Positions 1-64,000 of a stretch of DNA of 64,000 bases are shown piece after piece. The notes below the pieces were generated by a model. That model ran no database searches and had not been told where the DNA came from. It saw only the letters and a list, made by a program, of their open reading frames with translations. The first letter of the stretch is position 1. Every line of letters starts with the position of its first letter. The stretch spans positions 930,001 through 994,000 of the forward strand of contig NZ_VTWH01000001.1 of the NCBI RefSeq assembly GCF_008369445.1. The letters are read 5' to 3'. The position numbers and the translations under genes were made by a program. This stretch comes from Aureimonas fodinaquatilis (GTDB lineage: Bacteria; Pseudomonadota; Alphaproteobacteria; Rhizobiales; Rhizobiaceae).

Positions 1-324
1 GGCCTGGGCCAGGGTTTCACCCTCGTCTACAAGCCCGGCGGGAAGCTCCAGAGCCGCTGCATTTGGCGTTTGAATTGCCGCACCAATGCGAAACTGACGA
101 ATGACAACGATTTGGTCGGTAGCCGGGTCATAGGGGATGACAATCGCTGCCTTATGCGCTCGCAGCATTTCCCGGCGCACGCTGTAGCGCTTTTCCCCGT
201 CCAGACTGGCATGGGTGACATGAAAACTGTCCAGCGGACGAAAAGCCTCTGCCAGTCTGTCCACACGGTCAATGGTGAAATCCAGCGGCAGATCTGCCAG
301 CCGCAGCAAAGATGTTTCGGTCAT
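1..324 (-). CDS. Nudix hydrolase, ADP-ribose pyrophosphatase-like (C-terminus cut by window edge)
   Basis: Only the first 108 residues are visible, because the gene runs off the left edge. The N-terminal beta domain leads to IPYDPATDQIVVVRQFRIGA and then ELPAGLVDEGETLAQA. This last stretch is the entry to a Nudix box (GX5EX7REUXEEXGU), and the flanking residues resemble NudF-type ADP-ribose pyrophosphatases, which hydrolyse ADP-ribose to AMP and ribose 5-phosphate. The catalytic REUXEE half lies outside the window and cannot be checked. The ATG shares one base with the TAA stop of the upstream double ATPase (TAATG), so the gene is translationally coupled as the last visible cistron of the yej operon. 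The substrate is inferred from family resemblance only. Confidence 0.8.
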   Translation of the reverse strand, partial: MTETSLLRLADLPLDFTIDRVDRLAEAFRPLDSFHVTHASLDGEKRYSVRREMLRAHKAAIVIPYDPATDQIVVIRQFRIGAAIQTPNAAALELPAGLVDEGETLAQA

Positions 325-1964
325 TATGCCTTGTTGCCTGAAGAGACTGTTCGCACATCAAAAGCCGCAGCCATCAACGCCTTGGTGTAATCTGTTCTGG
401 GCTGACTGAAGATCTCCTGCGTCGGGCCGCTCTCCACCACCTTGCCACCGCGCATGACAATCACCTCATTGGCCAGCGCCCGCACAACCTTGAGGTCATG
501 GCTGATGAACAAATATGCCAGATTGTGCTTGCGCTGCAGATCGCGCAGAAGGTCGACCACTTGCGCCTGCACGCTCATGTCCAGCGCCGAGGTTGGCTCA
601 TCCAGCATGACAAAGCGTGGGTTCAGAACCATGGCTCTGGCAATTGCCACGCGCTGGCGCTGGCCGCCGGAAAATTCGTGCGGATAGCGAAAGCGCGTCT
701 CGGGGTCCAGTTCAACCTCGCGAAGCGCAGCAATGACCCGCTCTTCCCGCGCATCAGCCGAAATTCCGGGCTCGTGAATGGTCAGGCCCTCGGCCACAAT
801 GTCGCCAACCGGCATGCGGGGTGACAGCGAACCATAGGGGTCCTGAAACACGATCTGCATATGTTTGCGCAGCGGCCGCATGTCCTTGAACGAGCGCTGG
901 TCTATTCTCTCGCCGTCGAAGGTGATTTCTCCCTTTGACGAAATCATGCGGCACAATGCCAGACCCAAAGTGGTTTTGCCCGAGCCGGACTCTCCGACAA
1001 CGCCGACTGTTTGCCCGGCGCGCACAGCAATATCAATGCCATCTACGGCTTTGACGTGGTCTGTTACGCGGCGCAAAAATCCGGTTCGGACCGGAAACCA
1101 GACCTTGATGTCCTTGCCGGTCAGCACAACCGGCGCATTGCTGTTGGCTGCCGGTGGTGTGCCTTTCGGCTCTGCTGCAAGCAGATGGCGGGTATAGCTG
1201 TGCTGCGGATTGGCAAACAGTTCGGCGGTTTTGCCTTCCTCTACCAGCTTGCCCTTGTACATCACGCACACCCGGTCGGCGATGCGCCGCACAATCCCCA
1301 GATCATGAGTGATGAAGAGCATGGCCATATGCCGCTCGACCTGCAACTTCTTCAGCAGTTCCAGAATTTGTGCCTGCACCGTCACGTCCAGCGCGGTCGT
1401 CGGTTCATCCGCAATCAACAGGTCCGGCTCGTTCGCCAGAGCCATGGCTATCATGACCCGCTGCCGCTGACCGCCGGAAAGCTGGTGCGGGTAGGACGCA
1501 AGCCGTTTTTCGGGGTCGCGTATGCCAACCTGATGCAGAAGCTCCAGCGTGCGCGCCTTTGCCTGTTGCGCGCCAATGCCGCGGTGAATGCGCAGAACTT
1601 CACTGATCTGCTGTTCAATGGTGTGCAGCGGGTTCAGCGAGCTCATCGGCTCCTGAAAAATCATGGAAATCCGGTTGCCGCGAACTGCGCGCAACTCCCG
1701 GTCGCTGCCTGTCAGCAAATCCTTGCCATTGTACAGGATGACGCCGCCGGGGTGGCTGGCTGCCGGGTAGGGCAGCAAACGCAGCACCGACAGGGCGGAG
1801 ACAGATTTGCCGGAGCCGGATTCGCCCACCAGCGCCACGGTTTCACCCGGGTTGATGGAAAATGAAATGCCGTCCACCGCCAGCACGGATTTTTCTCCGT
1901 TCTGAAAGGCGACGGAAAGGTCCTGGACTTCAAGCAGAGGCCGGGTTTGTTCTGTGTGGCTCAA
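324..1964 (-). CDS. yejF: Peptide ABC transporter, fused double ATPase (YejF-like)
   Basis: A 546-residue protein with two complete ABC ATPase cassettes that powers inner-membrane import of oligopeptides. The first cassette has Walker A GESGSGKS (about 47-54), signature LSGGQ (162-166) and Walker B LLIADEP (182-188). The second has GESGSGKT (324-331), FSGGQ (431-435) and Walker B FVMLDEP (451-457). Both carry the oligopeptide-family sequence [16 protein letters not shown] after the nucleotide domain. It lies 44 bases after the yejE-like permease and overlaps the Nudix gene by one base. A double ATPase following two permeases and two large binding proteins matches the Yej (peptide / microcin C) importer. 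The substrate itself is not shown by sequence. Confidence 0.93.
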
Positions 1965-2008
1965 TGGGGCCTCCGGCTTTGTGAACAGACTGCAAGCATG
2001 GCCGGGTC

Positions 2009-3184
2009 CTATTGAAATGTTTTGCGCGGATCGAAGGCATCGCGCACCGCTTCACCAACAAAGACCAGCAGAGACAGCATGAGTGAAAGAACCACAAAGC
2101 CGGAAATTCCCAGCCAGGGTGCCTGAAGATTGTTGCGGCCCTGCGCCAGCAATTCACCCAGAGATGGAGAGCCGGGTGGAAGGCCGAAGCCCAGAAAGTC
2201 CAGCGAGGTCAGAGTGGTGATGGAGCCATTGAGAATGAACGGCAAAAAGGTGAGCGTCGCAACCATGGCGTTGGGCAGCATATGGCGCAGGATGATGGTT
2301 CTGTCTCCGACACCCAGCGCCCGAGCAGCATTGATATATTCAAAATTACGGGCGCGCAGAAACTCGGCCCGGACCACGCCCACAAAAGCCACCCACGAAA
2401 ACAACAGCATGATGCCAAGCAGAATCCAGAATCCGGGCGGGAGAATGGCGGCAACAATCAGCAGGAGATACAGAACCGGGATGGAAGACCAGATTTCGAT
2501 GAACCGTTGGAAAGTCAGGTCCACCCAGCCGCCGAAATAGCCCTGTACAGCGCCCGCGGCCACACCAATGACTGCCGAAGCAAGGGTCAGCACCAGGCCG
2601 AACAACACCGAAATGCGGAAGCCGTAAATCAACCTGGCCAGCACGTCCCGCGCCTGATCATCCGTGCCCAGCCAATTGGCATTGCCGAAATTGCAGTTGG
2701 GGTCTTCTGCGCCCAGCGGATAGCGCTGGCAGCGCTCTTCCTTGGTCATTGTCCATGAGGGTGGGGATGGAGCGGGCGTCGGCACCTCGTTGTTGACACT
2801 GCGGTAGGAATAGCGGATCGGCGGCCACAGCATCCAGCCATTGGCGTTCACTTCGTCCTGAATGAACGGATCCCGATAATTTGTCACCGGCAAAAAGCCG
2901 CCAAACACTTCTTCCGGGTAATCCACAAACACAGGCGCGTAATACTCGCCTTTGTACTGCATGATGATGGGCTTGTCGTTGGCAACAAATTCGGCAAACA
3001 GCGTCACCGTAAAAATCACCAGAAAAACCCAAAGCGACCAGTAGCCACGCCGGTTCGCCTTGAAATTCTGCCAGCGCCGCTGGTTCAGCGGCGAAAGGCG
3101 GCGTCGGGGCATTGGAGGCGGCGTCGGAGAGGTTTGTGCCAGCCCTGCCGCCGTTTGCGCGGTTGCGGTATCAACCTGATTCAT
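2009..3184 (-). CDS. yejE: Peptide ABC transporter permease (YejE-like)
   Basis: A 391-residue inner-membrane permease. A Pro-rich cytoplasmic N-terminus (about 1-45) with PLNQRRWQNFKANRRGYWSL precedes the first membrane helix. A large periplasmic loop follows (about 70-180, containing PIIMQYKGEYYAPVF and GTDDQARDV), then the BPD_transp_1 core with the EAA-type loop around ARNFEYINAARALGVGD. The large loop and length fit YejE rather than the shorter DppC. It starts 3 bases after the yejB stop, so the two permeases are co-translated and presumably form the heterodimeric channel. Confidence 0.93.
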   Translation of the reverse strand: MNQVDTATAQTAAGLAQTSPTPPPMPRRRLSPLNQRRWQNFKANRRGYWSLWVFLVIFTVTLFAEFVANDKPIIMQYKGEYYAPVFVDYPEEVFGGFLPVTNYRDPFIQDEVNANGWMLWPPIRYSYRSVNNEVPTPAPSPPSWTMTKEERCQRYPLGAEDPNCNFGNANWLGTDDQARDVLARLIYGFRISVLFGLVLTLASAVIGVAAGAVQGYFGGWVDLTFQRFIEIWSSIPVLYLLLIVAAILPPGFWILLGIMLLFSWVAFVGVVRAEFLRARNFEYINAARALGVGDRTIILRHMLPNAMVATLTFLPFILNGSITTLTSLDFLGFGLPPGSPSLGELLAQGRNNLQAPWLGISGFVVLSLMLSLLVFVGEAVRDAFDPRKTFQ

Positions 3185-3187
3185 GGG

Positions 3188-4270
3188 CTAAACCTCCCGC
3201 CGTTCAAAGTCGATGCGAGGGTCAATCCAGGTGTAACAGAGATCCGACAGAAGAGTGGCCAGAAGCCCGATCAGCGAGAAGATATAAAGCGTTGCAAACA
3301 CAACCGGATAATCGCGCCGATACACGCTTTCAAACCCGAGCAGGCCAAGCCCGTCGAGTGAAAAGATCGTTTCGATCAACAGCGAGCCGGTGAAAAATGC
3401 CGAGATGAATGCGCCCGGAAAGCCGGCTACGATGATCAGCATCGCGTTGCGAAACACGTGACCATAGAGCACGCGGCGCTCTGTCAGCCCCTTGGCCCTA
3501 GCCGTGGTGACATATTGCTTGCGGATTTCGTCCAGAAACGAGTTCTTGGTCAAAAGTGTCGTGGTGGCAAAGGCCGATAGCGACAGGGCAATCAACGGCA
3601 GGGTCAGATGCCAGAAATAGTCGATGATCCTGTCCGGCCAGCTCATCTGTTGCCAATTGTCGGAAACAAGGCCGCGCAGCGGGAACCAGTCCAGAAAAGA
3701 GCCGCCGGCAAACAGCACGATGAGCAGAACAGCGAACAAAAAGCCGGGAATGGCGTAGGCGACGATGACAACGCCGGATGTCCAGATGTCGAAGGTCGAG
3801 CCATCTTTTAACGCCTTGCGAATGCCAAGAGGAATGGAAATTCCGTAGGAAATCAGGGTGATCCACAGCCCCAGCGATATGGAAACCGGCATTTTCTCCT
3901 TGATCAGGTCAATGACCGAAACCGATCGGAAATAGCTTTCGCCAAAATCAAACCGGGCAAAATTCCAGATCATCAGGCCAAAGCGTTCCAGCGGCGGTTT
4001 GTCAAAACCAAATTGCTGCTCAAGCTTGGCAATGAAGGCCGGGTCCAACCCTTGTGCACCGCGATAGCCCGTAGACTCCGTGCTGGCCTGAAACTGCGTT
4101 TCACCGCCGCCACCGCCGGAAAGCCGGTCCCCCGCCTGACCCTGCAAGGTCGCAATCACCTGTTCCACCGGACCGCCCGGCGCAAACTGGATGACAATGA
4201 ACGACATGGCCATGATACCAAGCAGTGTCGGCACCATCAGCAGAAGCCGGCGAAGAATATACGCTCCCAT
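3188..4270 (-). CDS. yejB: Peptide ABC transporter permease (YejB-like)
   Basis: A 360-residue permease of the DppB/YejB family. The N-terminal helix [20 protein letters not shown] is characteristic. It is followed by a YejB-like periplasmic insertion (about 35-90, with a Gly-rich RLSGGGGGE segment), the motif [11 protein letters not shown], and the BPD_transp_1 core with [17 protein letters not shown] as the ATPase-contacting loop. The C-terminus ends with [10 protein letters not shown], typical of the family. It sits between the second binding protein (44 bases upstream) and yejE (3 bases downstream). It pairs with YejE to form the membrane channel. Confidence 0.93.
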
Positions 4271-4314
4271 TGCGGCTGCTTTTCAACTCCTGTTTCGTTG
4301 ACCTGGACCTGACT

Positions 4315-6192
4315 TTACCCGCGTCCGCTGTTGCGGGCCTTGTCTTCGTCGTACCACCACAGAGATTCGACCGGAAAGCCATAATCAGGCTTGGTGTCGG
4401 CCATGCCATACATGTTCCAGAATGCTACATGGTGCACATCGGACGTAATATTGGGCACCCAGTCCAGTCGCGCGCGCAGCGTGCGGTCAATGCAGCGCAT
4501 AACGGTCACCAGTTCGTCGCGGCTGTTCACCGTGCCCGTTTGCTCAATCAGCGTATCAATGGCCGGGCTGGCCATGCCGGGGAAGTTGTAGCCACCCTGC
4601 ACGTCCTTCATGCTGCTGCCAAAAAACATGCGCAAACTGTCTGGCGTGGGCGTGGCGCTGAGAGAGAAGGCCACCAGCATCATGTCAAAATCAAACCGGT
4701 TCTGCCGGTCCTGATACTGCGCGGGATCCACCAGTCGGAAAGACGCGTTGATGCCGAGCCGCTTCAAATTCTCGATCATTTTGCCATAGACCCGCTGCTG
4801 CTCCGGGTCGTTGATCATATATTCCAGCGTGAACAACTCACCATTCTGGTTAACCAGTCCACCGCCTTGCCGTGTCCACCCTGCCGCGGTCAGAAGTTCA
4901 TTGGCTTGCCGCAGCATGGCACGGTCGAAACCGCTGCCGTCCGACACGGGTTGTGTCCAGGCTGTTTCAAACACAGATGCCGGCAAATCATTTCGCAAGG
5001 GTTCCAGCAATGCCAGCTCTTCCGGCCCCGGCGTGCCGGTTGCAACAAATTCCGAGCCCTGGAAGCAGGAGTCGGAATGCGTCCGCAGCCCATACATCAG
5101 GTTGGCATTGGTCCATTCAAAGTCAAAACACAGATTTATGGCCTGGCGCACGCGCGGATCTGCAAAGCGGGCGCGGCGCTGGTTCAACGCCCAGCATTGA
5201 AATTTAGGGCGCTTTTCACCAGGAAATTCACGTTTGAGAATTCTGCCATCGCGCACAGCCGGAATGTCGTATTCCGTGGCCCAGGCCTTGGTGGTGAATT
5301 CCTGCCGGCAGGTGATTTCGCCCTTCTTGAAGGCTTGCAGCGCAGTCTGCCGGTCGCGGAAAAATTCAATGCGCAATGTCTGAAAATGGTCGAGACCGCG
5401 TGCAAAAGGCAGGTTGGTGCCCCAATAGTCGTCGCGCTTTTCATATTCAATGAAACGGCCAGGCTCAAAACGGCCAATCCGGTAATTTCCGCTGCCGGGG
5501 ATCGGTTCCATTCCCGTGCGGGTAAACTCCTTCCCGGCAAAGAAAGCGGCTGGCAGAATAGGGATGCCGGCCATGGTGCCCAGCGCGGCTGGCACCGTCT
5601 GGCGGCCGGTAAAGTCCAGCCGCACTTCGCGCTCTGCCGTCACCTCCACACCGCTCAGTTCTGCCAGAACCATCATCAGACTTGGGTGGCCCTCTTCCTT
5701 CAGCGTTCGGTAGCTGAACGCAACATCTTCCGCCAGCACCGGTTCCCCGTTGGAAAACATTGCCTCTGGCCGAATGCGAAAGGTGAAGCTGTTGCCATCT
5801 TCGGCCATGCTGACACTTTCGGCCAGCGCACAATAGATTGAGTCCGGCTCGTCCAGCGCCGACACCATCAATGTATCATAGAGCTTTTCGATGCGGGGCG
5901 GGGCGTTGCCCTGCAGAACAAAGCTGTTCAGCGTGTCGAATGTGTCTGGTGCCTGATTGAAAAGCCAGTTTGGCACTGTCAGCACCATGCGCCCACCCGC
6001 TGGTGCATCGACATTGGCATAGTCAAAATGTTGAAAATCCGGCTGGTACTTCAATTCACCAAAAGCAGAAAGCCCATGGAGAGGAACCATCGGCTGGTTG
6101 TTGGCCAGGAGCCTGCCGGGAAGCGCCGCCGCACCGGCGGCTCCCAGCAGCAATGACGTGAAATGGCGACGGTTCAGCCAGAAACCATTCAT
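4315..6192 (-). CDS. yejA: Peptide ABC transporter substrate-binding protein, second YejA-type, probable Tat signal
   Basis: A 625-residue family-5 periplasmic binding protein (SBP_bac_5). The N-terminus MNGFWLNRRHFTSLLLGAAG carries a twin-arginine pair (NRRHF) before a hydrophobic stretch ending in ALPGRLLANN, which suggests Tat export. The body has YejA features: HGLSAFGELKYQPDFQHFDY near the mature N-terminus, FRIRPEAMFSNGEPVLAEDV, and the late WWYDEDKARNSGRG terminus. Its ATG overlaps the TGA of the upstream paralogue (TGATG), so the two are translationally coupled. Two consecutive paralogous binding proteins probably widen the range of peptides delivered to one transporter; that role is inferred. 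Confidence 0.9.
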   Translation of the reverse strand: MNGFWLNRRHFTSLLLGAAGAAALPGRLLANNQPMVPLHGLSAFGELKYQPDFQHFDYANVDAPAGGRMVLTVPNWLFNQAPDTFDTLNSFVLQGNAPPRIEKLYDTLMVSALDEPDSIYCALAESVSMAEDGNSFTFRIRPEAMFSNGEPVLAEDVAFSYRTLKEEGHPSLMMVLAELSGVEVTAEREVRLDFTGRQTVPAALGTMAGIPILPAAFFAGKEFTRTGMEPIPGSGNYRIGRFEPGRFIEYEKRDDYWGTNLPFARGLDHFQTLRIEFFRDRQTALQAFKKGEITCRQEFTTKAWATEYDIPAVRDGRILKREFPGEKRPKFQCWALNQRRARFADPRVRQAINLCFDFEWTNANLMYGLRTHSDSCFQGSEFVATGTPGPEELALLEPLRNDLPASVFETAWTQPVSDGSGFDRAMLRQANELLTAAGWTRQGGGLVNQNGELFTLEYMINDPEQQRVYGKMIENLKRLGINASFRLVDPAQYQDRQNRFDFDMMLVAFSLSATPTPDSLRMFFGSSMKDVQGGYNFPGMASPAIDTLIEQTGTVNSRDELVTVMRCIDRTLRARLDWVPNITSDVHHVAFWNMYGMADTKPDYGFPVESLWWYDEDKARNSGRG

Positions 6193-8153
6193 CAGTTGCT
6201 ACCTTCTGGCCGAATCCACCATGAAAACGGATCAACTCCAATGTATTCCGGTTGCCGTTCCGGCAATTGCAGCTTGTTCCAATATGCCATCCAGATATCC
6301 GGATTGTGCCATTGCGGCACGACATAGGCATTCCACAGGAGGACACGGTCCAGCGCACGGGACGCCGCCACCAGATCATCGCGGTTTTTCGCAAACACGA
6401 TCTTGTCGATGATGGCATCAACGGCCGGATTGCGGATGCCCGGCAAATTGCGGCTGCCCGGCTGGCTGGCGGCCGATGAGCTCCAGAAATCGCGCTGCTC
6501 GTTTCCAGGGGAAAGCGATTGCGCAAACTGCCCGGTGATAATGTCGAAATTGAAATTGTCGGTCAGAGCCTGATACTGGGAACTATCAACAATGCGCACA
6601 TTGGTTCGAATGCCCAGCCGTTTCAATTGGTTGGCAAATGGCTCCAGAATTCGGCTGTCGTTGGGGTCATCACCCAGAAACTCGATGGAAAAAACCTCGC
6701 CGGTCTGACCGTTCACCAGATCTGACCCGCGCCGTACATAGCCCGCCTGCGTCAGCAGATCATAAGCCTGCCGAAGATACTCGCGCTCGGAATTGGGAGC
6801 GCTGTAGTCTGGCAGGGTATATTCCTTGGTAAACACTTCCGGCGGCAACTGGTCGCGCAGCGGTTCCAGAATTTCCAGCTCGGCAGCGTCCGGCAGGCCG
6901 GTAGCCGCCAGTTCGGTGTTCTGGAAAAAGCTTTCGGTCCGGTGATATTGGCCGTGGAAAAGCGTCCGGTTCATTTCCTGAAAGTTGAAGGCCAGACCCA
7001 GCGCCTGACGCACACGCGGGTCAGCAAATTTTTCCTTCCGCGTGTTCAGGACATAGGCCTGCATGGGCTGCGCACCACCGGATGGCAGCGCCTTCCTGAT
7101 CACACGCCCATCCTTAAAGGCCGGAAAGTCATAACCGGTGGCCCAGCGCCCGGCGCTGTTTTCTGCCCGATAGTCGGAAAAACCGCCGCGTTTGAAAGCC
7201 TCCCATGCCGCGTTGGCATCGCGGAAATAGGTGTAGTGAATATTGTCGTAATTGTAGCGGCCAAGCCGGGTCGGATGGTCTTTTGCCCAATAGTCCGGCA
7301 CTCTTTCCCACGTTACGGTGTTGCCGGTGTCAAAACTTTTGACACGGTATGGGCCAGAGCCAAGCGGCGGCACCAATGTGGGTTGGTCAATATTGCGCTT
7401 GACGCCATTGGCATCCTCGCCCTCCCAGTAATGCTTCGGCAGCACAACCAGATCGCCCATAATGTTGGGCAGTTCCCGATTGCCGGTTTGGTCAAAACGG
7501 AATGTCAGCTCGCGCTCGCCGGTTTTTTCCACAGAGGTGACGTTGTGGTAGTAATTGGCGTAAAGCGGATAGAGCCGGGTGACCGTTTCAAAGCTCCAGA
7601 TAACATCATCCACCGTGATGGGCTGGCCGTCATGCCAGCGCGCATCCGGATCAAGCCGGAAGCTGACTGACGAATAATCTGCCGGATACTGCATGGCCTC
7701 CGCAATGAGGCCGTGGCTGACGCCCGGCTCATCCAGCGCCTGATCCATCAGAGTGTCATAGGCAAGGCCGCCGCCAAATGCAGCAAACCCGGCGGCCGCT
7801 GTGCCGCGCAGTACAAACGGGTTGAAACTGTCAAAGCTGCCGGACGTCGCAAGGTTAAGTGTGCCGCCTTTGGGCGCGTCCGGGTTCACGTAGTCATATT
7901 GGGTGAAGTTTTCGCCATATTTTGACGGCTCAATAATGCTGGACCATTGCCGCCACTCGCCCGGCTGGGGATCAGGTTGAGCCGTCTGGCCGAGAGCCGG
8001 TCCCGCCAGCAAGCCAAGGGCTATGCTCAAAGCAAATCCTGCAAAACTGCGATATGATTTCTGGAGAAAACCTGAATGTTCAGGGGCTTTGACGGGGGAA
8101 TACAGCTTCAAGTCACTCTCCGCAGTTGATTCCAGAAATTGCATTTTTCGCAA
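6192..8153 (-). CDS. yejA: Peptide ABC transporter substrate-binding protein, first YejA-type
   Basis: A 653-residue family-5 binding protein and first gene of the yej operon. A long basic N-region precedes the hydrophobic signal segment FAGFALSIALGLLAGPALGQ (about 38-57), so a later start is possible: the drawn start leaves about 37 residues before the signal core. Family marks are GTLNLATSGSFDSFNPFVLR, SFRLDPDARWHDGQPITVDD, YFRDANAAWEAFKRGG and the C-terminal YIGVDPFSWWIRPEGSN. It is clearly paralogous to the next gene (same WWxR/WWYD ending, same ADPRVRQA block) but has a Sec-like rather than Tat-like leader. It probably delivers oligopeptides to YejBEF. Confidence 0.9.
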   Translation of the reverse strand: MRKMQFLESTAESDLKLYSPVKAPEHSGFLQKSYRSFAGFALSIALGLLAGPALGQTAQPDPQPGEWRQWSSIIEPSKYGENFTQYDYVNPDAPKGGTLNLATSGSFDSFNPFVLRGTAAAGFAAFGGGLAYDTLMDQALDEPGVSHGLIAEAMQYPADYSSVSFRLDPDARWHDGQPITVDDVIWSFETVTRLYPLYANYYHNVTSVEKTGERELTFRFDQTGNRELPNIMGDLVVLPKHYWEGEDANGVKRNIDQPTLVPPLGSGPYRVKSFDTGNTVTWERVPDYWAKDHPTRLGRYNYDNIHYTYFRDANAAWEAFKRGGFSDYRAENSAGRWATGYDFPAFKDGRVIRKALPSGGAQPMQAYVLNTRKEKFADPRVRQALGLAFNFQEMNRTLFHGQYHRTESFFQNTELAATGLPDAAELEILEPLRDQLPPEVFTKEYTLPDYSAPNSEREYLRQAYDLLTQAGYVRRGSDLVNGQTGEVFSIEFLGDDPNDSRILEPFANQLKRLGIRTNVRIVDSSQYQALTDNFNFDIITGQFAQSLSPGNEQRDFWSSSAASQPGSRNLPGIRNPAVDAIIDKIVFAKNRDDLVAASRALDRVLLWNAYVVPQWHNPDIWMAYWNKLQLPERQPEYIGVDPFSWWIRPEGSN

Positions 8154-8270
8154 TTGTCAGTTTTGGCTCAGACCCAACGGTCAATTGTTACACGCTTTTT
8201 GGGGCGTGTTTTAGGGCAAACTTTCATTATTACGAAGGTTTAACCAGCCGCAGGATTCCCGCAGGTGCAC
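8154..8270. other. Intergenic region upstream of the yej operon
   Basis: This A+T-richer gap holds the promoter region of the minus-strand yej operon. I see no convincing operator palindrome and no gene in it. Confidence 0.5.
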
Positions 8271-8302
8271 AAAACAAAAATGGCCGGCAAAGCCGGCCAT
8301 TT
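8271..8302 (-). terminator. Rho-independent terminator of cycM
   Basis: On the minus strand a perfect stem AAATGGCCGGC / GCCGGCCATTT with a TTT loop runs into TTTTTGTTTT. It lies 38 bases downstream of the cycM stop codon and points in the same direction. Confidence 0.85.
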
Positions 8303-8339
8303 GATCAGGTTTTATAAAATCACGGCTTCATCAGAAACC

Positions 8340-9137
8340 TTACTGATTCTGTGCCGGTGCAGGCTCAGCCGCTGGTGCTTCAGGTGCGGGCTCAGCCGCA
8401 GGAGCGGGAGTTGTCTCTGCAGGCTCAGTCGCTGCAGGAGCTTCCTGTGCAGGCTCAGTCGCCGCGGGAGCTTCCTGAGTTGGTTCAGTTGCTGGTGCCT
8501 GAGTTTCACCTGCGCCTGAGTCAGTTGTGGTGCCAGGCTCGGTTGAACCGTCAACCGGTGCGGCCTCTCCACCTTCAGCAGGAGCTTCTGCTTCCGGCTC
8601 AGGCAATGGCGCAGGGCTGTCCGACAGGGAACGCAAATAAGCAATCAGGTCAGCGCGGTCACCATCCCGGTTCACACCAGCAAAGCTCATTGCTGTGCCG
8701 CTGATATATTGACGCGGGTTCTTCAGGAAGTGATCCAGATGCTCATAGTCCCACGGCACTGTCTCGTCTTCGCTGAATTGCTGCATGGCTGCAGAGTAGG
8801 AGAACCCTTCATGCGAAGCGATAGGCCGGTTCAAAATGTCCCAAAGGTCGGGGCCCACAAGATTTGGGCCACCCTTTTCGGGGCTGTGGCACGACTGGCA
8901 GCGCTTGAAAATATTTTCACCTGCGGCTGCATCAGCATCCTGCATCAGCACTGCAATAGGCACCGCAGCCGGCGCTTCGGCTGCACCGCTTGCTACCTCG
9001 GCAACTTCAATAGCATAGCCAGGCGTTTCTGGGATTTCGGAATGGAAGATACCTTCGGCGAGAAGGCTACCGCCGAACAAAACGAAAATCGTGCCGAGTA
9101 CGGCACCGAAGATCTTGTTGGCTTCGAAAGGATTCAT
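8340..9137 (-). CDS. cycM: Membrane-anchored cytochrome c (CycM family) with long Ala/Pro/Glu tail
   Basis: A class I c-type cytochrome anchored by an N-terminal helix (MNPFEANKIFGAVLGTIFVL), facing the periplasm; such proteins carry electrons to cytochrome c oxidase. The heme motif CQSCH is at about 80-84 and the likely axial Met lies in GTAMSF (Met150). I chose the ATG at 9137 because MNPFEANKIF matches the usual CycM N-terminus; an in-frame ATG at 9167 adds ten residues and lacks a clear ribosome binding site. After the heme domain (ends about residue 177) comes a low-complexity tail of about 88 residues with repeats of TEPAQEAPAA, which the standard family does not need. The following kdsB-pheA and nudC genes match the usual rhizobial neighbourhood. 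Confidence 0.9.
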   Translation of the reverse strand: MNPFEANKIFGAVLGTIFVLFGGSLLAEGIFHSEIPETPGYAIEVAEVASGAAEAPAAVPIAVLMQDADAAAGENIFKRCQSCHSPEKGGPNLVGPDLWDILNRPIASHEGFSYSAAMQQFSEDETVPWDYEHLDHFLKNPRQYISGTAMSFAGVNRDGDRADLIAYLRSLSDSPAPLPEPEAEAPAEGGEAAPVDGSTEPGTTTDSGAGETQAPATEPTQEAPAATEPAQEAPAATEPAETTPAPAAEPAPEAPAAEPAPAQNQ

Positions 9138-9167
9138 GGAAAGGGCGGCTCCCTCATCAGCCGGCAT

Positions 9168-9382
9168 TCAACACGCCGACGAACGGTTCTAAAAAACGCG
9201 CGGAAACTATGTCTTTTGCCCTTTGAAGGCAACACCTGTAGACCAGCTTCCTGAGCATGACGACTCAGGTGCAACGGTTTGCCCCCGTTGACCCGCGTTT
9301 ATCAAGCTTGGAAGTGTTCTTACATTGCCGGACGCTACGATCAAGCGGAAGGTGCAGTTGGCCTTGATGAAATTTGCGAGGG
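9168..9382. other. Divergent intergenic region between cycM and kdsB-pheA
   Basis: No gene is apparent. It contains a small inverted repeat CCTGAG/CTCAGG (9250-9255 and 9264-9269) of unknown role and must hold the promoters of both divergent genes. Confidence 0.4.
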
Positions 9383-9399
9383 TGATCGGTTACCGATCA
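9383..9399. promoter_or_regulatory. 17-bp palindrome directly upstream of the kdsB-pheA ribosome binding site
   Basis: TGATCGG-TTA-CCGATCA is a perfect 7-bp inverted repeat ending 10 bases before the ATG, next to the AGGAAA ribosome binding site. It could be an operator or an RNA hairpin affecting initiation. No regulator for it is identified. Confidence 0.45.
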
Positions 9400-9409
9400 T
9401 ACAGGAAAC

Positions 9410-10987
9410 ATGCGTTCACTGGTTCTTATACCCGCCCGCCTTGCCTCCACACGTCTGCCGGACAAGCCTTTGGCCGATATTGCGGGCAAACCGATGATCG
9501 TGCGTGTGGCCGAGCGCGCCACCGCGGCTGAGGTGGGCCGTGTGGTTGTTGCCACAGATTCGCCGGAGATTTTGAAGGCGGTAACCGAGGCCGGCTTTGA
9601 GGCTGTACTGACCGGCAGCGGGCATCCATCCGGGTCAGACCGGGTGTTCGAGGCGCTCAATATCATCGATCCGCAGCGCGAATATGATACGATTGTGAAC
9701 GTGCAGGGCGATCTCCCGGCCATCGAGCCGGAGGCAGTGCGTGCAGTTTTGCGACCACTTGAAGATCCGGGATGCGATATAGCAACCGTTGCCGTGGCTT
9801 TTGAAGGCGGCAGCGACGCCAAAAACCCCAATGTTGTCAAACTGGTCGGATCGAGAATCAGTTCAAGCCGCCTGCGCGCTCTCTACTTCACCAGAGCCAG
9901 CGCACCATCTGGCGCCGGGCCGCTTTACCACCATGTCGGCATTTACGCTTATCGCCGTGCCGCGCTGGAGCGGTTTGTGGCGCTGGGTGCCTCGCCGCTG
10001 GAACAGCGCGAAAGCCTTGAACAGTTGCGCGCGCTTGAGGCTGGCATGCGAATCGACGCTGAGCTGGTGGACACGGTGCCTTTGGGAGTGGATACGCCTG
10101 CGCAGTTGGAAGAGGCGAGGGCACTTTACATTCCCGCGGGCGGCACCAACCGCATTTCATTCCAGGGAGAGCCGGGGGCAAACTCCGACACCGCATGCCG
10201 CAGCATGTACCCCCATATGAAACCTCTGCCATGTGACACGTTCGAGGAAGCGTTCAGCGCTGTCATCAAGGGTGACGCCGATCTGGCGATGATTCCGATT
10301 GAAAACACCATTGCCGGACGAGTGGCTGATATTCACCATCTGCTGCCGATTTCCGATCTGCGCATCGTGGCCGAATTTTTCCTGCCGATTCGATTTCAGT
10401 TGATGGCCAAGCCTGGCACGCGGCTGGAAGATATTCGTGAAGTGCACAGCCACATTCACGCTTTGGGCCAGTGCCGTGGAATTCTGCGGGCCAATGGTTG
10501 GCGTGGTGTCGTTTCAGCCGACACGGCGGGCGCGGCGCGAATCGTTTCTGAAATGCCGGAGCGCCATGTTGCGGCTTTTGCGCCGCGGCTGGCAGCAGAG
10601 CTTTACGGCCTGGAGATACTGGCGGAAAATGTCGAGGATGCCGAGCACAACACCACCCGTTTTGTGATCCTGTCTCGCAAGGGCAAGGAAGAGCGGGCGC
10701 TGTGGGCGCCGCACGGCCCGCAGGTGCTGACAACATTCCTGTTTGAAGTGCGCAACATTCCAGCCGCGCTTTACAAAGCGATGGGCGGTTTTGCCACCAA
10801 TGGCATCAACATGACCAAACTGGAAAGCTACCAACTGGGCGGCGCATTCACCGCCACCCAGTTTTATGCCGACATTGAGGGGCACCCTGATGATGAGGGC
10901 GTTGCCCATGCTCTGGAAGAGCTGGGCTTCTTTACCAAACGGCTGACCATTCTGGGCGTGTACCCTGCCGCCGGAAATCGCCCCTAG
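9410..10987 (+). CDS. kdsB-pheA: Fused CMP-KDO synthetase / prephenate dehydratase (KdsB-PheA)
   Basis: A single 525-residue reading frame with two complete, normally separate enzymes. Residues 1-240 are KdsB, which activates KDO with CTP for lipopolysaccharide inner core: [15 protein letters not shown] (nucleotide binding), [26 protein letters not shown] and the usual C-terminal end [15 protein letters not shown]. Residues about 246-525 are PheA, which converts prephenate to phenylpyruvate for phenylalanine synthesis: [36 protein letters not shown], the catalytic TTRFVILSR segment, then an ACT domain with [14 protein letters not shown]. The junction (about bases 10130-10147) has neither a stop for kdsB nor a start codon for pheA. 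In related genomes kdsB and pheA are adjacent separate genes. The start at 9410 follows AGGAAAC. Its TAG shares the bases CTAG with the converging nudC stop. Confidence 0.93.
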
Positions 10988-11889
10988 GTTTCGGCAAAAT
11001 GACGCAGCAGGTGGAAGGCGATGGCGTGCCGCATCGGCGCGCCAATGCCTTCGGGGTGGCTCTGCGCCAGAATGCTGACAACTTCGTCGCGGGTGAACCA
11101 GCGGCAGTCTTCCAGCTCCTCGCGGTCAAAGCGGATGTCGGTGCTGTGCGCCTCGGCCAGACAGCCAATCATCAATGTGCCGGGAAAAGGCCATGGCTGT
11201 GATGAGTGGTAGCTGACCTTGCCCGTGGCAATTCCCGCTTCCTCCATAACCTCGCGGCGCACGGCCGCTTCCAGCGTTTCACCCGGTTCAACGAAACCGG
11301 CCAGCGCTGAATAGGTGCCGGGGGCGAAATGCGGTTGGCGGCCCATAAGGCATTTGTCGCCCGAATAGACCAGCATGATGACCACCGGGTCGGTGCGCGG
11401 AAAATACAGCTCGTTGCAGCTGGTGCAGCGACGGCGATAGCCACCGCTTTCCGACAGGGTGTGAGAGCCACAGACCCCGCAGAAACGGTTGCGCCTGTGC
11501 CAGTGCAGAAAGTGCTGCGCCTGCGCAAGCTGTGCCTCGGTATCGGCATCCAGCACATGGCGCATGGCGGCGCTGCGCAGCTCCAGCAACAGGCTTTCGG
11601 GCCGGGCCTGCATGGTTTCAGGCAGCCGCGCCGCAATGCGCGGGGCCGTTTCCTGTGCAGTCCAGCCAAGAAGTACACCTTGCTCCGGTTCCGCCCCCAA
11701 AGCGCGGGCCTCAGTCACGGTGAACAAGGGCTGCGGGTTGGCCTCATCTCCCTTGCAGAGCCAGTCGCGCCCGAGAGCCAGATAAACACCTGCCAGCGGA
11801 TTGTTCAGCGCTGTTGTCAGGCTGGTATCCGTTCTCTTCTCACTGTCGCGCAGCAGGAGATTGCCGCAAAAAGCCGGGGAATCGGTCAT
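10984..11889 (-). CDS. nudC: NAD(+) diphosphatase (NudC)
   Basis: A 301-residue Nudix enzyme that cleaves NAD(H) to NMN(H) and AMP, and in some bacteria decaps NAD-RNA. The zinc ribbon is [22 protein letters not shown] (four Cys, about 138-161). It is followed by [13 protein letters not shown] and the complete Nudix box [20 protein letters not shown], then the NudC signature [13 protein letters not shown]. The ATG overlaps the stop of the HIT gene in an ATGA, so the two form one operon. The TAG stop uses the same CTAG as the converging kdsB-pheA stop. Confidence 0.95.
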
Positions 11890-12302
11890 GACGCCAGATC
11901 TTTGCCCAGTATGGACAGCAGGCGCTCAACCTCTTCGGGTTCGTATGGTATGCGCCCCGCAAAACCCCAGACCGGTTCGGGCCATGCCGCATCATTTTTA
12001 TGCCGGGCGACAATGTGCAGGTGAAACTGCGGAACAATGTTGCCCATGCTACCAATGTTCATTTTGTCGGGGGAAAACTGCTTTTGCACAAGCCTGGCCG
12101 TGAAATCTGCTTCCCTGATGAGAATCGCCTGATCCTCTGCGCTCAGGTCTGTCAGTTCGATAATGTCGGGAATTTCTGGCACCAGCATCAGCCATGGCCA
12201 GCGGGAATCATTCATCAGAAAAACCCGGCAAAGCTTCAGCTTGCCGATAAAAAAAGTTCCAGCGGCGAGCTGGCTGTCCAGTTTAAACGCAGCTTTTGAC
12301 AC
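11886..12302 (-). CDS. HIT family (histidine triad) nucleotide-binding protein
   Basis: About 138 residues with the HIT fold. Recognisable parts are LMNDSRWPWLMLVPEIPDIIELTDL and, near the C-terminus, MGNIVPQFHLHIVARHKND followed by AAWPEPVWG, typical of alphaproteobacterial HIT proteins. The triad region reads HLHIVARH rather than the strict HxHxH, as in this subgroup. I chose the GTG at 12302 (SKAAFKLDSQL), which has GGGGGAG eight bases upstream; upstream in-frame sequence looks non-protein-like and runs towards the SRP RNA. It is translationally coupled to nudC. The substrate is unknown. Confidence 0.85.
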   Translation of the reverse strand: MSKAAFKLDSQLAAGTFFIGKLKLCRVFLMNDSRWPWLMLVPEIPDIIELTDLSAEDQAILIREADFTARLVQKQFSPDKMNIGSMGNIVPQFHLHIVARHKNDAAWPEPVWGFAGRIPYEPEEVERLLSILGKDLAS

Positions 12303-12379
12303 TCTGCTTACTCCCCCACCTGTGAGAATCATCATCACCACTGTTGCATTTACACAAAGAGCGGACGATATACACGCTC

Positions 12380-12476
12380 GGGAGGTTGGTGGTGGACGTA
12401 CCACTCGCCAACCGGGTCAGGTCCGGAAGGAAGCAGCCCCAACGAGTTCAGGCGCGGGTCATCGTGCCAGCCTCCC
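12380..12476 (+). ncRNA. ffs: Signal recognition particle RNA, small bacterial (4.5S) type
   Basis: The hallmark SRP domain IV loop is present: GGGTCAGGTCCGGAAGGAAG then CAGCC at about 12415-12438. The ends GGGAGGTTGG (12380-12389) and CCAGCCTCCC (12467-12476) pair to close a long hairpin of about 97 nt. A T-run follows at 12480-12484. The RNA binds Ffh to target nascent membrane proteins. The position just upstream of dnaX is the usual one in alphaproteobacteria. Ends are estimated from pairing. Confidence 0.93.
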
Positions 12477-12638
12477 ACCTTTTCCCCAGCTTTCAGTTAA
12501 ATCGGGCCGTATACGCGCCAGCAGGACAAAACGGCTTCACACCCTTGCGGCACTTGCTTTAAAACGGCAGTACGTAAGTTATGGTGTCGCAGCGATGCCG
12601 CCCAACCGCCAATGCGGCACAGGAGCCAGGCACAAACC

Positions 12639-14579
12639 ATGCAGGCAACGGATGACAAAGGACAGGGAGGTCTGGTTCCCTACCGCGTTCTGGCGCGCAA
12701 GTACCGGCCACAATCCTTTGAGGACCTGATTGGTCAGGAGCCAATGGTCCAGACTCTGACCAATGCGTTTGAGGTTGGCAGAATTGCTCAGGCATGGATG
12801 CTGACCGGGGTGCGCGGGGTGGGCAAAACCACCACCGCCCGCATTCTGGCGCGGGCACTGAACTATGAGACCGACACGATCCACCGCCCAAGCATCCATC
12901 TGGAGCAGCCCGGCCTGCATGATCAGGCCATCATGGAAGGCCGGCATGTCGATGTGGTGGAGATGGACGCTGCCTCGCACACCGGCATTGAGGATATCCG
13001 CGAAATTATCGCGCAGGTGCGCTATCGCCCGGTATCAGCCCGTTACAAAGTCTACATCATCGACGAAGTGCATATGCTGTCGACGCAGGCATTCAATGGC
13101 CTGCTGAAAACGCTGGAAGAGCCGCCGGAGCACGTCAAATTCGTGTTCGCCACAACCGAAATCCGCAAGGTTCCGATCACGGTTTTGTCGCGTTGCCAAC
13201 GCTTTGACCTGCGCCGGGTGGAAGCGGGTGAAATGATCCGGCATTTGCGCAAAATTCTGAATGCCGAAAATGTCGAGGCGGATGATGATGCGTTGCGGCT
13301 CCTGGCCCGTGCTTCGGAAGGCTCTGTGCGTGATGCACTGTCACTGACCGATCAGGCCATTGCGCATGGCGCAGGGGTGGTTTCGTTGCAGACGGTGCGT
13401 GATATGCTGGGGCTGGCAGACCGGGCCCGCATCATCGACCTGTTTGAAATGTTGATGCGGGGCGAGGTAACTGCCTCGCTGACCGAGCTTCGTGCGCAGT
13501 ACAATGCCGGGGCCGACCCTCTGGTCGTGCTGGCCGATCTGGCAGATTTTACCCATCTTGTTACGTCCCTGCGCTTTGTGCCGGAATCAGCAGAAGATGG
13601 CACGCTTGCACCGGATGAGGCAGAACGCGGCCGGGCGCTTGCATCCAGCCTGTCAGTCAGAACCCTGTCTCAGGTCTGGCAGATGTTGTTGAAAGCGGTG
13701 GAGGAAACCCGCATGGCGGCATCTCCGCGTCAGGCGGCGGAAATGGCGTTGATTCGCATCGCCCATGCTTCCACGCTGCCATCACCGGATGATCTGCTGC
13801 GAATTTTACAGCAGGGTGGAAATGTTGCCCTGCCACAGCCACCGGCAACGCCAACGACCCCGGCATCCTCGGGGGCACCCGCCGGCACCTCTGCACCGCC
13901 ACCGGCGGTCAGTGTTGGAACGGAGGCACCTGCGAGTGGTGGGCAGATGGCTGCACCGCGCGCTTTGGGCGGGCGCGGTGCTCTGGGCATTCATCTGGTT
14001 GCGCATGAGGTGCAGCCAACGCCCTCTGCGCAGGCCAACGCGCTGCCCGAAGTGGCGTTGGGCAGTCTGGAAGATCTGGATGCGCTGGCCGAAAAAATGC
14101 GGGATTCCCGCATGCGCTTGTGGATACGCCGCTATTTGCGGCCAGTGAAGATCGAGGCAGGGCGCCTTGAGATCGGGTTTGCCGATGGTGCACCACCCAG
14201 CCTTGCGGGGGATTTGCATCGCAAGCTTCTTGAATGGACGGGCAGGCGCTGGACCGTTTCCGTGGCAACAGCGCAGGTGGAAAGCCCTACGCTGGAGGAA
14301 AAGGCTGAAAAGCGTCGCGAGGCTCTGTTTGCCGAAGCCAATGCCGACCCTGATGTGGCGCTTCTGCTGAAGGCATTTCCCGGTGCGCGCGTAGCGCATG
14401 TTCGACTGCGCGATGATGCCGCAGAAAAAGAGCCGGATGATGTGCCTGTGGACGAGGCAGAGGCCAAAGACATTGATATGGGTGACGCGTTTGACGAGAC
14501 GGGGTCGCTTGACAATATCAGCAATGATGACGACCTGCCGGTCTACACAGACCCGGACAGCGAAGATGAAGAGGATTGA
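12639..14579 (+). CDS. dnaX: DNA polymerase III subunit gamma/tau
   Basis: A 646-residue clamp-loader ATPase of the replisome. The AAA+ domain has Walker A GVRGVGKTTTAR (about 50-61), Walker B VYIIDEVHML, and sensor regions FATTEIRKVP and LSRCQRFDLRR. The segment where E. coli DnaX has its zinc-binding cysteines reads RPSIHLEQPGLHDQAIMEGR, with no cysteine. A Pro/Ala-rich linker (about 395-450) leads to the tau-type C-terminus with an acidic end. I chose ATG 12639 (MQATDDKGQGG), after an AGG-containing site; an in-frame ATG at 12612 adds nine residues. It is followed by ybaB and recR in the conserved recombination/replication cluster. Confidence 0.95.
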   Translation: MQATDDKGQGGLVPYRVLARKYRPQSFEDLIGQEPMVQTLTNAFEVGRIAQAWMLTGVRGVGKTTTARILARALNYETDTIHRPSIHLEQPGLHDQAIMEGRHVDVVEMDAASHTGIEDIREIIAQVRYRPVSARYKVYIIDEVHMLSTQAFNGLLKTLEEPPEHVKFVFATTEIRKVPITVLSRCQRFDLRRVEAGEMIRHLRKILNAENVEADDDALRLLARASEGSVRDALSLTDQAIAHGAGVVSLQTVRDMLGLADRARIIDLFEMLMRGEVTASLTELRAQYNAGADPLVVLADLADFTHLVTSLRFVPESAEDGTLAPDEAERGRALASSLSVRTLSQVWQMLLKAVEETRMAASPRQAAEMALIRIAHASTLPSPDDLLRILQQGGNVALPQPPATPTTPASSGAPAGTSAPPPAVSVGTEAPASGGQMAAPRALGGRGALGIHLVAHEVQPTPSAQANALPEVALGSLEDLDALAEKMRDSRMRLWIRRYLRPVKIEAGRLEIGFADGAPPSLAGDLHRKLLEWTGRRWTVSVATAQVESPTLEEKAEKRREALFAEANADPDVALLLKAFPGARVAHVRLRDDAAEKEPDDVPVDEAEAKDIDMGDAFDETGSLDNISNDDDLPVYTDPDSEDEED

Positions 14580-14582
14580 GCC

Positions 14583-14906
14583 GTGAAAGACCTGATGGGA
14601 ATTATGAAGCAGGCCAAGGCGATGCAGGAAAAAATGCAGAACCTGCAAGCCGAGATCGAATTGGCAGAGGCAAGCGGTCAGGCTGGTGGTGGTCTTGTTT
14701 CCGTGTCTTTGCGCGGACAGGGCGATCTGGTTGGCATCAGCATCGACCCATCGCTGATGGTTGCTGATGAAAAGGAAATTCTGGAAGATCTGATTGTTGC
14801 GGCGTATGCCGATGGTCGGCGCAAGCTTGGCCAGATCATTCAGGAAAAGACGCAGGAACTGACCGCTGGCATGAATTTGCCGGATGGCCTGAAGCTGCCA
14901 TTCTAA
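14583..14906 (+). CDS. ybaB: YbaB/EbfC family nucleoid-associated protein
   Basis: A 107-residue protein with the family core [20 protein letters not shown], a Gly-rich turn ([18 protein letters not shown]), ISIDPSLM and [19 protein letters not shown]. Family members form dimers that bind DNA around the nucleoid. The start is a GTG at 14583, only 3 bases after the dnaX stop, so it is co-translated with dnaX. recR follows 16 bases later, the standard dnaX-ybaB-recR arrangement. Confidence 0.93.
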
Positions 14907-14922
14907 AGCGGGCACGCAGTTT

Positions 14923-15528
14923 ATGGTAAAATCGATAGCCGGGCCGGAAATTGAAAGGCTGATACAGCTTCTGGCCAAGCTTCCAGGGCTTGGTCCGCGC
15001 TCTGCCCGGCGCGCAGCCTTGCATCTGGTCAAACGTCGCGACCAGTTGCTGACGCCGCTGGCAAGTGCCATGGCAGAAGCTGTCGAAAAGGTGGTGGAGT
15101 GTTCGTGCTGCGGCAATATCGACACGCGCAACCCCTGCACAATCTGTGTCGACACCGCACGGGATCATTCCATTGTCGTTGTGGTGGAAGATGTGTCAGA
15201 TCTTTGGGCGCTGGAGCGCGCCAAGGCGCTTAACGCGGCCTACCATGTGCTGGGCGGCGTTCTGTCGCCGCTGGAGGGCGTGGGGCCGGATGACCTGACG
15301 ATTGACCAGCTGGTGGCGCGTGTGTCGCAAGGCGACGTGGCAGAGGTCATTATTGCGGTCAACGCCACGGTAGAGGGGCAGACCACGGCCCATTACATGA
15401 CAGATCAGCTTGAGGGCTTTTCCGTCAAAATTACGCGTCTGGCCCATGGCGTGCCCGTGGGCGGCGAACTGGACTATCTGGACGAAGGCACATTGTCGGC
15501 GGCCATGCGGTCACGGACGGTATTTTAG
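14923..15528 (+). CDS. recR: Recombination protein RecR
   Basis: A 201-residue RecF-pathway protein that, with RecO, loads RecA onto gapped DNA. It has the N-terminal helix-hairpin-helix ([20 protein letters not shown]), the four-cysteine zinc finger ([16 protein letters not shown]) and a Toprim domain ([14 protein letters not shown]) with the usual end [19 protein letters not shown]. Length is normal. It is the third gene of the dnaX-ybaB-recR operon and converges on a lytic transglycosylase gene 5 bases downstream. Confidence 0.96.
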
Positions 15529-15533
15529 CCAGC

Positions 15534-16508
15534 CTAGTTGCGGATGTTGAAACTGTTGGCCGATTGCGGAATCGGCACATGGCTGAAGCTCTGCATGGCG
15601 GCAGATGCTGCCGTGGCAATTCCGTGTGATGGGTTTGCGCCTTGCGGTGCAGCCGCAGCAACAGGGTGTGTGCCAGGCCGGTGTTCAGGCATCGGCACAG
15701 AGGTTGCAACAACGATGGCCTTTGCTGCCGGGGCAATGGTTTTGCTGGCTGGTGCAAGGGCATTTGTGGTTGTCGTTTGCGCAGCAAGTACAGGCTTGGC
15801 CACGGCGGCAACGCGTGTTTCCTGAACCTCAGGCTTTGCAGGTGCGGCCGCCTTTGCCACGCGTGAGGATTTTCCGCTGTTCACCGTGCCGCTGTTAATC
15901 GCGGCCATATGCCGTTTGACATTGGAGCAATAGGTTCGCGCTGACTGAGTCATTGTGGTGGCGCGGTGGCCGCCCTTGTATTTCATGGACGCATTGCAGA
16001 TGTCCTGCCCGCCTTGCTCCCAGGCTCCGGCCAGATATTTCATGCCGTAGCGCAAATTGGTTTCCGGGTCGAACAACGCTGAATCCGGGCCACTGAAACC
16101 CATGCTGCGTGCTGTTGCCGGTTTGATCTGTGACAGGCCGTAAACGCCTCGTCCCTTTGCATCCGGATTGTAGCGGCTTTCAACATGCACAACGGCGTAA
16201 GCCAGTTCGCGCGGAATGTTGTTGGCGTCCGCAGCGCGGGCAATCATCTGGTCGATTTCACGGCTGCCCGAAATGCTGCCTGACTGGGCCGTTTTGCCCT
16301 TGGCCTTTGCATTCTCTTCCAGCGAAGCAACTTCTGTTTGTGCGTCGGCGCTGTCCGCGCCGATTTCTGCCACGCCGAGCAAGCCGCCCTGGCTGGCAAC
16401 GCAACCGCTTAAAACCAGTGGAAACAAAACCGCAGTCAGGGCAACGGCCCTCAGGCGCAAACGGGATTGAGCGCGCGAGGCGATGAGGCTTCCCTGAAAC
16501 TGGCTCAT
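15534..16508 (-). CDS. Lipoprotein lytic transglycosylase, SLT domain, with long C-terminal tail
   Basis: About 324 residues. The start at 16508 (MSQFQGSLIASRAQSRLRLR) has GGGGA nine bases upstream and gives a lipoprotein leader ending in the lipobox LSGC; an upstream in-frame ATG would add 33 residues without benefit. The SLT domain has the catalytic Glu in AYAVVHVESRYNPDA, then GVYGLSQIKPATARSMGF and LRYGMKYLAGAWEQGG. Such enzymes cleave murein glycan strands to 1,6-anhydro products. After the domain come about 130 residues rich in Ala, Pro and Lys with no recognisable fold, possibly a cell-wall spacer. The specific biological role is not shown. Confidence 0.88.
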   Translation of the reverse strand: MSQFQGSLIASRAQSRLRLRAVALTAVLFPLVLSGCVASQGGLLGVAEIGADSADAQTEVASLEENAKAKGKTAQSGSISGSREIDQMIARAADANNIPRELAYAVVHVESRYNPDAKGRGVYGLSQIKPATARSMGFSGPDSALFDPETNLRYGMKYLAGAWEQGGQDICNASMKYKGGHRATTMTQSARTYCSNVKRHMAAINSGTVNSGKSSRVAKAAAPAKPEVQETRVAAVAKPVLAAQTTTTNALAPASKTIAPAAKAIVVATSVPMPEHRPGTHPVAAAAPQGANPSHGIATAASAAMQSFSHVPIPQSANSFNIRN

Positions 16509-16682
16509 GCAAACTGTCCCCGCACTGTTTCCCTCATGCATCGCTTTCCGGTGAGAAACGGGCCAAAAAATGGCGAAAAAGCAAATAAATGTGGCTCCAC
16601 GTAGCAAAACTGACCGTCAAAGGCAAAAACACGCAGAAACATTGCCGTTGCGAGCCGCTGAAACGCCGTTTATTGGACGTGC

Positions 16683-17870
16683 ATGAGCATCTATCCAACT
16701 GACCCTGTTGCCAACCTTGCGGCGCTGATTGCATGCCCTTCCGTGACCCCGCAGGAAGCGGGTTCGCTGACGGTTCTGGAGCAGCAGCTTGCAACTTTGA
16801 GTTTCGAAGTTGAACGGCCGATTTTTTCCGAAGACGGCACGCCGGATGTTGAAAACCTGTTGGCACGCTATGGCTCGGCGGGGCCGCATCTGGCTTTCGC
16901 CGGGCATACGGATGTTGTGCCGCCGGGAGATTTGCAGGACTGGCGCCACCCCCCTTTTGCCGCGGTGGTGGAAAATGGCCGCCTGTTCGGGCGTGGCGCC
17001 GTGGACATGAAGGGCGGCATTGCCTGCTTCGTTGCCGCAGTCGCGCGGTTGCATCAGCGCAACGCCTTGCCACAGGGGCAGATTTCACTGCTGATAACCG
17101 GTGATGAGGAGGGTCCTTCTGTCAACGGAACGGAAAAGCTGCTGGCCTATGCCCTTGCGCAGGGGCAGCAATATGATGCGTGTCTGGTGGGAGAGCCGAC
17201 CAATCCGGATGCACTGGGCGATATGATGAAGATCGGGCGGCGTGGATCGCTGTCCGGCGTGCTGACACTGACCGGGCGTCTGGGCCATGTGGCTTACCCG
17301 CATCTGGCCAGCAATCCGCTGCGCGCCGTTGCCGCTGTGTTGCAGGCTCTGCAGCAAGAGCCGTTGGACAATGGCACGCCGGATTTTCAGCCCAGCAATC
17401 TGGAAGTGACCGGCATTGACACCGGAAACCCGGCGGTCAACGTTATTCCCGCACGGGTGAAGCTGGCATTCAACATCCGCTTCAACGATGTCTGGAACGT
17501 CGCCAGCCTGAAAGGCGAGGTACAGCGCCGCGTTTCAGAGGCACTGGCGTCATCGTCAATATCAGGCGATATTGCGCAGAATCTGGAGTGGCGGGAACGG
17601 GCCGGGGAGGTGTTTTTGACCCGGGATGAGTCGCTGGTGCAATCATTGGCGGGGGCAATTGAGCAGGTGACGGGCCGTCATCCGCAGCTTTCCACCTCTG
17701 GCGGCACCTCTGATGCACGATTTATCAAAAATTACTGTCCGGTTGTAGAATTCGGGCTTGTCGGACAGACCATGCATATGGCCAATGAGTATGTTGCTTT
17801 GTCCGATCTGGAAACACTGACAGCTATCTATGAAACCTTCATCACCGGCTGGTTCGCCACACACGCCTGA
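16683..17870 (+). CDS. dapE: Succinyl-diaminopimelate desuccinylase
   Basis: A 395-residue M20-family dizinc hydrolase that makes LL-diaminopimelate for lysine and peptidoglycan. Motifs are AFAGHTDVVPPGD (zinc His and bridging Asp), GRGAVDMKGG, ITGDEEGPSVNGT (catalytic Glu) and the C-terminal zinc His in GLVGQTMHMANEYV; STSGGTSDARFI is also typical. Length is as expected. It precedes a membrane-protein gene that overlaps its 3' end. The other succinylase-pathway gene, dapD, is at 24.9-25.7 kb. Confidence 0.96.
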   Translation: MSIYPTDPVANLAALIACPSVTPQEAGSLTVLEQQLATLSFEVERPIFSEDGTPDVENLLARYGSAGPHLAFAGHTDVVPPGDLQDWRHPPFAAVVENGRLFGRGAVDMKGGIACFVAAVARLHQRNALPQGQISLLITGDEEGPSVNGTEKLLAYALAQGQQYDACLVGEPTNPDALGDMMKIGRRGSLSGVLTLTGRLGHVAYPHLASNPLRAVAAVLQALQQEPLDNGTPDFQPSNLEVTGIDTGNPAVNVIPARVKLAFNIRFNDVWNVASLKGEVQRRVSEALASSSISGDIAQNLEWRERAGEVFLTRDESLVQSLAGAIEQVTGRHPQLSTSGGTSDARFIKNYCPVVEFGLVGQTMHMANEYVALSDLETLTAIYETFITGWFATHA

Positions 17871-18456
17871 TTTTGTACCCAGTCTGCCGGAGATCATTCG
17901 CTATTTCTCCGGCGTGGTTCTGCTTATGGCTGGCCGCAAAGAGGGCCTTGGCCGGTTTAACCTGACAGCCGATGGATTTTGGGCCTCTTTCAGCGCCATC
18001 ATCGTGGCCCTGCCGCCCATGGCTCTGTCATGGATCGTCTACGAACTGGTAGAAAAGTCAGGACCGGCGGGTGGTGTGTTTGCCTATGCGGCCCATGCCC
18101 TGGCCGATGTGGTCGCATGGATTTTGCCACTGCTCCTTGGCATAATGGCCGCACCGTCCATCGGGTTCGGCAAAAAAATCGGCCAGATGATCATAACACT
18201 GAACTGGGCCGGGGCATTGATATCATGGGCACTGGTGCCATTGTGGTTGTTGATGCTGTTGACGGGTGGCAGCGACCGGCTTTCTGTTCTGGTTCTGCTG
18301 ATCAGCCTTGCGACCTTGTTCCTGACCGCGCGCGTTATTGTGTTCTCGACCGGGGTGGATTACCTCGTTGCCACGGGCATCACGGTGCTCCTGGTGGTGA
18401 TCTCGCTGCTGACTTATGCCGCTGTAACCGATCTGACCGGAGTTCAGCTTCTCTAG
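17830..18456 (+). CDS. Membrane protein of unknown function next to dapE
   Basis: About 208 residues with five or six hydrophobic segments (for example ASFSAIIVALPPMALSWIVY, DVVAWILPLLLGIMAA, WAGALISWALVPLWLLMLL, LVLLISLATLFLTARVIVF and VATGITVLLVVISLLTYAA). No catalytic motif is visible. The opening IIRYFSGVVLLMAGRKEGLG resembles conserved rhizobial proteins encoded between dapE and truA. The drawn ATG overlaps dapE by 41 bases; a shorter start is possible, since the first 17 residues look unstructured. It converges on truA. Confidence 0.75.
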   Translation: MKPSSPAGSPHTPDFVPSLPEIIRYFSGVVLLMAGRKEGLGRFNLTADGFWASFSAIIVALPPMALSWIVYELVEKSGPAGGVFAYAAHALADVVAWILPLLLGIMAAPSIGFGKKIGQMIITLNWAGALISWALVPLWLLMLLTGGSDRLSVLVLLISLATLFLTARVIVFSTGVDYLVATGITVLLVVISLLTYAAVTDLTGVQLL

Positions 18457-18463
18457 GTCTGGC

Positions 18464-19219
18464 TCAGTCTATCTCGTCGTAATCCACACGCTCCAGATAC
18501 AGGCCATCCGGCGGCGCAACCGGCCCGCAGTGCTTGCGGTCCCGCGCTTCCAGCGCGCGCATCAAATCATCTTCGCTCCACCGATGCTCGCCCACCAGCT
18601 TGAGCGACCCCGCCAGTGAACGGATCTGGTTGTGCAGGAAGGATTGTGCAGAAGCGTGAATGTGCACTTCGTCGCCCCAGCCACGCACAACATCCAGCCG
18701 TTCCATGGTGCGCACCGGGTTTTTTGCCTGGCAGTGGGTGGAACGAAAGGTGGTGAAGTCATGTGTGCCAAGCAGCAGCTTGGCGGCCTTGTCCATCGCC
18801 TCGACATCCAGCGGTTTCCAGACCCACCAGACCTGGCCTTTCAGGATCGTTGGCGGTGGACGTCGGTTCAATATCCGATACAGATAGTGGCGCTTGCGAG
18901 CCGAGAAGCGGGCATCAAACGTGTCCGGTACCTGCTCAGCCCGCAAAATCGTAGCGCCGCCTTCTTCCCGCAGATAGGCATTCAGCGCATCACGCACGGT
19001 GTTGACCGGCCAGTTGCGCGCCAGATCCACATGGGCAACCTGTCCTGTGGCATGCACTCCGGCGTCCGTGCGGCCCGCGCCGAACAAGGTCACCCGTTCG
19101 CCACAGAATGTTTCCAGCGCATCCTCGATGATTTCCTGAACAGAAATGCCGTTGATCTGGCGCTGCCAGCCAACATAGTCGCGGCCATTATATTCTATGG
19201 TCAGACGAAAACGCGGCAT
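18464..19219 (-). CDS. truA: tRNA pseudouridine(38-40) synthase
   Basis: A 251-residue TruA that isomerises uridines at positions 38-40 of the tRNA anticodon arm. The catalytic Asp lies in [17 protein letters not shown]. Also present are [12 protein letters not shown] at the N-terminus, [32 protein letters not shown] and [16 protein letters not shown]. Its ATG overlaps the fmt stop by one base, so def-fmt-truA is one minus-strand operon. Confidence 0.96.
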
Positions 19220-20160
19220 CAGACAAACCTGGTACCGGCTGGAATTTTTTGCCCACGCAGAAATTCGGCAGCATCCAATGGTTTGCCTCCCTGTTTCTGC
19301 AGCGTCAGCAGACGCACGGCACCCTCACCACAGCCGATCAGCAACTTATCGTCCAGCGCAACGCCTGCATTGCCTGCGCCCGGCTCTTCAAGCGCCCGAA
19401 GAAGTTTAGTCCGCTCGCCATTCTGCGTCAGCGCAAAGGCACCGGGAAACGGTGAAAAGCCGTTAATTTTGGCGGCAACTGCCTTGGCAGATGCAGTGAA
19501 GTCCAGATGCGCCTCGTTCTTCAAAATCTTGCGGGCATAGATCGGCTCTCGGCCCGTTCGGGCAGCAATGCTTGACTGATCTTCAAATGTCAGTTCACCA
19601 GCCTCCAACCGGGCCAGCGCCTCCACCATCATCGCCGCACCCTCAACGGCAAGCCGATCGTGCAATTCGCCCGACGTTTCTGTTCGACCAATTGCCACTT
19701 CCCGCGTCAGGGCCACAGGTCCGGTGTCCAGCCCGGCTTCCATGCGCATGATCATCATGCCGGTGGTGGCATCGCCAGCTTCCACCGCTCGCTGAATCGG
19801 CGCAGCACCGCGCCAGCGCGGCAACAGCGAGGCATGGCCGTTCAGGGCACCATGGCGCGGCGCATCCAGCACAGGTTGCGGCAGCAACAAGCCATAAGCC
19901 ACAACAATGGCAATATCGGCATTCAGCGCGGCAAACTGTTGCTGTTCCTCTTCGCCCTTCAGCGACAAGGGGCTGCGCACCTCAACGCCCAGGCGACGCG
20001 CTTCAGCCTCAACAGGCGAGGGGCGGGCCGCCATTCCACGTCCGGCCGGGCGGGGTGGCTGTGTGTAAACTGCAACCAGGGTGTGCCCGGCGGCGTGAAG
20101 CGCCCGCAACGTTGGCACGGAAAAGTCCGGTGTGCCCATGAAAATGACGTTCAGTGCCAT
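19219..20160 (-). CDS. fmt: Methionyl-tRNA formyltransferase
   Basis: A 313-residue enzyme that formylates initiator Met-tRNA using 10-formyltetrahydrofolate. Diagnostic parts are [17 protein letters not shown], the folate-site [20 protein letters not shown] and [16 protein letters not shown]. The C-terminal tRNA-binding domain is entered near [11 protein letters not shown]. It sits between def (5 bases upstream) and truA (one-base overlap). Together with peptide deformylase it handles the start and removal of formyl-methionine. Confidence 0.96.
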
Positions 20161-20165
20161 GGCGG

Positions 20166-20681
20166 CTATTCCGCTCCGCGGCGCGCCGCCTTGGTGAATT
20201 TCCTGATCACCATGTCCCGCTTGAGCCGCGAAATGTGGTCTATGAACAGAATGCCGTTCAAATGGTCTATTTCATGCTGCAGGCAGGTTGCCAGCAGGCC
20301 GTCTGTGGTCACTTCCTGCGTTTTGCCGTCAAGGTCCTGATAGCGCACCGTCAGACTGGCAGGGCGCTCTACCTCGGCAAAATATTCGGGAATGGAAAGG
20401 CACCCTTCCTCGTAAACCGACGCCTCGTCGGAAAACTGCACAATCTCCGGATTGATGAAGGTTGTGGGCGCTTTCGGCTCCTCATCCTTGGCCAGATCAA
20501 TCACCAGCATGCGCAGGGGAACGCCAACCTGAATAGCCGCAAGCCCGATGCCTGGTGCGTCATACATGGTTTCCAGCATATCATCGGAAAAACGGCGCAG
20601 TTCATCGTCGATGCGCTCCACCGGTTTGGATTGCACACGCAGAAGCGGGTCGGGCAGGATAATCAGAGGCTTTACGGTCAT
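20166..20681 (-). CDS. def: Peptide deformylase
   Basis: A 171-residue iron/zinc metalloenzyme that removes the formyl group from nascent proteins. All three family motifs are present: [25 protein letters not shown] (metal Cys) and [12 protein letters not shown] (HExxH). It is the first gene of the def-fmt-truA operon and is divergent from rmuC with a 110-base gap. Confidence 0.97.
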
Positions 20682-20791
20682 TTCCTTCCCCTATTCGCTC
20701 CCGCGTCGCCGGTCAATATCGCACCGTCGGCTCTGTAGTTTGTTCACGATTTGATCTTGTTTGATCGGCAGCTTCTGCTAAGGCTTGAAGC

Positions 20792-21961
20792 ATGACAGTC
20801 GAATCCTTGATCAACCTTTGGCAAACGCCTTTGTTCAATTTGGCCGGGCAGGGCATCAGCCTTGGCGTGCTGGGCAGCGCGGCCATGGGCTGCCTGCTGG
20901 TTTTTGCGGTTTTGAGGCTGCGGCGGGAAAGAGCGGATGCTGAGGATGCTGCCCTCAGATTCGAGGCGATTTTGCAATCGCAAGCCGAATTGACGGGCCG
21001 CATGCAGACAATGGGCGAAATACTGGGCGGCAGGCAGGCGGATCTGGCGCGGCTGGTTGCAGAGCGGCTGGATGGCGTGGGCGTTAGGGTTAACCAGTCC
21101 ATTGCCGAAAGCAGCGGCAAAACGCAGGAAAGCCTTTCAAAACTTGCGGAACGGCTGGCCGTCATTGACCGGGCGCAGGGAGAAATCCGCAATCTGGCTG
21201 GCGAAGTGGTTCGGCTCCAGGACATTCTTGCCAACAAACAGGCCCGCGGGGCCTTCGGGCAAGGGCGAATGGAAGCCATCATCGCAGATGCGCTTCCTTC
21301 CGGCAGCTATTCATTTCAGGCCACTTTGTCGAACGGCAAGCGGCCGGATTGCCTGATACATATGCCCAATGGTGCGCCCGCTCTGGCTATTGACGCCAAA
21401 TTCCCGCTGGAAGGGTTCAGCGCTCTGCGCGCGGCGGAAGAGCCGGAGGCGCGGCAGGCGGCGGGGCAGAGATTTCGCCGCGACATGGATGTGCACATAC
21501 GAGCGGTGTCGGAAAAATATCTGATATCCGGGGAAACACAGGACACGGCATTTCTGTTTGTGCCATCCGAGGCGGTGTTTGCCGAGTTGTACGAACACTT
21601 TGATGACATTGTGCAGAAGGCACACCGGGCGCGGGTGGTGATCGTGTCGCCCTCACTTCTGCTGCTTTCCGTGCAGGTGGTGCAGGCACTGCTGAAAGAC
21701 CATCTGATGCGGCAGGAAGCAGGGCGCATTCAGCACGAGGTGGGCTTGCTCTCTCAAGATCTGCAGCGGCTGGACCAGAGGGTGCAGGCATTGAAAACGC
21801 ACTTCGGCCAGACCGGGCGCGATATCGACCTTATTCTGACATCCACCGGCAAGTTGTTGAAGCGCGGAGAACGCATTGCTGCAGTGGATCTGGACACGCC
21901 GGAAAGCGCACCGATGCCCGGTCGCAACGGCCCGGAATTGCGGGTTGTCGACGGCGAGTAA
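20792..21961 (+). CDS. rmuC: DNA recombination protein RmuC homologue
   Basis: 389 residues. An N-terminal hydrophobic helix (LGVLGSAAMGCLLVFAVLRL) anchors a coiled-coil region (about 45-150, many Glu/Gln/Arg heptads). This is followed by the RmuC nuclease-like core: PDCLIHMPNGAPALAIDAKFPLEG, RAVSEKYLISGETQDTAFLF and ARVVIVSPSLLLLSVQVVQ. RmuC limits inversions at short inverted repeats; the IDAKFPLE segment is the restriction-endonuclease-like site. The start ATG gives the usual membrane anchor. It is divergent from def. Confidence 0.93.
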   Translation: MTVESLINLWQTPLFNLAGQGISLGVLGSAAMGCLLVFAVLRLRRERADAEDAALRFEAILQSQAELTGRMQTMGEILGGRQADLARLVAERLDGVGVRVNQSIAESSGKTQESLSKLAERLAVIDRAQGEIRNLAGEVVRLQDILANKQARGAFGQGRMEAIIADALPSGSYSFQATLSNGKRPDCLIHMPNGAPALAIDAKFPLEGFSALRAAEEPEARQAAGQRFRRDMDVHIRAVSEKYLISGETQDTAFLFVPSEAVFAELYEHFDDIVQKAHRARVVIVSPSLLLLSVQVVQALLKDHLMRQEAGRIQHEVGLLSQDLQRLDQRVQALKTHFGQTGRDIDLILTSTGKLLKRGERIAAVDLDTPESAPMPGRNGPELRVVDGE

Positions 21962-22078
21962 TCCGTCCGAATGTGGGTGTAGTTAACATTGAGTTTGCAG
22001 ATCGACTAAAGTTGTATGGATCAAAAACCCCGGTTGCCGCATTGTATAACAGTTGATTGAACTCTGGAGAGAGAGGGG

Positions 22079-23620
22079 ATGGGGATGCGGCAGGCGCTCA
22101 ATGCAGTTCTGACCGGCTTTCTCGTTTTCGTTTTACCGGCGACGACTTTGGCGGAACCGGCAAATGTTACGGCTGCGAGCAGCTATTTCAAGAACACGGA
22201 CACACGCTTTCGAGCCGGTATGCAAATGCGGCTGGCGTGGACTGGTGATTACACCGGCAAATTTGACGGAATTATCGGCAATGGCAGCCTGGATGCAATC
22301 CAGGCGTTTCAGGACCGCCATGGCCTGGCCGCCGATGGTCGCATAGATGAAGCCTTCCTTGACGCGCTCATTACTGAAAGTGATGAAGCCATGCGTCTGG
22401 TTGGCTTTGGTTGGGAAGATGATACACGCACAGGCGTTCGACTGGGGCTGCCTTTCGAGCTTGTGCAGGAAATCGGTGCGACAGAAGTCGGGTCGATGTG
22501 GCGTTCGACAGACAGCGGGCTGGAGATCGAAACTGTTCGTTTCGTGAAAGAAGGCTACACGCTGGACGAAGTGTTTCGCATTCTCAATACGCCCGTGGAT
22601 GGCAAGCAGATCGACGATGCTGCAATGGGCACCGATGGATTCACAATCGATGGGCATGAAGAGGGGCGCCGGTTTCACATCCGTTTTGATGGCCGGGACA
22701 TGGATCTGCGCGGCTTTTCGGTAAGCTACAGTCCGCAATGGGCAGATGAGATCGCGCCCTACATGGCGGTTGCCAACGGCAGTTTTCAGCCTTACGCGAG
22801 CGAGCCGGTGGCAGAGCCGGATCAGGGCCCCATTGCCGAGCTTTCCCGTCAGCCACGTTATGCTCTGGCGTTCAGCGACATTATGAATGATGGTTTGCCG
22901 GACGCGACCAGATCTTCGCTTGAGGTTCCGCCTGCCGCTCTTGGTTCGGCTCCTTCCGGGCTTGGTGGCTATGAGACGAATGGCGCTGTGAATTCGTCCG
23001 GCACTGGTTTCGTGGTGTCAGAAGATGGCTGGATTCTAACCAATGCCCATGTGGCAAAAAGCTGTTCCAGCATCGCTGTCGGCGACCTTGGCCTTGCCAA
23101 CAAGGTGGTGGTGGATGAAGAGCAGGACCTGGCGCTGCTGCATGTGCGTGGCGAAGTCGGGCCACCTTTGCCCATTCACACAGGCAAGCCGCGTCTGGGT
23201 GAAGACATTCTGGCGCTGGGCTTCCCGCTGCGGTCCATTCTGGCCGACAGTCTCAATGTGACGCGGGGCAACATCTCATCCCTTCTGGGCCTGATGAATG
23301 ATCCGAACTATCTGCAGATTTCCGCAGCCGTTCAGCCCGGCAATTCCGGTGGTCCGGTTATTGACCTTGCTGGGCGGGTGGTTGGAGTTGTCACGGCAAA
23401 ACTCAATGCTGTGGCCGTGGCCGATCTGACCGGGGATATTCCACAGACAATCAACTTTGCCATACGCCCGGATGTCGCAACCAGTTTTCTGCGTGAGCAT
23501 GACGTAGAGTTTGTCGACGCTGACCCGGATGCAGAACTTCAGTCAGTGCCGGATGCAACGGCAATGGCGCAGGCTTCTATTTTGCCGGTGGTATGCCTCG
23601 GTTTGGAAGCGTCTCACTGA
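22079..23620 (+). CDS. Secreted trypsin-like serine protease with N-terminal peptidoglycan-binding domain
   Basis: 513 residues. A signal peptide (about 1-25, ending LPATTLAEP) precedes a PG_binding_1-like domain (YTGKFDGIIGNGSLDAIQAFQDRHGLAADGRID, about 57-95). A central region has no recognised fold. The C-terminal chymotrypsin-fold protease has an intact triad: His in WILTNAHVAKSC, Asp in DEEQDLALLHV and Ser in AVQPGNSGGPVIDLAGRVVGV. No PDZ domain is visible, unlike DegP. It is probably a periplasmic, wall-associated protease. Two ATGs (22079 and 22085) follow a GAGAGAGGGG site; spacing favours the second. It converges with an MltB-type gene, overlapping by 7 bases. Confidence 0.88.
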   Translation: MGMRQALNAVLTGFLVFVLPATTLAEPANVTAASSYFKNTDTRFRAGMQMRLAWTGDYTGKFDGIIGNGSLDAIQAFQDRHGLAADGRIDEAFLDALITESDEAMRLVGFGWEDDTRTGVRLGLPFELVQEIGATEVGSMWRSTDSGLEIETVRFVKEGYTLDEVFRILNTPVDGKQIDDAAMGTDGFTIDGHEEGRRFHIRFDGRDMDLRGFSVSYSPQWADEIAPYMAVANGSFQPYASEPVAEPDQGPIAELSRQPRYALAFSDIMNDGLPDATRSSLEVPPAALGSAPSGLGGYETNGAVNSSGTGFVVSEDGWILTNAHVAKSCSSIAVGDLGLANKVVVDEEQDLALLHVRGEVGPPLPIHTGKPRLGEDILALGFPLRSILADSLNVTRGNISSLLGLMNDPNYLQISAAVQPGNSGGPVIDLAGRVVGVVTAKLNAVAVADLTGDIPQTINFAIRPDVATSFLREHDVEFVDADPDAELQSVPDATAMAQASILPVVCLGLEASH

Positions 23621-24849
23621 CCCAGTTTGCGGGAAAGGTCACGTGTGGGCCAGCAATTGGCCGTCATACCATTCTTGCTTTCATAGTCGCCAATGCTGCG
23701 CCGGGTTTTAAATCCGGGCAGCCCATCGGCCCCGCCAACATCGTAGCCGGTTGCCTGCAGCTTTTCCTGCATGCGGGCAACGTCGCCGCGGGTGAGGCCA
23801 GACACTTTAACCCAGTCTCCCTGGAAGGGTCCGCCGCCACGCATTCTGTCTGCTGCATGGCCAATGAACAGTGCGTACAGGTCTGAATTGTTATAGGCCT
23901 TGATGACGTAAAAGTTTGGCGTGGCAATAAATGCCGGGCCAAAGCGACCCGCGGGCATCAGCAGATTGCCGGGCGCACGCTGTTCATTATCCGGAAAGGG
24001 CCGGCCGGAAACGCGCGTTACTCCGGCTTTCACGAAAGTGTCGATCGGGCGCACCATATCCGGACCTTCATTGGCGCAGGACACAGAGTCGGGCACATTC
24101 GCCTCAAAACCCCAGTCGCGGCCTGCAACCCAGCCGGATTGGCGCAGATAATTGGCAATGGATGCGAGTGTGTCGGGAACAGAGTTCCAGATGTCCCGCC
24201 GGCCATCACCATCAAAATCCACCGCCAACTCGCGGAATTTGGTTGGCATGAATTGCGGCTGCCCGAGGGCTCCTGCCCAGGAGGATTTCATTTGCGCAAC
24301 GGTCAGGTCACCATCCTGCACAATCTGCAACGCGGCCAGAAGCTCGGCGCGGAACATGTCCTTGCGGCGGGCCAGATAGGCTTTTGTGGCCAGCACCTCA
24401 AACGCATCATGCGGGATTTTCGCCGAACCAAAGCCCGACTCCCGCCCCCAGATGGCAACGATGATCGGGCCGGGGACACCATATTGCCGCTCTATCCGCT
24501 GCAGGGTTGCAGCGTGCTGCTGCAACAGGCTTCGCCCGCGGGAAACAATAGAGCCGAGGTTTCTCTCGTTGAAATAATTGGCCGGGCTTTGAAACTCTGC
24601 CTGATGCTGATTTTCAGCCACTGCCGGCTTTTGCCCCGGCAGGACAAGGTCCGGCAGGTTCAGGTTCGGCTTCACATTGCCCAAAGCCGCATCAAATGTT
24701 GCCCTGGAAACTCCGCGGGCACGGGCTTCCGGCCAGACTTCATTTTGCAGAAAAGCGGAAAAACCCGCTGCGACGCCGGATTGCGCGGCGGCTGGTTGCA
24801 CCAGCCAGGGCAGTGCCAGCAGTGCCAGCGCCAGCAATCGTGCTCGCAT
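23614..24849 (-). CDS. Lytic murein transglycosylase, MltB family
   Basis: 411 residues with a signal peptide (MRARLLALALLALPWLVQPAAAQ). The SLT_2/MltB domain has the catalytic Glu in IVAIWGRESGFGSAK, then SWAGALGQPQFMPTKF and DFDGDGRRDIWNSVPDTLASIANYL. A PG-binding-like module near the C-terminus (about 345-400: RGDVARMQEKLQATGYDVGGADGLPGFKT) may hold it on the wall. It cleaves peptidoglycan glycan strands. It lies 35 bases downstream of dapD on the same strand and converges with the wall-associated protease gene. Confidence 0.92.
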   Translation of the reverse strand: MRARLLALALLALPWLVQPAAAQSGVAAGFSAFLQNEVWPEARARGVSRATFDAALGNVKPNLNLPDLVLPGQKPAVAENQHQAEFQSPANYFNERNLGSIVSRGRSLLQQHAATLQRIERQYGVPGPIIVAIWGRESGFGSAKIPHDAFEVLATKAYLARRKDMFRAELLAALQIVQDGDLTVAQMKSSWAGALGQPQFMPTKFRELAVDFDGDGRRDIWNSVPDTLASIANYLRQSGWVAGRDWGFEANVPDSVSCANEGPDMVRPIDTFVKAGVTRVSGRPFPDNEQRAPGNLLMPAGRFGPAFIATPNFYVIKAYNNSDLYALFIGHAADRMRGGGPFQGDWVKVSGLTRGDVARMQEKLQATGYDVGGADGLPGFKTRRSIGDYESKNGMTANCWPTRDLSRKLGQ

Positions 24850-24884
24850 CAGGTTTCTCCGTATAATGTTTCGCCTGAAGCGGA

Positions 24885-25730
24885 TCAGCTTCTGAGCAGT
24901 TCGTTGATGGATGTTTTGGAGCGCGTCCGCTCGTCAACACGCTTCACAATAACGGCGCAATAAAGGCTTGGCCCCGGCTGCCCGTTGACATCCTTGCCCG
25001 GCAGAGTGCCCGCAACCACCACCGAATAAGGCGGCACTTCGCCAAAGGAGACCTGACCAGTTTCACGATCAACAATTTTTGTGGACTGGCCGATGAAGAC
25101 GCCCATGCCCAGCACAGAGCCCTCTCGGATGATGCAGCCTTCCACCACCTCTGACCGTGCGCCGATGAAGCAATTGTCTTCAATAATGGTCGGGCCAGCC
25201 TGCAAAGGCTCCAGAACGCCGCCGATGCCAACGCCGCCGGACAGGTGTACATTTGCGCCGATCTGCGCGCAGGAGCCAACGGTGGCCCACGTGTCCACCA
25301 TGGTGCCTTCGCCCACGCTGGCGCCGAGATTAACGAAAGACGGCATCAGAATCACATTGCGACCAATATGGGCCGAGCGGCGCACAATGGCGCCCGGTAC
25401 GGCGCGAAACCCGGCCTGGCGAAATTCTGCCTCGCCCCAGCCGTCAAATTTGGAAGGCACCTTGTCCCACCAGGTTGCGCGGTCCGGCCCGCCGGAAATC
25501 ACTTCCATATCATTGAGCCGGAACGACAGGAGCACCGCCTTTTTCAGCCACTGGTTCACAGTCCATTGGCCATCAGCGCCGCGTTCAGCCACTTTGCGAG
25601 TTCCGGTGTCCAGTAGGTCAAGCGAAGCGTTGACCGCATCTCTCACCGCACCCGCGGTTTCAACACCAATTGTATCTCTGGCGTCAAAGGCTTCATCAAT
25701 GGTTTTTTCCAGCGCAGCGTAATCTGTCAT
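24885..25730 (-). CDS. dapD: 2,3,4,5-tetrahydropyridine-2,6-dicarboxylate N-succinyltransferase
   Basis: A 281-residue trimeric acyltransferase of the lysine/diaminopimelate succinylase pathway, two steps before DapE. The left-handed beta-helix hexapeptide repeats run about 105-235 (for example [51 protein letters not shown] and [20 protein letters not shown]). It ends with the usual [10 protein letters not shown]. It is divergent from the LOG-family gene. Confidence 0.96.
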
Positions 25731-25814
25731 TGCAATGTCCGGATCCTGATTTGAAACGTTTACGCCGTCCTATTAGAAGGCCCCATAATGGTCAATCGAG
25801 TAAGGAAACACAGT

Positions 25815-26669
25815 ATGAGCAAGCGGCGCGATAAAAATGAGCGGCCATGGGCGCCATTTTCCCAGTCTGCCGCCGATGACAAAGAGACGGCGGAACAGGT
25901 TCCTGAAACACCGCAGACCCGTTCGCCCACCTATCGGTTGGCCTATGATGACCCGGATTTTCTGGCTTCCGAGCCGCTGCGAGGTGTGCGCCTGCAACTG
26001 GAAATGGGCAAAACCGAAATGGCGCTTGCACAGGCAGGCATCCTGTCCACCGTGGTCCTGTTTGGCGGAGCGCGCATTCCAGAACCGGGGCAACCGGCAT
26101 GGGCGGCCAGAAACGAGGTGCAGCGCCAGCGGCTGGAAGCAAATTCACGCTATTATGATGAGGCGCGCAAATTTGCGGCCATCGCGTCGCAGCATTCGGC
26201 CAACACATCCGGCGGCAAGGAATATGTGATTGTAACGGGTGGTGGCCCAGGTGTCATGGAAGCGGGCAATCGCGGTGCGGCCGATGTGGGTGCAGTGTCC
26301 ATTGCCCTGAATATCACGCTGCCGCATGAACAGGCCCCCAACCTCTATGCCACGCCGGAGCTCTGCTTCAATTTTCATTATTTTGCGATTCGCAAAATGC
26401 ACTTTCTGCTGCGGGCCAAGGCCATGGCAATTTTTCCCGGCGGTTATGGAACGCTGGACGAGTTGATGGAAGCATTGACGCTGATACAGACCGGGCGAAT
26501 GGAAAAAATGCCGGTGCTGTTGTTTGGCGAAAGCTTCTGGCGGCGGCTGATTGATTTTGAGTTTCTGGCGGAAGAGGGGACGATCTCGCCCGAGGATCTT
26601 TCGCTGTTTTCCTATGTCGAAACAGCACAGCAAGGCTGGGATATCATAGCCGAGTTCTACGGCCTCTGA
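25815..26669 (+). CDS. LOG family protein (lysine-decarboxylase-like Rossmann fold)
   Basis: 284 residues from the ATG at 25815 (MSKRRDKNERPW), which has AAGGAA about seven bases upstream; an in-frame ATG at 25788 adds nine residues. The LOG fold is shown by TVVLFGGARIPEPG, VTGGGPGVMEAGNRGAADVG and the PGGYGTLDELMEALTLIQ nucleotide-binding segment. Related LOG proteins release free cytokinin bases or hydrolyse nucleotide monophosphates. The longer N-terminus here is typical of a bacterial group whose substrate is not settled, so a cytokinin role should not be assumed. Confidence 0.88.
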   Translation: MSKRRDKNERPWAPFSQSAADDKETAEQVPETPQTRSPTYRLAYDDPDFLASEPLRGVRLQLEMGKTEMALAQAGILSTVVLFGGARIPEPGQPAWAARNEVQRQRLEANSRYYDEARKFAAIASQHSANTSGGKEYVIVTGGGPGVMEAGNRGAADVGAVSIALNITLPHEQAPNLYATPELCFNFHYFAIRKMHFLLRAKAMAIFPGGYGTLDELMEALTLIQTGRMEKMPVLLFGESFWRRLIDFEFLAEEGTISPEDLSLFSYVETAQQGWDIIAEFYGL

Positions 26670-26679
26670 ACGCAAGTGG

Positions 26680-27111
26680 TTATTTTTTGTTTTTTTGAGT
26701 GGGCCGCACGTAAATTTCCAGACGGTGGCTCACAATATCAAAACCATATTGATGGGCAATTTCCTGTTGAATGCGCTCAATCTCGTCAGAGCGAAACTCA
26801 ATAACCTGCCCGGTTTCAACATTGATGAAATGGTCGTGGTGCTCTTCGGGCACTGCTTCATAGCGCGCCCGGCCGTCAGAAAAGCTGTGGCGCTCTATCA
26901 GCCCATGCTCTGCCAGAATGTTCATAGTGCGGTAAACGGTGGCAATGTTGATGCCGGGCTCAATCGCGCTGACCCGGCGGTGCAGCTCTTCAACATCCGG
27001 GTGGTCTTTGGCCCTGTCCAGCACGCGCAAAATCACCCGGCGTGGACCGGTAATGCGCAGGCCCTTTTGCCGGCAGCGTTCCGCCAATGAATTTGTGACC
27101 GGATTGATCAT
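26680..27111 (-). CDS. mur: Fur-family metalloregulator, probably the manganese regulator Mur
   Basis: 143 residues from ATG 27111 (MINPVTNSLAERCRQKGLRI), chosen because it gives the standard N-terminus; the upstream extension is Cys/Phe-rich and unlike the family. The winged helix lies at about 12-80 (RITGPRRVILRVL, NIATVYRTMNILAEHGLIERH). The metal-site region EEHHDHFINVETGQVIEF has the His-rich sensing motif, but there are no CxxC structural zinc pairs. In Rhizobiales the Fur homologue beside sitABCD is Mur, a Mn-responsive repressor. The perfect palindrome at 27258-27272 between this gene and sitA supports that assignment; an iron-sensing Fur cannot be excluded from sequence alone. Confidence 0.85.
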   Translation of the reverse strand: MINPVTNSLAERCRQKGLRITGPRRVILRVLDRAKDHPDVEELHRRVSAIEPGINIATVYRTMNILAEHGLIERHSFSDGRARYEAVPEEHHDHFINVETGQVIEFRSDEIERIQQEIAHQYGFDIVSHRLEIYVRPTQKNKK

Positions 27112-27257
27112 CGTTTCTGCCGCTCCGTTTTGCTGCGGCCTAACATAGCAGAAGCAAAAGGTCACCAATGACCGGGTTTCGAAGTTGGCGGAAAAACCCG
27201 GCAGGTTTTACAGAGTGTCGGGCGGCATCCTGAAAAAATTATACATTTCGTGTCAGA

Positions 27258-27272
27258 TGCAAATGATTTGCA
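27258..27272. promoter_or_regulatory. Fur/Mur-type operator upstream of sitA
   Basis: TGCAAAT-G-ATTTGCA is a perfect 7-1-7 palindrome, the classic form of a Fur-superfamily box, 68 bases before the sitA start and next to the mur-type gene. Rhizobial Mur boxes are built on TGCAAAT/TGCAATT half-sites. Confidence 0.8.
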
Positions 27273-27305
27273 CTTGTAATCATGTGGCGAATCATGCCTT
27301 CTAAC

Positions 27306-27320
27306 TGCAATTGGTTCGCA
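27306..27320. promoter_or_regulatory. Second, imperfect Mur-like box
   Basis: TGCAATT-G-GTTCGCA has the same length and 5' half-site as the perfect box 33 bases upstream, but only four of seven pairs match. It may give cooperative binding. Confidence 0.4.
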
Positions 27321-27339
27321 AGAAGAATAAGGATGTGCA

Positions 27340-28245
27340 ATGTCGTCGCCACTCAGACTTGTTTTGACCGCCCTTGCTGTCTCGGCCACTTTCGCCGGTG
27401 GTGCTTTGGCGCAGGACGAACGCATGAAGGTTGTAACCACCTTCACCGTGCTGGCAGACATGGCACAGAATGTTGCGGGTGATGCGGCAGATGTGGTTTC
27501 CATCACCAAGCCGGGCGCTGAAATTCATGGCTATGAGCCAACCCCGCAGGATATTGTCGGCGCACAGGGTGCAAAGCTGATCCTGTGGAATGGCATGAAC
27601 CTTGAGCTCTGGTTCGAACAGTTTCTTGGCAATATGCGTGATGTGCCATCTGTCACGCTGACTGATGGCATAGATCCGATAGCGATTTCCGCCGGCTCCT
27701 ACGAGGGCAAGCCCAATCCGCATGCGTGGATGGGTGCCGATAATGCGTTGATTTACATTGACAATATTGCCAAAGCCTTTTCTGAGCATGACCCGGCAAA
27801 TGCGCAGACCTATGCTGATAATGCCGCCGCTTATAAGGAAAAGTTGCGAGCAACCTTGCAGCCACTGCGGGACCAGATTGCACAAATTCCTGAAGCGCAG
27901 CGCTGGCTTGTTACGTGCGAGGGGGCATTCAGCTATCTGGCGCGGGATTATGGCATGAAGGAACTTTACCTCTGGCCAATGAATTCCGATCAGATGGGCA
28001 CACCACGTCAGGTGCGCAGCGTCATTGATGGCGTGCGCGAAAACAACATCCCGGTCGTGTTCTGCGAAAGCACCGTCAATACTGCGCCGGCACAGCAGGT
28101 CGCGCGGGAAACCGGGGCAAAATATGGCGGCGTTCTGTATGTTGACAGTCTTTCAGAGCCGGATGGCCCGGTGCCGACCTATCTTGATCTTCTGGCAGTC
28201 ACATCCAAAACCATAGCAGACGGCCTGACTGCCGGCACCAACTAG
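27340..28245 (+). CDS. sitA: Manganese/iron ABC transporter substrate-binding protein
   Basis: A 300-residue cluster A-I metal-binding protein with signal peptide [25 protein letters not shown]. The metal ligands are visible: His in [18 protein letters not shown], His in [14 protein letters not shown], Glu in [16 protein letters not shown] and Asp in [12 protein letters not shown]. The HHED ligand pattern with Glu as third ligand fits Mn/Fe rather than Zn proteins, and there is no His-rich loop. AGGA lies seven bases before the ATG. It is the first gene of sitABCD behind the Mur-type box. Confidence 0.94.
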
Positions 28246-28303
28246 CATTCGCACTTCTCCGAATACGCCTGGCGTGGTGCTCCGACCCTTTGAAAGACAG
28301 TTC

Positions 28304-29176
28304 ATGAAGCAGGACATTGCAATAGACGGCGGCGGCATTGATGCCCGCGACGTGACTGTTACGTATCGCAACGGCCACACCGCCTTGCGCAATGCCTCTT
28401 TTCACATCCCTCGCGGCACTGTCACCGCTCTGGTGGGAGTCAACGGTTCGGGAAAATCCACGCTGTTCAAGGCGATTATGGGTTTTGTGCCTGCCGCCAG
28501 AGGGGAAATTCGGCTGCTTGGCATGACAGTCAGCCAGGCTCTGAAAAAAAATCTGGTGGCCTATGTGCCGCAGTCTGAAGATGTGGACTGGTCTTTCCCG
28601 GTGCTGGTGGAAGATGTGGTGATGATGGGACGCTACGGTCATATGGGCTTTTTTCGCCGACCGTCCGCTTTAGACCAGAAGGCCGTGGATGAGGCGCTTG
28701 GCCGCGTTAACATGTTGGATTATCGACATCGGCAGATTGGCGAACTGTCCGGCGGTCAGAAAAAGCGGGTGTTTCTGGCGCGGGCGCTGGCGCAGGCGGG
28801 CCAGGTTATTCTGCTGGATGAACCATTCACCGGCGTTGATGTCAAAACCGAGGAGCAGATTATCAAGCTGTTGCGTGAGCTTCGGGATGAGGGGCGGGTG
28901 ATGCTGGTTTCCACCCACAATCTCGGCTCCGTGCCGGAATTCTGCGACAGGGTGGTGCTGGTCAAAGGCACGGTGCTGGCCTTTGGTCCGACTGAAAGCA
29001 CCTTTACTCAAGGAAATCTGGAGGCGGCGTTTGGCGGAGTGTTGCGACACTTCACCCTGGGCGGTCATGCGCTGCATGATGATGATGACCCGCGCCGGGT
29101 GACAATTCTCACCGACGACGAGCGCCCTTTGGTGCAATATGGCGAGCGCACTCATTTGCATAAGAGCCCCGAATGA
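28304..29176 (+). CDS. sitB: Manganese/iron ABC transporter ATP-binding protein
   Basis: About 290 residues from ATG 28304 ([19 protein letters not shown]); a GTG at 28274 would add ten residues. The ABC motifs are Walker [15 protein letters not shown], signature [15 protein letters not shown] and Walker [13 protein letters not shown], with the metal-family segment [20 protein letters not shown]. The C-terminal extension has [11 protein letters not shown]. It hydrolyses ATP to drive SitC/SitD. It overlaps sitC by 4 bases (ATGA). Confidence 0.94.
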
Positions 29177-30039
29177 GTGTGCTTCTGGAACCCTTTTCCT
29201 ATGGCTACATGACCAATGCCATGTGGGTTTCGGCCCTGGTCGGCGGGGTCTGTGCGTTTCTGTCATCCTATCTCATGCTCAAAGGCTGGTCGCTGATCGG
29301 CGATGCCTTGTCGCATTCTGTCGTGCCGGGCGTGGCAGGCGCCTACATGCTTGGGCTGCCCTTTGCGCTTGGGGCTTTCATATCCGGCGGTCTGGCGGCG
29401 GCATCCATGCTGTTCCTGTCTGATCGCTCGGGGTTGAAGGTGGATGTGGTGATCGGCCTGATTTTCACGTCTTTCTTCGGCCTTGGCCTGTTTCTCGTGT
29501 CCATCAACCCGATGTCCATCTCGGTGCAAACCATTACCATGGGCAATATTCTGGCCATTACCCCGGAAGATACGTTGCAACTGGCCATTATCGGCTTTGT
29601 CTCGCTGGCCATTCTTCTGGCCAAGTGGAAAGACCTGATGGTGGTGTTTTTCGACGAAAGCCATGCACGGTCGATCGGTCTGCGCCCTGGCCTGTTGAAA
29701 GCGGTATTTTTCATGCTGCTCTCGGCCTGCGTGGTTGCGGCCATGCAAACTGTCGGGGCGTTTCTGGTCATTGCCATGGTGGTGACGCCGGGTGCTACGG
29801 CTTATCTTCTGTGTGACAGGTTTCCGAGGCTTATTGCAACTTCAGTGCTGATAGGCACGCTCACCAGCTTTTTCGGCGCCTATATCAGCTATTTTCTCGA
29901 TGGCGCCACAGGCGGCGTCATTGTGTGCCTGCAAACCGTCATCTTTCTGACAGTGTTTGTTTTTGCCCCGAAACACGGGCTGCTGGCGGCGCGTGCCAAA
30001 GCGCGGGCTGCCTTGCAGGGTGATGAGGTGGCGGGATGA
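29173..30039 (+). CDS. sitC: Manganese/iron ABC transporter permease
   Basis: A 288-residue ABC-3 family permease with about eight membrane helices. Typical parts are [39 protein letters not shown] (the conserved ABC-3 motif) and [20 protein letters not shown]. Its GTG/ATG-rich start overlaps sitB, and its own TGA overlaps the sitD ATG (ATGA). It is paralogous to sitD, and the pair probably forms a heterodimer. Confidence 0.94.
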
Positions 30040-30869
30040 TTGAGCAACTTCTTGCGCCCTTGCAATACGCCTTCATGCAGAATGCGTTCTGGATTGCGAT
30101 CATTGTTTCCATTCCCACCGCATTGTTGTCCTGCTTTCTGGTTTTGAAAGGCTGGGCATTGATGGGAGATGCCATCAGCCACGCAGTGCTTCCCGGCATT
30201 GTTCTGGCCTATATCTTCGGATTTCCGCTTATTCTGGGCGCATTTGGCGCCGGCATGTTCACCGCCCTTGCCACTGGCTATCTTTCAGAAAACAGTCGAG
30301 TGAAACAGGACACGGTGATGGGCGTGGTGTTTGCCGGCATGTTTGGCCTTGGCATCGTGCTTTATGTGTCGGTCAGCACCAATGTGCATCTCGACCATAT
30401 TCTGTTTGGCAATATGCTGGGGGTTGATGCGCAGGACCTTTGGACGGCGGGGCTGATTTCGGCCTTTGTCAGCGTTGCGTTGCTGCTGAAATGGAAAGAT
30501 CTGATGCTGCACGCTTTTGACCCGGCGCAGGCGCGTGCTTCGGGTTTGCGTGTCAATGTGCTGCATTATGGCTTGCTGGCCATCATCTCGCTGACCATCG
30601 TGGCGACGCTCAACGCCACAGGGCTTATACTGGCGGTGGGCCTGCTTATAGCGCCGGGGGCCATTGCCTTTCTGCTGGTGCGCAGTTTCGGCCGCATGCT
30701 GGTGGTGGCTGTGGTTGTGTGCATGCTGTCGATGCTGACCGGGGTTTATGCCAGCTTTTTCCTCGACAGTGCACCAGCACCAACCATTGTGCTGGTGTTC
30801 ACCGCAGTTTTTCTCGTTGCCTTTTCGCGGCGGATTTATCAGGTGCGAAAGGCCGCAATCACGGTTTAG
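30036..30869 (+). CDS. sitD: Manganese/iron ABC transporter permease
   Basis: A 277-residue ABC-3 permease, the partner of sitC: LLAPLQYAFMQNAFWIAIIV, LKGWALMGDAISHAVLPGIV and TGLILAVGLLIAPGAIAFLLV. It is the last gene of the operon and overlaps the 3' end of the converging photolyase gene by 11 bases. Confidence 0.94.
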   Translation: MIEQLLAPLQYAFMQNAFWIAIIVSIPTALLSCFLVLKGWALMGDAISHAVLPGIVLAYIFGFPLILGAFGAGMFTALATGYLSENSRVKQDTVMGVVFAGMFGLGIVLYVSVSTNVHLDHILFGNMLGVDAQDLWTAGLISAFVSVALLLKWKDLMLHAFDPAQARASGLRVNVLHYGLLAIISLTIVATLNATGLILAVGLLIAPGAIAFLLVRSFGRMLVVAVVVCMLSMLTGVYASFFLDSAPAPTIVLVFTAVFLVAFSRRIYQVRKAAITV

Positions 30870-32277
30870 CGTCGTTGCGCAACTGCTCATAGGCGGCCAG
30901 TGCCTTGGTGCGGCCTTGCTGCAGGCGGGCGCTGACTTCATCCGGCTTCCATTGCCGGGAAACCTGCCACGAACCTGGCAGCGCGTCGAAATATGCAGCC
31001 GCTTCCGGTGTGGTTTTGCCGTTCCAGCCAGCCAGCCAACGGGCGCGGTAGTGGCCTTTCGGGTCAAAGGTGTCAGCCTGCTTGACCGGGTTGAAAATCC
31101 TGAAATAGGGCGACGCGTCCGGGCCGCATCCTGCCACCCATTGCCAGTTCATGGCGTTGGATGCGGGGTCCCAGTCGGTCAGGCTGTCAGCAAAAAAATC
31201 TTGGCCCAGACGCCAGTCAGTCAGGATGTTCTTGGTCAGCCAGCTTCCCACGACCATGCGCACGCGGTTGTGCATGCGGCCAGTCACCCGCATTTCGCGC
31301 AGACCGGCATCCACCAGTGAAATACCGGTTTGCCCCTGGCGCCAGGCTTCCGCTTCTGCGTTGTCGCCGCGCCAGTTGAAATTGTCCCAACCTTTGGACC
31401 AGGCACGTTCCGGCATTTGCGGAAAATCCACCAGCAAATTCCAGGCAAATTCACGCCAGAGAATTTCCGACAAAAACTTGTCAATTCCGGCTGATGCAGC
31501 AGGGTCTATATGGCTTCTGGCCTCAGCAGCCGACCAGATCCACCGCGGGCTGATTTCACCCACTGCCAGATGCTCGGACAGGTTGGTGGTTGCCTCTATG
31601 TCCGGCCGATCGCGGTTTTTCGGGTAATCTGCGCAATCGTCAAAAAACGCTTCCAACCGCGCCGCTGCATTGACCTCGCCAGCGGGCAGAGCCCACTTCT
31701 GCAAAACGGCAGCGCCGGTGTGCATATCGCGGGCAAGCATTGGGCTTATGCCCGCTTTTAACGCGGGCAGGGCGGCGATTTTGCCGGGTTCTGCAACGGG
31801 ATGGTCTGGCCCAATGGCGCGAGCGGCGCGGGCAAATGGTGTGTAAACGCGGTAGACTCCACCAGTGCCGGTGCGCACAGAGCCGGGCTTGTGCAGCAAA
31901 TGACCCTTATGCAGAACCAGCTTGCAGGGTGTGCCTTCCAGTGCCTTCAGCACACGCTCCTGCGTGGCGCGCATCTGGGGCGCTGGCCAATCTGTCTGGT
32001 GAATGACATCCGCATCAATGCTGGCGGCGATTTTCGGCAACAGGTCTTCGGCTTCACCTTGCAGCACCGTCAGATTTTCACCGGTGCGCTTCTGCCATTG
32101 CTGGCCGAAGGTTTCCAAGGCCTTTTGCAGCCGCCAGCGGCTGGCTGAGCCTTGTGCTTCCAGCGCTTTGTCTACGATGAAAACGGCCTGAACTTTGCCC
32201 TTGGCGGCTGCGGCGGCCAGAGCCTCGTTATCTGCGAAACGGAAATCACGGGTCAGCCAGAAAATCGCAGATGTCAT
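30859..32277 (-). CDS. phrB: Deoxyribodipyrimidine photolyase, class I type
   Basis: A 472-residue FAD enzyme that reverses pyrimidine dimers with blue light. The N-terminal photolyase alpha/beta domain is about 1-130 (IFWLTRDFRFADNEALAAAA). The FAD-binding domain has SEILWREFAWNLLVDFP, GLREMRVTGRMHNRVRMVVG and DWDPASNAMNWQWVAGCGPD, then PYFRIFNPVKQADTFDPKG. The Trp/Asn pattern is that of CPD photolyases, though a cryptochrome-like role cannot be excluded. It is unrelated to the converging sit operon. Confidence 0.93.
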   Translation of the reverse strand: MTSAIFWLTRDFRFADNEALAAAAAKGKVQAVFIVDKALEAQGSASRWRLQKALETFGQQWQKRTGENLTVLQGEAEDLLPKIAASIDADVIHQTDWPAPQMRATQERVLKALEGTPCKLVLHKGHLLHKPGSVRTGTGGVYRVYTPFARAARAIGPDHPVAEPGKIAALPALKAGISPMLARDMHTGAAVLQKWALPAGEVNAAARLEAFFDDCADYPKNRDRPDIEATTNLSEHLAVGEISPRWIWSAAEARSHIDPAASAGIDKFLSEILWREFAWNLLVDFPQMPERAWSKGWDNFNWRGDNAEAEAWRQGQTGISLVDAGLREMRVTGRMHNRVRMVVGSWLTKNILTDWRLGQDFFADSLTDWDPASNAMNWQWVAGCGPDASPYFRIFNPVKQADTFDPKGHYRARWLAGWNGKTTPEAAAYFDALPGSWQVSRQWKPDEVSARLQQGRTKALAAYEQLRNDAKP

Positions 32278-32387
32278 GTGGTAGCAGTTTCCTTTGGTGA
32301 CTTCGCCGAATTCTTGCTCGAAAGGATATAGCGCAAATCAGCGGTTGGTCCGCTACACAACTTGGAAAAAGTCGCTCTGCATGCCGA

Positions 32388-33059
32388 CTAAGGCATTTGG
32401 CCAATCAGGTGCCTGACGCGCTCTATTTTATCCAGCCATTCCGCTGTGGTGTCGTTTGTCCATGCGATCATCAGGCGAATACGTTCGTATTCCTGTTGGA
32501 TGTTGTTTTCAAGAATTGGTTCATGATGTGCAATGCGATTGCGAAGAACGCGAATTTTATTAAGTTCTTTGAGGCCGTATGTTCGCAACTGTTGGACAGT
32601 GTTCGTGCAGTCACAATTCGGGAAAACGATCTTGAGCTGACGATTCCAGATGGCCTGATCATGCCGAGCGGTAAACATCTGTTCCCAGAATATGAACTTC
32701 AACTCAGCCACAATTTTGCTGGTAGCTGGGGCTCTTTTTGCGAGATCAATCAGATTGCATCTCGGGCTGTAGCCATGTCTGGAGGTTTTAAGGCTGATCT
32801 GAAAACCTCTGTTCCATGGCCAACTCGGGCCGTAGGTGTTTTCAATTGCAGTGGCTATTGAGTTTCTAACGCTCACTTCGCATAACTGCAGGGCAACCAA
32901 AAGAGCAGAAGACACCTCCAAATTCCAACGATACAGCCTTAGCGCTTCTTCTATGTCTCCGCCTCTGGCCCTGAGATAGGTGGAAAAGCGAGGTGCAGAT
33001 ATTACCAGAGGCAAGACTTCAATCTCACGTGGTGTAAACGGCATTTTGCAGATGTTCAT
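32388..33059 (-). CDS. Abi-like HEPN-domain protein
   Basis: 223 residues resembling the Abi_2/AbiD-F group: an N-terminal APRFSTYLRARGGDIEEAL followed by LYRWNLEVSSALLVALQLCEVSVRNSIATAI, and near the C-terminus LRNRIAHHEPILENNI. The RNRIAHH segment is the Rx4-6H motif of HEPN ribonucleases. Such proteins are linked to abortive infection, where they cleave RNA and halt growth on phage attack; others are only annotated as Abi-like. There is no antitoxin partner beside it. It is a single gene between photolyase and a small RNA gene, in a region that otherwise looks accessory. Defence is an inference. Confidence 0.78.
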   Translation of the reverse strand: MNICKMPFTPREIEVLPLVISAPRFSTYLRARGGDIEEALRLYRWNLEVSSALLVALQLCEVSVRNSIATAIENTYGPSWPWNRGFQISLKTSRHGYSPRCNLIDLAKRAPATSKIVAELKFIFWEQMFTARHDQAIWNRQLKIVFPNCDCTNTVQQLRTYGLKELNKIRVLRNRIAHHEPILENNIQQEYERIRLMIAWTNDTTAEWLDKIERVRHLIGQMP

Positions 33060-33081
33060 TCTTGATTTTCTGCCAGGATTA

Positions 33082-33110
33082 TTGACAGGCGTGCTGTTTT
33101 TGGTCTAAAA
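33082..33110 (+). promoter_or_regulatory. Promoter of the 33.1-kb small RNA
   Basis: TTGACA (33082-33087), a 17-base spacer and CTAAAA (33105-33110). The predicted start falls at about 33116, exactly where the first RNA stem begins. Confidence 0.65.
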
Positions 33111-33115
33111 GCGGC

Positions 33116-33201
33116 GTTGAAAGACGCGTGAGGTCGCGGGGTCAAACCACCCTCATCGTCGCATGATCTGAGGGGAAAGCTCGCTAAAAGCGGGCTTTTT
33201 T
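33116..33201 (+). ncRNA. Candidate small RNA with three hairpins and terminator
   Basis: An 86-nt transcript is predicted between a good promoter and a rho-independent terminator. Stem 1 pairs GTTGA (33116-33120) with TCAAAC, with an inner CGCG/CGCG pairing around TGAGGT. Stem 2 pairs CCCTCA with TGAGGG, with ATC/GAT inside. Stem 3 is the terminator AGCTCGC-TAAAA-GCGGGCT followed by six T (33178-33201). There is no open reading frame of note. The size and three-hairpin form resemble alphaproteobacterial trans-acting regulatory RNAs, but I cannot assign a family from memory. Confidence 0.7.
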
Positions 33202-33705
33202 CTATTTTAAAGTCCCTATCTGGCATTCCACTTTCCGATACAACGTAATGATTGCCGAGATATAATTACAGTTATATGATTAATCAATAAGATATATAGT
33301 ATAGATAAATGCTGTTAAATTGTGGGAAGGCGTATCGGTCTCGCACTACATCGCGCCAGCCAGCTTTGCAGCGGTCGTCGTCCTATCAGCCAAGAAGATC
33401 CTTAATATACAAGTGAGACTGCTGTGCGCGCGGCAAATTCCGAACTTTTAGATCAAGCGCAGACAAATGCGCCCTGACCCTGCCAATTCGGCCCGCAGGG
33501 TTGTCGGTCTTAACAGGAGAAACCGTTGCCTGGCGCATGCCTGCCGGCTTGCCAAGCTAGGTTTGATTATTCGCTGGTTTCTTCCAGACACGTCTGAAAT
33601 ATACGGCAGAACGAATAAAATGGTTTTATCGCATTCAGCGTATAAAATTTAGCTTGGCGGTGGGCATTTTCGTAAGGCTACAAGGCACTTCCCGTTGAGA
33701 CGAAC
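33202..33705. other. Gene-free stretch of about 500 bases
   Basis: Its first part is strongly A+T-rich (33240-33320, many TATA steps), unlike the rest of the window. The second half has ordinary composition. A 61-codon open frame at 33467-33652 has no family resemblance and I do not accept it. It may be a decayed insertion site; nothing else is visible. Confidence 0.5.
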
Positions 33706-34521
33706 TCATTTCAACAGCGGTCCGATTTGCTCCAACAGGTAGGTTCGGGCTTTCACGCTCGCGTAAGTGTCAGACGCTTCCGCTTCAACTATCAGGCGGG
33801 CGAAAACAACGCTGCGGCCATTCTTTTCAGCCCAACCCACAAACCAGCCCAGTGGCTTGGACCGGTCAATTTTTCCACTGCCATCCTTCAGCCAGCCGGA
33901 GCCCGTTTTGCCTTGCACCGCCCAGCCGTCAGAACCTGAAAAGCCCGGAATAATTTCGCGTGTCAGGGCAATGGCTTGTTCCGAAACCGGCAGACTGCCT
34001 GTTACAAAGCCTCGCAGGAACTGGACCTGTTCATCCGGCGAAATGCGCAAAGACGACATCAGCCAGGATCGCGTCAAGCCATTGGTCTGACCGGCATCGC
34101 CGCTCACGTCGCCATTGCCATAGTTGAACTTGCTGACATATTCGCCAAAGCGGGCATCGCCAAGCTTGCGCGTAAGGTCCTGTGAATACCAGACAATCGA
34201 CTGGTGTTCCCACACCGTTGGATCAACTTGCGGAAAAGCCTGCTCGCGCTTCGAAGCGCCGTGTTCTGCCTTGAGCTGCCAAACCGGATCGTTCGGCCCT
34301 TTCAGAATGCCGCTGTCAAAACCCATAACAGCCAGTGGCAGTTTGAAGCTGGACATTGGTGAAAAGCGCTGGTCGCAAGTGCCTTCCCGCACCATTACCT
34401 CGCCGCTGGCAACATCTGCAATGATTGTGCAGGCCAGCGGAAGTTCAGGCGAATTGGCCTGCGCCGCACCCGCGCCCAACACCGCAACGGCAGCGGCAAG
34501 ACAGAACCTCAAAATTTTCAC
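33706..34521 (-). CDS. Class D (OXA-type) beta-lactamase
   Basis: 271 residues from a GTG at 34521, chosen because GGAG lies eight bases upstream and it gives a clean signal peptide (VKILRFCLAAAVAVLGAGAAQA). An in-frame ATG at 34560 would overlap the upstream gene. All class D motifs are intact: SxxK as SSFK (about 57-60) in RFSPMSSFKLPLAVMGFDSG, SxV as SIV (about 108-110), YGN (about 134-136, in FNYGNGDVSG), KTG (about 205-207, in VQGKTGSGW), and WFVGW. The SPMSSFKLPLAVMG block is like the OXA-9/OXA-18 side of the class. It hydrolyses beta-lactams in the periplasm; spectrum cannot be predicted. It is the third cistron of a MarR-DUF1398-bla operon. Confidence 0.93.
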   Translation of the reverse strand: MKILRFCLAAAVAVLGAGAAQANSPELPLACTIIADVASGEVMVREGTCDQRFSPMSSFKLPLAVMGFDSGILKGPNDPVWQLKAEHGASKREQAFPQVDPTVWEHQSIVWYSQDLTRKLGDARFGEYVSKFNYGNGDVSGDAGQTNGLTRSWLMSSLRISPDEQVQFLRGFVTGSLPVSEQAIALTREIIPGFSGSDGWAVQGKTGSGWLKDGSGKIDRSKPLGWFVGWAEKNGRSVVFARLIVEAEASDTYASVKARTYLLEQIGPLLK

Positions 34522-34537
34522 GCGATATGCTCCGTAT

Positions 34538-34939
34538 TCATTGCGGAAAATGCTCCACATGGGTTTGAGCCGTTCTGCCGAAATAGACCGCCCGACGGCC
34601 GGAGAACGACACGATATAGCCAGCGCAGCCTGCTGCCTTCACGTTTTCGCAGAAGGCTCTGTAGCTGTAGTCTGGTCCGTTGGCCTGCGCCCATTTTACC
34701 TGTGCGGCAATTCCGGCCTCGTCAAATGCCGCTGCAACCGAGCCTGCTTCATCCGGCTTGCTCAAAGTCACACTGTCGCCATCAGCTAAGTAAAAGCTCT
34801 GCGTATTGCGCCGGTAATCAACCATGTAGCTCTCAAAACCCGCATCCATCAGCCTGCCGACAATTTGCGGAAAACTCATGCTGCCATTGTAAGCGGCATT
34901 CAGGCAATTTTGGGCAATAGAAGTCCGTTCCGCGTCCAT
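34538..34939 (-). CDS. DUF1398 family protein
   Basis: 133 residues. FPQIVGRLMDAGFESYMVDYRRNTQSFYLADGD and the C-terminal YRAFCENVKAAGCAGYIVSFSGRRAVYFGR mark the DUF1398 family, small soluble proteins of unknown function. There is no signal peptide, so it should be cytoplasmic. AGGGA lies six bases before the ATG. It lies 45 bases after the MarR gene and 16 bases before the beta-lactamase GTG, so the three are probably co-transcribed. What it contributes beside a beta-lactamase is unknown. Confidence 0.82.
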   Translation of the reverse strand: MDAERTSIAQNCLNAAYNGSMSFPQIVGRLMDAGFESYMVDYRRNTQSFYLADGDSVTLSKPDEAGSVAAAFDEAGIAAQVKWAQANGPDYSYRAFCENVKAAGCAGYIVSFSGRRAVYFGRTAQTHVEHFPQ

Positions 34940-34984
34940 GGCGGATCCCTTTCTCAGTTATAATGAACAAATTCTTAACTTCGG

Positions 34985-35437
34985 TCAGTCGACCGGAACG
35001 CTTTTCAGTCCGCGCTTTTCGGCCAGTTTCCGCAGCAGCCTATCCAGCGCCTCATGCTCCTGCCGTGTCAGTGCACCAAAAAACTCGGCGTCATTTTCAT
35101 CTGCCAGCGATGCAAGCAACGGCACCTTTGCGCGGCCCGCCGCTGTGAGAGAAAGGTTGTGGGCACGCTTGTCCTGCGGGTTATCCGCCCGCTCAACCAA
35201 CCCCTTGGCCACCAACCTGTCTGCCAGTTTGCTGATTGCGCCCTTGGTCATTCCCATTTTTTCAGCGAGTAGAGAGGGCGGTGTTGAAGCAACGTCAAAC
35301 AGAGCCCGCATGAATGCCCACTCAGCCACAGTTACCTCGTTACCAGCAACCTTGCGGGCAAATTCCTGAGATACGGCGTTTGACACCATTCGAAGCCAAT
35401 AGCCTGTATGCGCGTTGAGATCAGATACCGTGGCCAC
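34985..35437 (-). CDS. MarR family transcriptional regulator
   Basis: 150 residues from a GTG at 35437 with AGGAG five bases upstream. The winged helix is clear: VTVAEWAFMRALFDVASTPP, SLLAEKMGMTKGAISKLADR (recognition helix), LVAKGLVERADNPQDKRAHN (wing) and a long dimerisation helix at the end. It should bind the perfect inverted repeat at 35452-35489 that covers its own promoter, and so control the MarR-DUF1398-beta-lactamase unit by autoregulation. The inducing ligand is unknown; MarR proteins usually sense small aromatic compounds or oxidants. Confidence 0.9.
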   Translation of the reverse strand: MATVSDLNAHTGYWLRMVSNAVSQEFARKVAGNEVTVAEWAFMRALFDVASTPPSLLAEKMGMTKGAISKLADRLVAKGLVERADNPQDKRAHNLSLTAAGRAKVPLLASLADENDAEFFGALTRQEHEALDRLLRKLAEKRGLKSVPVD

Positions 35438-35451
35438 GAATGCTCCTGTTA

Positions 35452-35489
35452 TTGACTAGGAAACTACCACGAAGATGTTTCCTAGTCAA
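35452..35489. promoter_or_regulatory. Perfect inverted-repeat operator upstream of the MarR operon
   Basis: TTGACTAGGAAAC (35452-35464) and GTTTCCTAGTCAA (35477-35489) are perfect 13-bp arms around a 12-base spacer. On the minus strand the distal arm contains a -35-like TTGACT, with TAGTTT 17 bases on, so a bound repressor would cover the promoter. Confidence 0.8.
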
Positions 35490-35506
35490 CAAGATGCTGT
35501 CAACGC

Positions 35507-35544
35507 AAAAATGCCAGCAAGTGGTCGCACGCACTTGCTGGCAT
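35507..35544 (-). terminator. Strong terminator hairpin on the minus strand
   Basis: ATGCCAGCAAGTG (35511-35523) and CACTTGCTGGCAT (35532-35544) form a perfect 13-bp stem with an 8-base loop, followed on the minus strand by TTTTT. It ends the transcript of the structured region to its right and insulates the MarR operon. Confidence 0.82.
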
Positions 35545-35930
35545 GGGGCTAAAATAAGCTTCGTGTCTAAAGGTGCTGGTCATCGCAAAAGGCTTTTTGA
35601 AAACGCGCAAATACGCCTGCAAAAACCACACGGCAGCAGATGATGTGATGTGAAAGGGGTGTACTGCTTCTCCGGCCAATGCCCCAAGAAATGGGGCGGT
35701 CGCCAGCGGGCGTCGCTGGCGCCGGGAGCCTAAGAACACGTCCAAACGTTACGTGCCCGCCGCTTTCCCCCAAGGGGTGTTGTATAGCAAACGGACTCCC
35801 GACAAAGCAAAGCCGGCGCGCGCCACCATAACAGCGGGCACGTAGTATCGCACTCTCTTCGCAGAGAATACGGCGTTTGGAAAGTCTCTAGGCGGAAACC
35901 CGGTGACTTTCAGGAGTTTTTAGGCTCCAG
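35507..35930 (-). ncRNA. Candidate structured RNA of about 420 nt, unassigned family
   Basis: Between a promoter (35936-35964) and a strong terminator, both on the minus strand, lies about 400 bases without a credible gene but packed with inverted repeats. TACGTGCCCGC/GCGGGCACGTA (35750-35760 and 35834-35844) is 11 of 11 over 73 bases. GCCAGCG/CGCTGGC is at 35702-35720. GAAAGTC/GACTTTC is at 35880-35886 and 35905-35911. There is also GCCCCA-AGAAA-TGGGGC near 35682, and GGAG/CTCC at 35913-35928. The size matches tmRNA or RNase P RNA, but I found neither the tag reading frame nor the GAGGAAAGTCC core. Family unknown; ends estimated. Confidence 0.55.
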
Positions 35931-35935
35931 AGAAA

Positions 35936-35964
35936 CATATAGATGATAAATGTTTGAGCTGCAA
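35936..35964 (-). promoter_or_regulatory. Promoter of the candidate structured RNA
   Basis: On the minus strand TTGCAG (35964-35959), a 17-base spacer and TATATG (35941-35936). Transcription would begin near 35930, just before the first hairpin. Confidence 0.5.
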
Positions 35965-35972
35965 CTGAAAAA

Positions 35973-36695
35973 TCAACTCTGGATCGACGTCAGAAATCCG
36001 TGCAGATCATCTGTGATAAAGTCGATATGTTCGCCATCGCGGCCTTCATGTTCCCAGATATCATCCAGTGCGGCCTCGAAATTGCGCGGCACAATCAGCA
36101 CGGTTTTCATTCCCAGCGCTTTGGGAACTGTGAGATTGCGGGCAAGGTCTTCAAACATCACCGCATGTTCCACATCAATACGGTGCAGCCCCATGAACTT
36201 GTCGTAGGTTTCTGCCGCCGGCTTGGGAACAAGTCCTGCCGCCACAATGTCAAAAATGTCTTCAAACTGATCCAGAATACCAAGCTGGCGAGCCGTACGC
36301 TCTGCGTGGCCCCGATCGCCATTGGTGAAAATGAACTTGCGGCCGGGCAGGGAGGCTATGGATTCGCCCAGAGCCGGATCCGGGTCCAGCCATGAATAGT
36401 CTATGTCATGCACGAAATTCAAAAAGGCATCCGGGTCAATCTGATGCAGATCCATCAGCCCGCGCAATGTGGTGCCATGGCTGCGGTAATATTCTTTTTG
36501 CAGGCTTTTCGCTTCCTGCGGCGGCAGTTGCAACAGGTCGGAAACAAACGCAGTCATGCGTTTGTCGATTTGCGAAAACAGGTCGACATGGCGCGGATAC
36601 AGGGTGTTATCCAGGTCGAAAACCCAGTCGCGCACCCCGGCAAAATCTTCCGGCGTGGCATCTCTGGTTCCAAGAATGTTATTCGCCTGAGACAT
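35973..36695 (-). CDS. HAD-family pyrimidine 5'-nucleotidase-like hydrolase
   Basis: About 240 residues from ATG 36695 (MSQANNILGTRDATPEDF). Motif I is DWVFDLDNTLYP, with Asp nucleophile and acid/base Asp. Motif II is FIFTNGDRGHAERTARQLG, then GLVPKPAAETYDKF (motif III Lys) and AVMFEDLARNL (motif IV). The FDLDNTLYP/FTNG pattern marks the SDT1/pyrimidine 5'-nucleotidase group, which dephosphorylates pyrimidine nucleotides. argB lies 24 bases upstream on the same strand, so they may share a transcript. Confidence 0.9.
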   Translation of the reverse strand: MSQANNILGTRDATPEDFAGVRDWVFDLDNTLYPRHVDLFSQIDKRMTAFVSDLLQLPPQEAKSLQKEYYRSHGTTLRGLMDLHQIDPDAFLNFVHDIDYSWLDPDPALGESIASLPGRKFIFTNGDRGHAERTARQLGILDQFEDIFDIVAAGLVPKPAAETYDKFMGLHRIDVEHAVMFEDLARNLTVPKALGMKTVLIVPRNFEAALDDIWEHEGRDGEHIDFITDDLHGFLTSIQS

Positions 36696-36719
36696 CTGCA
36701 ATTCCCTGTGACTTTCTGT

Positions 36720-37613
36720 TCAAGGCACAATCAGCGTGCCCGCGCCGTGCTCTGTCAGAAGTTCCAGCAGAACAGCGTGCAAAACCTTGCCATTGAGAAT
36801 GACCACGCCTTCGACGCCGCGCTCGATCGCCTCAATGCAGGTTTCAACCTTGGGTATCATGCCACCGGAAATCGTACCATCCGCTATCAGCGCCTTGGCC
36901 TCTGACACCGAAAGCTCCTTGATCAGGTTCTTGTCCTTATCCAGCACACCTGGAACATCGGTCAGGAACAACAGGCGCGAGGCCCGCAACGCGCCGGCAA
37001 TAGCCCCGGCAAACGTGTCGGCATTGATGTTGTATGTGTTGCCATCGCGCCCCGGCGCCACCGGCGCAATAACCGGGATCATTTCAGAACGGGCCAGAAG
37101 GTCCAGCAATGTGCGGTCCACCTCGACCGGCTCACCCACAAACCCTAGATCGATGACCTTCTCAATATTGGAATCCGGGTCACGCATGGTTTTGCGCGCC
37201 TTTTCGGCAAACACCATATTGCCGTCCTTGCCGCACAGGCCAATTGCCCATTCACCTTCGGCATTGATCAGCGCCACAATTTCCTTGTTGATGGAGCCAG
37301 CCAGCACCATCTCGACAATTTCAACCGTATGGGCGTCTGTTACGCGCAAGCCGCCTTCAAAACGGCTTTCAATGCCCATTCTGTCCAGCATGCGGCCAAT
37401 CTGCGGGCCACCGCCATGCACGACTATCGGGTTGATGCCGGATTGCTTGAGCAGGGCGATATCGCGGGCGAAGGCGCGCCCAAGCTCAATATTGCCCATG
37501 GCGTGGCCGCCATACTTCACCACTACCGTCTTGTTTTCATAAGCCTGCATGAATGGCAGGGCCTCTGCGAGCAAGGCGGCTTGCTTTTCGCGATTCTCGG
37601 CGGTCTCTCTCAT
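36720..37613 (-). CDS. argB: Acetylglutamate kinase
   Basis: A 297-residue amino-acid kinase that phosphorylates N-acetylglutamate, the second step of arginine synthesis. Diagnostic parts are [49 protein letters not shown]-type substrate loop and [14 protein letters not shown]. The N-terminal helix (about 1-28) fits the hexameric, arginine-inhibited form. The order argB-HAD nucleotidase is common in Rhizobiales. Confidence 0.96.
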
Positions 37614-37738
37614 GTGGTGCTCTCCATGGTCGCCCGGTTACTTAATCGAGTTCACCCGCAGTTTGAAGCGGTTAATCTACTTGCCGACGCCTGTGCTTGC
37701 CGTTAACCGGGAAGTGCAAAACTTTTATGAGGCGTATC

Positions 37739-38158
37739 GTGGTTGAAAAGCTGAAAATCATTGCAGGGCCAATGGAACTGGTTGGCCGACTGGAACTGGA
37801 AGCTGCGCCAAAGACCTGTGCCGCCTTTGTTGCGGCGCTGCCATTTGTCAGCAACATTGTGCATGTAAGGTGGAGCGGCGAGGGCGTGTGGATGCCACTG
37901 GGCGATCTGGATTTCGGTGTTTCTTACGAAAACCACACCAGTTTTCCTGCGCCCGGACAGATGGTGCTTTATCCCGGCGGCATCAGCGAAACGGAAATTC
38001 TGCTGGCCTATGGCGGAGTGCACTTTGCATCCAAGGTTGGCCAGTTGGCAGGTAACCATTTTTTAACCATAACTGAGGGGCAGGAAAGGCTGTACGAGCT
38101 TGGCCGCATGTGCCTGTGGAAGGGCGCACAGCCAATCCGTTTTGAGCCGCTGGTCTAA
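37739..38158 (+). CDS. DUF3830 family protein (cyclophilin-like fold)
   Basis: About 139 residues. VEKLKIIAGPMELVGRLELEAAPKT followed by CAAFVAALPFVSNIVHVRWSGEGVW and QMVLYPGGISETEILLAYGG fit DUF3830, small proteins with a cyclophilin-like barrel and unknown function. Several starts are possible. I used GTG 37739, which has GAGG six bases upstream; ATG 37727 adds four residues. There is no signal peptide. It is divergent from argB and not in an operon with the antiporter downstream. Confidence 0.7.
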   Translation: MVEKLKIIAGPMELVGRLELEAAPKTCAAFVAALPFVSNIVHVRWSGEGVWMPLGDLDFGVSYENHTSFPAPGQMVLYPGGISETEILLAYGGVHFASKVGQLAGNHFLTITEGQERLYELGRMCLWKGAQPIRFEPLV

Positions 38159-38166
38159 CAGCCTTT

Positions 38167-38190
38167 CGTTAAGACGGTCACGTTTTAACG
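38167..38190. promoter_or_regulatory. 24-nt palindrome, third copy of the shared operator
   Basis: CGTTAAGACG-GTCA-CGTTTTAACG has nine of ten pairs matched and the same form as the palindromes before the glycerate kinase and Ldh genes. The next bases GGCAAGACAAAGCG closely match the minus-strand sequence following the glycerate kinase copy (GGCAAGACAATGCG). It lies between the DUF3830 gene and the Kef antiporter. Confidence 0.6.
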
Positions 38191-38203
38191 GCAAGACAAA
38201 GCG

Positions 38204-38323
38204 ATGAAGAAAATGGCGCGCCTCAAGCTTTCGCAAGAACGTTTGAGTTTGGCCGGGGTTTGGTATTTTGCCAATTTGATTAAAGGCGGCCGTGCAATCC
38301 GGCCCGGAGCAGGTGTTGGATGA
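38204..38323 (+). CDS. Possible 39-residue leader peptide of the antiporter gene
   Basis: ATG 38204 opens a 39-codon frame (MKKMARLKLSQERLSLAGVW...) whose TGA overlaps the antiporter ATG as ATGA, the form of translational coupling. There is no good ribosome binding site and no known family, so this may be chance. Confidence 0.25.
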   Translation: MKKMARLKLSQERLSLAGVWYFANLIKGGRAIRPGAGVG

Positions 38324-40158
38324 CGCCAGTTGACGCTGACGGTGTGGGGCTTATCGAAGTTGTGGCGCTGTTGGCTGCCGGCGTTGTTGCCGTGCCGATT
38401 TTCAAGCGCATCGGGCTTGGAGCTGTGCTGGGCTATTTCGCAGCCGGAGTGGCCATGGGCCCTTCAGGCGCGGGGTTGATTGATGATCCCGAAACGGTTC
38501 TGCATTTTGCAGAATTTGGCATCATCATGCTTCTGTTTGTCATCGGGCTGGAAATGCAGCCTTCTCGCCTGTGGAACCTGCGCGGCCAGATTTTCGGCCT
38601 TGGGCTGGCGCAGGTTGCCATTTGTGGCGCATTGCTGACGGGCGTCGGCATGCTGGCCGGACTTTCCGGCCCGGTTGCCTTTGTGGCGGGCATGGGCTTT
38701 GTCATGTCTTCCACCGCGGTTGTTACGCAGATGCTGGAAGAGCGGGGCGAAACATCCACCGAACTGGGGCAACGCTCCATCTCCATTCTGCTGCTGGAAG
38801 ATCTGGCGATTGTGCCGCTTCTGGCCATTGTCGCCTTTTTGCAGCCCGGCGGTGTGCAGGGAGATGGCACCAGCAGGCTGGAGCATTTTGCCATTGCTGC
38901 AGGCTGCTTTGTTGCGCTGGTGGCGGCAGGGCGATTTTTGCTGAACCCGTTCTTCGCCATTCTGGCCCGGGCAAAGGCACGCGAAATCATGACAGCGGCG
39001 GCCTTGCTGGTGGTGCTTGGCGCGGCTTTGTTGATGGAGGTTGGCGGGCTTTCCATGGCAATGGGCGCGTTCGTGGCCGGGGTCATGCTGTCTGAATCAT
39101 CATTCCGGCATCAGCTTGAAGTCGAGATAGAGCCATTTCGGGGCATTCTGCTCGGCCTGTTTTTTCTGGCGGTCGGCATGTCGCTGGATCTGCAGACGCT
39201 GGCGCAGTTCTGGCCCACAATCGTGCTGGGCGTTGTCGTTTACATTCTTGTCAAATCACTCGGCATCTATCTGGTGGCCCGGTATTTCGGCAACGACAAG
39301 CGAGAGGCGGTTCTGCGGGTCAGCCTGTTTGCACAGGGTGGTGAATTTGCCTTTGTGCTTTACGCCGCTGCCGTTTCGTCCGGTCTGTTCAGCGCCGAGT
39401 TGAACTCGATGTTCACCGCCATCGTCATCTTGTCCATGGCCATAACCCCGCTGACATCCATGCTCGTGGCGCGCTATCTGCCGGGTGAGGAACCTTCCAT
39501 GGATGGCGTGGATGAGGCGGATGGTCTGCAAGGCGAATTGCTGATGGTCGGCTTTGGCCGCTTTTCGCAGGTTGCCAGCCAGGCGCTTCTGGCCCGCGGC
39601 ATGCGAATTTCCATTCTGGAGCGGGATGTGGAGTTGATCCGCGCGGCGGCGGATTTTGGCTTCAAGGTTTATTATGGCGATGGCACGCGCATGAATGTGC
39701 TGCATGCGGCTGGAATAGCCAAAGCCAAGGCGGTGCTGGTCTGTGTTGACGACCCGGCGGAATCTTTGAAAATTGTTGATCTTGTGCAGGAGCATTACCC
39801 GCTTATGCCATTGTTTGTGCGGGCATATGACAGAGGCCACGCGCTGGAACTGGTGCGCAAGGACGTGGAATTTCAGATCCGCGAGACATATGAATCTGCG
39901 CTGGTGTATGGCGAGCAGGTGTTGCTGCACCTGAAGGTGGATGAAGAGGATGTGCAGGAGATTTCGCAGGAAGTGCGCCGCCGCGATGATGAGCGGTTTG
40001 CCCTGCAACTGGCCAGCGACATCTATGCCGGCAACGACCTGATGCTGAACAACCAGCCGGTGCCTGCGCCGCTGACAAAGCCGCGCAGCCCTGGACAGAT
40101 CATCGGCAATGGCGATCTGGAAGGCCGGTTGGAATCAGACAATCAGCAACGCGCGTAG
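38320..40158 (+). CDS. Kef-type K+/H+ antiporter (CPA2 family) with TrkA-N domain
   Basis: 612 residues. The N-terminal Na/H-exchanger domain has about 12-13 helices (about 5-385) with CPA2 landmarks such as GLEMQPSRLWNLRGQIFGLG, MSSTAVVTQMLEERGETSTE, LLLEDLAIVPLLAIVAF and FAQGGEFAFVLYAAAV. A TrkA-N nucleotide-binding domain follows (about 405-520: LLMVGFGRFSQVASQALLAR, ILERDVELIRAAADFGFKVYYGDGTR). It exports K+ in exchange for protons, in KefB/KefC usually in response to electrophile stress; no KefF/G partner is present. The 3' end overlaps the converging glycerate kinase by 24 bases. Confidence 0.9.
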   Translation: MTPVDADGVGLIEVVALLAAGVVAVPIFKRIGLGAVLGYFAAGVAMGPSGAGLIDDPETVLHFAEFGIIMLLFVIGLEMQPSRLWNLRGQIFGLGLAQVAICGALLTGVGMLAGLSGPVAFVAGMGFVMSSTAVVTQMLEERGETSTELGQRSISILLLEDLAIVPLLAIVAFLQPGGVQGDGTSRLEHFAIAAGCFVALVAAGRFLLNPFFAILARAKAREIMTAAALLVVLGAALLMEVGGLSMAMGAFVAGVMLSESSFRHQLEVEIEPFRGILLGLFFLAVGMSLDLQTLAQFWPTIVLGVVVYILVKSLGIYLVARYFGNDKREAVLRVSLFAQGGEFAFVLYAAAVSSGLFSAELNSMFTAIVILSMAITPLTSMLVARYLPGEEPSMDGVDEADGLQGELLMVGFGRFSQVASQALLARGMRISILERDVELIRAAADFGFKVYYGDGTRMNVLHAAGIAKAKAVLVCVDDPAESLKIVDLVQEHYPLMPLFVRAYDRGHALELVRKDVEFQIRETYESALVYGEQVLLHLKVDEEDVQEISQEVRRRDDERFALQLASDIYAGNDLMLNNQPVPAPLTKPRSPGQIIGNGDLEGRLESDNQQRA

Positions 40159-41397
40159 ATCGTTGACATTGGTCAGCGTAGGTCCGGTGATCACCAGATC
40201 ATCCAGCCGGGCAAACAGGCTGTAGCTGTCATGCGCGGCCAACACCGCCTTGGCATCCAGCCCGGCCTGGGCGGCGCGGGCCAGTGTCTGCGGGGTTACG
40301 ATAGCTCCGGCTGCATCTTCCGTGCCGTCAATCCCGTCCGTATCGGCAGAAAGGGCATAAATGCCCGGTTCACCCGCCAGGGCCACGGCAATCGCCAGCA
40401 GGCACTCTGTGTTTCGCCCACCCCGTCCGGCAGGGCCTTTGCCAATGGAAACCGTGGTTTCGCCGCCCGATAAAAGTACCGCAGGGGTTGGAAGGGGGTG
40501 GCCATGATTGCGCACAGACAGCGCAATACCTGCCATGACGCGTCCAAGCTCGCGGGATTCTCCCTCCAGCGCATCACCCAGAATCATCGGGGTCACGCCC
40601 AGTTCCCGCGCTTTTTGCGCGGCGGCTTCAAGCGCCATTGCAGGAGTGGCAATCATGCGAAAATCCGGCTCGATGCTTTCCTGCTGCTGCCGCGTGCGAC
40701 GCAGGATGTCCAGCACGTGGGCAGGCAGTTCCGGTGCCAGCCGTTCAACCAGCGCATGCAGCGCGCTTTCATCGGCCGTGTCCGGCACAGTCGGGCCGGA
40801 GGCGATGGACAAGGGGTTGTCGCCCGGCACATCGGAAATGGCCAGTGTAACCACGCGGGCCGGGTGCGCGGCCTGGGCAAGACGCCCGCCTTTAACGGCT
40901 GAAAGTCGGCGGCGCACCATGTTCATCTCGTGAATATTGGCCCCGGATGCCAGAAGCAGCTTGTTGACTGCCTGTTTGTCGGCCAGGGTCAGCCCCTCTG
41001 CCGGAACGGCCATAAGCGCAGAGCCGCCGCCGGAAATCAGCGCCAGCACCATATCATCCGGGCCCAGACCTGAAACAGCTTGCAGAATTTCTCTGCCAGC
41101 GGCCTCGCTGGAGGCATCCGGCACCGGATGCGCAGCTTCCAGCACGCGAATGCGCTGTGTTGGCGCGCTGTGCTCATACCGCGTGACCACAACGCCAGAC
41201 AGGTCGACATCCGGCCAGGCCCGTTCCACTGCCTGCGCCATGACCGCAGCCGATTTGCCCGCACCCACGACAACAATGCGCCCCTTTGGCCGCTCTGGCA
41301 GATAAGCGGCAAGGACCTTTAACGGGTCAGCGCTGGCAACTCCGGCCAGAAATATTTCACGTAGAATGGTTTCGGCGTGCTCGGATGCGATGCTCAT
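40135..41397 (-). CDS. Glycerate 2-kinase (MOFRL family, TtuD-like)
   Basis: About 420 residues from ATG 41397 (MSIASEHAETILREIF), which gives the standard N-terminus; the upstream extension is Lys-rich and crosses the operator. Family landmarks are GRIVVVGAGKSAAVMAQAVE, VLALISGGGSALMAVPAEGL, the KGGRLAQAAHPARVVTLAIS segment, VLLSGGETTVSIGKGPAGRG and the MOFRL end YALSADTDGIDGTEDAAGAI. It phosphorylates D-glycerate, feeding glycolysis, and fits the sugar-acid genes nearby. The 24-nt palindrome is centred 59.5 bases before its start. Confidence 0.93.
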   Translation of the reverse strand: MSIASEHAETILREIFLAGVASADPLKVLAAYLPERPKGRIVVVGAGKSAAVMAQAVERAWPDVDLSGVVVTRYEHSAPTQRIRVLEAAHPVPDASSEAAGREILQAVSGLGPDDMVLALISGGGSALMAVPAEGLTLADKQAVNKLLLASGANIHEMNMVRRRLSAVKGGRLAQAAHPARVVTLAISDVPGDNPLSIASGPTVPDTADESALHALVERLAPELPAHVLDILRRTRQQQESIEPDFRMIATPAMALEAAAQKARELGVTPMILGDALEGESRELGRVMAGIALSVRNHGHPLPTPAVLLSGGETTVSIGKGPAGRGGRNTECLLAIAVALAGEPGIYALSADTDGIDGTEDAAGAIVTPQTLARAAQAGLDAKAVLAAHDSYSLFARLDDLVITGPTLTNVNDLRALLIV

Positions 41398-41444
41398 ATC
41401 ATGCCTTTTCTTCAACCAACTCTCATCATTTCGCATTGTCTTGC

Positions 41445-41468
41445 CTTTAAAACGCAAGCGTTTCAACG
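41445..41468. promoter_or_regulatory. 24-nt palindromic operator upstream of glycerate kinase
   Basis: CTTTAAAACG-CAAG-CGTTTCAACG has eight of ten pairs matched. Its right arm is identical to that of the Ldh operator, and the match continues into GAGAAATGCTT against GGGAATTGCTT. It is centred 59.5 bases upstream of the glycerate kinase ATG. Confidence 0.7.
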
Positions 41469-41477
41469 AGAAATGCT

Positions 41478-42242
41478 TCAGGGCTGCTGCAGGCGGCTCA
41501 ACGCATTTTCAAGCGGTGTGGATCGAATCGACATGAGCCCTTCAAACGGCGCATTCAGATCAAGAATGATGTAGACGGCGCAGGCGATTGAGGCCGAGCA
41601 TGCGAAAAGAAACGCGTAAGTTATCAGGTTGCGGGGCGCAAAAAGGCCGAATGATACGAAAATCAAAGTCAGCCAGACGGTCAGGATCGTCACCAGCGTC
41701 GGGTTGACTGAGGAATAGGTTTCAACGGCAATTTTCCAGTAGTCCTGATGCACTTTGTTGAACGCCTGCAAAGAGGCAAGCTTGGTGCGCTGTTCTTCCG
41801 CTGTGGCGGAAGACAGATCAGAGATGGAAACACCGATAGCCGTGAGCCGATGGCCAACCACTGTTGGCCCTGCCTGATTGTCCTTTGCGTGCAGCGTTGG
41901 CCAGGCACCTTCTATGGCCATCTGGGTGAACTGGCGCATGGTGGCGCGAATGCTGTCTGCCTCTGGCCCATGGTCGCGCAAGCTGGCATCAAGATTGGCA
42001 ATGTCTGCGGCATATTGCTGAACATCGCGTTCGGTCTGGTTATAGCTGCTCATGACCGATGAAACGATGAGGCTGAGGATCAATGCGCTCATGGCGGAAA
42101 CCATGCCGATGCCCAGTTTCACAACGTCTCGTGATTCTGTGGAAATGTGATGTGGCTTAAGCTTTCTGCCTATGGCCATGGCCAGAACAGAACTGCCAAA
42201 TATGCATGCGAAAATCAGCAGTGATGTGGCTAAAGGCGGCAC
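41478..42242 (-). CDS. DUF4239 membrane protein (bestrophin-like)
   Basis: About 254 residues from a GTG at 42242 preceded by a GGGGGG stretch; the longer frame to 42308 adds 22 unlikely residues. Four membrane helices are visible (PLATSLLIFACIFGSSVLAM, LGIGMVSAMSALILSLIVSS, LVTILTVWLTLIFVSFGLFA, ITYAFLFACSASIACAVYII) with an extracytoplasmic helical domain between the second and third (about 75-170). KPHHISTESRDVVKLGIGM is the DUF4239 core. Function is unknown; related proteins are annotated bestrophin-like. It shares the intergenic region with ltnD but is divergent. Confidence 0.85.
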   Translation of the reverse strand: MPPLATSLLIFACIFGSSVLAMAIGRKLKPHHISTESRDVVKLGIGMVSAMSALILSLIVSSVMSSYNQTERDVQQYAADIANLDASLRDHGPEADSIRATMRQFTQMAIEGAWPTLHAKDNQAGPTVVGHRLTAIGVSISDLSSATAEEQRTKLASLQAFNKVHQDYWKIAVETYSSVNPTLVTILTVWLTLIFVSFGLFAPRNLITYAFLFACSASIACAVYIILDLNAPFEGLMSIRSTPLENALSRLQQP

Positions 42243-42313
42243 GCAAAACCCCCCATCAGTAGTGGCGCATCCTCTTGTATCAAGACTTGAAAATTTCCGC
42301 ATCTTCACAAATT

Positions 42314-42342
42314 TTCACAAAAAATATGATAATTTTTGTGAA
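42314..42342. promoter_or_regulatory. Inverted-repeat operator of the four-carbon acid operon
   Basis: TTCACAAAAA (42314-42323) and TTTTTGTGAA (42333-42342) are perfect 10-bp arms with a 9-base spacer, 58 bases before ltnD. An extra half-site TTCACAAA lies at 42304-42311. It is a likely target of the DeoR-family repressor encoded in the operon. Confidence 0.7.
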
Positions 42343-42399
42343 GCTGCTGGACGGCTCAACGGCTTGCAGCATATGCTTGTGCCAGGAGGACGTCAGAAT

Positions 42400-43308
42400 A
42401 TGAGCGATGAGAAATTTGCAATCGGCGTTGTTGGGCTGGGCTCCATGGGCATGGGCGCCGCGCTGTCCTGTATCAAGGCTGGGCTTGCAACCTACGGTGT
42501 GGATGTAAACCCGGCTGCCTGCGCCAGCCTGCAGCAGGCCGGGGCGGTGGAAGCCGGGTCAGATGGCCGCAAATTTGCTGGAAAGCTGGACGCGTTGTTG
42601 CTCCTGGTCGTCAATGCTGCGCAGGTGGAAACCGTGCTTTTCGGCGCGGAGGGGCTGGCTGAACATCTGCGCCCCGGCACACCCGTCATGGTTTCCGCCA
42701 CTGTTTCCCCGGAAGATGCACGCGCCATTGCAGCCAGATTGCAGGGCATGGGCCTTGCCATGCTGGATGCTCCGGTTTCCGGCGGTGCAGCAAAGGCAGC
42801 GCAAGGCGCAATGACAGTTATGGCATCAGGCCCGGATGAGGTGTTTGCCAGCTTGCGGCCGGTGCTGGATGCCGTGGCAGAAAAAACCTATGAAATCGGG
42901 CCGGAGATTGGTCTGGGAGCCACGGTGAAAATTATTCACCAGCTTCTGGCAGGCGTGCATATTGCCGCCGGTGCAGAGGCAATGGCGCTGGCCGCACGTG
43001 CAGGCATTCCCCTTGGCCTGATGTATGATGTTGTCACACATGCGGCCGGAAACAGCTGGATGTTCGAAAATCGGATGAAGGGCGTGGTCGAGGGCGATTA
43101 CACGCCGACCTCTGCGGTGGATATTTTCGTCAAGGATATGGGTCTGGTGACGGAAACCGGCCGCGCGCTGAAGTTTCCGCTGCCTTTGGCCTCAACCGCC
43201 TATGCCATGTATCTCAACGCCAGCAATGCCGGTTTTGGTGCAGAGGCGGACAGCGCCGTCATCAAAACCTTTGCGGGAATTGACCTGCCGGACCGGAGAA
43301 AATCATGA
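42400..43308 (+). CDS. ltnD: L-threonate dehydrogenase-type 3-hydroxyacid dehydrogenase
   Basis: 302 residues from ATG 42400, preceded by AGGAGG; an open upstream extension to 42172 runs through the operator and into the divergent gene and is rejected. It is a beta-hydroxyacid dehydrogenase: GVVGLGSMGMGAALSCIKAG (NAD site), MLDAPVSGGAAKAAQGAMTV (substrate site), the catalytic Lys in GATVKIIHQLLAGVHIAAGAE, and DIFVKDMGLVTETGR. With otnK, otnI and otnC downstream, the likely reaction is oxidation of L-threonate to 2-oxo-tetronate. The substrate is inferred from context; D-erythronate-type acids are alternatives. Confidence 0.9.
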   Translation: MSDEKFAIGVVGLGSMGMGAALSCIKAGLATYGVDVNPAACASLQQAGAVEAGSDGRKFAGKLDALLLLVVNAAQVETVLFGAEGLAEHLRPGTPVMVSATVSPEDARAIAARLQGMGLAMLDAPVSGGAAKAAQGAMTVMASGPDEVFASLRPVLDAVAEKTYEIGPEIGLGATVKIIHQLLAGVHIAAGAEAMALAARAGIPLGLMYDVVTHAAGNSWMFENRMKGVVEGDYTPTSAVDIFVKDMGLVTETGRALKFPLPLASTAYAMYLNASNAGFGAEADSAVIKTFAGIDLPDRRKS

Positions 43309-44576
43309 TCCGCCTTGGAATCATTGCAGACGACTTTACCGGCGCGACAGATATTGCCGGATTTCTGGTGGCCAATGGCCTGTCTGTCATTCAACTGAAT
43401 GATGTGCCGGATGCCGGACTGACGGTGGATGTGGATGCGGTTGTTGTCAGCCTGAAATCACGCTCCGCCCCAGTGGACGAGGCTGTTTCGCAAAGTCTGG
43501 CTGCGCTGGACTGGCTGCGCCAGCGCAATTGCCGGCAAATCTTTTTCAAATATTGCTCAACCTTCGACTCCACGCCCGAGGGCAATATCGGCCCGGTAAC
43601 AGATGCACTGATGCAGGCCATGGGCCAGAGCATCACAGTGGTTTGCCCGGCCTTGCCGGTCAACGGCCGCACGATCTATCAAGGCTATCTTTTTGTCGGC
43701 GCAGTGCCAATGAATGAATCCGGCATGCGGCACCACCCGGTTAACCCGATGCAGGACGCCAACCTGATGCGGTTGATGGAACAGCAATCCACCGGCAAAG
43801 CGGGCAATGTGCCATACACCATTGTGGAAGAGGGTCCGGAGGCGGTGATGGCCGAACTGGCCAGGCTGGAAGCTGACGGTGTGCGCTATGCAGTGCTGGA
43901 TGCGCTGGATTCCAGACATCTTGCAACATTGGGCGCGGCCATTGCCGATATGCCGCTGATAACCGGTGGAGCCGGGCTGGCCGATGGGCTTTGCATGGCC
44001 AACCCGATGCCCGCTGGCAGCCGCGAGGCGGCGGAAAAGGCTGGCAAGCCGTTGAGCGGGCGCGCAATTGTGCTTTCAGGCTCCTGTTCCCAGATGACCA
44101 ATCTGCAAGTGGCTGCCTATGCCGGGAAAGCGCCTGTGGTGCGCATTCAGGTGGAACGAGCGCTGGGTGATGTGGACGCCTATGCGCAGGAATTGCTGGA
44201 TGAGGTTCTGAAGGCGGAAGGGGGCGAATATGCGCCACTGGTCTCTGCCACAGTGCCACCAAAGGAGCTGGCAGACATTCAGCAGAAGCATGGTGCGAAA
44301 CAGGCCAGCCATGCAGTCGAACAGGTTTTCCACGCACTGGCACGCCTGCTGGAAAGCCAGGGTTTCAGCACGTTTATTGTGGCGGGCGGCGAAACGTCCG
44401 GCACGGTCAGTCAGGCTCTGGAAGTTTCCGGCTTTTACATCGGCGCACAAATTGCCCCGGGTGTGCCATTTGTACGCGCAATTGATAAGCCGGTTACGCT
44501 GGTGCTCAAAAGCGGTAACTTTGGTCAGGAACAGTTTTTTGCCTTGGCGCAAGATCTGGCGAGGGAGAGCGCGTAA
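43305..44576 (+). CDS. otnK: 3-oxo-tetronate kinase (four-carbon acid sugar kinase)
   Basis: A 423-residue protein of the four-carbon acid sugar kinase family (formerly DUF1537). The N-terminal domain has LGIIADDFTGATDIAGFLVA and KYCSTFDSTPEGNIGPVTDAL; a nucleotide-binding C-terminal domain has VLSGSCSQMTNLQ, VAGGETSGTVSQALEVSGF and IAPGVPFVRA. It phosphorylates 3-oxo-tetronate to the 4-phosphate. It overlaps ltnD by 4 bases and otnI by one base, so translation is coupled along the operon. Confidence 0.93.
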   Translation: MIRLGIIADDFTGATDIAGFLVANGLSVIQLNDVPDAGLTVDVDAVVVSLKSRSAPVDEAVSQSLAALDWLRQRNCRQIFFKYCSTFDSTPEGNIGPVTDALMQAMGQSITVVCPALPVNGRTIYQGYLFVGAVPMNESGMRHHPVNPMQDANLMRLMEQQSTGKAGNVPYTIVEEGPEAVMAELARLEADGVRYAVLDALDSRHLATLGAAIADMPLITGGAGLADGLCMANPMPAGSREAAEKAGKPLSGRAIVLSGSCSQMTNLQVAAYAGKAPVVRIQVERALGDVDAYAQELLDEVLKAEGGEYAPLVSATVPPKELADIQQKHGAKQASHAVEQVFHALARLLESQGFSTFIVAGGETSGTVSQALEVSGFYIGAQIAPGVPFVRAIDKPVTLVLKSGNFGQEQFFALAQDLARESA

Positions 44577-45355
44577 TGCCCAAATTTGCTGCAAATCTGA
44601 CTTTGTTGTTTACCGAACTGCCGTTTCTGCACCGTTTTGATGCGGCGGCAGATGCCGGATTTTCGGCGGTTGAGTTCCTGTTTCCCTATGATTATCCGCC
44701 AGAGGAAATTGCCCAGCGGCTGGAAAGGAACCGGCTGGAGGTCGCATTGTTCAACATGCCTCCGGGAGATTGGGCGGCAGGAGAGCGTGGCATGGCGGCA
44801 CTGCCCGGCAGGGAGGCCGAGTTTGCCCGCAATGTCGATAAGGCATTGATTTATGCCCAGGCGCTGAAAGTGCCCAATCTGCATGCCATGGCTGGCCTGA
44901 CCCAGGGACTGCATGCACCAACCTGCCGACAGGTTTTTGTGCGCAACATGCGAGCCGCGGCGGACAAATGCGCCGAACATGGCATTCGCGTGCTGATAGA
45001 GGCTTTGAACACGCGCGATGTGCCGGGTTATTTTGTGGCGCACCAATTGCAGTCGGCTGAACTGTGTGAGGAAATCAACCGCCCCAATGTTTATGTGCAG
45101 CTGGACCTTTACCACGCGCAGATCATGGATGGTGACCTGACCCGGCTGATTGAAAAGCTGCAGGGCCGGTTTGCCCATGTGCAGATAGCCTCTGTGCCCG
45201 AGCGGCACGAGCCGGACCTGGGCGAGCTGAATTATCCACACCTGTACGACGTGCTGGATAGGGTGGGTTATGACGGGCATATTGGCTGCGAGTACAACCC
45301 GAAAGCAGGGACAAAGGCCGGGCTTGGCTGGTTCGAGCCATATAAGCGAGGATAG
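44576..45355 (+). CDS. otnI: 2-oxo-tetronate isomerase
   Basis: A 259-residue xylose-isomerase-like TIM barrel of the hydroxypyruvate isomerase group. Features are NLTLLFTELPFLHRFDAAADAGFSAVEFLFPYD, LIEALNTRDVPGYFVAHQLQ with metal Glu, YVQLDLYHAQIMDGDLT, and HVQIASVPERHEPDLGELNY with metal/substrate residues. In the threonate pathway it converts 2-oxo-tetronate to 3-oxo-tetronate. The one-base overlap with otnK (TAATG) supports co-translation. Confidence 0.92.
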   Translation: MPKFAANLTLLFTELPFLHRFDAAADAGFSAVEFLFPYDYPPEEIAQRLERNRLEVALFNMPPGDWAAGERGMAALPGREAEFARNVDKALIYAQALKVPNLHAMAGLTQGLHAPTCRQVFVRNMRAAADKCAEHGIRVLIEALNTRDVPGYFVAHQLQSAELCEEINRPNVYVQLDLYHAQIMDGDLTRLIEKLQGRFAHVQIASVPERHEPDLGELNYPHLYDVLDRVGYDGHIGCEYNPKAGTKAGLGWFEPYKRG

Positions 45356-45360
45356 GCGCC

Positions 45361-46155
45361 ATGATTCCGCTGGAAAGGCAAAGCCGGATTGTGGACATTC
45401 TTGCCGGACGCCCGGCTGTGGGAATTGCAGAGCTGACTCGCGTGCTCAAAGTTTCACATATGACTGTGAGGCGGGATTTGCGGCAGCTTGAACGGGCCGG
45501 GCGGGTTGCAACCGTGGCCGGTGGCGCGCGGCTGACCGACTCCGTGCTGGCGCGTGAAGCGCCGCACATTGCCAAGGCAGAGTTTTGCCGTAAGGAAAAG
45601 GAAGCCATCGGTGCGGCAGCTGCCAGCTTTGTCGAACACGGGGCCGCAATTTATCTGGATGCCGGAACCACGGTGCTGGCATTGGCGCAAATGCTGGTCG
45701 GGCGCGACGACCTGACGGTGGTCACCAACGATTTTGCCGTTCTGGAATTTTTGTCAGCCAACAGCAAATGTGTGTTGCACCACACCGGCGGCATGGTGGA
45801 TCGCGAAAACCGCTCCTGCGTGGGCGAGGCTGCGGCCCGTGCCATACAGGGTTTTCGTTTTGATACGGCATTTATTTCGTCTTCCTCATTTGGCTCTGAC
45901 GGGCTTTCGGTTACCGACCCAGGCAAAACGCTGGTGAAACAGGCCGCCAATGAAAGTGCGGTCAGAACCGTGCTTCTGGCAGACAGCACCAAGTTTGGTC
46001 AGCGCGCACCCTATGCCGCACTTGGGCTGGACAGGTTGTCGATCATCGTCAGTGATGAAGGGTTGAGCGATGATGCGAAGGCGGCGTTGACTGCCGCAGG
46101 CGTTGAAATTGTGATTGCGAAAGGCGGGCAGGGTGAACGAAGCAAAAGCGCGTGA
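45361..46155 (+). CDS. DeoR family regulator of the four-carbon acid operon
   Basis: 264 residues. The N-terminal DeoR winged helix (MIPLERQSRIVDILAGRPAV, LKVSHMTVRRDLRQLERAGRV) is followed by the sugar-phosphate-binding DeoRC domain (YLDAGTTVLALAQML, VVTNDFAVLEFLS, LLADSTKFGQRAPYA). It lies within the operon between otnI and otnC, and probably represses it through the TTCACAAAAA inverted repeat before ltnD, sensing a phosphorylated intermediate. Its 3' end overlaps otnC by 23 bases. Confidence 0.9.
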   Translation: MIPLERQSRIVDILAGRPAVGIAELTRVLKVSHMTVRRDLRQLERAGRVATVAGGARLTDSVLAREAPHIAKAEFCRKEKEAIGAAAASFVEHGAAIYLDAGTTVLALAQMLVGRDDLTVVTNDFAVLEFLSANSKCVLHHTGGMVDRENRSCVGEAAARAIQGFRFDTAFISSSSFGSDGLSVTDPGKTLVKQAANESAVRTVLLADSTKFGQRAPYAALGLDRLSIIVSDEGLSDDAKAALTAAGVEIVIAKGGQGERSKSA

Positions 46156-46756
46156 ACTGATCTGCGCCATGGGCCACCGGCTTTACCAGCGCCGCCTTGT
46201 GCATGGTACTGCCGGAAATATCAGCCTGCGGCTGGAAGATGGCTGGCTGGTGACGCCCACCAATACCTGCCTTGGCGAGCTGGACCCGGCAAGCATTTCC
46301 CGGCTGGATGCAACCGGGCGTCTGATTGCCGGAGACAAGCCTTCAAAGGAGGCATTTCTGCACACATCGGTCTACGATGTTCGGCCGGATGCGCAGGCAA
46401 TCATTCACACCCACTCAACCCATTCTGTTGCGGTGTCCTGCATGGACCATCCCCACGGCTGCCCGCCCATTGAGCCGTTGACGGCCTATTACGTCATGCG
46501 GGTGGGGGAGCTGGCACTTGTGCCCTATTACCGCCCCGGTGATAAGCGGCTGGCTGATGCCGTGCGTGAAGTTGCCGTGCGCCATGCCTGCGTGCTGCTT
46601 GCCAATCACGGTCCGGTCATTGCCGGAAAAGGCTTGAACGAGGCGCTTTATGCCTTGGAAGAGCTGGAGGAAACCGCGCGGTTGAAACTGCTGCTGGATG
46701 GGCACCGGACCAAGCCGCTGACGGCGGAGCAGGTTGCCGAACTGACCTTGATTTGA
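46133..46756 (+). CDS. otnC: 3-oxo-tetronate 4-phosphate decarboxylase (class II aldolase family)
   Basis: About 207 residues from GTG 46133 (NEAKARELICAMGHRLYQRR), preceded by GGCGGG; a TTG at 46115 adds six residues. Class II aldolase/adducin fold: LVHGTAGNISLRLEDGWLVTP, the zinc ligands in IIHTHSTHSVAVSC and NHGPVIAGKGLNEALYALEE, plus Glu in PSKEAFLH. It decarboxylates 3-oxo-tetronate 4-phosphate to dihydroxyacetone phosphate, completing the pathway into glycolysis. It is the last gene of the operon and overlaps the DeoR gene. Confidence 0.92.
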   Translation: MNEAKARELICAMGHRLYQRRLVHGTAGNISLRLEDGWLVTPTNTCLGELDPASISRLDATGRLIAGDKPSKEAFLHTSVYDVRPDAQAIIHTHSTHSVAVSCMDHPHGCPPIEPLTAYYVMRVGELALVPYYRPGDKRLADAVREVAVRHACVLLANHGPVIAGKGLNEALYALEELEETARLKLLLDGHRTKPLTAEQVAELTLI

Positions 46757-46764
46757 AACAACAA

Positions 46765-46788
46765 CGCCGCCGGAATAACCCGGCGGCG
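46765..46788. terminator. Hairpin between converging otnC and ABC transporter genes
   Basis: CGCCGCCGG and CCGGCGGCG are perfect 9-bp arms with a 6-base loop. There is only a weak T-run on the minus strand (TTGTTGTTT), so it probably acts for both converging operons. Confidence 0.7.
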
Positions 46789-46813
46789 CTGGATTGTGAT
46801 CATTGGATGCACT

Positions 46814-47611
46814 TCAGCCAATCAGCAGTGCATCATCGTCCAGATCTTCACCGCCACGCACCTTGCGGAACATTTCGATCAGATCTTCCACCTGCAGATT
46901 GCCGCGATTGTCGCCGGTGACATCCAGCACAACCTTGCCCGCATGCAGCATGACCGTGCGGGAGCCATAGTCCAGCGCCTGCCGCATGGAATGCGTCACC
47001 ATCAGGGTCGTGAGTTTGTGTTCATTGACCAGTGACTGGGTCAGCTCCATGACAAATTCGGCCATTCCCGGGTCCAGAGCCGCCGTATGCTCATCCAGCA
47101 GCAGCACCTTGCTGCCCGCCAGGGTGGCCATAACCAGCGAAAGCGCCTGCCGTTGCCCGCCTGAAAGCGAATCCATACGGTCGCCCATGCGGTTTTCCAG
47201 CCCCAGCTTCAGCCCGGAAACCCGCTCGGCAAACATGGCCCGCCGCTGGCGTGACAACGCCGGGCCAAAGCCCCGCCGCGCGCCACGCGCCGCTGCCAGC
47301 GCCAGATTTTCCTCGATGGTCAGCGCGCCACAACTTCCCGTAAGCGGGTCCTGAAACACGCGCGCCACCAGTTTGGCACGCTCGGCGGTGGCTTTGCGGG
47401 TAACATCCTGACTGCTGATGATAACGCGGCCCTCGGTGGCCAGCACATCGCCCGCCAGAACGCCGAGCATGGTGGATTTGCCGGCGCCGTTGGATCCGAT
47501 AACCGTGACAAACGAACCATTGTCTATTGTCAGGTCCAGCCCGGACAGCGCCTGCTTTTCCAGCGGCGTGCCACGACCAAAAGTGACGCCAATTCCGGAA
47601 AGCTCGATCAT
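46814..47611 (-). CDS. ABC transporter ATP-binding protein of a COG2984-type importer
   Basis: 265 residues with Walker A GSNGAGKSTMLGVL, signature LSGGQRQALSLVMATL and Walker B VLLLDEHTAALDP. The His after DE is the form seen in the COG1101 group, partner of COG4120 permeases and COG2984 binding proteins. The related TrpXYZ system imports tryptophan-like compounds in Gram-positives; substrates in alphaproteobacteria are not fixed by sequence. It overlaps the permease by 4 bases (ATGA). Confidence 0.9.
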   Translation of the reverse strand: MIELSGIGVTFGRGTPLEKQALSGLDLTIDNGSFVTVIGSNGAGKSTMLGVLAGDVLATEGRVIISSQDVTRKATAERAKLVARVFQDPLTGSCGALTIEENLALAAARGARRGFGPALSRQRRAMFAERVSGLKLGLENRMGDRMDSLSGGQRQALSLVMATLAGSKVLLLDEHTAALDPGMAEFVMELTQSLVNEHKLTTLMVTHSMRQALDYGSRTVMLHAGKVVLDVTGDNRGNLQVEDLIEMFRKVRGGEDLDDDALLIG

Positions 47612-48489
47612 GCTGCCACTCCCCCGCGGCGCAGCCGCGGCAATATCAGCGCAATCGCCACCAGAACCGCTGTGACCAGATTAAGGTCTGATGCCTTGAG
47701 GCCGAGGGAGTCGGTGGAAAGCGCTGTCTGAATGGCAATACGGTAGATGATTGAACCGGCAACGCAGCCGATCAAAGTCAGCAGGATAAGCCGCGAGCGG
47801 AAAATGGTTTCGCCGACAATAACCGCGGCAAGACCGACAACAATGGTGCCGACGCCCGAAGTGACATCAGCAAAGCCATTGGTTTGCGCAAACAGCGAGC
47901 CACCCAGCGCAACCAGCGCATTGGAAAGAGCAATACCAACATATATCTGGCGATTGGTGTTAACGCCCTGCGCCTTTGCCATGCGGGCATTGGCTCCCGT
48001 GGCGCGCATGGCAAGGCCGATATCACTTTCCAGAAAGCGCCAGAGCAGCAGCAGAACGATGACAACCAGAGCCAGCACAAACAACGGCCTGACATAATAA
48101 TCCGGCAGGCCATGGCCGTAAAACGGCGTCAGCATGGTTTCCTGATTGATCAGGGCCACATTGGGCCTGCCCATGATGCGCAGATTAACCGAGAACAGCG
48201 CGATCATTGTCAGAATGGATGCGAGAAGGTTGAGGATTTTGAACCGGACATTGAGGAAGGCCGTGACCAGACCGGCACCCGAACCGGCAATCATGGCAAC
48301 TGCAGTTGCTGCCCATGGGTTCCAGCCAGCCAGAATCAGCACAGCCGCGACGGCTGCTCCCAGCGGGAACGAGCCGTCAACCGTCAGATCAGGAAAGTCG
48401 AGTATGCGGAAGGCCAGGTAAACGCCCATCGCCACAAAGGCGAAGACAAGCCCAAGCTCTACTGCGCCAAGAAACGCAATCTGGCTCAT
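47608..48489 (-). CDS. ABC transporter permease of a COG2984-type importer
   Basis: A 293-residue BPD_transp_2-type permease with about eight helices: LGAVELGLVFAFVAMGVYLA, FRILDFPDLTVDGSFPLGAA (a conserved COG4120 segment), RATGANARMAKAQGVNTNRQ (ATPase-contact loop) and GFADVTSGVGTIVVGLAAVI. It overlaps both flanking genes by 4 bases, giving a tightly coupled binding protein-permease-ATPase operon. Confidence 0.9.
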   Translation of the reverse strand: MSQIAFLGAVELGLVFAFVAMGVYLAFRILDFPDLTVDGSFPLGAAVAAVLILAGWNPWAATAVAMIAGSGAGLVTAFLNVRFKILNLLASILTMIALFSVNLRIMGRPNVALINQETMLTPFYGHGLPDYYVRPLFVLALVVIVLLLLWRFLESDIGLAMRATGANARMAKAQGVNTNRQIYVGIALSNALVALGGSLFAQTNGFADVTSGVGTIVVGLAAVIVGETIFRSRLILLTLIGCVAGSIIYRIAIQTALSTDSLGLKASDLNLVTAVLVAIALILPRLRRGGVAA

Positions 48490-49439
48490 TCGATAACCTG
48501 ATTTGCGCGCGCCAGCACTGCTTCAGGCAATTCAACGCCCATTTTGGCAGCCGCAGACTTGTTGACAACAAGGTTGCTGCCCGAGGCGATTTCGACCGGA
48601 ATGCTGCCTGGCGCTTCGCCCTTGAGGATGCGTGCAACAACTTCGCCGGTTTCAACGCCGACCTGATGATAGTTGAAGCCCAGTGCGGCGAGAGCACCGC
48701 GCTCGACGGAATCGGTGTCGGCAGTGATCAGCGGCAGGTCGCTTTCATCGGCAACAACCAAAGCTGCTTCCAAAGCGGAAATGATCGTGTTGTCTGTTGG
48801 CACATAGATGACATCTGCACGGCCAACCAGTGCACGGGCCGCGTTCTGCACTTCGGCAGTGCGGCTGGCGGTGGATTCGATAACGCTGATACCGGCAGGC
48901 TCACCCGCGGCCTTCAACGCCGCCAGCAGCGAAACGGAGTTTGCCTCGCCCGGATTGTACAGAAAGCCGATCGTTTTGGCTTCCGGCAGAATTTCCTGAA
49001 TCAACGCCACATGTTCCACAACTGGCGACATGTCTGAAATGCCGGTTACATTGCCGCCCGGCGTTTCAAGTGACGTTACCAGCTCTGCGCCCACCGGGTC
49101 GGTGACGGCGCTGAACACCACCGGAATATCCCGGGTGGAGGAAACCACAGCCTGAGCCGAAGGAGTGGAAATTGCCACGATGACGTTTGGCGCTTCGCCA
49201 ATGAACTGGCGAGCAATCTGGGCAGCGGTGCCGGGATTGCCCTGAGCCGATTCATAAGTGAATTTCAGGTTTTCGCCATCCTTGTAACCGGCGGCTTCAA
49301 GCGCTTCCTTCACGCCATCACGCACGGCGTCGAGCGCGGGGTGTTCGACAATGGCTGTCACCGCCACGGAAACATCGGCAGCCATTGCCGAGGACGAAAC
49401 GGACAGTGCAGCGAAAAGCGCAAGGGCTGAACAACGCAT
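48486..49439 (-). CDS. ABC transporter substrate-binding protein (ABC_sub_bind, COG2984)
   Basis: 317 residues from ATG 49439, preceded by GAGGGGA, giving the signal peptide MRCSALALFAALSVSSSAMA; the longer frame to 49598 is rejected. The binding fold has VAVTAIVEHPALDAVRDGVK, NPGTAAQIARQFIGEAPNVI, VAISTPSAQAVVS, VFSAVTDPVGAELV, and ALGFNYHQVGVETGEVVARI near the end. It captures the substrate for the permease and ATPase encoded downstream. Aromatic amino acids or similar are possible, not shown. Confidence 0.9.
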   Translation of the reverse strand: MRCSALALFAALSVSSSAMAADVSVAVTAIVEHPALDAVRDGVKEALEAAGYKDGENLKFTYESAQGNPGTAAQIARQFIGEAPNVIVAISTPSAQAVVSSTRDIPVVFSAVTDPVGAELVTSLETPGGNVTGISDMSPVVEHVALIQEILPEAKTIGFLYNPGEANSVSLLAALKAAGEPAGISVIESTASRTAEVQNAARALVGRADVIYVPTDNTIISALEAALVVADESDLPLITADTDSVERGALAALGFNYHQVGVETGEVVARILKGEAPGSIPVEIASGSNLVVNKSAAAKMGVELPEAVLARANQVIE

Positions 49440-49539
49440 TGGAAATCCCCTCAATAAAAAAATATCATCTAAAGCGTAAAGCCAGTGAGCGCGCCGGAAG
49501 TCAACGGTCCCGGCGCAATTCCATGGCATTTTCATCTGC

Positions 49540-51924
49540 TTATGGCTTGTTTGTAACGACTTCCGGCTCTTCGGGGTTGCCCTGCTGCTCTCGTGCAACG
49601 ACTGTCATTGTGCTTGGTGCATAGGCCAGCCCGGCCTCATCCATGCGTATTTTCAGCCTGCGGTTGAACTCACGGCCAACGCCCCATTGCATCAGCGGTT
49701 TTGTCCGAATTGCGCCCTTCAGCACAATGCCGTCCGGCGTGAACTGGTCGACGCCCCACAAGTCAAAGGGAGAAAGAATGTTGCGCTGATATTGCGGATC
49801 GCGGGAAAGCTCTGCTCCCACCTCGCGCATGAACTGCGTGACCTGGTTCAGATCGGAATGGTAGCCGATTTTCAGGTTGACCGTGTAAACACCAAATCCG
49901 CGTGACGAGTTTTTCAGTGCCTTGATGCTGGAAAACGGAATGGAGTGCAGCGCGCCATCGCCATCACGCAGTTTCAATGTCCGGATTGTCATTCCTTCCA
50001 CTGCGCCCGCCCGGTCGCCGGTGTCCACAATGTCGCCGATGGAAATCGTGTCTTCAAACAGAATGAACATGCCGGTGATGACATCCTGCACCAGTTGCTG
50101 AGAGCCGAAACCGACTGCCAGACCGATAACGCCGGCACCGGCAAGCAGGGGTGCAACATTCAGGCCGATATTGGCCAGAACGGCAATCACGGTAATGATG
50201 GTGAGCGCAATGAACACGAAATTGCGAACCAGTGGCAGCAGGGTTTTGGTGCGGCTGGACTGATGCTTCTGGCGGCCCCGCTTGTCTGTCGGGGCAAGTG
50301 CGCCCTCAATCCATCCATCCAGTGTTATCCAGATGAGCCAGCTGATCATCAACACGCCGGCAATTGCCAGAATTGGCTTGGTCAATGTCCAGCCGACATC
50401 CGTCATCAGCCAGGATTTCAAATCAAGATCCCACACATCCAGGCAGGCAAACAGCACAATGACCAGAATGGCGATCTGGATGACGGTGCGCAGCAGCTCC
50501 ATGTACCGCGCCATGATTGCCTGCCGCGGGCTTTGCCTGCTGCTGCGGTTGTGGGTTGCACGGGAAAGCGCGTTGTCGACCCAGGTCGCGCCCAGAAGTC
50601 CCAAGGCAACAATCAGCAGCGCAAGGGACGCGTCAACCAGAAAGCTGCGACTGTCATTTCCGCCGCCAGCCAGCCGCGCCACCACGTTGATGCCGATGAA
50701 CAGCATGGCCAGCAGGTGCCAGTAATTGCCAAACACCGTGATGACGCGGTGCAGAAGACCGGCTCCGCGGGTTTCATCCGGCACATGGCGGCCTTTCAGA
50801 ATCAGGCGCTGGACGGTTATGCGATGGCGGAAAACGAAGAACAGCGACACCGTGGCCATGACCAGCTCGACCAGCAGCTGCAGAATATCAGTCGTGTCCC
50901 AGCCGATAACAAAACGGATGGGCGGATCTGTCAGAGCAGTCGTTATGCCGGCCAGAGCAACGATACTTGCCACCCAGTTCAGCAGGCGCTTTTGCGAGTA
51001 GGTAACAAGATGCCAGCCGCGGGATGGGCCAAGCAGAATCAGCAGGCTGTAGCAGATCTGCCAGGCTGCAACAGACGCCAGCCCCGGCAATGCGATGACC
51101 GCCAGTATTTGCCTCTGCCTGGCCGGCAATTCGACAAAGCTGGCATAAAGCATCAACGCGGCCAGTCCGGCTATTACCGGCAACAAGCCCAGAAACAGCC
51201 GGCGAATTGTTACCAGCGCCACCTGTCTGCGCTGGGTGGGGCGGTTGACCTGATGGCGCATTCGGCGCAGCGGCGGCAGCCAGAACAGCGCAAGAACGGT
51301 TGCCGCCACCAGACCCCAGCCGATCAGTGCCTTGAGAACAAAACCTTGCAGCACGCCGCTGGCCAGCCCATCCCCCAGCTTGCTGCTGATCTGTTCCATC
51401 GCCTTGGAAAATTTGACATCAACGGGCGCGCCCAGAGCGGCGTTCGGCAGGGTCTGGCCAATATTGGAAAGCCCCTCGGTAACTGTCGAGAGAAGCCCGT
51501 CATTGGTGATGATTGGCGCGGCGGCAGGTTCTTCCGCCGGGGCGGGCTCTTCCGCTGGCAGGGGTTCTGCCGGTGCACCCGTTGCCGCTGATGCGGGGTC
51601 GGCAGCACCATCTGCCGGCTCGCCAGTTGTCGGAGCCGTTGCCGCCAGCCCGGTTTTCAGACTGTTCAGGTCTTGCAGCAATGTATCGCGTGCCGGCGGG
51701 TTGTTCAAAAGCTGAATGACCCGGTCTATCGCCTGAATGTCACTCTGCAACGGTGTCACTGCGGCTGGGGCTGCCGGTGCCGGTGCCGGTGCGTCCTGCG
51801 CATAAACTGGCTGTAAAAGAGGAAACGCAAGAATGAGCAGAAGAAGAACAAGTCTGGGCAAAGGAACACCGGATTGTTGTTGCAGACTGGAAAGCGGCGA
51901 GCAGAAGCGCTCATTTAACGACAA
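49540..51924 (-). CDS. Large mechanosensitive channel of the MscS family
   Basis: 794 residues, far larger than MscS (about 286). A signal peptide ends at LLQPVYAQ (about 43). A periplasmic region of about 170 residues rich in Ala, Pro and Glu (about 44-180) follows, then about eleven hydrophobic segments. The MscS core is at about 590-760: GAGVIGLAVGFGSQQLVQDV, FILFEDTISIGDIVDTGDRAG and GMTIRTLKLRDGDGALHSIP. It probably releases osmolytes on hypo-osmotic shock. Its overall size is like the MscM/YjeP/KefA-type extended channels. A GTG at residue 20 could be an alternative start. Confidence 0.9.
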   Translation of the reverse strand: MSLNERFCSPLSSLQQQSGVPLPRLVLLLLILAFPLLQPVYAQDAPAPAPAAPAAVTPLQSDIQAIDRVIQLLNNPPARDTLLQDLNSLKTGLAATAPTTGEPADGAADPASAATGAPAEPLPAEEPAPAEEPAAAPIITNDGLLSTVTEGLSNIGQTLPNAALGAPVDVKFSKAMEQISSKLGDGLASGVLQGFVLKALIGWGLVAATVLALFWLPPLRRMRHQVNRPTQRRQVALVTIRRLFLGLLPVIAGLAALMLYASFVELPARQRQILAVIALPGLASVAAWQICYSLLILLGPSRGWHLVTYSQKRLLNWVASIVALAGITTALTDPPIRFVIGWDTTDILQLLVELVMATVSLFFVFRHRITVQRLILKGRHVPDETRGAGLLHRVITVFGNYWHLLAMLFIGINVVARLAGGGNDSRSFLVDASLALLIVALGLLGATWVDNALSRATHNRSSRQSPRQAIMARYMELLRTVIQIAILVIVLFACLDVWDLDLKSWLMTDVGWTLTKPILAIAGVLMISWLIWITLDGWIEGALAPTDKRGRQKHQSSRTKTLLPLVRNFVFIALTIITVIAVLANIGLNVAPLLAGAGVIGLAVGFGSQQLVQDVITGMFILFEDTISIGDIVDTGDRAGAVEGMTIRTLKLRDGDGALHSIPFSSIKALKNSSRGFGVYTVNLKIGYHSDLNQVTQFMREVGAELSRDPQYQRNILSPFDLWGVDQFTPDGIVLKGAIRTKPLMQWGVGREFNRRLKIRMDEAGLAYAPSTMTVVAREQQGNPEEPEVVTNKP

Positions 51925-52064
51925 GACAATTTATGCGGCAATAACGAGGCGGACGGCAGCATTTCTCTCGATCTTTCAATCTTCTGAAAGGCTGTCATTC
52001 CTGGTCGGCCGCTTTGTTCTGTCGTTGAAGTGATGGCGCTTCCGCCAGGATTACTCTCGCCGCC

Positions 52065-53096
52065 TTACTCCATTTCCAGCGCTCGCAGACTGTCCTGCAT
52101 GGCTGTTGATACGGCTATTCCGTCTCTGTCTGATTGCGCGCGCGCGGCCTGCCGACGCTCGCCCGGCAGGCGGTCGGTGCCGGCATCGCGCATTTCGGCA
52201 ATCAGCTCCTCCACCCGCATTGCCAGAGGGGCAATGGCCTGCGCTCCCGCTCGCGGGTCGATCACAATGATGGTCTGCCCGGTGTGCGGGGTCTGCGCTC
52301 CCGGGTGGCTGGACCAATCCACCTCGTGGCTGAATTTTCCGCCCACCAGCGCGGCGCACAGAATTTCCACCATCAGCGACAAAGCAGACCCTTTGTGGCC
52401 ACCAAACGGCAGAAGTGCGCCACCGGCAATAATCTCTGCTGCATCCGTCGTTGGCTCCCCCCGGCTGTTGACACCCACGCCAGCAGGCAAAGGCTTTTTC
52501 TCCCGCGCGGCAATCTTAACGTCGCCATGCGCCATGACCGATGTTGCCTGATCAAACACCAGCGGCAAACCATTGGCGCGCGGTGCGGCAAATGCGATGG
52601 GGTTGGTGCCGAAAACCGCCCTGCGTCCGCCATGTGGCACCACAGAAGCCATGGAATTGATAACAGAAAGGGCAACAAACCCTTCCTGCGCGAAGGGTTC
52701 CACATCCAGTGACAGGGCAGCAAAATGGTGTGAGTTTCGAATGGCAATTGCAGCTATGCCGTTGCGCGTCGCCTTTTCCACCAGCAGCGGACGCCCGGCC
52801 ATCAAAGCCGGTTGGGTGAAACCGTTTTGCGCGTCCACCCGAACCAGTCCGGGCGCCGCATCTTCAACCTGCGGAACCGCCTTGCCATCCACCCAGCCGC
52901 TTTTCAACGTGGAAACATAGCCTGCCATGCGGAAAAGCCCGTGGCTTTCCGCGCCATCCCGCTCGGCGCTGACGCAATTGTTTGCAAGGATATCCGCCAC
53001 TGTCTGCGAACACCCATGGCGGCGCAAAATCGCCGAAAGCCTTTTTGTCAGTGCGTCAAAAGAAAACCGGGTGCTGTCTTCAATGTGATTTTCCAT
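52065..53096 (-). CDS. Ldh family NAD(P)-dependent oxidoreductase (malate/ureidoglycolate/L-sulfolactate type)
   Basis: A 343-residue Ldh_2 family protein. FDALTKRLSAILRRHGCSQTVADI, AERDGAESHGLFRMAGYVST, AIRNSHHFAALSLDVEPFAQ (catalytic His) and GTNPIAFAAPRANGLPLVFD are family landmarks. MAHGDVKIAAREKKPLPAGV and GGALLPFGGHKGSALSLMVEIL complete the fold. These enzymes reduce or oxidise 2-oxo/2-hydroxy acids or cyclic imino acids; which one cannot be read from sequence. The operator shared with glycerate kinase suggests a role in hydroxyacid use. Confidence 0.9.
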   Translation of the reverse strand: MENHIEDSTRFSFDALTKRLSAILRRHGCSQTVADILANNCVSAERDGAESHGLFRMAGYVSTLKSGWVDGKAVPQVEDAAPGLVRVDAQNGFTQPALMAGRPLLVEKATRNGIAAIAIRNSHHFAALSLDVEPFAQEGFVALSVINSMASVVPHGGRRAVFGTNPIAFAAPRANGLPLVFDQATSVMAHGDVKIAAREKKPLPAGVGVNSRGEPTTDAAEIIAGGALLPFGGHKGSALSLMVEILCAALVGGKFSHEVDWSSHPGAQTPHTGQTIIVIDPRAGAQAIAPLAMRVEELIAEMRDAGTDRLPGERRQAARAQSDRDGIAVSTAMQDSLRALEME

Positions 53097-53143
53097 AAGT
53101 CCCCTGAAACGCTCTCACACTTTGCTCTGCCGCATTATCCTGT

Positions 53144-53167
53144 CGTTGAAACGTGACCGTTTCAACG
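53144..53167. promoter_or_regulatory. 24-nt perfect palindromic operator upstream of the Ldh gene
   Basis: CGTTGAAACG-TGAC-CGTTTCAACG is a perfect 10-bp inverted repeat centred 59.5 bases before the Ldh ATG. A -10-like GATAAT follows on the minus strand (53134-53139), as GACAAT does at the glycerate kinase copy. Confidence 0.78.
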
Positions 53168-53294
53168 GGAATTGCTTTGGGTGTCTTTGTTTTGCCTTTT
53201 CTACACGCCATAGCACGCGCCGACGCAAAGCGAGACTGCACGATACACTGGACGAAAAACGAAACTGCGTTATGTCATCTGATCGGAACTGAAT
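53168..53294. other. Intergenic stretch between the Ldh operator and galU promoter
   Basis: I see no gene here. It separates the two divergent promoters. Confidence 0.4.
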
Positions 53295-53324
53295 TTGATT
53301 GCTCAATTCAACCATAAGTATAAT
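53295..53324 (+). promoter_or_regulatory. galU: Promoter of galU
   Basis: TTGATT (53295-53300), an 18-base spacer and a consensus TATAAT (53319-53324). The leader to the ATG would be about 140 bases. Confidence 0.65.
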
Positions 53325-53328
53325 AGTT

Positions 53329-53347
53329 GATAGGAATTGTTCCTATC
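53329..53347. promoter_or_regulatory. Palindrome at the galU transcription start
   Basis: GATAGGAA-TTG-TTCCTATC is a perfect 8-bp inverted repeat beginning four bases after the -10 element, so it spans the expected start site and would suit a repressor. Confidence 0.6.
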
Positions 53348-53467
53348 TGACATGCCCGATAAATACCGAGCAGTTTCGCTGCAGCTGTACAAAAACAAAG
53401 CGATAGAGTGTGTTTGTGCTCAGGTGAGGCAAGTCCACTCTGGATTGAGATCTGGAGAAATCTCTTA

Positions 53468-54373
53468 ATGAAAAAGGTTCGTAAGGCCGTTTTCCCCGTG
53501 GCCGGGCTTGGAACCCGGTTTCTTCCCGCAACCAAGGCAATTCCAAAGGAAATGCTGACAGTGGTGGATCGCCCGGTTATCCAGTATGTGGTGGATGAGG
53601 CCCGGCAGGCTGGAATTGAACATCTGATTTTTGTTACCGGCAGAAACAAAGGCGTTATCGAGGATTATTTCGACATTCAGGTCGAACTGGTCCACACGCT
53701 GACCGAGCGTGGCAAAACCGCCGAGCTGGATCTGCTGGATGATTTGCAGCCCAAGCCCGGTACTGCCAGCTTCACCCGCCAGCAAGCGCCACTGGGCCTT
53801 GGCCATGCGGTGTGGTGCGCCAGAGATCTGGTCGGGCCGGAGCCATTTGCCCTGCTGCTGCCCGACATGATCATGCAGTCGGAACGCGGCTGCCTTGCCA
53901 GCATGGTTGAGCTTTACGAGCAGACCGGCGGCAATGTTGTTTCCGTTGAGCAATGCGACCCGAATGAAACCAACAAATACGGTATTGTCGGGCGGGGAGC
54001 AGACATCGCCACCGGCTTTCAAATTCAGGGCATGGTTGAAAAGCCAAAGCCGGAAGAAGCTCCTTCCAATCTGTTCATTTCCGGCCGGTACATTCTGCAG
54101 CCGGAAATTTTCGACATTCTTGCCACGCAGGAAAAGGGCGCTGGCAATGAAATTCAGCTAACCGATGGCATGCTGAAACTGGCAGACCAGCAGGATTTCT
54201 TCGGCTACCACTTCACCGGGCGCACATTTGACTGCGGTTCCAAGGACGGGTTCGTGCGTGCCAACGTGGCCTTTGCCTTGTGGCGGCAGGACATTCGCGG
54301 CAAAGTCTATGACGACTTGATTGAGTTGATCGAAAAGGTCGAACCTTCGGACACGCGCCGCGCCGCCGAATAA
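53468..54373 (+). CDS. galU: UTP-glucose-1-phosphate uridylyltransferase
   Basis: 301 residues from ATG 53468 ([20 protein letters not shown]), with GGAG about 11 bases upstream. Nucleotidyltransferase landmarks are [61 protein letters not shown], and the C-terminal [19 protein letters not shown]. It makes UDP-glucose for exopolysaccharide, lipopolysaccharide and cyclic glucans. It is transcribed alone behind the promoter and palindrome at 53295-53347. Confidence 0.96.
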
Positions 54374-54391
54374 TTCCCGTTCAAAAATAAT

Positions 54392-54438
54392 GGTTGAGAG
54401 CATTTTCGCCGTAATAAACCGCGTCAGTGCTCTCAACC
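54392..54438. terminator. Hairpin between converging galU and opine-dehydrogenase-type gene
   Basis: GGTTGAGAGCA (54392-54402) and TGCTCTCAACC (54428-54438) are perfect 11-bp arms with a 25-base loop. It has no T-run. It includes the stop codon of the minus-strand gene, and may be a bidirectional terminator or a short intergenic repeat. Confidence 0.55.
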
Positions 54439-55500
54439 CGCGCAACGGGATATGATGCTTTCCACACTGTCATCGCCAGCAAATATTGTGTCGATGATAC
54501 GATTGGACTCCCGGATCGGTCGCTGGGTCATCACTTCAAGCAAGGTGATGGCAGATGTCATGACCGGGCAATTCAGTCCGGCACACGCGGCAAGGCGCTC
54601 CAGAAAAACCAGCCCATACGGCATGTCTTCAAACAGATAGCGATGATCAAGCGCCCTTGGGCCCTGTGTGCGTGAGCCGCCTTCAAATATCTCTCGCACC
54701 ATCCGGGGCAGTGGCGCATCCGTAACATTGTAGGATAAGGCGTAATGCTGCTGCAATGAGCGCGGAGCAGCTCCGAATGCGGACGCAATTGCCAGCCGCT
54801 CAACATCGAGATTCTCAGCGATGTTGATGCCACTGCGCGTGAAATGCTCGAACAGCAGCCAGGTTTCCTGACGGTCAATTCGGCTGAAATTGCCGATTAT
54901 CTGACCGGCGTGAGCAATCGGATTGATGTTTGACAGGCAGGCATCAAGAACGGAGCGCGCACAGCCAATTTCAATGTCGAACAGATCTGCACAAAGGCGG
55001 GCGGCTTGTTCGGTTTGACAGGATGGAATGGCAGCCACGTCAAATTTTTTGCGGATGAACGGGATATGCAGCACGCCTTTCTTTTGGAAATGCGCGGCGA
55101 GGAGGGTTGTGCCCCAGGCAATAATTGTTGGTGTCTGGCCGTGCGATTGCGCCATTTCCCTTAACCAAAGCGGTGCAAGAGACAAAGCTCCGCTGAAAAT
55201 GACTTTTATATGTGAGGGCAGGTGGCGGGCCAGATCCGGCAGAACATCAGCGTAAGCGGTGGCAGGCAACGCGATGAAAACAACATCGTAGCCTGACAAA
55301 TCTGCCAGTTGCGAAATTGTGTGAAGACGAAAGTTTCCCTCCACCGCCCCGGTTGTCGTCAGCGGCACGGCCCCATTCTGCTGCGCTTCATGCTGGCTGT
55401 AGCTTTGAGACCAGACTCCGACAAAATGGCCTTTCTGCATCAGATACGCGGCTGTGGCGCTGCCGATTGCCCCTGCACCTACTATAGCTACTTTTAGCAC
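54433..55500 (-). CDS. Opine dehydrogenase family protein (octopine/nopaline type)
   Basis: 355 residues. The N-terminal Rossmann fold is LKVAIVGAGAIGSATAAYLM. The C-terminal half has the opine dehydrogenase features NINPIAHAGQIIGN (catalytic His region) and RYLFEDMPYGLVFLERLAACAGL followed by TSAITLLEVM. These enzymes reductively condense an amino acid with a 2-oxoacid, or run the reverse reaction. It is divergent from a family-5 ABC binding protein, with a LysR gene in the cluster, suggesting opine-like compounds are imported and oxidised. A ketopantoate-reductase-like annotation is the main alternative, but the His region and C-terminus favour the opine family. Confidence 0.82.
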   Translation of the reverse strand: MLKVAIVGAGAIGSATAAYLMQKGHFVGVWSQSYSQHEAQQNGAVPLTTTGAVEGNFRLHTISQLADLSGYDVVFIALPATAYADVLPDLARHLPSHIKVIFSGALSLAPLWLREMAQSHGQTPTIIAWGTTLLAAHFQKKGVLHIPFIRKKFDVAAIPSCQTEQAARLCADLFDIEIGCARSVLDACLSNINPIAHAGQIIGNFSRIDRQETWLLFEHFTRSGINIAENLDVERLAIASAFGAAPRSLQQHYALSYNVTDAPLPRMVREIFEGGSRTQGPRALDHRYLFEDMPYGLVFLERLAACAGLNCPVMTSAITLLEVMTQRPIRESNRIIDTIFAGDDSVESIISRCAG

Positions 55501-55591
55501 ACGTATATCCAGACCTTATAATCAACTGCCAATTACATCGGAATTAGGCATCAAACTGGATCAAGTCAAATAGCTTTAATAATAAAAATGC

Positions 55592-55610
55592 GTATAACTT
55601 TTACGAATAC
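55592..55610. promoter_or_regulatory. LysR-type box between the opine-type gene and the binding protein
   Basis: GTAT-N11-ATAC with T-N11-A symmetry (55592-55595 and 55607-55610) in an A+T-rich divergent intergenic region, the classic LysR site form. The LysR gene lies 1.7 kb downstream in the same cluster. Confidence 0.55.
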
Positions 55611-55693
55611 ATCGTTCAACAAAAGTAATTTGACCGCAAGCCGGCTTGTGAAATATGATTTATTTAGGAAAACTTTGTGAGGAATTCGGAACT

Positions 55694-57256
55694 ATGGCAA
55701 TATTTAACAAGGCCATTGCTGCGTCATTGCTATCTATATTGGCTGCAACCGCAGTTGTTGGCCCGGCTGCTGCGCAGGATGCTGTTCTGCGTGTCAGCCC
55801 CAATGGCGTCGATATTGCCACGCTTGACCCGCACCGCGCGGTTTCCACGACCGACAAGGCCCCTGTCGCATGGATGTTTAATGGTCTGGTGCGTTTCTTG
55901 CCGGGCAGCGCTGACCCTAACACCCTGGAACCTGATCTGGCTGAAAGCTGGGAAGTTTCAGAAGATGGCCTGACCTGGACATTCAAGCTGCGCCAGGGCG
56001 TAAAATTTCATGGTGAATGGGGTGAGCTGACGGCGGATGATGTGGTCTATTCCATCCAGCGCGCTTCGAGCCCGGAAACATCCTCATTTTCCGCAACATT
56101 TGCCAATGTTGACGAGGTGAGCAAGGTTGACGATTACACCGTCGCGTTTCAACTGAACCATCCTGACGCCGCATTCATCAACATGCTCGCCAATTTTCAG
56201 GGCGGCAACATTGTCAGCAAACGCGCTGCCGAAGAACTCGGCGCGAATTTTGCCAACCAGCCGGTCGGAACCGGGCCGTTCATGTTTGACACGCATGTGA
56301 CCCAGCAGAAAGTGACTCTGGTTGCCAACGAAGCGTATTTCCGTGGCGCGCCGAAGATCGATCGCATCGATTATCTGTTCATACCTTCTGATAGCAGCCG
56401 CGAACTGGCCTACAATTCGGGTGAACTCGACATTTTCTACGCTCGCCGGGATCAGGTCTGGATCGACATGGCGCGACAGAGCGGCAATATGACGATTGAT
56501 GTATTTTCGCCAGGCGAGTATCGACTGCTGCATGTCAATCGCACCATCGCGCCGCTGGACGATGTGAGGGTGCGTCAGGCAGTGGCGCATGCCATTAACA
56601 CCAAGGATATCGAACTGTTTGTTGGCTCCGACATCGGGCCGGCGGGCTGCTCCGTCATTCCTTCCAACTATCTTGGGGAAGATTGCTCTTACGGCGCATA
56701 TGAATATGACGTCGAGCTTGCAAAGAGCCTTCTGGCAGAAGCGGGTCATCCCAACGGGATAGCCATTTCAATGGTCAGCTCGAACATTTCAGCGCATTTG
56801 CCTGTGGTTGAAATTCTTCAGGCGCAACTGGCGCAGGCAGGCATCACGCTTAACATCAACGTTGTGGACCATCCGACCTATCACGAGCAGATTCGCAAGA
56901 ATGTGAGTGGAATGGTGTTCTATGGTGCGGCACGCTTTCCGGTGGCAGACACCTATCTGACTGAGTTCTTCAATTCGCCGGCAAGTGTTGGCCAGCCAAC
57001 CGCAATCGCCAATTTTTCACATTGCGATGTTGCTGACGAACAGATTGCCGCCGCCAAGCACGAAGCGGACAGGGACCGGCAGATTGAGCTCTGGGCAGAA
57101 GCCCAGCGCCTGATTCATGAAGATGTCTGTGCGGTGCCAATCAATGACATGTTGCAGGTCTGGGGCCGCAACGAAGGCGTCGATTACGGCTATGAGCTGA
57201 TCGGCGCTTTGAACCTGGCTCCTCCCGTTACAGAGCGGACAACGCTGACCCGTTAG
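55694..57256 (+). CDS. ABC transporter substrate-binding protein, family 5 (peptide/opine type)
   Basis: 520 residues from ATG 55694 (MAIFNKAIAASLLSILAATA), with GAGGAA nine bases upstream; the signal peptide ends at GPAAAQ. SBP_bac_5 features are ATLDPHRAVSTTDKAPVAWM, TWTFKLRQGVKFHGEWGELT with ADDVVYSIQRA, EFFNSPASVG and VCAVPINDMLQVWGRNEGVD. It is the first gene of an importer whose permeases and double ATPase follow after the reverse-strand LysR gene. Opine import is suggested only by the neighbour. Confidence 0.9.
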   Translation: MAIFNKAIAASLLSILAATAVVGPAAAQDAVLRVSPNGVDIATLDPHRAVSTTDKAPVAWMFNGLVRFLPGSADPNTLEPDLAESWEVSEDGLTWTFKLRQGVKFHGEWGELTADDVVYSIQRASSPETSSFSATFANVDEVSKVDDYTVAFQLNHPDAAFINMLANFQGGNIVSKRAAEELGANFANQPVGTGPFMFDTHVTQQKVTLVANEAYFRGAPKIDRIDYLFIPSDSSRELAYNSGELDIFYARRDQVWIDMARQSGNMTIDVFSPGEYRLLHVNRTIAPLDDVRVRQAVAHAINTKDIELFVGSDIGPAGCSVIPSNYLGEDCSYGAYEYDVELAKSLLAEAGHPNGIAISMVSSNISAHLPVVEILQAQLAQAGITLNINVVDHPTYHEQIRKNVSGMVFYGAARFPVADTYLTEFFNSPASVGQPTAIANFSHCDVADEQIAAAKHEADRDRQIELWAEAQRLIHEDVCAVPINDMLQVWGRNEGVDYGYELIGALNLAPPVTERTTLTR

Positions 57257-57264
57257 AGCGATTT

Positions 57265-57284
57265 GGGTGATCATCAGATCACCC
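57265..57284. terminator. Hairpin between converging binding-protein and LysR genes
   Basis: GGGTGATC-ATCA-GATCACCC is a perfect 8-bp stem, extended by outer GAGCGATT/AATGCTC pairing. It lies 8 bases after one stop and 7 before the other, and probably ends both transcripts. Confidence 0.7.
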
Positions 57285-57291
57285 GCAATGC

Positions 57292-58227
57292 TCAGAACGA
57301 GGCTGTCAGGCCCATCCTTGCCAACATGGTGGCGGCAGTGAAGCGCGTGGCTTCAAGATAAGCATCCACAAGGCGCTGCCCGGCAGCGCCTTGTAAAGTG
57401 CACAGCTTCAGGTCCGACTGAATGTCCGGCTTGAATGGGCGTATGGCCAGCCGGTCCCGTTGGGAATAGGCAAACAACGGATCCAGAATGGAAATACCCA
57501 TGCCGTCGGCCACCATTTCACTCACAGCCTGAGCCAGATTGGCATCGATAATGCTGTTGGGCGTTACACCTGCCTCGGAAAGGACCGCATCGATTTTCTG
57601 GCGCGTGCGGTTTTCGCTCGAAAAGGAGATGAACGGTTCGCCGGCAATGTCCTGCGGTGTAATTTCCGCCCGTTCTGCAAGCGGGTGGTCCAGCGGCACA
57701 ATACAGACCAGATTTCCCGCTCCCAGCGGCTCGGCCTTGATCAGCGGATGCTCGATAACGCTGTTGATAATGCCGACGTCTGTCTGTTTCGAAAGCAGCC
57801 AGTCAACAATGAACTGTGAGCTGCGCCCGGTTATCGAAACGTGCGCTCCACCATGCAACTTCAGGAAATGCCCGGTGACGCGGCTGATGAACAAACCGGA
57901 AAAGGCAGGCAGAACACCGATCGATATCTGGCCACGCTCGGCTCGCTTGATCAGATCCACTGCACGCTCGATCTGTTTAACACCGGCAAAAATCCGCTCG
58001 ACCTCCTGATAGAGACGCAAACCGTGCGCCGAAGGAACCAGTCTTCCGCGGACCCGGTCGAAGAGTTGCAATTCGGTGTCGTTTTCAAGGTGAGCGAGAA
58101 GTTTGCTGACCGCAGGCTGCGAAATCAGCAGCGCCTCTGCGGCCTGGCTGACCGTTCCAGTCTCGATAACGGCTTTCAAAGCCTCAATCTGGCGAAGGTG
58201 GATAGAACGCTTCATTCCATAACCCAT
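57292..58227 (-). CDS. LysR family transcriptional regulator of the opine-type cluster
   Basis: 311 residues; ATG 58215 (MKRSIHLRQIEALKAVIETG) is an equally good start. The helix-turn-helix is ALKAVIETGTVSQAAEALLISQPAVSKLLAHLE, followed by a LysR effector domain (GQISIGVLPAFSGLFISRV, IDANLAQAVSEMVADGMGISI). Its place inside the transport operon on the opposite strand, and the GTAT-N11-ATAC site before the binding-protein gene, suggest it is the local activator. OccR/NocR of opine systems belong to the same family. Confidence 0.9.
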   Translation of the reverse strand: MGYGMKRSIHLRQIEALKAVIETGTVSQAAEALLISQPAVSKLLAHLENDTELQLFDRVRGRLVPSAHGLRLYQEVERIFAGVKQIERAVDLIKRAERGQISIGVLPAFSGLFISRVTGHFLKLHGGAHVSITGRSSQFIVDWLLSKQTDVGIINSVIEHPLIKAEPLGAGNLVCIVPLDHPLAERAEITPQDIAGEPFISFSSENRTRQKIDAVLSEAGVTPNSIIDANLAQAVSEMVADGMGISILDPLFAYSQRDRLAIRPFKPDIQSDLKLCTLQGAAGQRLVDAYLEATRFTAATMLARMGLTASF

Positions 58228-58352
58228 ACGAATACTGTGGCGACTATTTCTAATTTGACGTTCTTAACTCTACAACCTAGCGTTTACAACAGGCATAGAT
58301 TGCCGCCGTCCTCTGACAACCGGCATATTTGGAATAAAATGAGAACAGATTC

Positions 58353-59294
58353 ATGTTGAGTTTCGCAATTAGAAGGCTGGCTCTGGCCGTGCCCACTTTG
58401 CTTGTCATGCTGACGGCGATTTTTATTCTGGTGCGGTTGGTGCCGGGCGACGCGGCGGTGGTTATTCTTGGCGACCAGGCAACGGAGGTTTCACTCCAGG
58501 CGCTGCGCAAGGAACTTGGTCTCGATCAGCCGATGTTTGTCCAATACATCAACTTTCTGGGTGATGTGTTGACCGGCAATCTCGGCAACTCGCTCAATAC
58601 CGGGCGATCGGTTATTTCCGAAGTGCTGCTGGTTCTGCCAATGACCATAGAGTTGACAATTGCCGCCGTGATCATCGGTGTCACCTTCGGTCTTCCACTG
58701 GGAACGCTTGCCGCTGTTTATCGCAATAAGTGGTTTGACTATGTCGGACGCCTGGTTTCGCTGATCGGCTTGTCCTTCCCCGCATTCGTGTCCGGCATTC
58801 TGCTGCTTCTGGTGTTTGCCATTCAACTTCGCTGGCTGCCGGTCATCAGCAGTGGCGGTGGTGGCAGTTTCACCGAGCGTTTATACGGCCTTATCCTGCC
58901 CGCAATGAACCTGGGCCTGATCATGATGGCCTATGTGATGCGCGTAACGCGTTCGTCTGTGCTGGACGTGGTGGGCGAAGACTATATCCGCACCGCCAAG
59001 GCCAAGGGCGTGCGGCCGTTTCCGCTTCTGATGAAGCACACGCTGCGCAATGCGCTGATACCGATCGTCACCATTATCGGCCTGTACTTCGGAACGCTGA
59101 TAGGAAATTCCGTCCTGACCGAAATTGTCTTCAACCGGCCTGGACTGGGCCGCCTGATACTGGGCGCCCTTAACACACGCGATTACACCCTCCTGCAGGG
59201 TTTGATGATCGTCTTCGCCGCCTGTGTCGTCGTCGTCAATATCGTGACCGACCTGGCTTATGGCCTCATCGACCCGCGCGTAAGGTATAAATAA
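58353..59294 (+). CDS. ABC transporter permease (DppB-type)
   Basis: A 313-residue BPD_transp_1 permease. It has the LSFAIRRLALAVPTLLVMLT leader helix, VRLVPGDAAVVILGDQA, LGLDQPMFVQYINFLGDVL with GNLGNSLNTGRSV, EDYIRTAKAKGVRPFPLLMK (ATPase-contact loop) and the LIDPRVRYK end. Its stop overlaps the next permease start by one base. With the next gene it forms the channel for the substrate bound by the protein encoded at 55.7 kb. Confidence 0.93.
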   Translation: MLSFAIRRLALAVPTLLVMLTAIFILVRLVPGDAAVVILGDQATEVSLQALRKELGLDQPMFVQYINFLGDVLTGNLGNSLNTGRSVISEVLLVLPMTIELTIAAVIIGVTFGLPLGTLAAVYRNKWFDYVGRLVSLIGLSFPAFVSGILLLLVFAIQLRWLPVISSGGGGSFTERLYGLILPAMNLGLIMMAYVMRVTRSSVLDVVGEDYIRTAKAKGVRPFPLLMKHTLRNALIPIVTIIGLYFGTLIGNSVLTEIVFNRPGLGRLILGALNTRDYTLLQGLMIVFAACVVVVNIVTDLAYGLIDPRVRYK

Positions 59295-60166
59295 TGTCCG
59301 TTTCTGCTACACCCGACGTGGCGCCGGTCCGCTCGTCCGGAATCCTGCTCGCATTTCGCAAGAACAAGTTGTCCTGGCTCGGGCTTGGGCTTCTGCTGAT
59401 CATCGTTTTCGCAGCGGTGTTCGCTCCTCTGGTTGCTCCCTTCGACCCGCTGCAGCAAAACATCATCATGCGATTGAAGCCGCCATCTGCCGAACATTGG
59501 ATGGGCACTGACAGTTATGGCCGGGATGTTTTCTCCCGCCTGGTTTACGGTGCGCGCATTTCGCTGATCGTCGGTTTCTTCGCCATTCTCATTGCCATGG
59601 TTATTGGCAGCGCAATCGGCATTCTGTCAGGCTATATCGGCGGCCTGTTTGATCAGATTGTCATGGGCGTCCTGGATGTGATGCTGTCTTTCCCAACCCT
59701 TCTGCTTGGACTGATGGTTGCTGCAATGCTGGGCGCAAGCCTCGAAAATCTCATCATTGCCATTGCCATCACCGAAATTGCGCCTTTTGCCCGTATCGCA
59801 CGTGCGCCGACCATCTCGCTGAAAAGCCGGGATTTTGTTGAAGCGGGCAGGGCACTCGGTTTCAGCCGCCTGCGTCTGATGAGCCTGCACATTTTCCCGA
59901 ATATGGTTGGCACGGTGATTGTCATGAGCTCGCTGTGGATGGCTGCTGCCATTCGCACCGAGGCTTCGCTGAGCTTCATTGGACTTGGCGTTCCTCCGCC
60001 AGTCGCAACCTGGGGTGGCATGATCCGCGACGGGTTCGAAACACTCCTTTACGCCTGGTGGCTGCCGGTGTTTCCAAGTCTTGCCATTCTGTTGACGGTT
60101 CTTGCCCTCAACCTGCTCGGCGATGCATTGCGAGATGCCGTCGATCCTAAACTTCGTTCCGAGTAG
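59294..60166 (+). CDS. ABC transporter permease (DppC-type)
   Basis: A 290-residue BPD_transp_1 permease with the DppC N-terminus (FRKNKLSWLGLGLLLIIVFA), HWMGTDSYGRDVFSRLVYGA, and the EAA loop SRDFVEAGRALGFSRLRLM. A conserved C-terminal segment, SLSFIGLGVPPPVATWGGMI, is followed by DALRDAVDPKLRSE. It sits between the DppB-type permease (1-base overlap) and the double ATPase (9-base gap). Confidence 0.93.
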   Translation: MSVSATPDVAPVRSSGILLAFRKNKLSWLGLGLLLIIVFAAVFAPLVAPFDPLQQNIIMRLKPPSAEHWMGTDSYGRDVFSRLVYGARISLIVGFFAILIAMVIGSAIGILSGYIGGLFDQIVMGVLDVMLSFPTLLLGLMVAAMLGASLENLIIAIAITEIAPFARIARAPTISLKSRDFVEAGRALGFSRLRLMSLHIFPNMVGTVIVMSSLWMAAAIRTEASLSFIGLGVPPPVATWGGMIRDGFETLLYAWWLPVFPSLAILLTVLALNLLGDALRDAVDPKLRSE

Positions 60167-60175
60167 GGGCCCCGC

Positions 60176-62008
60176 ATGACCGATTTTTCGAAACCCGAAG
60201 ATGTGCTGCGCGTGGACAATCTGCGCACGGAATTTCGCAGCGGCGGCGAATGGCGCGCGGCAGTTCGCGATGTATCGCTGACGCTGAGGGCCAATGAAAC
60301 ACTGGCGATTGTTGGCGAGTCGGGCAGCGGCAAAAGCGTTACCGCCTTGTCCACCTTGCGTCTGTTGCCATCTGTTGGCGCGCGCATTGCTGCCGGAAGC
60401 ATCATGTTCAATGGGCGCGACCTGCTTTCACTGTCCGAAACGGAAATGGCAAACATACGCGGCAACGAGATCGCGATGATTTTTCAGGAGCCGATGACAT
60501 CCCTGAACCCGACCATGAAAGTGGGTGACCAGGTGGCTGAAGTCGTGCGTATTCACCGCGGACTTTCACGCAGTGATGCCCGCCGCGAAGCACTGCGCAT
60601 GTTTGAAAAGGTGCGCATTCCATCTGCTGCCGCGCGGCTTGAAGATTATCCGCACCAGTTTTCCGGCGGCATGCGGCAGCGGGTGATGATTGCCATCGCG
60701 CTTGCCTGCAAGCCGAAACTGCTGATCGCAGATGAGCCGACCACTGCGCTGGATGTCACCATTCAGGCGCAGATTCTGGAGCTCATCAAAGAGTTGCAGG
60801 ATGAAGAAGGCATGGCAGTCATGTTCATCACCCACGATATGGGCGTGGTGGCTGAAGTCGCGGATCGTACCGTTGTCATGTACAATGGCGAGGCCGTGGA
60901 ACAGGGAGAAACCGCCCGTATCTTCGCCAGTCCGCAGCATCCATATACACGCTCGCTGCTTGCCGCAGTGCCAAAGCTGGGCGAACTTGGCGCCCGGGTT
61001 CTGCCAATGCGCTTTCCCGTGGTGGACAAGACCACAGGCAAAGTGCTGCCTCTGCCTGAAACACCCGACACTGTTGCGCGAGGCGCCGAACCCGTGCTGC
61101 AAGTGCGCAACCTTGTTACACGGTTTGACATCCACAAAGGCTTTTTCGGTGGGCTGAGCGGCAGGGTGCACGCCGTGGAAGACATTTCGTTTGATTTGTA
61201 CGGGGGCGAAACATTGTCCCTGGTGGGCGAATCCGGCTGCGGCAAATCAACAACCGGCCGCGCGCTGATGCGTTTGACGGAACCAACCTCCGGGTCCGTC
61301 ATGGTAGACGGTCAGGACATGGCAACGCTTGGAGCAGCCAAGCTTCATGACATGCGCCGTTACATGCAGATGATTTTTCAGGATCCTGCATCCAGCCTCA
61401 ACCCGCGCATGACAATAGGCGCGGCGATTGCCGAGCCATTTCTGGTGCACAAACTTGGCAGCCGGAAAGATGCAGATGACAAAGTGGCGCGTCTTCTGGA
61501 GCGTGTCGGCCTGCGCCCGGATTTCGCCAACCGCTATCCGCATGAGTTTTCCGGCGGCCAGCGCCAGCGCATCAGCATTGCCAGAGCATTGATGCTGGAT
61601 CCAAAGCTGATCATCGCCGATGAATCTGTGTCGGCGCTGGATGTGTCGGTCAAGGCGCAAGTGATCAATCTGCTGCTTGATCTTCAGGAAAGCCTGAATC
61701 TCGCTTACCTGTTCATCTCGCATGATATGGCTGTTGTCGAACGCGTCAGCCACCGCGTTGCCGTGATGCATCTGGGTGAGATTGTGGAAATCGGGCCGCG
61801 CGCAGCGATTTTCGGCAATCCTCAGCACCCTTATACACGTAAGCTGATTGAAGCTGTGCCCGTTGCTGATCCATCTTTCCGACGAGTGCGGCGCGGAGTT
61901 TCAAACGACGAGATCAAAAGCCCGGTGCGCTCTCTCGACTATTTCGCGCCACCCCGGTTTTATGAGGATGTCGGCGGTGGCCATCTGGTACAGCGCATGA
62001 CTGGCTAG
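60176..62008 (+). CDS. ABC transporter, fused double ATPase (GsiA-like)
   Basis: A 610-residue protein with two ABC cassettes. The first has [27 protein letters not shown] and [13 protein letters not shown]. The second has [29 protein letters not shown] and [13 protein letters not shown]. Oligopeptide-family tails HPYTRSLL and HPYTRKLI follow each cassette. It energises the two preceding permeases. It is a paralogue of the yejF-type gene at the window start but with a different permease set. Confidence 0.93.
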
Positions 62009-62023
62009 AGCATTTTGGTTTTA

Positions 62024-62047
62024 GCGGCTTGTTTTGCCGCAAAACAA
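62024..62047. terminator. Hairpin between converging double ATPase and cupin genes
   Basis: TTGTTTT-GCCGC-AAAACAA, overlapping GCGGC-N7-GCCGC, is about 20 bases after the ATPase stop. It is preceded by AGAGCATTTTGG, an intergenic phrase also seen near 54397. Confidence 0.5.
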
Positions 62048-62063
62048 ACAGACATGCGCCTGT

Positions 62064-62549
62064 CTATTTCTGGCCCATAACCGGGTTGGTTATCGACGCC
62101 AGATCAACCAGGTTCGGCTGCATGCCCTTGTTCTTGAACAGGCGTTTGCCCACCGCCGGGTAATCCACCACATCGTGGTCCAGCCTGTTGCCAGCTACCA
62201 GGCAGCGAAGCATCGTCGCGCCGCTGTTGCGAATGCAATGCGCCGGACCGCCAGCCGGCAGGCCGATAAAGTCGCCTGCTTTCACCGGAAATTCTTCATC
62301 GCCAATGGTAACGATTGCCTCGCCATCCAGCACGAACACACACTCATCTTCAAAATGATGCATATGCGGTTCGCTTGGAGCCTTGCCCGGCTCTACCTCA
62401 ATCAGGTGGAACCCCAGCCTTGTCAGTCCAACCATGTCACCCAGCGATCTGTTGATCCGCTGCGCCTCGGCGTTGACAAAATGGGTCTTCTGCAAGCCTG
62501 GAGAACCGGATATTTCCTCAGACGACAGAATATGTTTGCGTGCGCTCAT
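62064..62549 (-). CDS. Cupin domain protein
   Basis: 161 residues forming a single cupin barrel. Motif 1 is EPHMHHFEDECVFVLDGEAIVTIG with HxH-type metal ligands and Glu; motif 2 is AGDFIGLPAGGPAHCIRNSG with the second-half His. DHDVVDYPAVGKRLFKNKGM with PNLVDL near the end is typical of small alphaproteobacterial cupins of unknown substrate. It converges on the opine-type transporter, so a link is not implied. Confidence 0.85.
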   Translation of the reverse strand: MSARKHILSSEEISGSPGLQKTHFVNAEAQRINRSLGDMVGLTRLGFHLIEVEPGKAPSEPHMHHFEDECVFVLDGEAIVTIGDEEFPVKAGDFIGLPAGGPAHCIRNSGATMLRCLVAGNRLDHDVVDYPAVGKRLFKNKGMQPNLVDLASITNPVMGQK

Positions 62550-62562
62550 CCGGGTTTTGCTT

Positions 62563-63027
62563 TCAGACTAACTGGTCACTGGAGCGGGTGGGGGAAGCCG
62601 GAACAACGTGGAGCAGTGAACCGCTTGCGCCCTCAATCAACACCGCTGTACCCTCCGGCATGTCCGGCCCTTCTGCATTCCACCAGCTGTCTTCCAGTTT
62701 TACCCGGCCGCGACCGTTGACAAGGGCCTGTGACACCACCGCACGCCGACCAATCAACCGCTGTGTCGGACGGTTTACATCGCCTTCGCCAACATCTGGC
62801 TTTGTGCCGTACCAGCGATAGCCGATCAACGCCGCCGCAAATGACACGATGGCGAAGCCGGCTATCTGGCTGACCCAGCTGAGTGCCGGAAAGAACAGCA
62901 GATTTGCGCCAATGGCCACCGCTCCGATGCCGAAAAACAGAAGGTAAACGCCGGGCAGAAACATTTCTGCCGCCAGAAGCACAAACCCTGCAATCAACCA
63001 TCCGGTGCTGGTGAAAAAGGCGGCCAT
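62563..63027 (-). CDS. NfeD family protein
   Basis: 154 residues: N-terminal helices (TGWLIAGFVLLAAEMFLPGV, YLLFFGIGAVAIGANLLFF, IAGFAIVSFAAALIGYRWYG) followed by the OB-fold NfeD domain (about 85-145: RLIGRRAVVSQALVNGRGRV, KLEDSWWNAEGPDMPEGTAV). NfeD proteins are encoded with SPFH/stomatin proteins and stabilise them in membrane microdomains. It follows the SPFH gene by 6 bases on the same strand. Confidence 0.92.
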   Translation of the reverse strand: MAAFFTSTGWLIAGFVLLAAEMFLPGVYLLFFGIGAVAIGANLLFFPALSWVSQIAGFAIVSFAAALIGYRWYGTKPDVGEGDVNRPTQRLIGRRAVVSQALVNGRGRVKLEDSWWNAEGPDMPEGTAVLIEGASGSLLHVVPASPTRSSDQLV

Positions 63028-63033
63028 TCAGTT

Positions 63034-63981
63034 TCAATCCCTTTTGGTTGAAGGCACGTGGCTGCGGCTTCTCGCCGAGATCGCCTCTTTGGACAGTTCT
63101 GCAATGCCGGTCAAAGAGCCAATCAGCGAACTGGCTTCCAATGGCATCAATATAACGCGTTGATTGTCAGCCGAAGCCAGCTTGCCCAGCGCTTCGGTGT
63201 ATTTCTGCGCCACGAAATAGTTGATTGCCTGAATATCGCCCTGAGAAATCGCCTCCGAAACAAGACGTGTGGCTGTCGCTTCGGCCTCTGCCAGCCTTTC
63301 CCGTGCTTCCGCATCGCGGAAAGCCGCTTCACGCCGGCCTTCAGCCTCCAGGATTACCGCCTGCTTCTCACCTTCGGCACGCAGAATTTTGGCATTTCGG
63401 TGGCCCTCTGCCTCAAGAATCTCCGCACGCTTTTCACGTTCGGCCATCATCTGCCGGCCCATGGACTCAATCAGGTTTGCCGGCGGGGCAATGTCCTTCA
63501 GCTCAATACGGGTGATCTTGATGCCCCAATTGTGCGCAGCCTGATCCACCACCCGCAAAATACGTTCCGAAATTGCGTCGCGATTGGACAGAAGATCGTC
63601 GAGATCCATGGAGCCCATGACAGAGCGCAGGTTGGTCATCACCAGATTGAGCACCGCATTGCGCAGGCCTGAAACCTCGTAGGCCGCGGCGGCCGCATCC
63701 AGAATCTGGAAAAATGCCACGCCATCGGCTGCAACGGAGGCATTGTCACGGGTGATGACTTCCTGTGTGGGAATGTCCAGCACCTGCTCCATCATATTCA
63801 TCTTGTGGCCAATCCGCTCAACAAACGGAATAATAATGTTGAGGCCCGGATTGAGCGTGCGCGTGTATTTTCCAAAGCTTTCCACCGTGTGGTTGAAGCC
63901 TTGTGGAACAATTTTAATCGACGCGGTTAGAACGAATATTACAAAAACAGCAGCAATTGCCACCAAAATCAAGGAATCCAT
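63034..63981 (-). CDS. qmcA: SPFH/stomatin-like membrane protein (QmcA-type)
   Basis: 315 residues. An N-terminal helix ([20 protein letters not shown]) precedes the SPFH/Band 7 domain: [60 protein letters not shown] and [21 protein letters not shown] long Glu/Ala coiled coil (about 180-250) and [16 protein letters not shown] follow. It probably oligomerises and, with NfeD, scaffolds membrane microdomains or modulates proteases such as FtsH. Only 19 bases of upstream sequence are in the window. Confidence 0.93.
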
Positions 63982-64000
63982 GAAGCCCGTATCCTGCGTT

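Follow-up and report, generated by a model that had tools for sequence, protein, structure and literature searches.

A KdsB-PheA fusion in Aureimonas joins two known enzymes of unrelated pathways in one reading frame

Fusions that join enzymes of unrelated pathways are uncommon. KdsB (CMP-Kdo synthetase) and PheA (prephenate dehydratase) belong to unrelated pathways with no common substrate, product or intermediate, and both functions are normally indispensable. The described fusions that come closest to a KdsB-PheA protein are also two-enzyme proteins containing a dehydratase of the phenylalanine pathway, i.e., the P-protein (NF007910), in which chorismate mutase is fused to prephenate dehydratase (a fusion of this pair is described in an excerpt of PMC2700814), and the exported fusions of chorismate mutase and cyclohexadienyl dehydratase (in an excerpt of PMC10520331). 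Both of these join consecutive steps of one pathway, whereas KdsB-PheA joins unrelated pathways.

The two halves also have stand-alone counterparts. With KdsB (NF003948, TIGR00466; structures 3k8d, 1gqc, and 2y6p), the fusion shares the profile nearly end to end, the CTP-loop and Mg residues, and the fold, whereas its C-terminus continues into a second enzyme and Gln at position 232 (Q232) replaces the usual Asp. With the stand-alone alphaproteobacterial PheA (NF008866; 6vh5; GqqA 7alz/7am0), it shares the profile, again nearly end to end, the TRF and LESYQ motifs, and the fold. However, the PheA part of the fusion has no start codon of its own and has the KdsB domain ahead of its N-terminus.

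The fusion was found in the window, i.e., the whole stretch of 64,000 nucleotides of Aureimonas fodinaquatilis DNA that was analysed. The features of the locus are as follows.

8340..9167, minus strand: divergent gene upstream, named as a c-type cytochrome gene from its CxxCH motif
9410..10987, plus strand: kdsB-pheA fusion gene, ATG to TAG, 525 amino acids
9410..10129, plus strand: KdsB domain (CMP-Kdo synthetase), residues 1-240, assigned by the NF003948 match and invariant residues
10130..10150, plus strand: junction or linker, residues 241-247, irregular in the structure model between helix 230-239 and strand 248-252
10145..10984, plus strand: PheA domain (prephenate dehydratase and ACT), residues 246-525, assigned by the NF008866 match and likeness to 6vh5
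Within the PheA domain: motifs TRF at residues 416-418 and LESYQ at residues 471-475
10984..11889, minus strand: convergent gene downstream, named as a NudC-like Nudix gene from its sequence

The open reading frame at 9410..10987 on the plus strand was translated through 525 codons, and no internal stop was found. The first half matched the NCBIfam equivalog of KdsB, NF003948, at residues 2-240 with 381.8 bits (cut-off 281), and it also exceeded the cut-off of the KdsB family profile TIGR00466 (187.5 vs 155.2 bits). The second half matched the NCBIfam equivalog of prephenate dehydratase, NF008866, at residues 246-524 with 457.1 bits (cut-off 359). In Pfam search, CTP_transf_3 was found at 5-215 and PDT at 249-424. 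The ACT family was not called by Pfam at E 0.001, and the ACT region lies inside the NF008866 match and aligns throughout with 6vh5. The P-protein was rejected as an identity of this protein, i.e., NF007910 scored 129.2 bits vs the cut-off of 577 and was covered at profile positions 103-377 only, and the N-terminal half is KdsB. The observation made in an earlier note, a full KdsB at residues 1-240 and a full PheA at 246-525 in a single frame, is thus correct, with both equivalogs recognized and two full enzymes confirmed.

The linker joining the two halves has about eight residues. The junction DNA of A. fodinaquatilis at 10130-10160 has no stop and no in-frame ATG, GTG, or TTG, in agreement with what had been reported for this junction. 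The number of residues between R237 and R248 was 10 in 20 of the 21 genus genomes and 11 in the remaining one.

In the genus, the fusion was found in every one of the 21 genomes examined. A stop-free match covered residues 1-525 in 20 genomes and residues 1-524 in one, and the other 20 genomes showed 66-80% identity to the fusion protein of the window. Genus assignment was based on the seven named members of this 21-genome group, which are all Aureimonas. Three of the 21 assemblies carrying the fusion are single contigs (G002, G007, and G009). The earlier note had named two findings that would speak against a fusion, i.e., a stop restored at the junction and close relatives with the genes apart. 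Neither was seen, the junction being stop-free in 21/21 genus genomes and separate kdsB and pheA genes being found in 0/21.

Besides the fusion, a second KdsB-like match with 55% identity was detected in one genus genome (G005:C2:627687-628415), for which a role in the capsule is a guess. Weak partial second KdsB-like matches were found in G009 and G014. In the pair G006/G015 (L128:1001-2629 and L163:4822-6450), the PheA half of the fusion is strongly diverged (62-63% identity). It has a seven-residue insertion and retains the TRF motif.

Outside the genus, the fusion was searched for in 1,029 of the 1,050 genomes surveyed (G000-G1049, no repeats), the other 21 being those of the genus. The draws held 151 genomes of the family (109 genera), 397 of the order, 385 of the class, and 150 of the phylum. 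No match of any kind was obtained for one genome of the family draw, eight of the order draw, and 31 of the class draw. The matches listed for these 1,029 genomes, drawn at ranks from family to phylum, included none that was both full-length and free of stops. The lists are limited by score, so that a fusion scoring as two low pieces could escape; they included 113 full-span same-frame matches outside the genus (27 + 59 + 27 new), and all 113 hold at least one stop. The phylum draw added no further full-span same-frame match among the matches listed. Loci with both genes were compared at 163 places, i.e., 34 fused (from the 21 genus genomes, with repeats) and 129 separate (with repeats).

Suspects outside the genus, i.e., partial matches that were stop-free or had a long frame, were fetched and checked, and none of the 24 (10 + 14) was a fusion. 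Of the first ten, G609 (stop-free at residues 134-520) has no kdsB adjoining pheA. The frames of kdsB and pheA differ in G841 (stop-free at residues 180-521), G749, G924, G127, and G754. The two genes share a frame in G641, G033, G163, and G442, but one or two stops intervene. Among the 14 further suspects, nine have kdsB and pheA in different frames, and the kdsB match is absent from the fetched stretch in five (L167, L170, L175, L179, and L180). The listed open-frame lengths were disregarded; for G641 at least, the listed value (626) was not a stop-free length, translation giving 305. Two records named Bacillus subtilis SK6B4 (L063) and Frankia sp. RB7 (L122) showed kdsB-pheA loci with 64% and 59% identity to the query protein. 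These records look mislabelled or contaminated because the loci are of rhizobial type.

In the literature, no description of a KdsB-PheA protein was found in the open-licence full texts searched, which agrees with the earlier note, whose author knew of no such enzyme. KdsB-PheA was rated as an undescribed cross-pathway pairing of known enzymes.

The genes around the fusion were compared with those at L151-L160, ten loci in which kdsB and pheA are separate and which belong to other genera of the same family. Homologues of an ABC solute-binding protein and of the divergent cytochrome c were found upstream of the separate kdsB in all ten. Nudix and HIT homologues were found downstream in six of the ten, and none were found within the stretch examined in the other four. 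That kdsB and pheA are adjacent but separate genes in related Rhizobiales, as had been supposed, was therefore seen directly, and with the same upstream neighbours. Because these neighbours are the same beside the separate genes, the fusion arose in place. Where the genes are separate but stay in frame, kdsB ends in its stop, a short spacer follows, and pheA begins with an ATG. The 129 separate loci have 29-243 nt between the matched domain ends, with a median of 48, vs 12-27 nt in the fused loci. A small change in the ancestor of the genus would have erased the kdsB end along with the pheA start and joined the two frames. As the exact event we infer a small deletion that took away the stop codon of kdsB together with the start codon of pheA, which fits the shorter gap.

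Some features of the flanking genes were also observed. The cytochrome c protein encoded at 8340-9167 has an Ala-Pro-Glu-Thr-rich tail of roughly 90 residues, C-terminal to the haem domain. In the genome of the window, the last four bases of the fusion gene (10984-10987) overlap the convergent Nudix gene. In four loci of the genus (L161-L164), about 390 bases or more separate the matched ends of the two genes.

The number of origins was examined with trees. By FastTree with 74 rows, 19 fused genes formed one clade and the G006/G015 pair was placed outside. The IQ-TREE tree of both domains with 44 rows, for which 23 outgroup rows were taken from the 53 in the 74-row tree, showed the same 19 in one clade with G006/G015 outside, so that two state changes were needed, and 28% of its 200 bootstrap trees needed just one change. 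In the quick tree of KdsB only, all 21 fused genes were placed together (SH-aLRT 91, not starred). In the quick tree of PheA only, G006/G015 were joined to the separate-gene row L157 on a starred branch, which gives two changes. Both L157 and the G006/G015 pair have long branches. The AU test did not reject a single clade of the 21 fused genes (p 0.358 with both domains, 0.374 with PheA). Near the junction, Gln at position 232 was found in 21/21 fused proteins vs 1/52 of the separate KdsB, and 46/52 of the separate KdsB have Asp at this position. Two origins of the fusion are possible and are favoured by the PheA tree. However, one origin for all 21 genomes is preferred on sequence grounds because Q232 and the length of the junction are shared.

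Both halves are very probably functional, i.e., the protein is predicted to produce CMP-Kdo from CTP and Kdo and to dehydrate prephenate. Exactly one PDT-family match and exactly one CTP_transf_3-family match were found in the genome of the window, which is 98% complete, and each of them is the fusion. With no other gene of the PDT or CTP_transf_3 family, the fusion should supply both enzymes. This genome also has a match to KdsA and one to the WaaA-type transferase family. In the PheA half, T416, R417, F418, and the LESYQ stretch are invariant in the 21 genus genomes, the TRF being the catalytic motif of the prephenate dehydratase family. R10, T14, R15, K19, D101, and D228 of the KdsB half are likewise invariant in 21/21. 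For Aquifex KdsB, the roles of the loop residues in CTP and metal binding and the Mg-binding residues D95 and D219 are given in an excerpt of PMC3149649, and D101 and D228 would be their counterparts when mapped via the QGD and GVD motifs. Of the 210 possible pairs, 16 were chosen for pairwise dN/dS, which ranged over 0.06-0.23 in KdsB and 0.03-0.16 in PheA; the ratio of the pair L001-L002 is rough, as its dS is near 1.9. Judged from these ratios, purifying selection is acting on both halves.

The structure of the fusion was modelled by AlphaFold2 with a mean pLDDT of 91.3 and a pTM of 0.67. For the structure alignment, 124 of the 131 references were used, three KdsB and four PheA rows having been dropped. 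Both halves were modelled with confidence and resemble solved structures, the first those of KdsB and the second those of PDT. Of these, 6vh5, a PDT with phenylalanine, comes closest (chains with 67-68% identity and TMt 0.91-0.93). As the pTM is low relative to the pLDDT, the orientation of the halves is suggested to be unsettled. In the model, KdsB closes with a helix that ends at 239, and PheA opens with a strand from 248. In the excerpt of PMC3149649 on Aquifex KdsB, the chain end at 220-234 is placed in the CTP-binding lobe, and the lobe of residues 100-210 forms the homodimer. Because the chain end sits in the CTP-binding lobe of that structure, PheA at the C-terminus of KdsB need not block the KdsB dimer. 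The earlier concern that so short a linker would not suit two oligomeric enzymes is weakened by the Aquifex chain end, which in that excerpt lies outside the dimer lobe. GqqA, a relative of PDT, is also a dimer according to an excerpt of PMC8192741.

The locus is best explained, with good confidence, as a real bifunctional gene that was fused in the ancestor of the genus and gives one chain with two independent enzymes at 1:1, without channelling. The product would be an intact CMP-Kdo synthetase connected, by a linker of about eight residues, to a prephenate dehydratase that is likewise intact and includes the ACT domain. From the conserved residues and the fold, each half would fold and act on its own substrates. 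Channelling is not expected, since the two enzymes have no common substrate or product. Their production would be forced to 1:1, with equal amounts of both if the chain stays whole, and the dimers of both enzymes would be linked into a larger assembly. It is conceivable that such assemblies of linked dimers are closed particles or chains. The fusion may persist because it does little harm and because separation would need a new stop, a new ribosome site, and a new start.

A second explanation, considered unlikely, is that the one reading frame gives two products, i.e., an internal start or proteolysis of the linker yields a separate PheA and the fused chain is minor. The linker is irregular in the model, which would suit proteolysis. 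For an internal start, candidates are an ATG at residue 213-215 with SD-like GAGG or GGAGG in 9/21 genomes and a GTG at 223 with an SD-like sequence in three of the 21. However, the ATG falls in a stretch of KdsB that equals the consensus of the alignment, which is made mostly of separate-gene proteins, and the SD and ATG letters are explicable by coding because KdsB keeps this stretch anyway. Nearer to the junction, at residues 234-260, an in-frame start is absent in 20/21 genomes, and the sole ATG, in L010, has no SD-like site. A PheA bearing a KdsB tail via internal initiation is thus possible but not indicated.

It is very unlikely that the fusion is regulatory, with phenylalanine bound to ACT altering, by way of the short linker, the activity or assembly of KdsB and tying outer-membrane synthesis to the supply of aromatic amino acids. 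The Kdo and aromatic pathways both begin with PEP-using homologous enzymes, which would suit such a tie. The nearest solved PDT, 6vh5, was crystallised with phenylalanine, the residues of the ACT motif are retained in 21/21 genomes, and the length of the linker is nearly invariant. Of the fused proteins, 19/21 share K334, E344, E446, and K510 in PheA, which separate PheA seldom has, and positions 127 and 136 of KdsB carry two further substitutions. However, the four PheA substitutions are absent from the G006/G015 pair, and a pTM of 0.67 gives no firm arrangement of the domains. The region of the ACT motif also resembles that of 6vh5, an unfused protein, and is like that of a separate rhizobial PDT, and the earlier idea that phenylalanine sensing by ACT reaches KdsB is speculation only. 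If it were true, synthesis of the lipopolysaccharide core in Aureimonas would follow phenylalanine supply. Last, an artefact of sequencing or assembly, or a decaying pseudogene, is hardly credible, as no point supporting it was found, while 21/21 assemblies of different species agree on the fusion, dN/dS is low in both halves, and the genome of the window has no other gene of either enzyme's family.

A bifunctional KdsB-PheA gene has meaning for annotation and for the biology of the genus. Annotation under one enzyme name alone would be incomplete. Together with Q232, the stop-free junction offers a simple candidate marker for the genus. The fusion is also a natural experiment, in which unrelated enzymes would be held at a forced 1:1 stoichiometry with their oligomers linked, and the question it puts to Aureimonas is whether such a link is neutral or useful.
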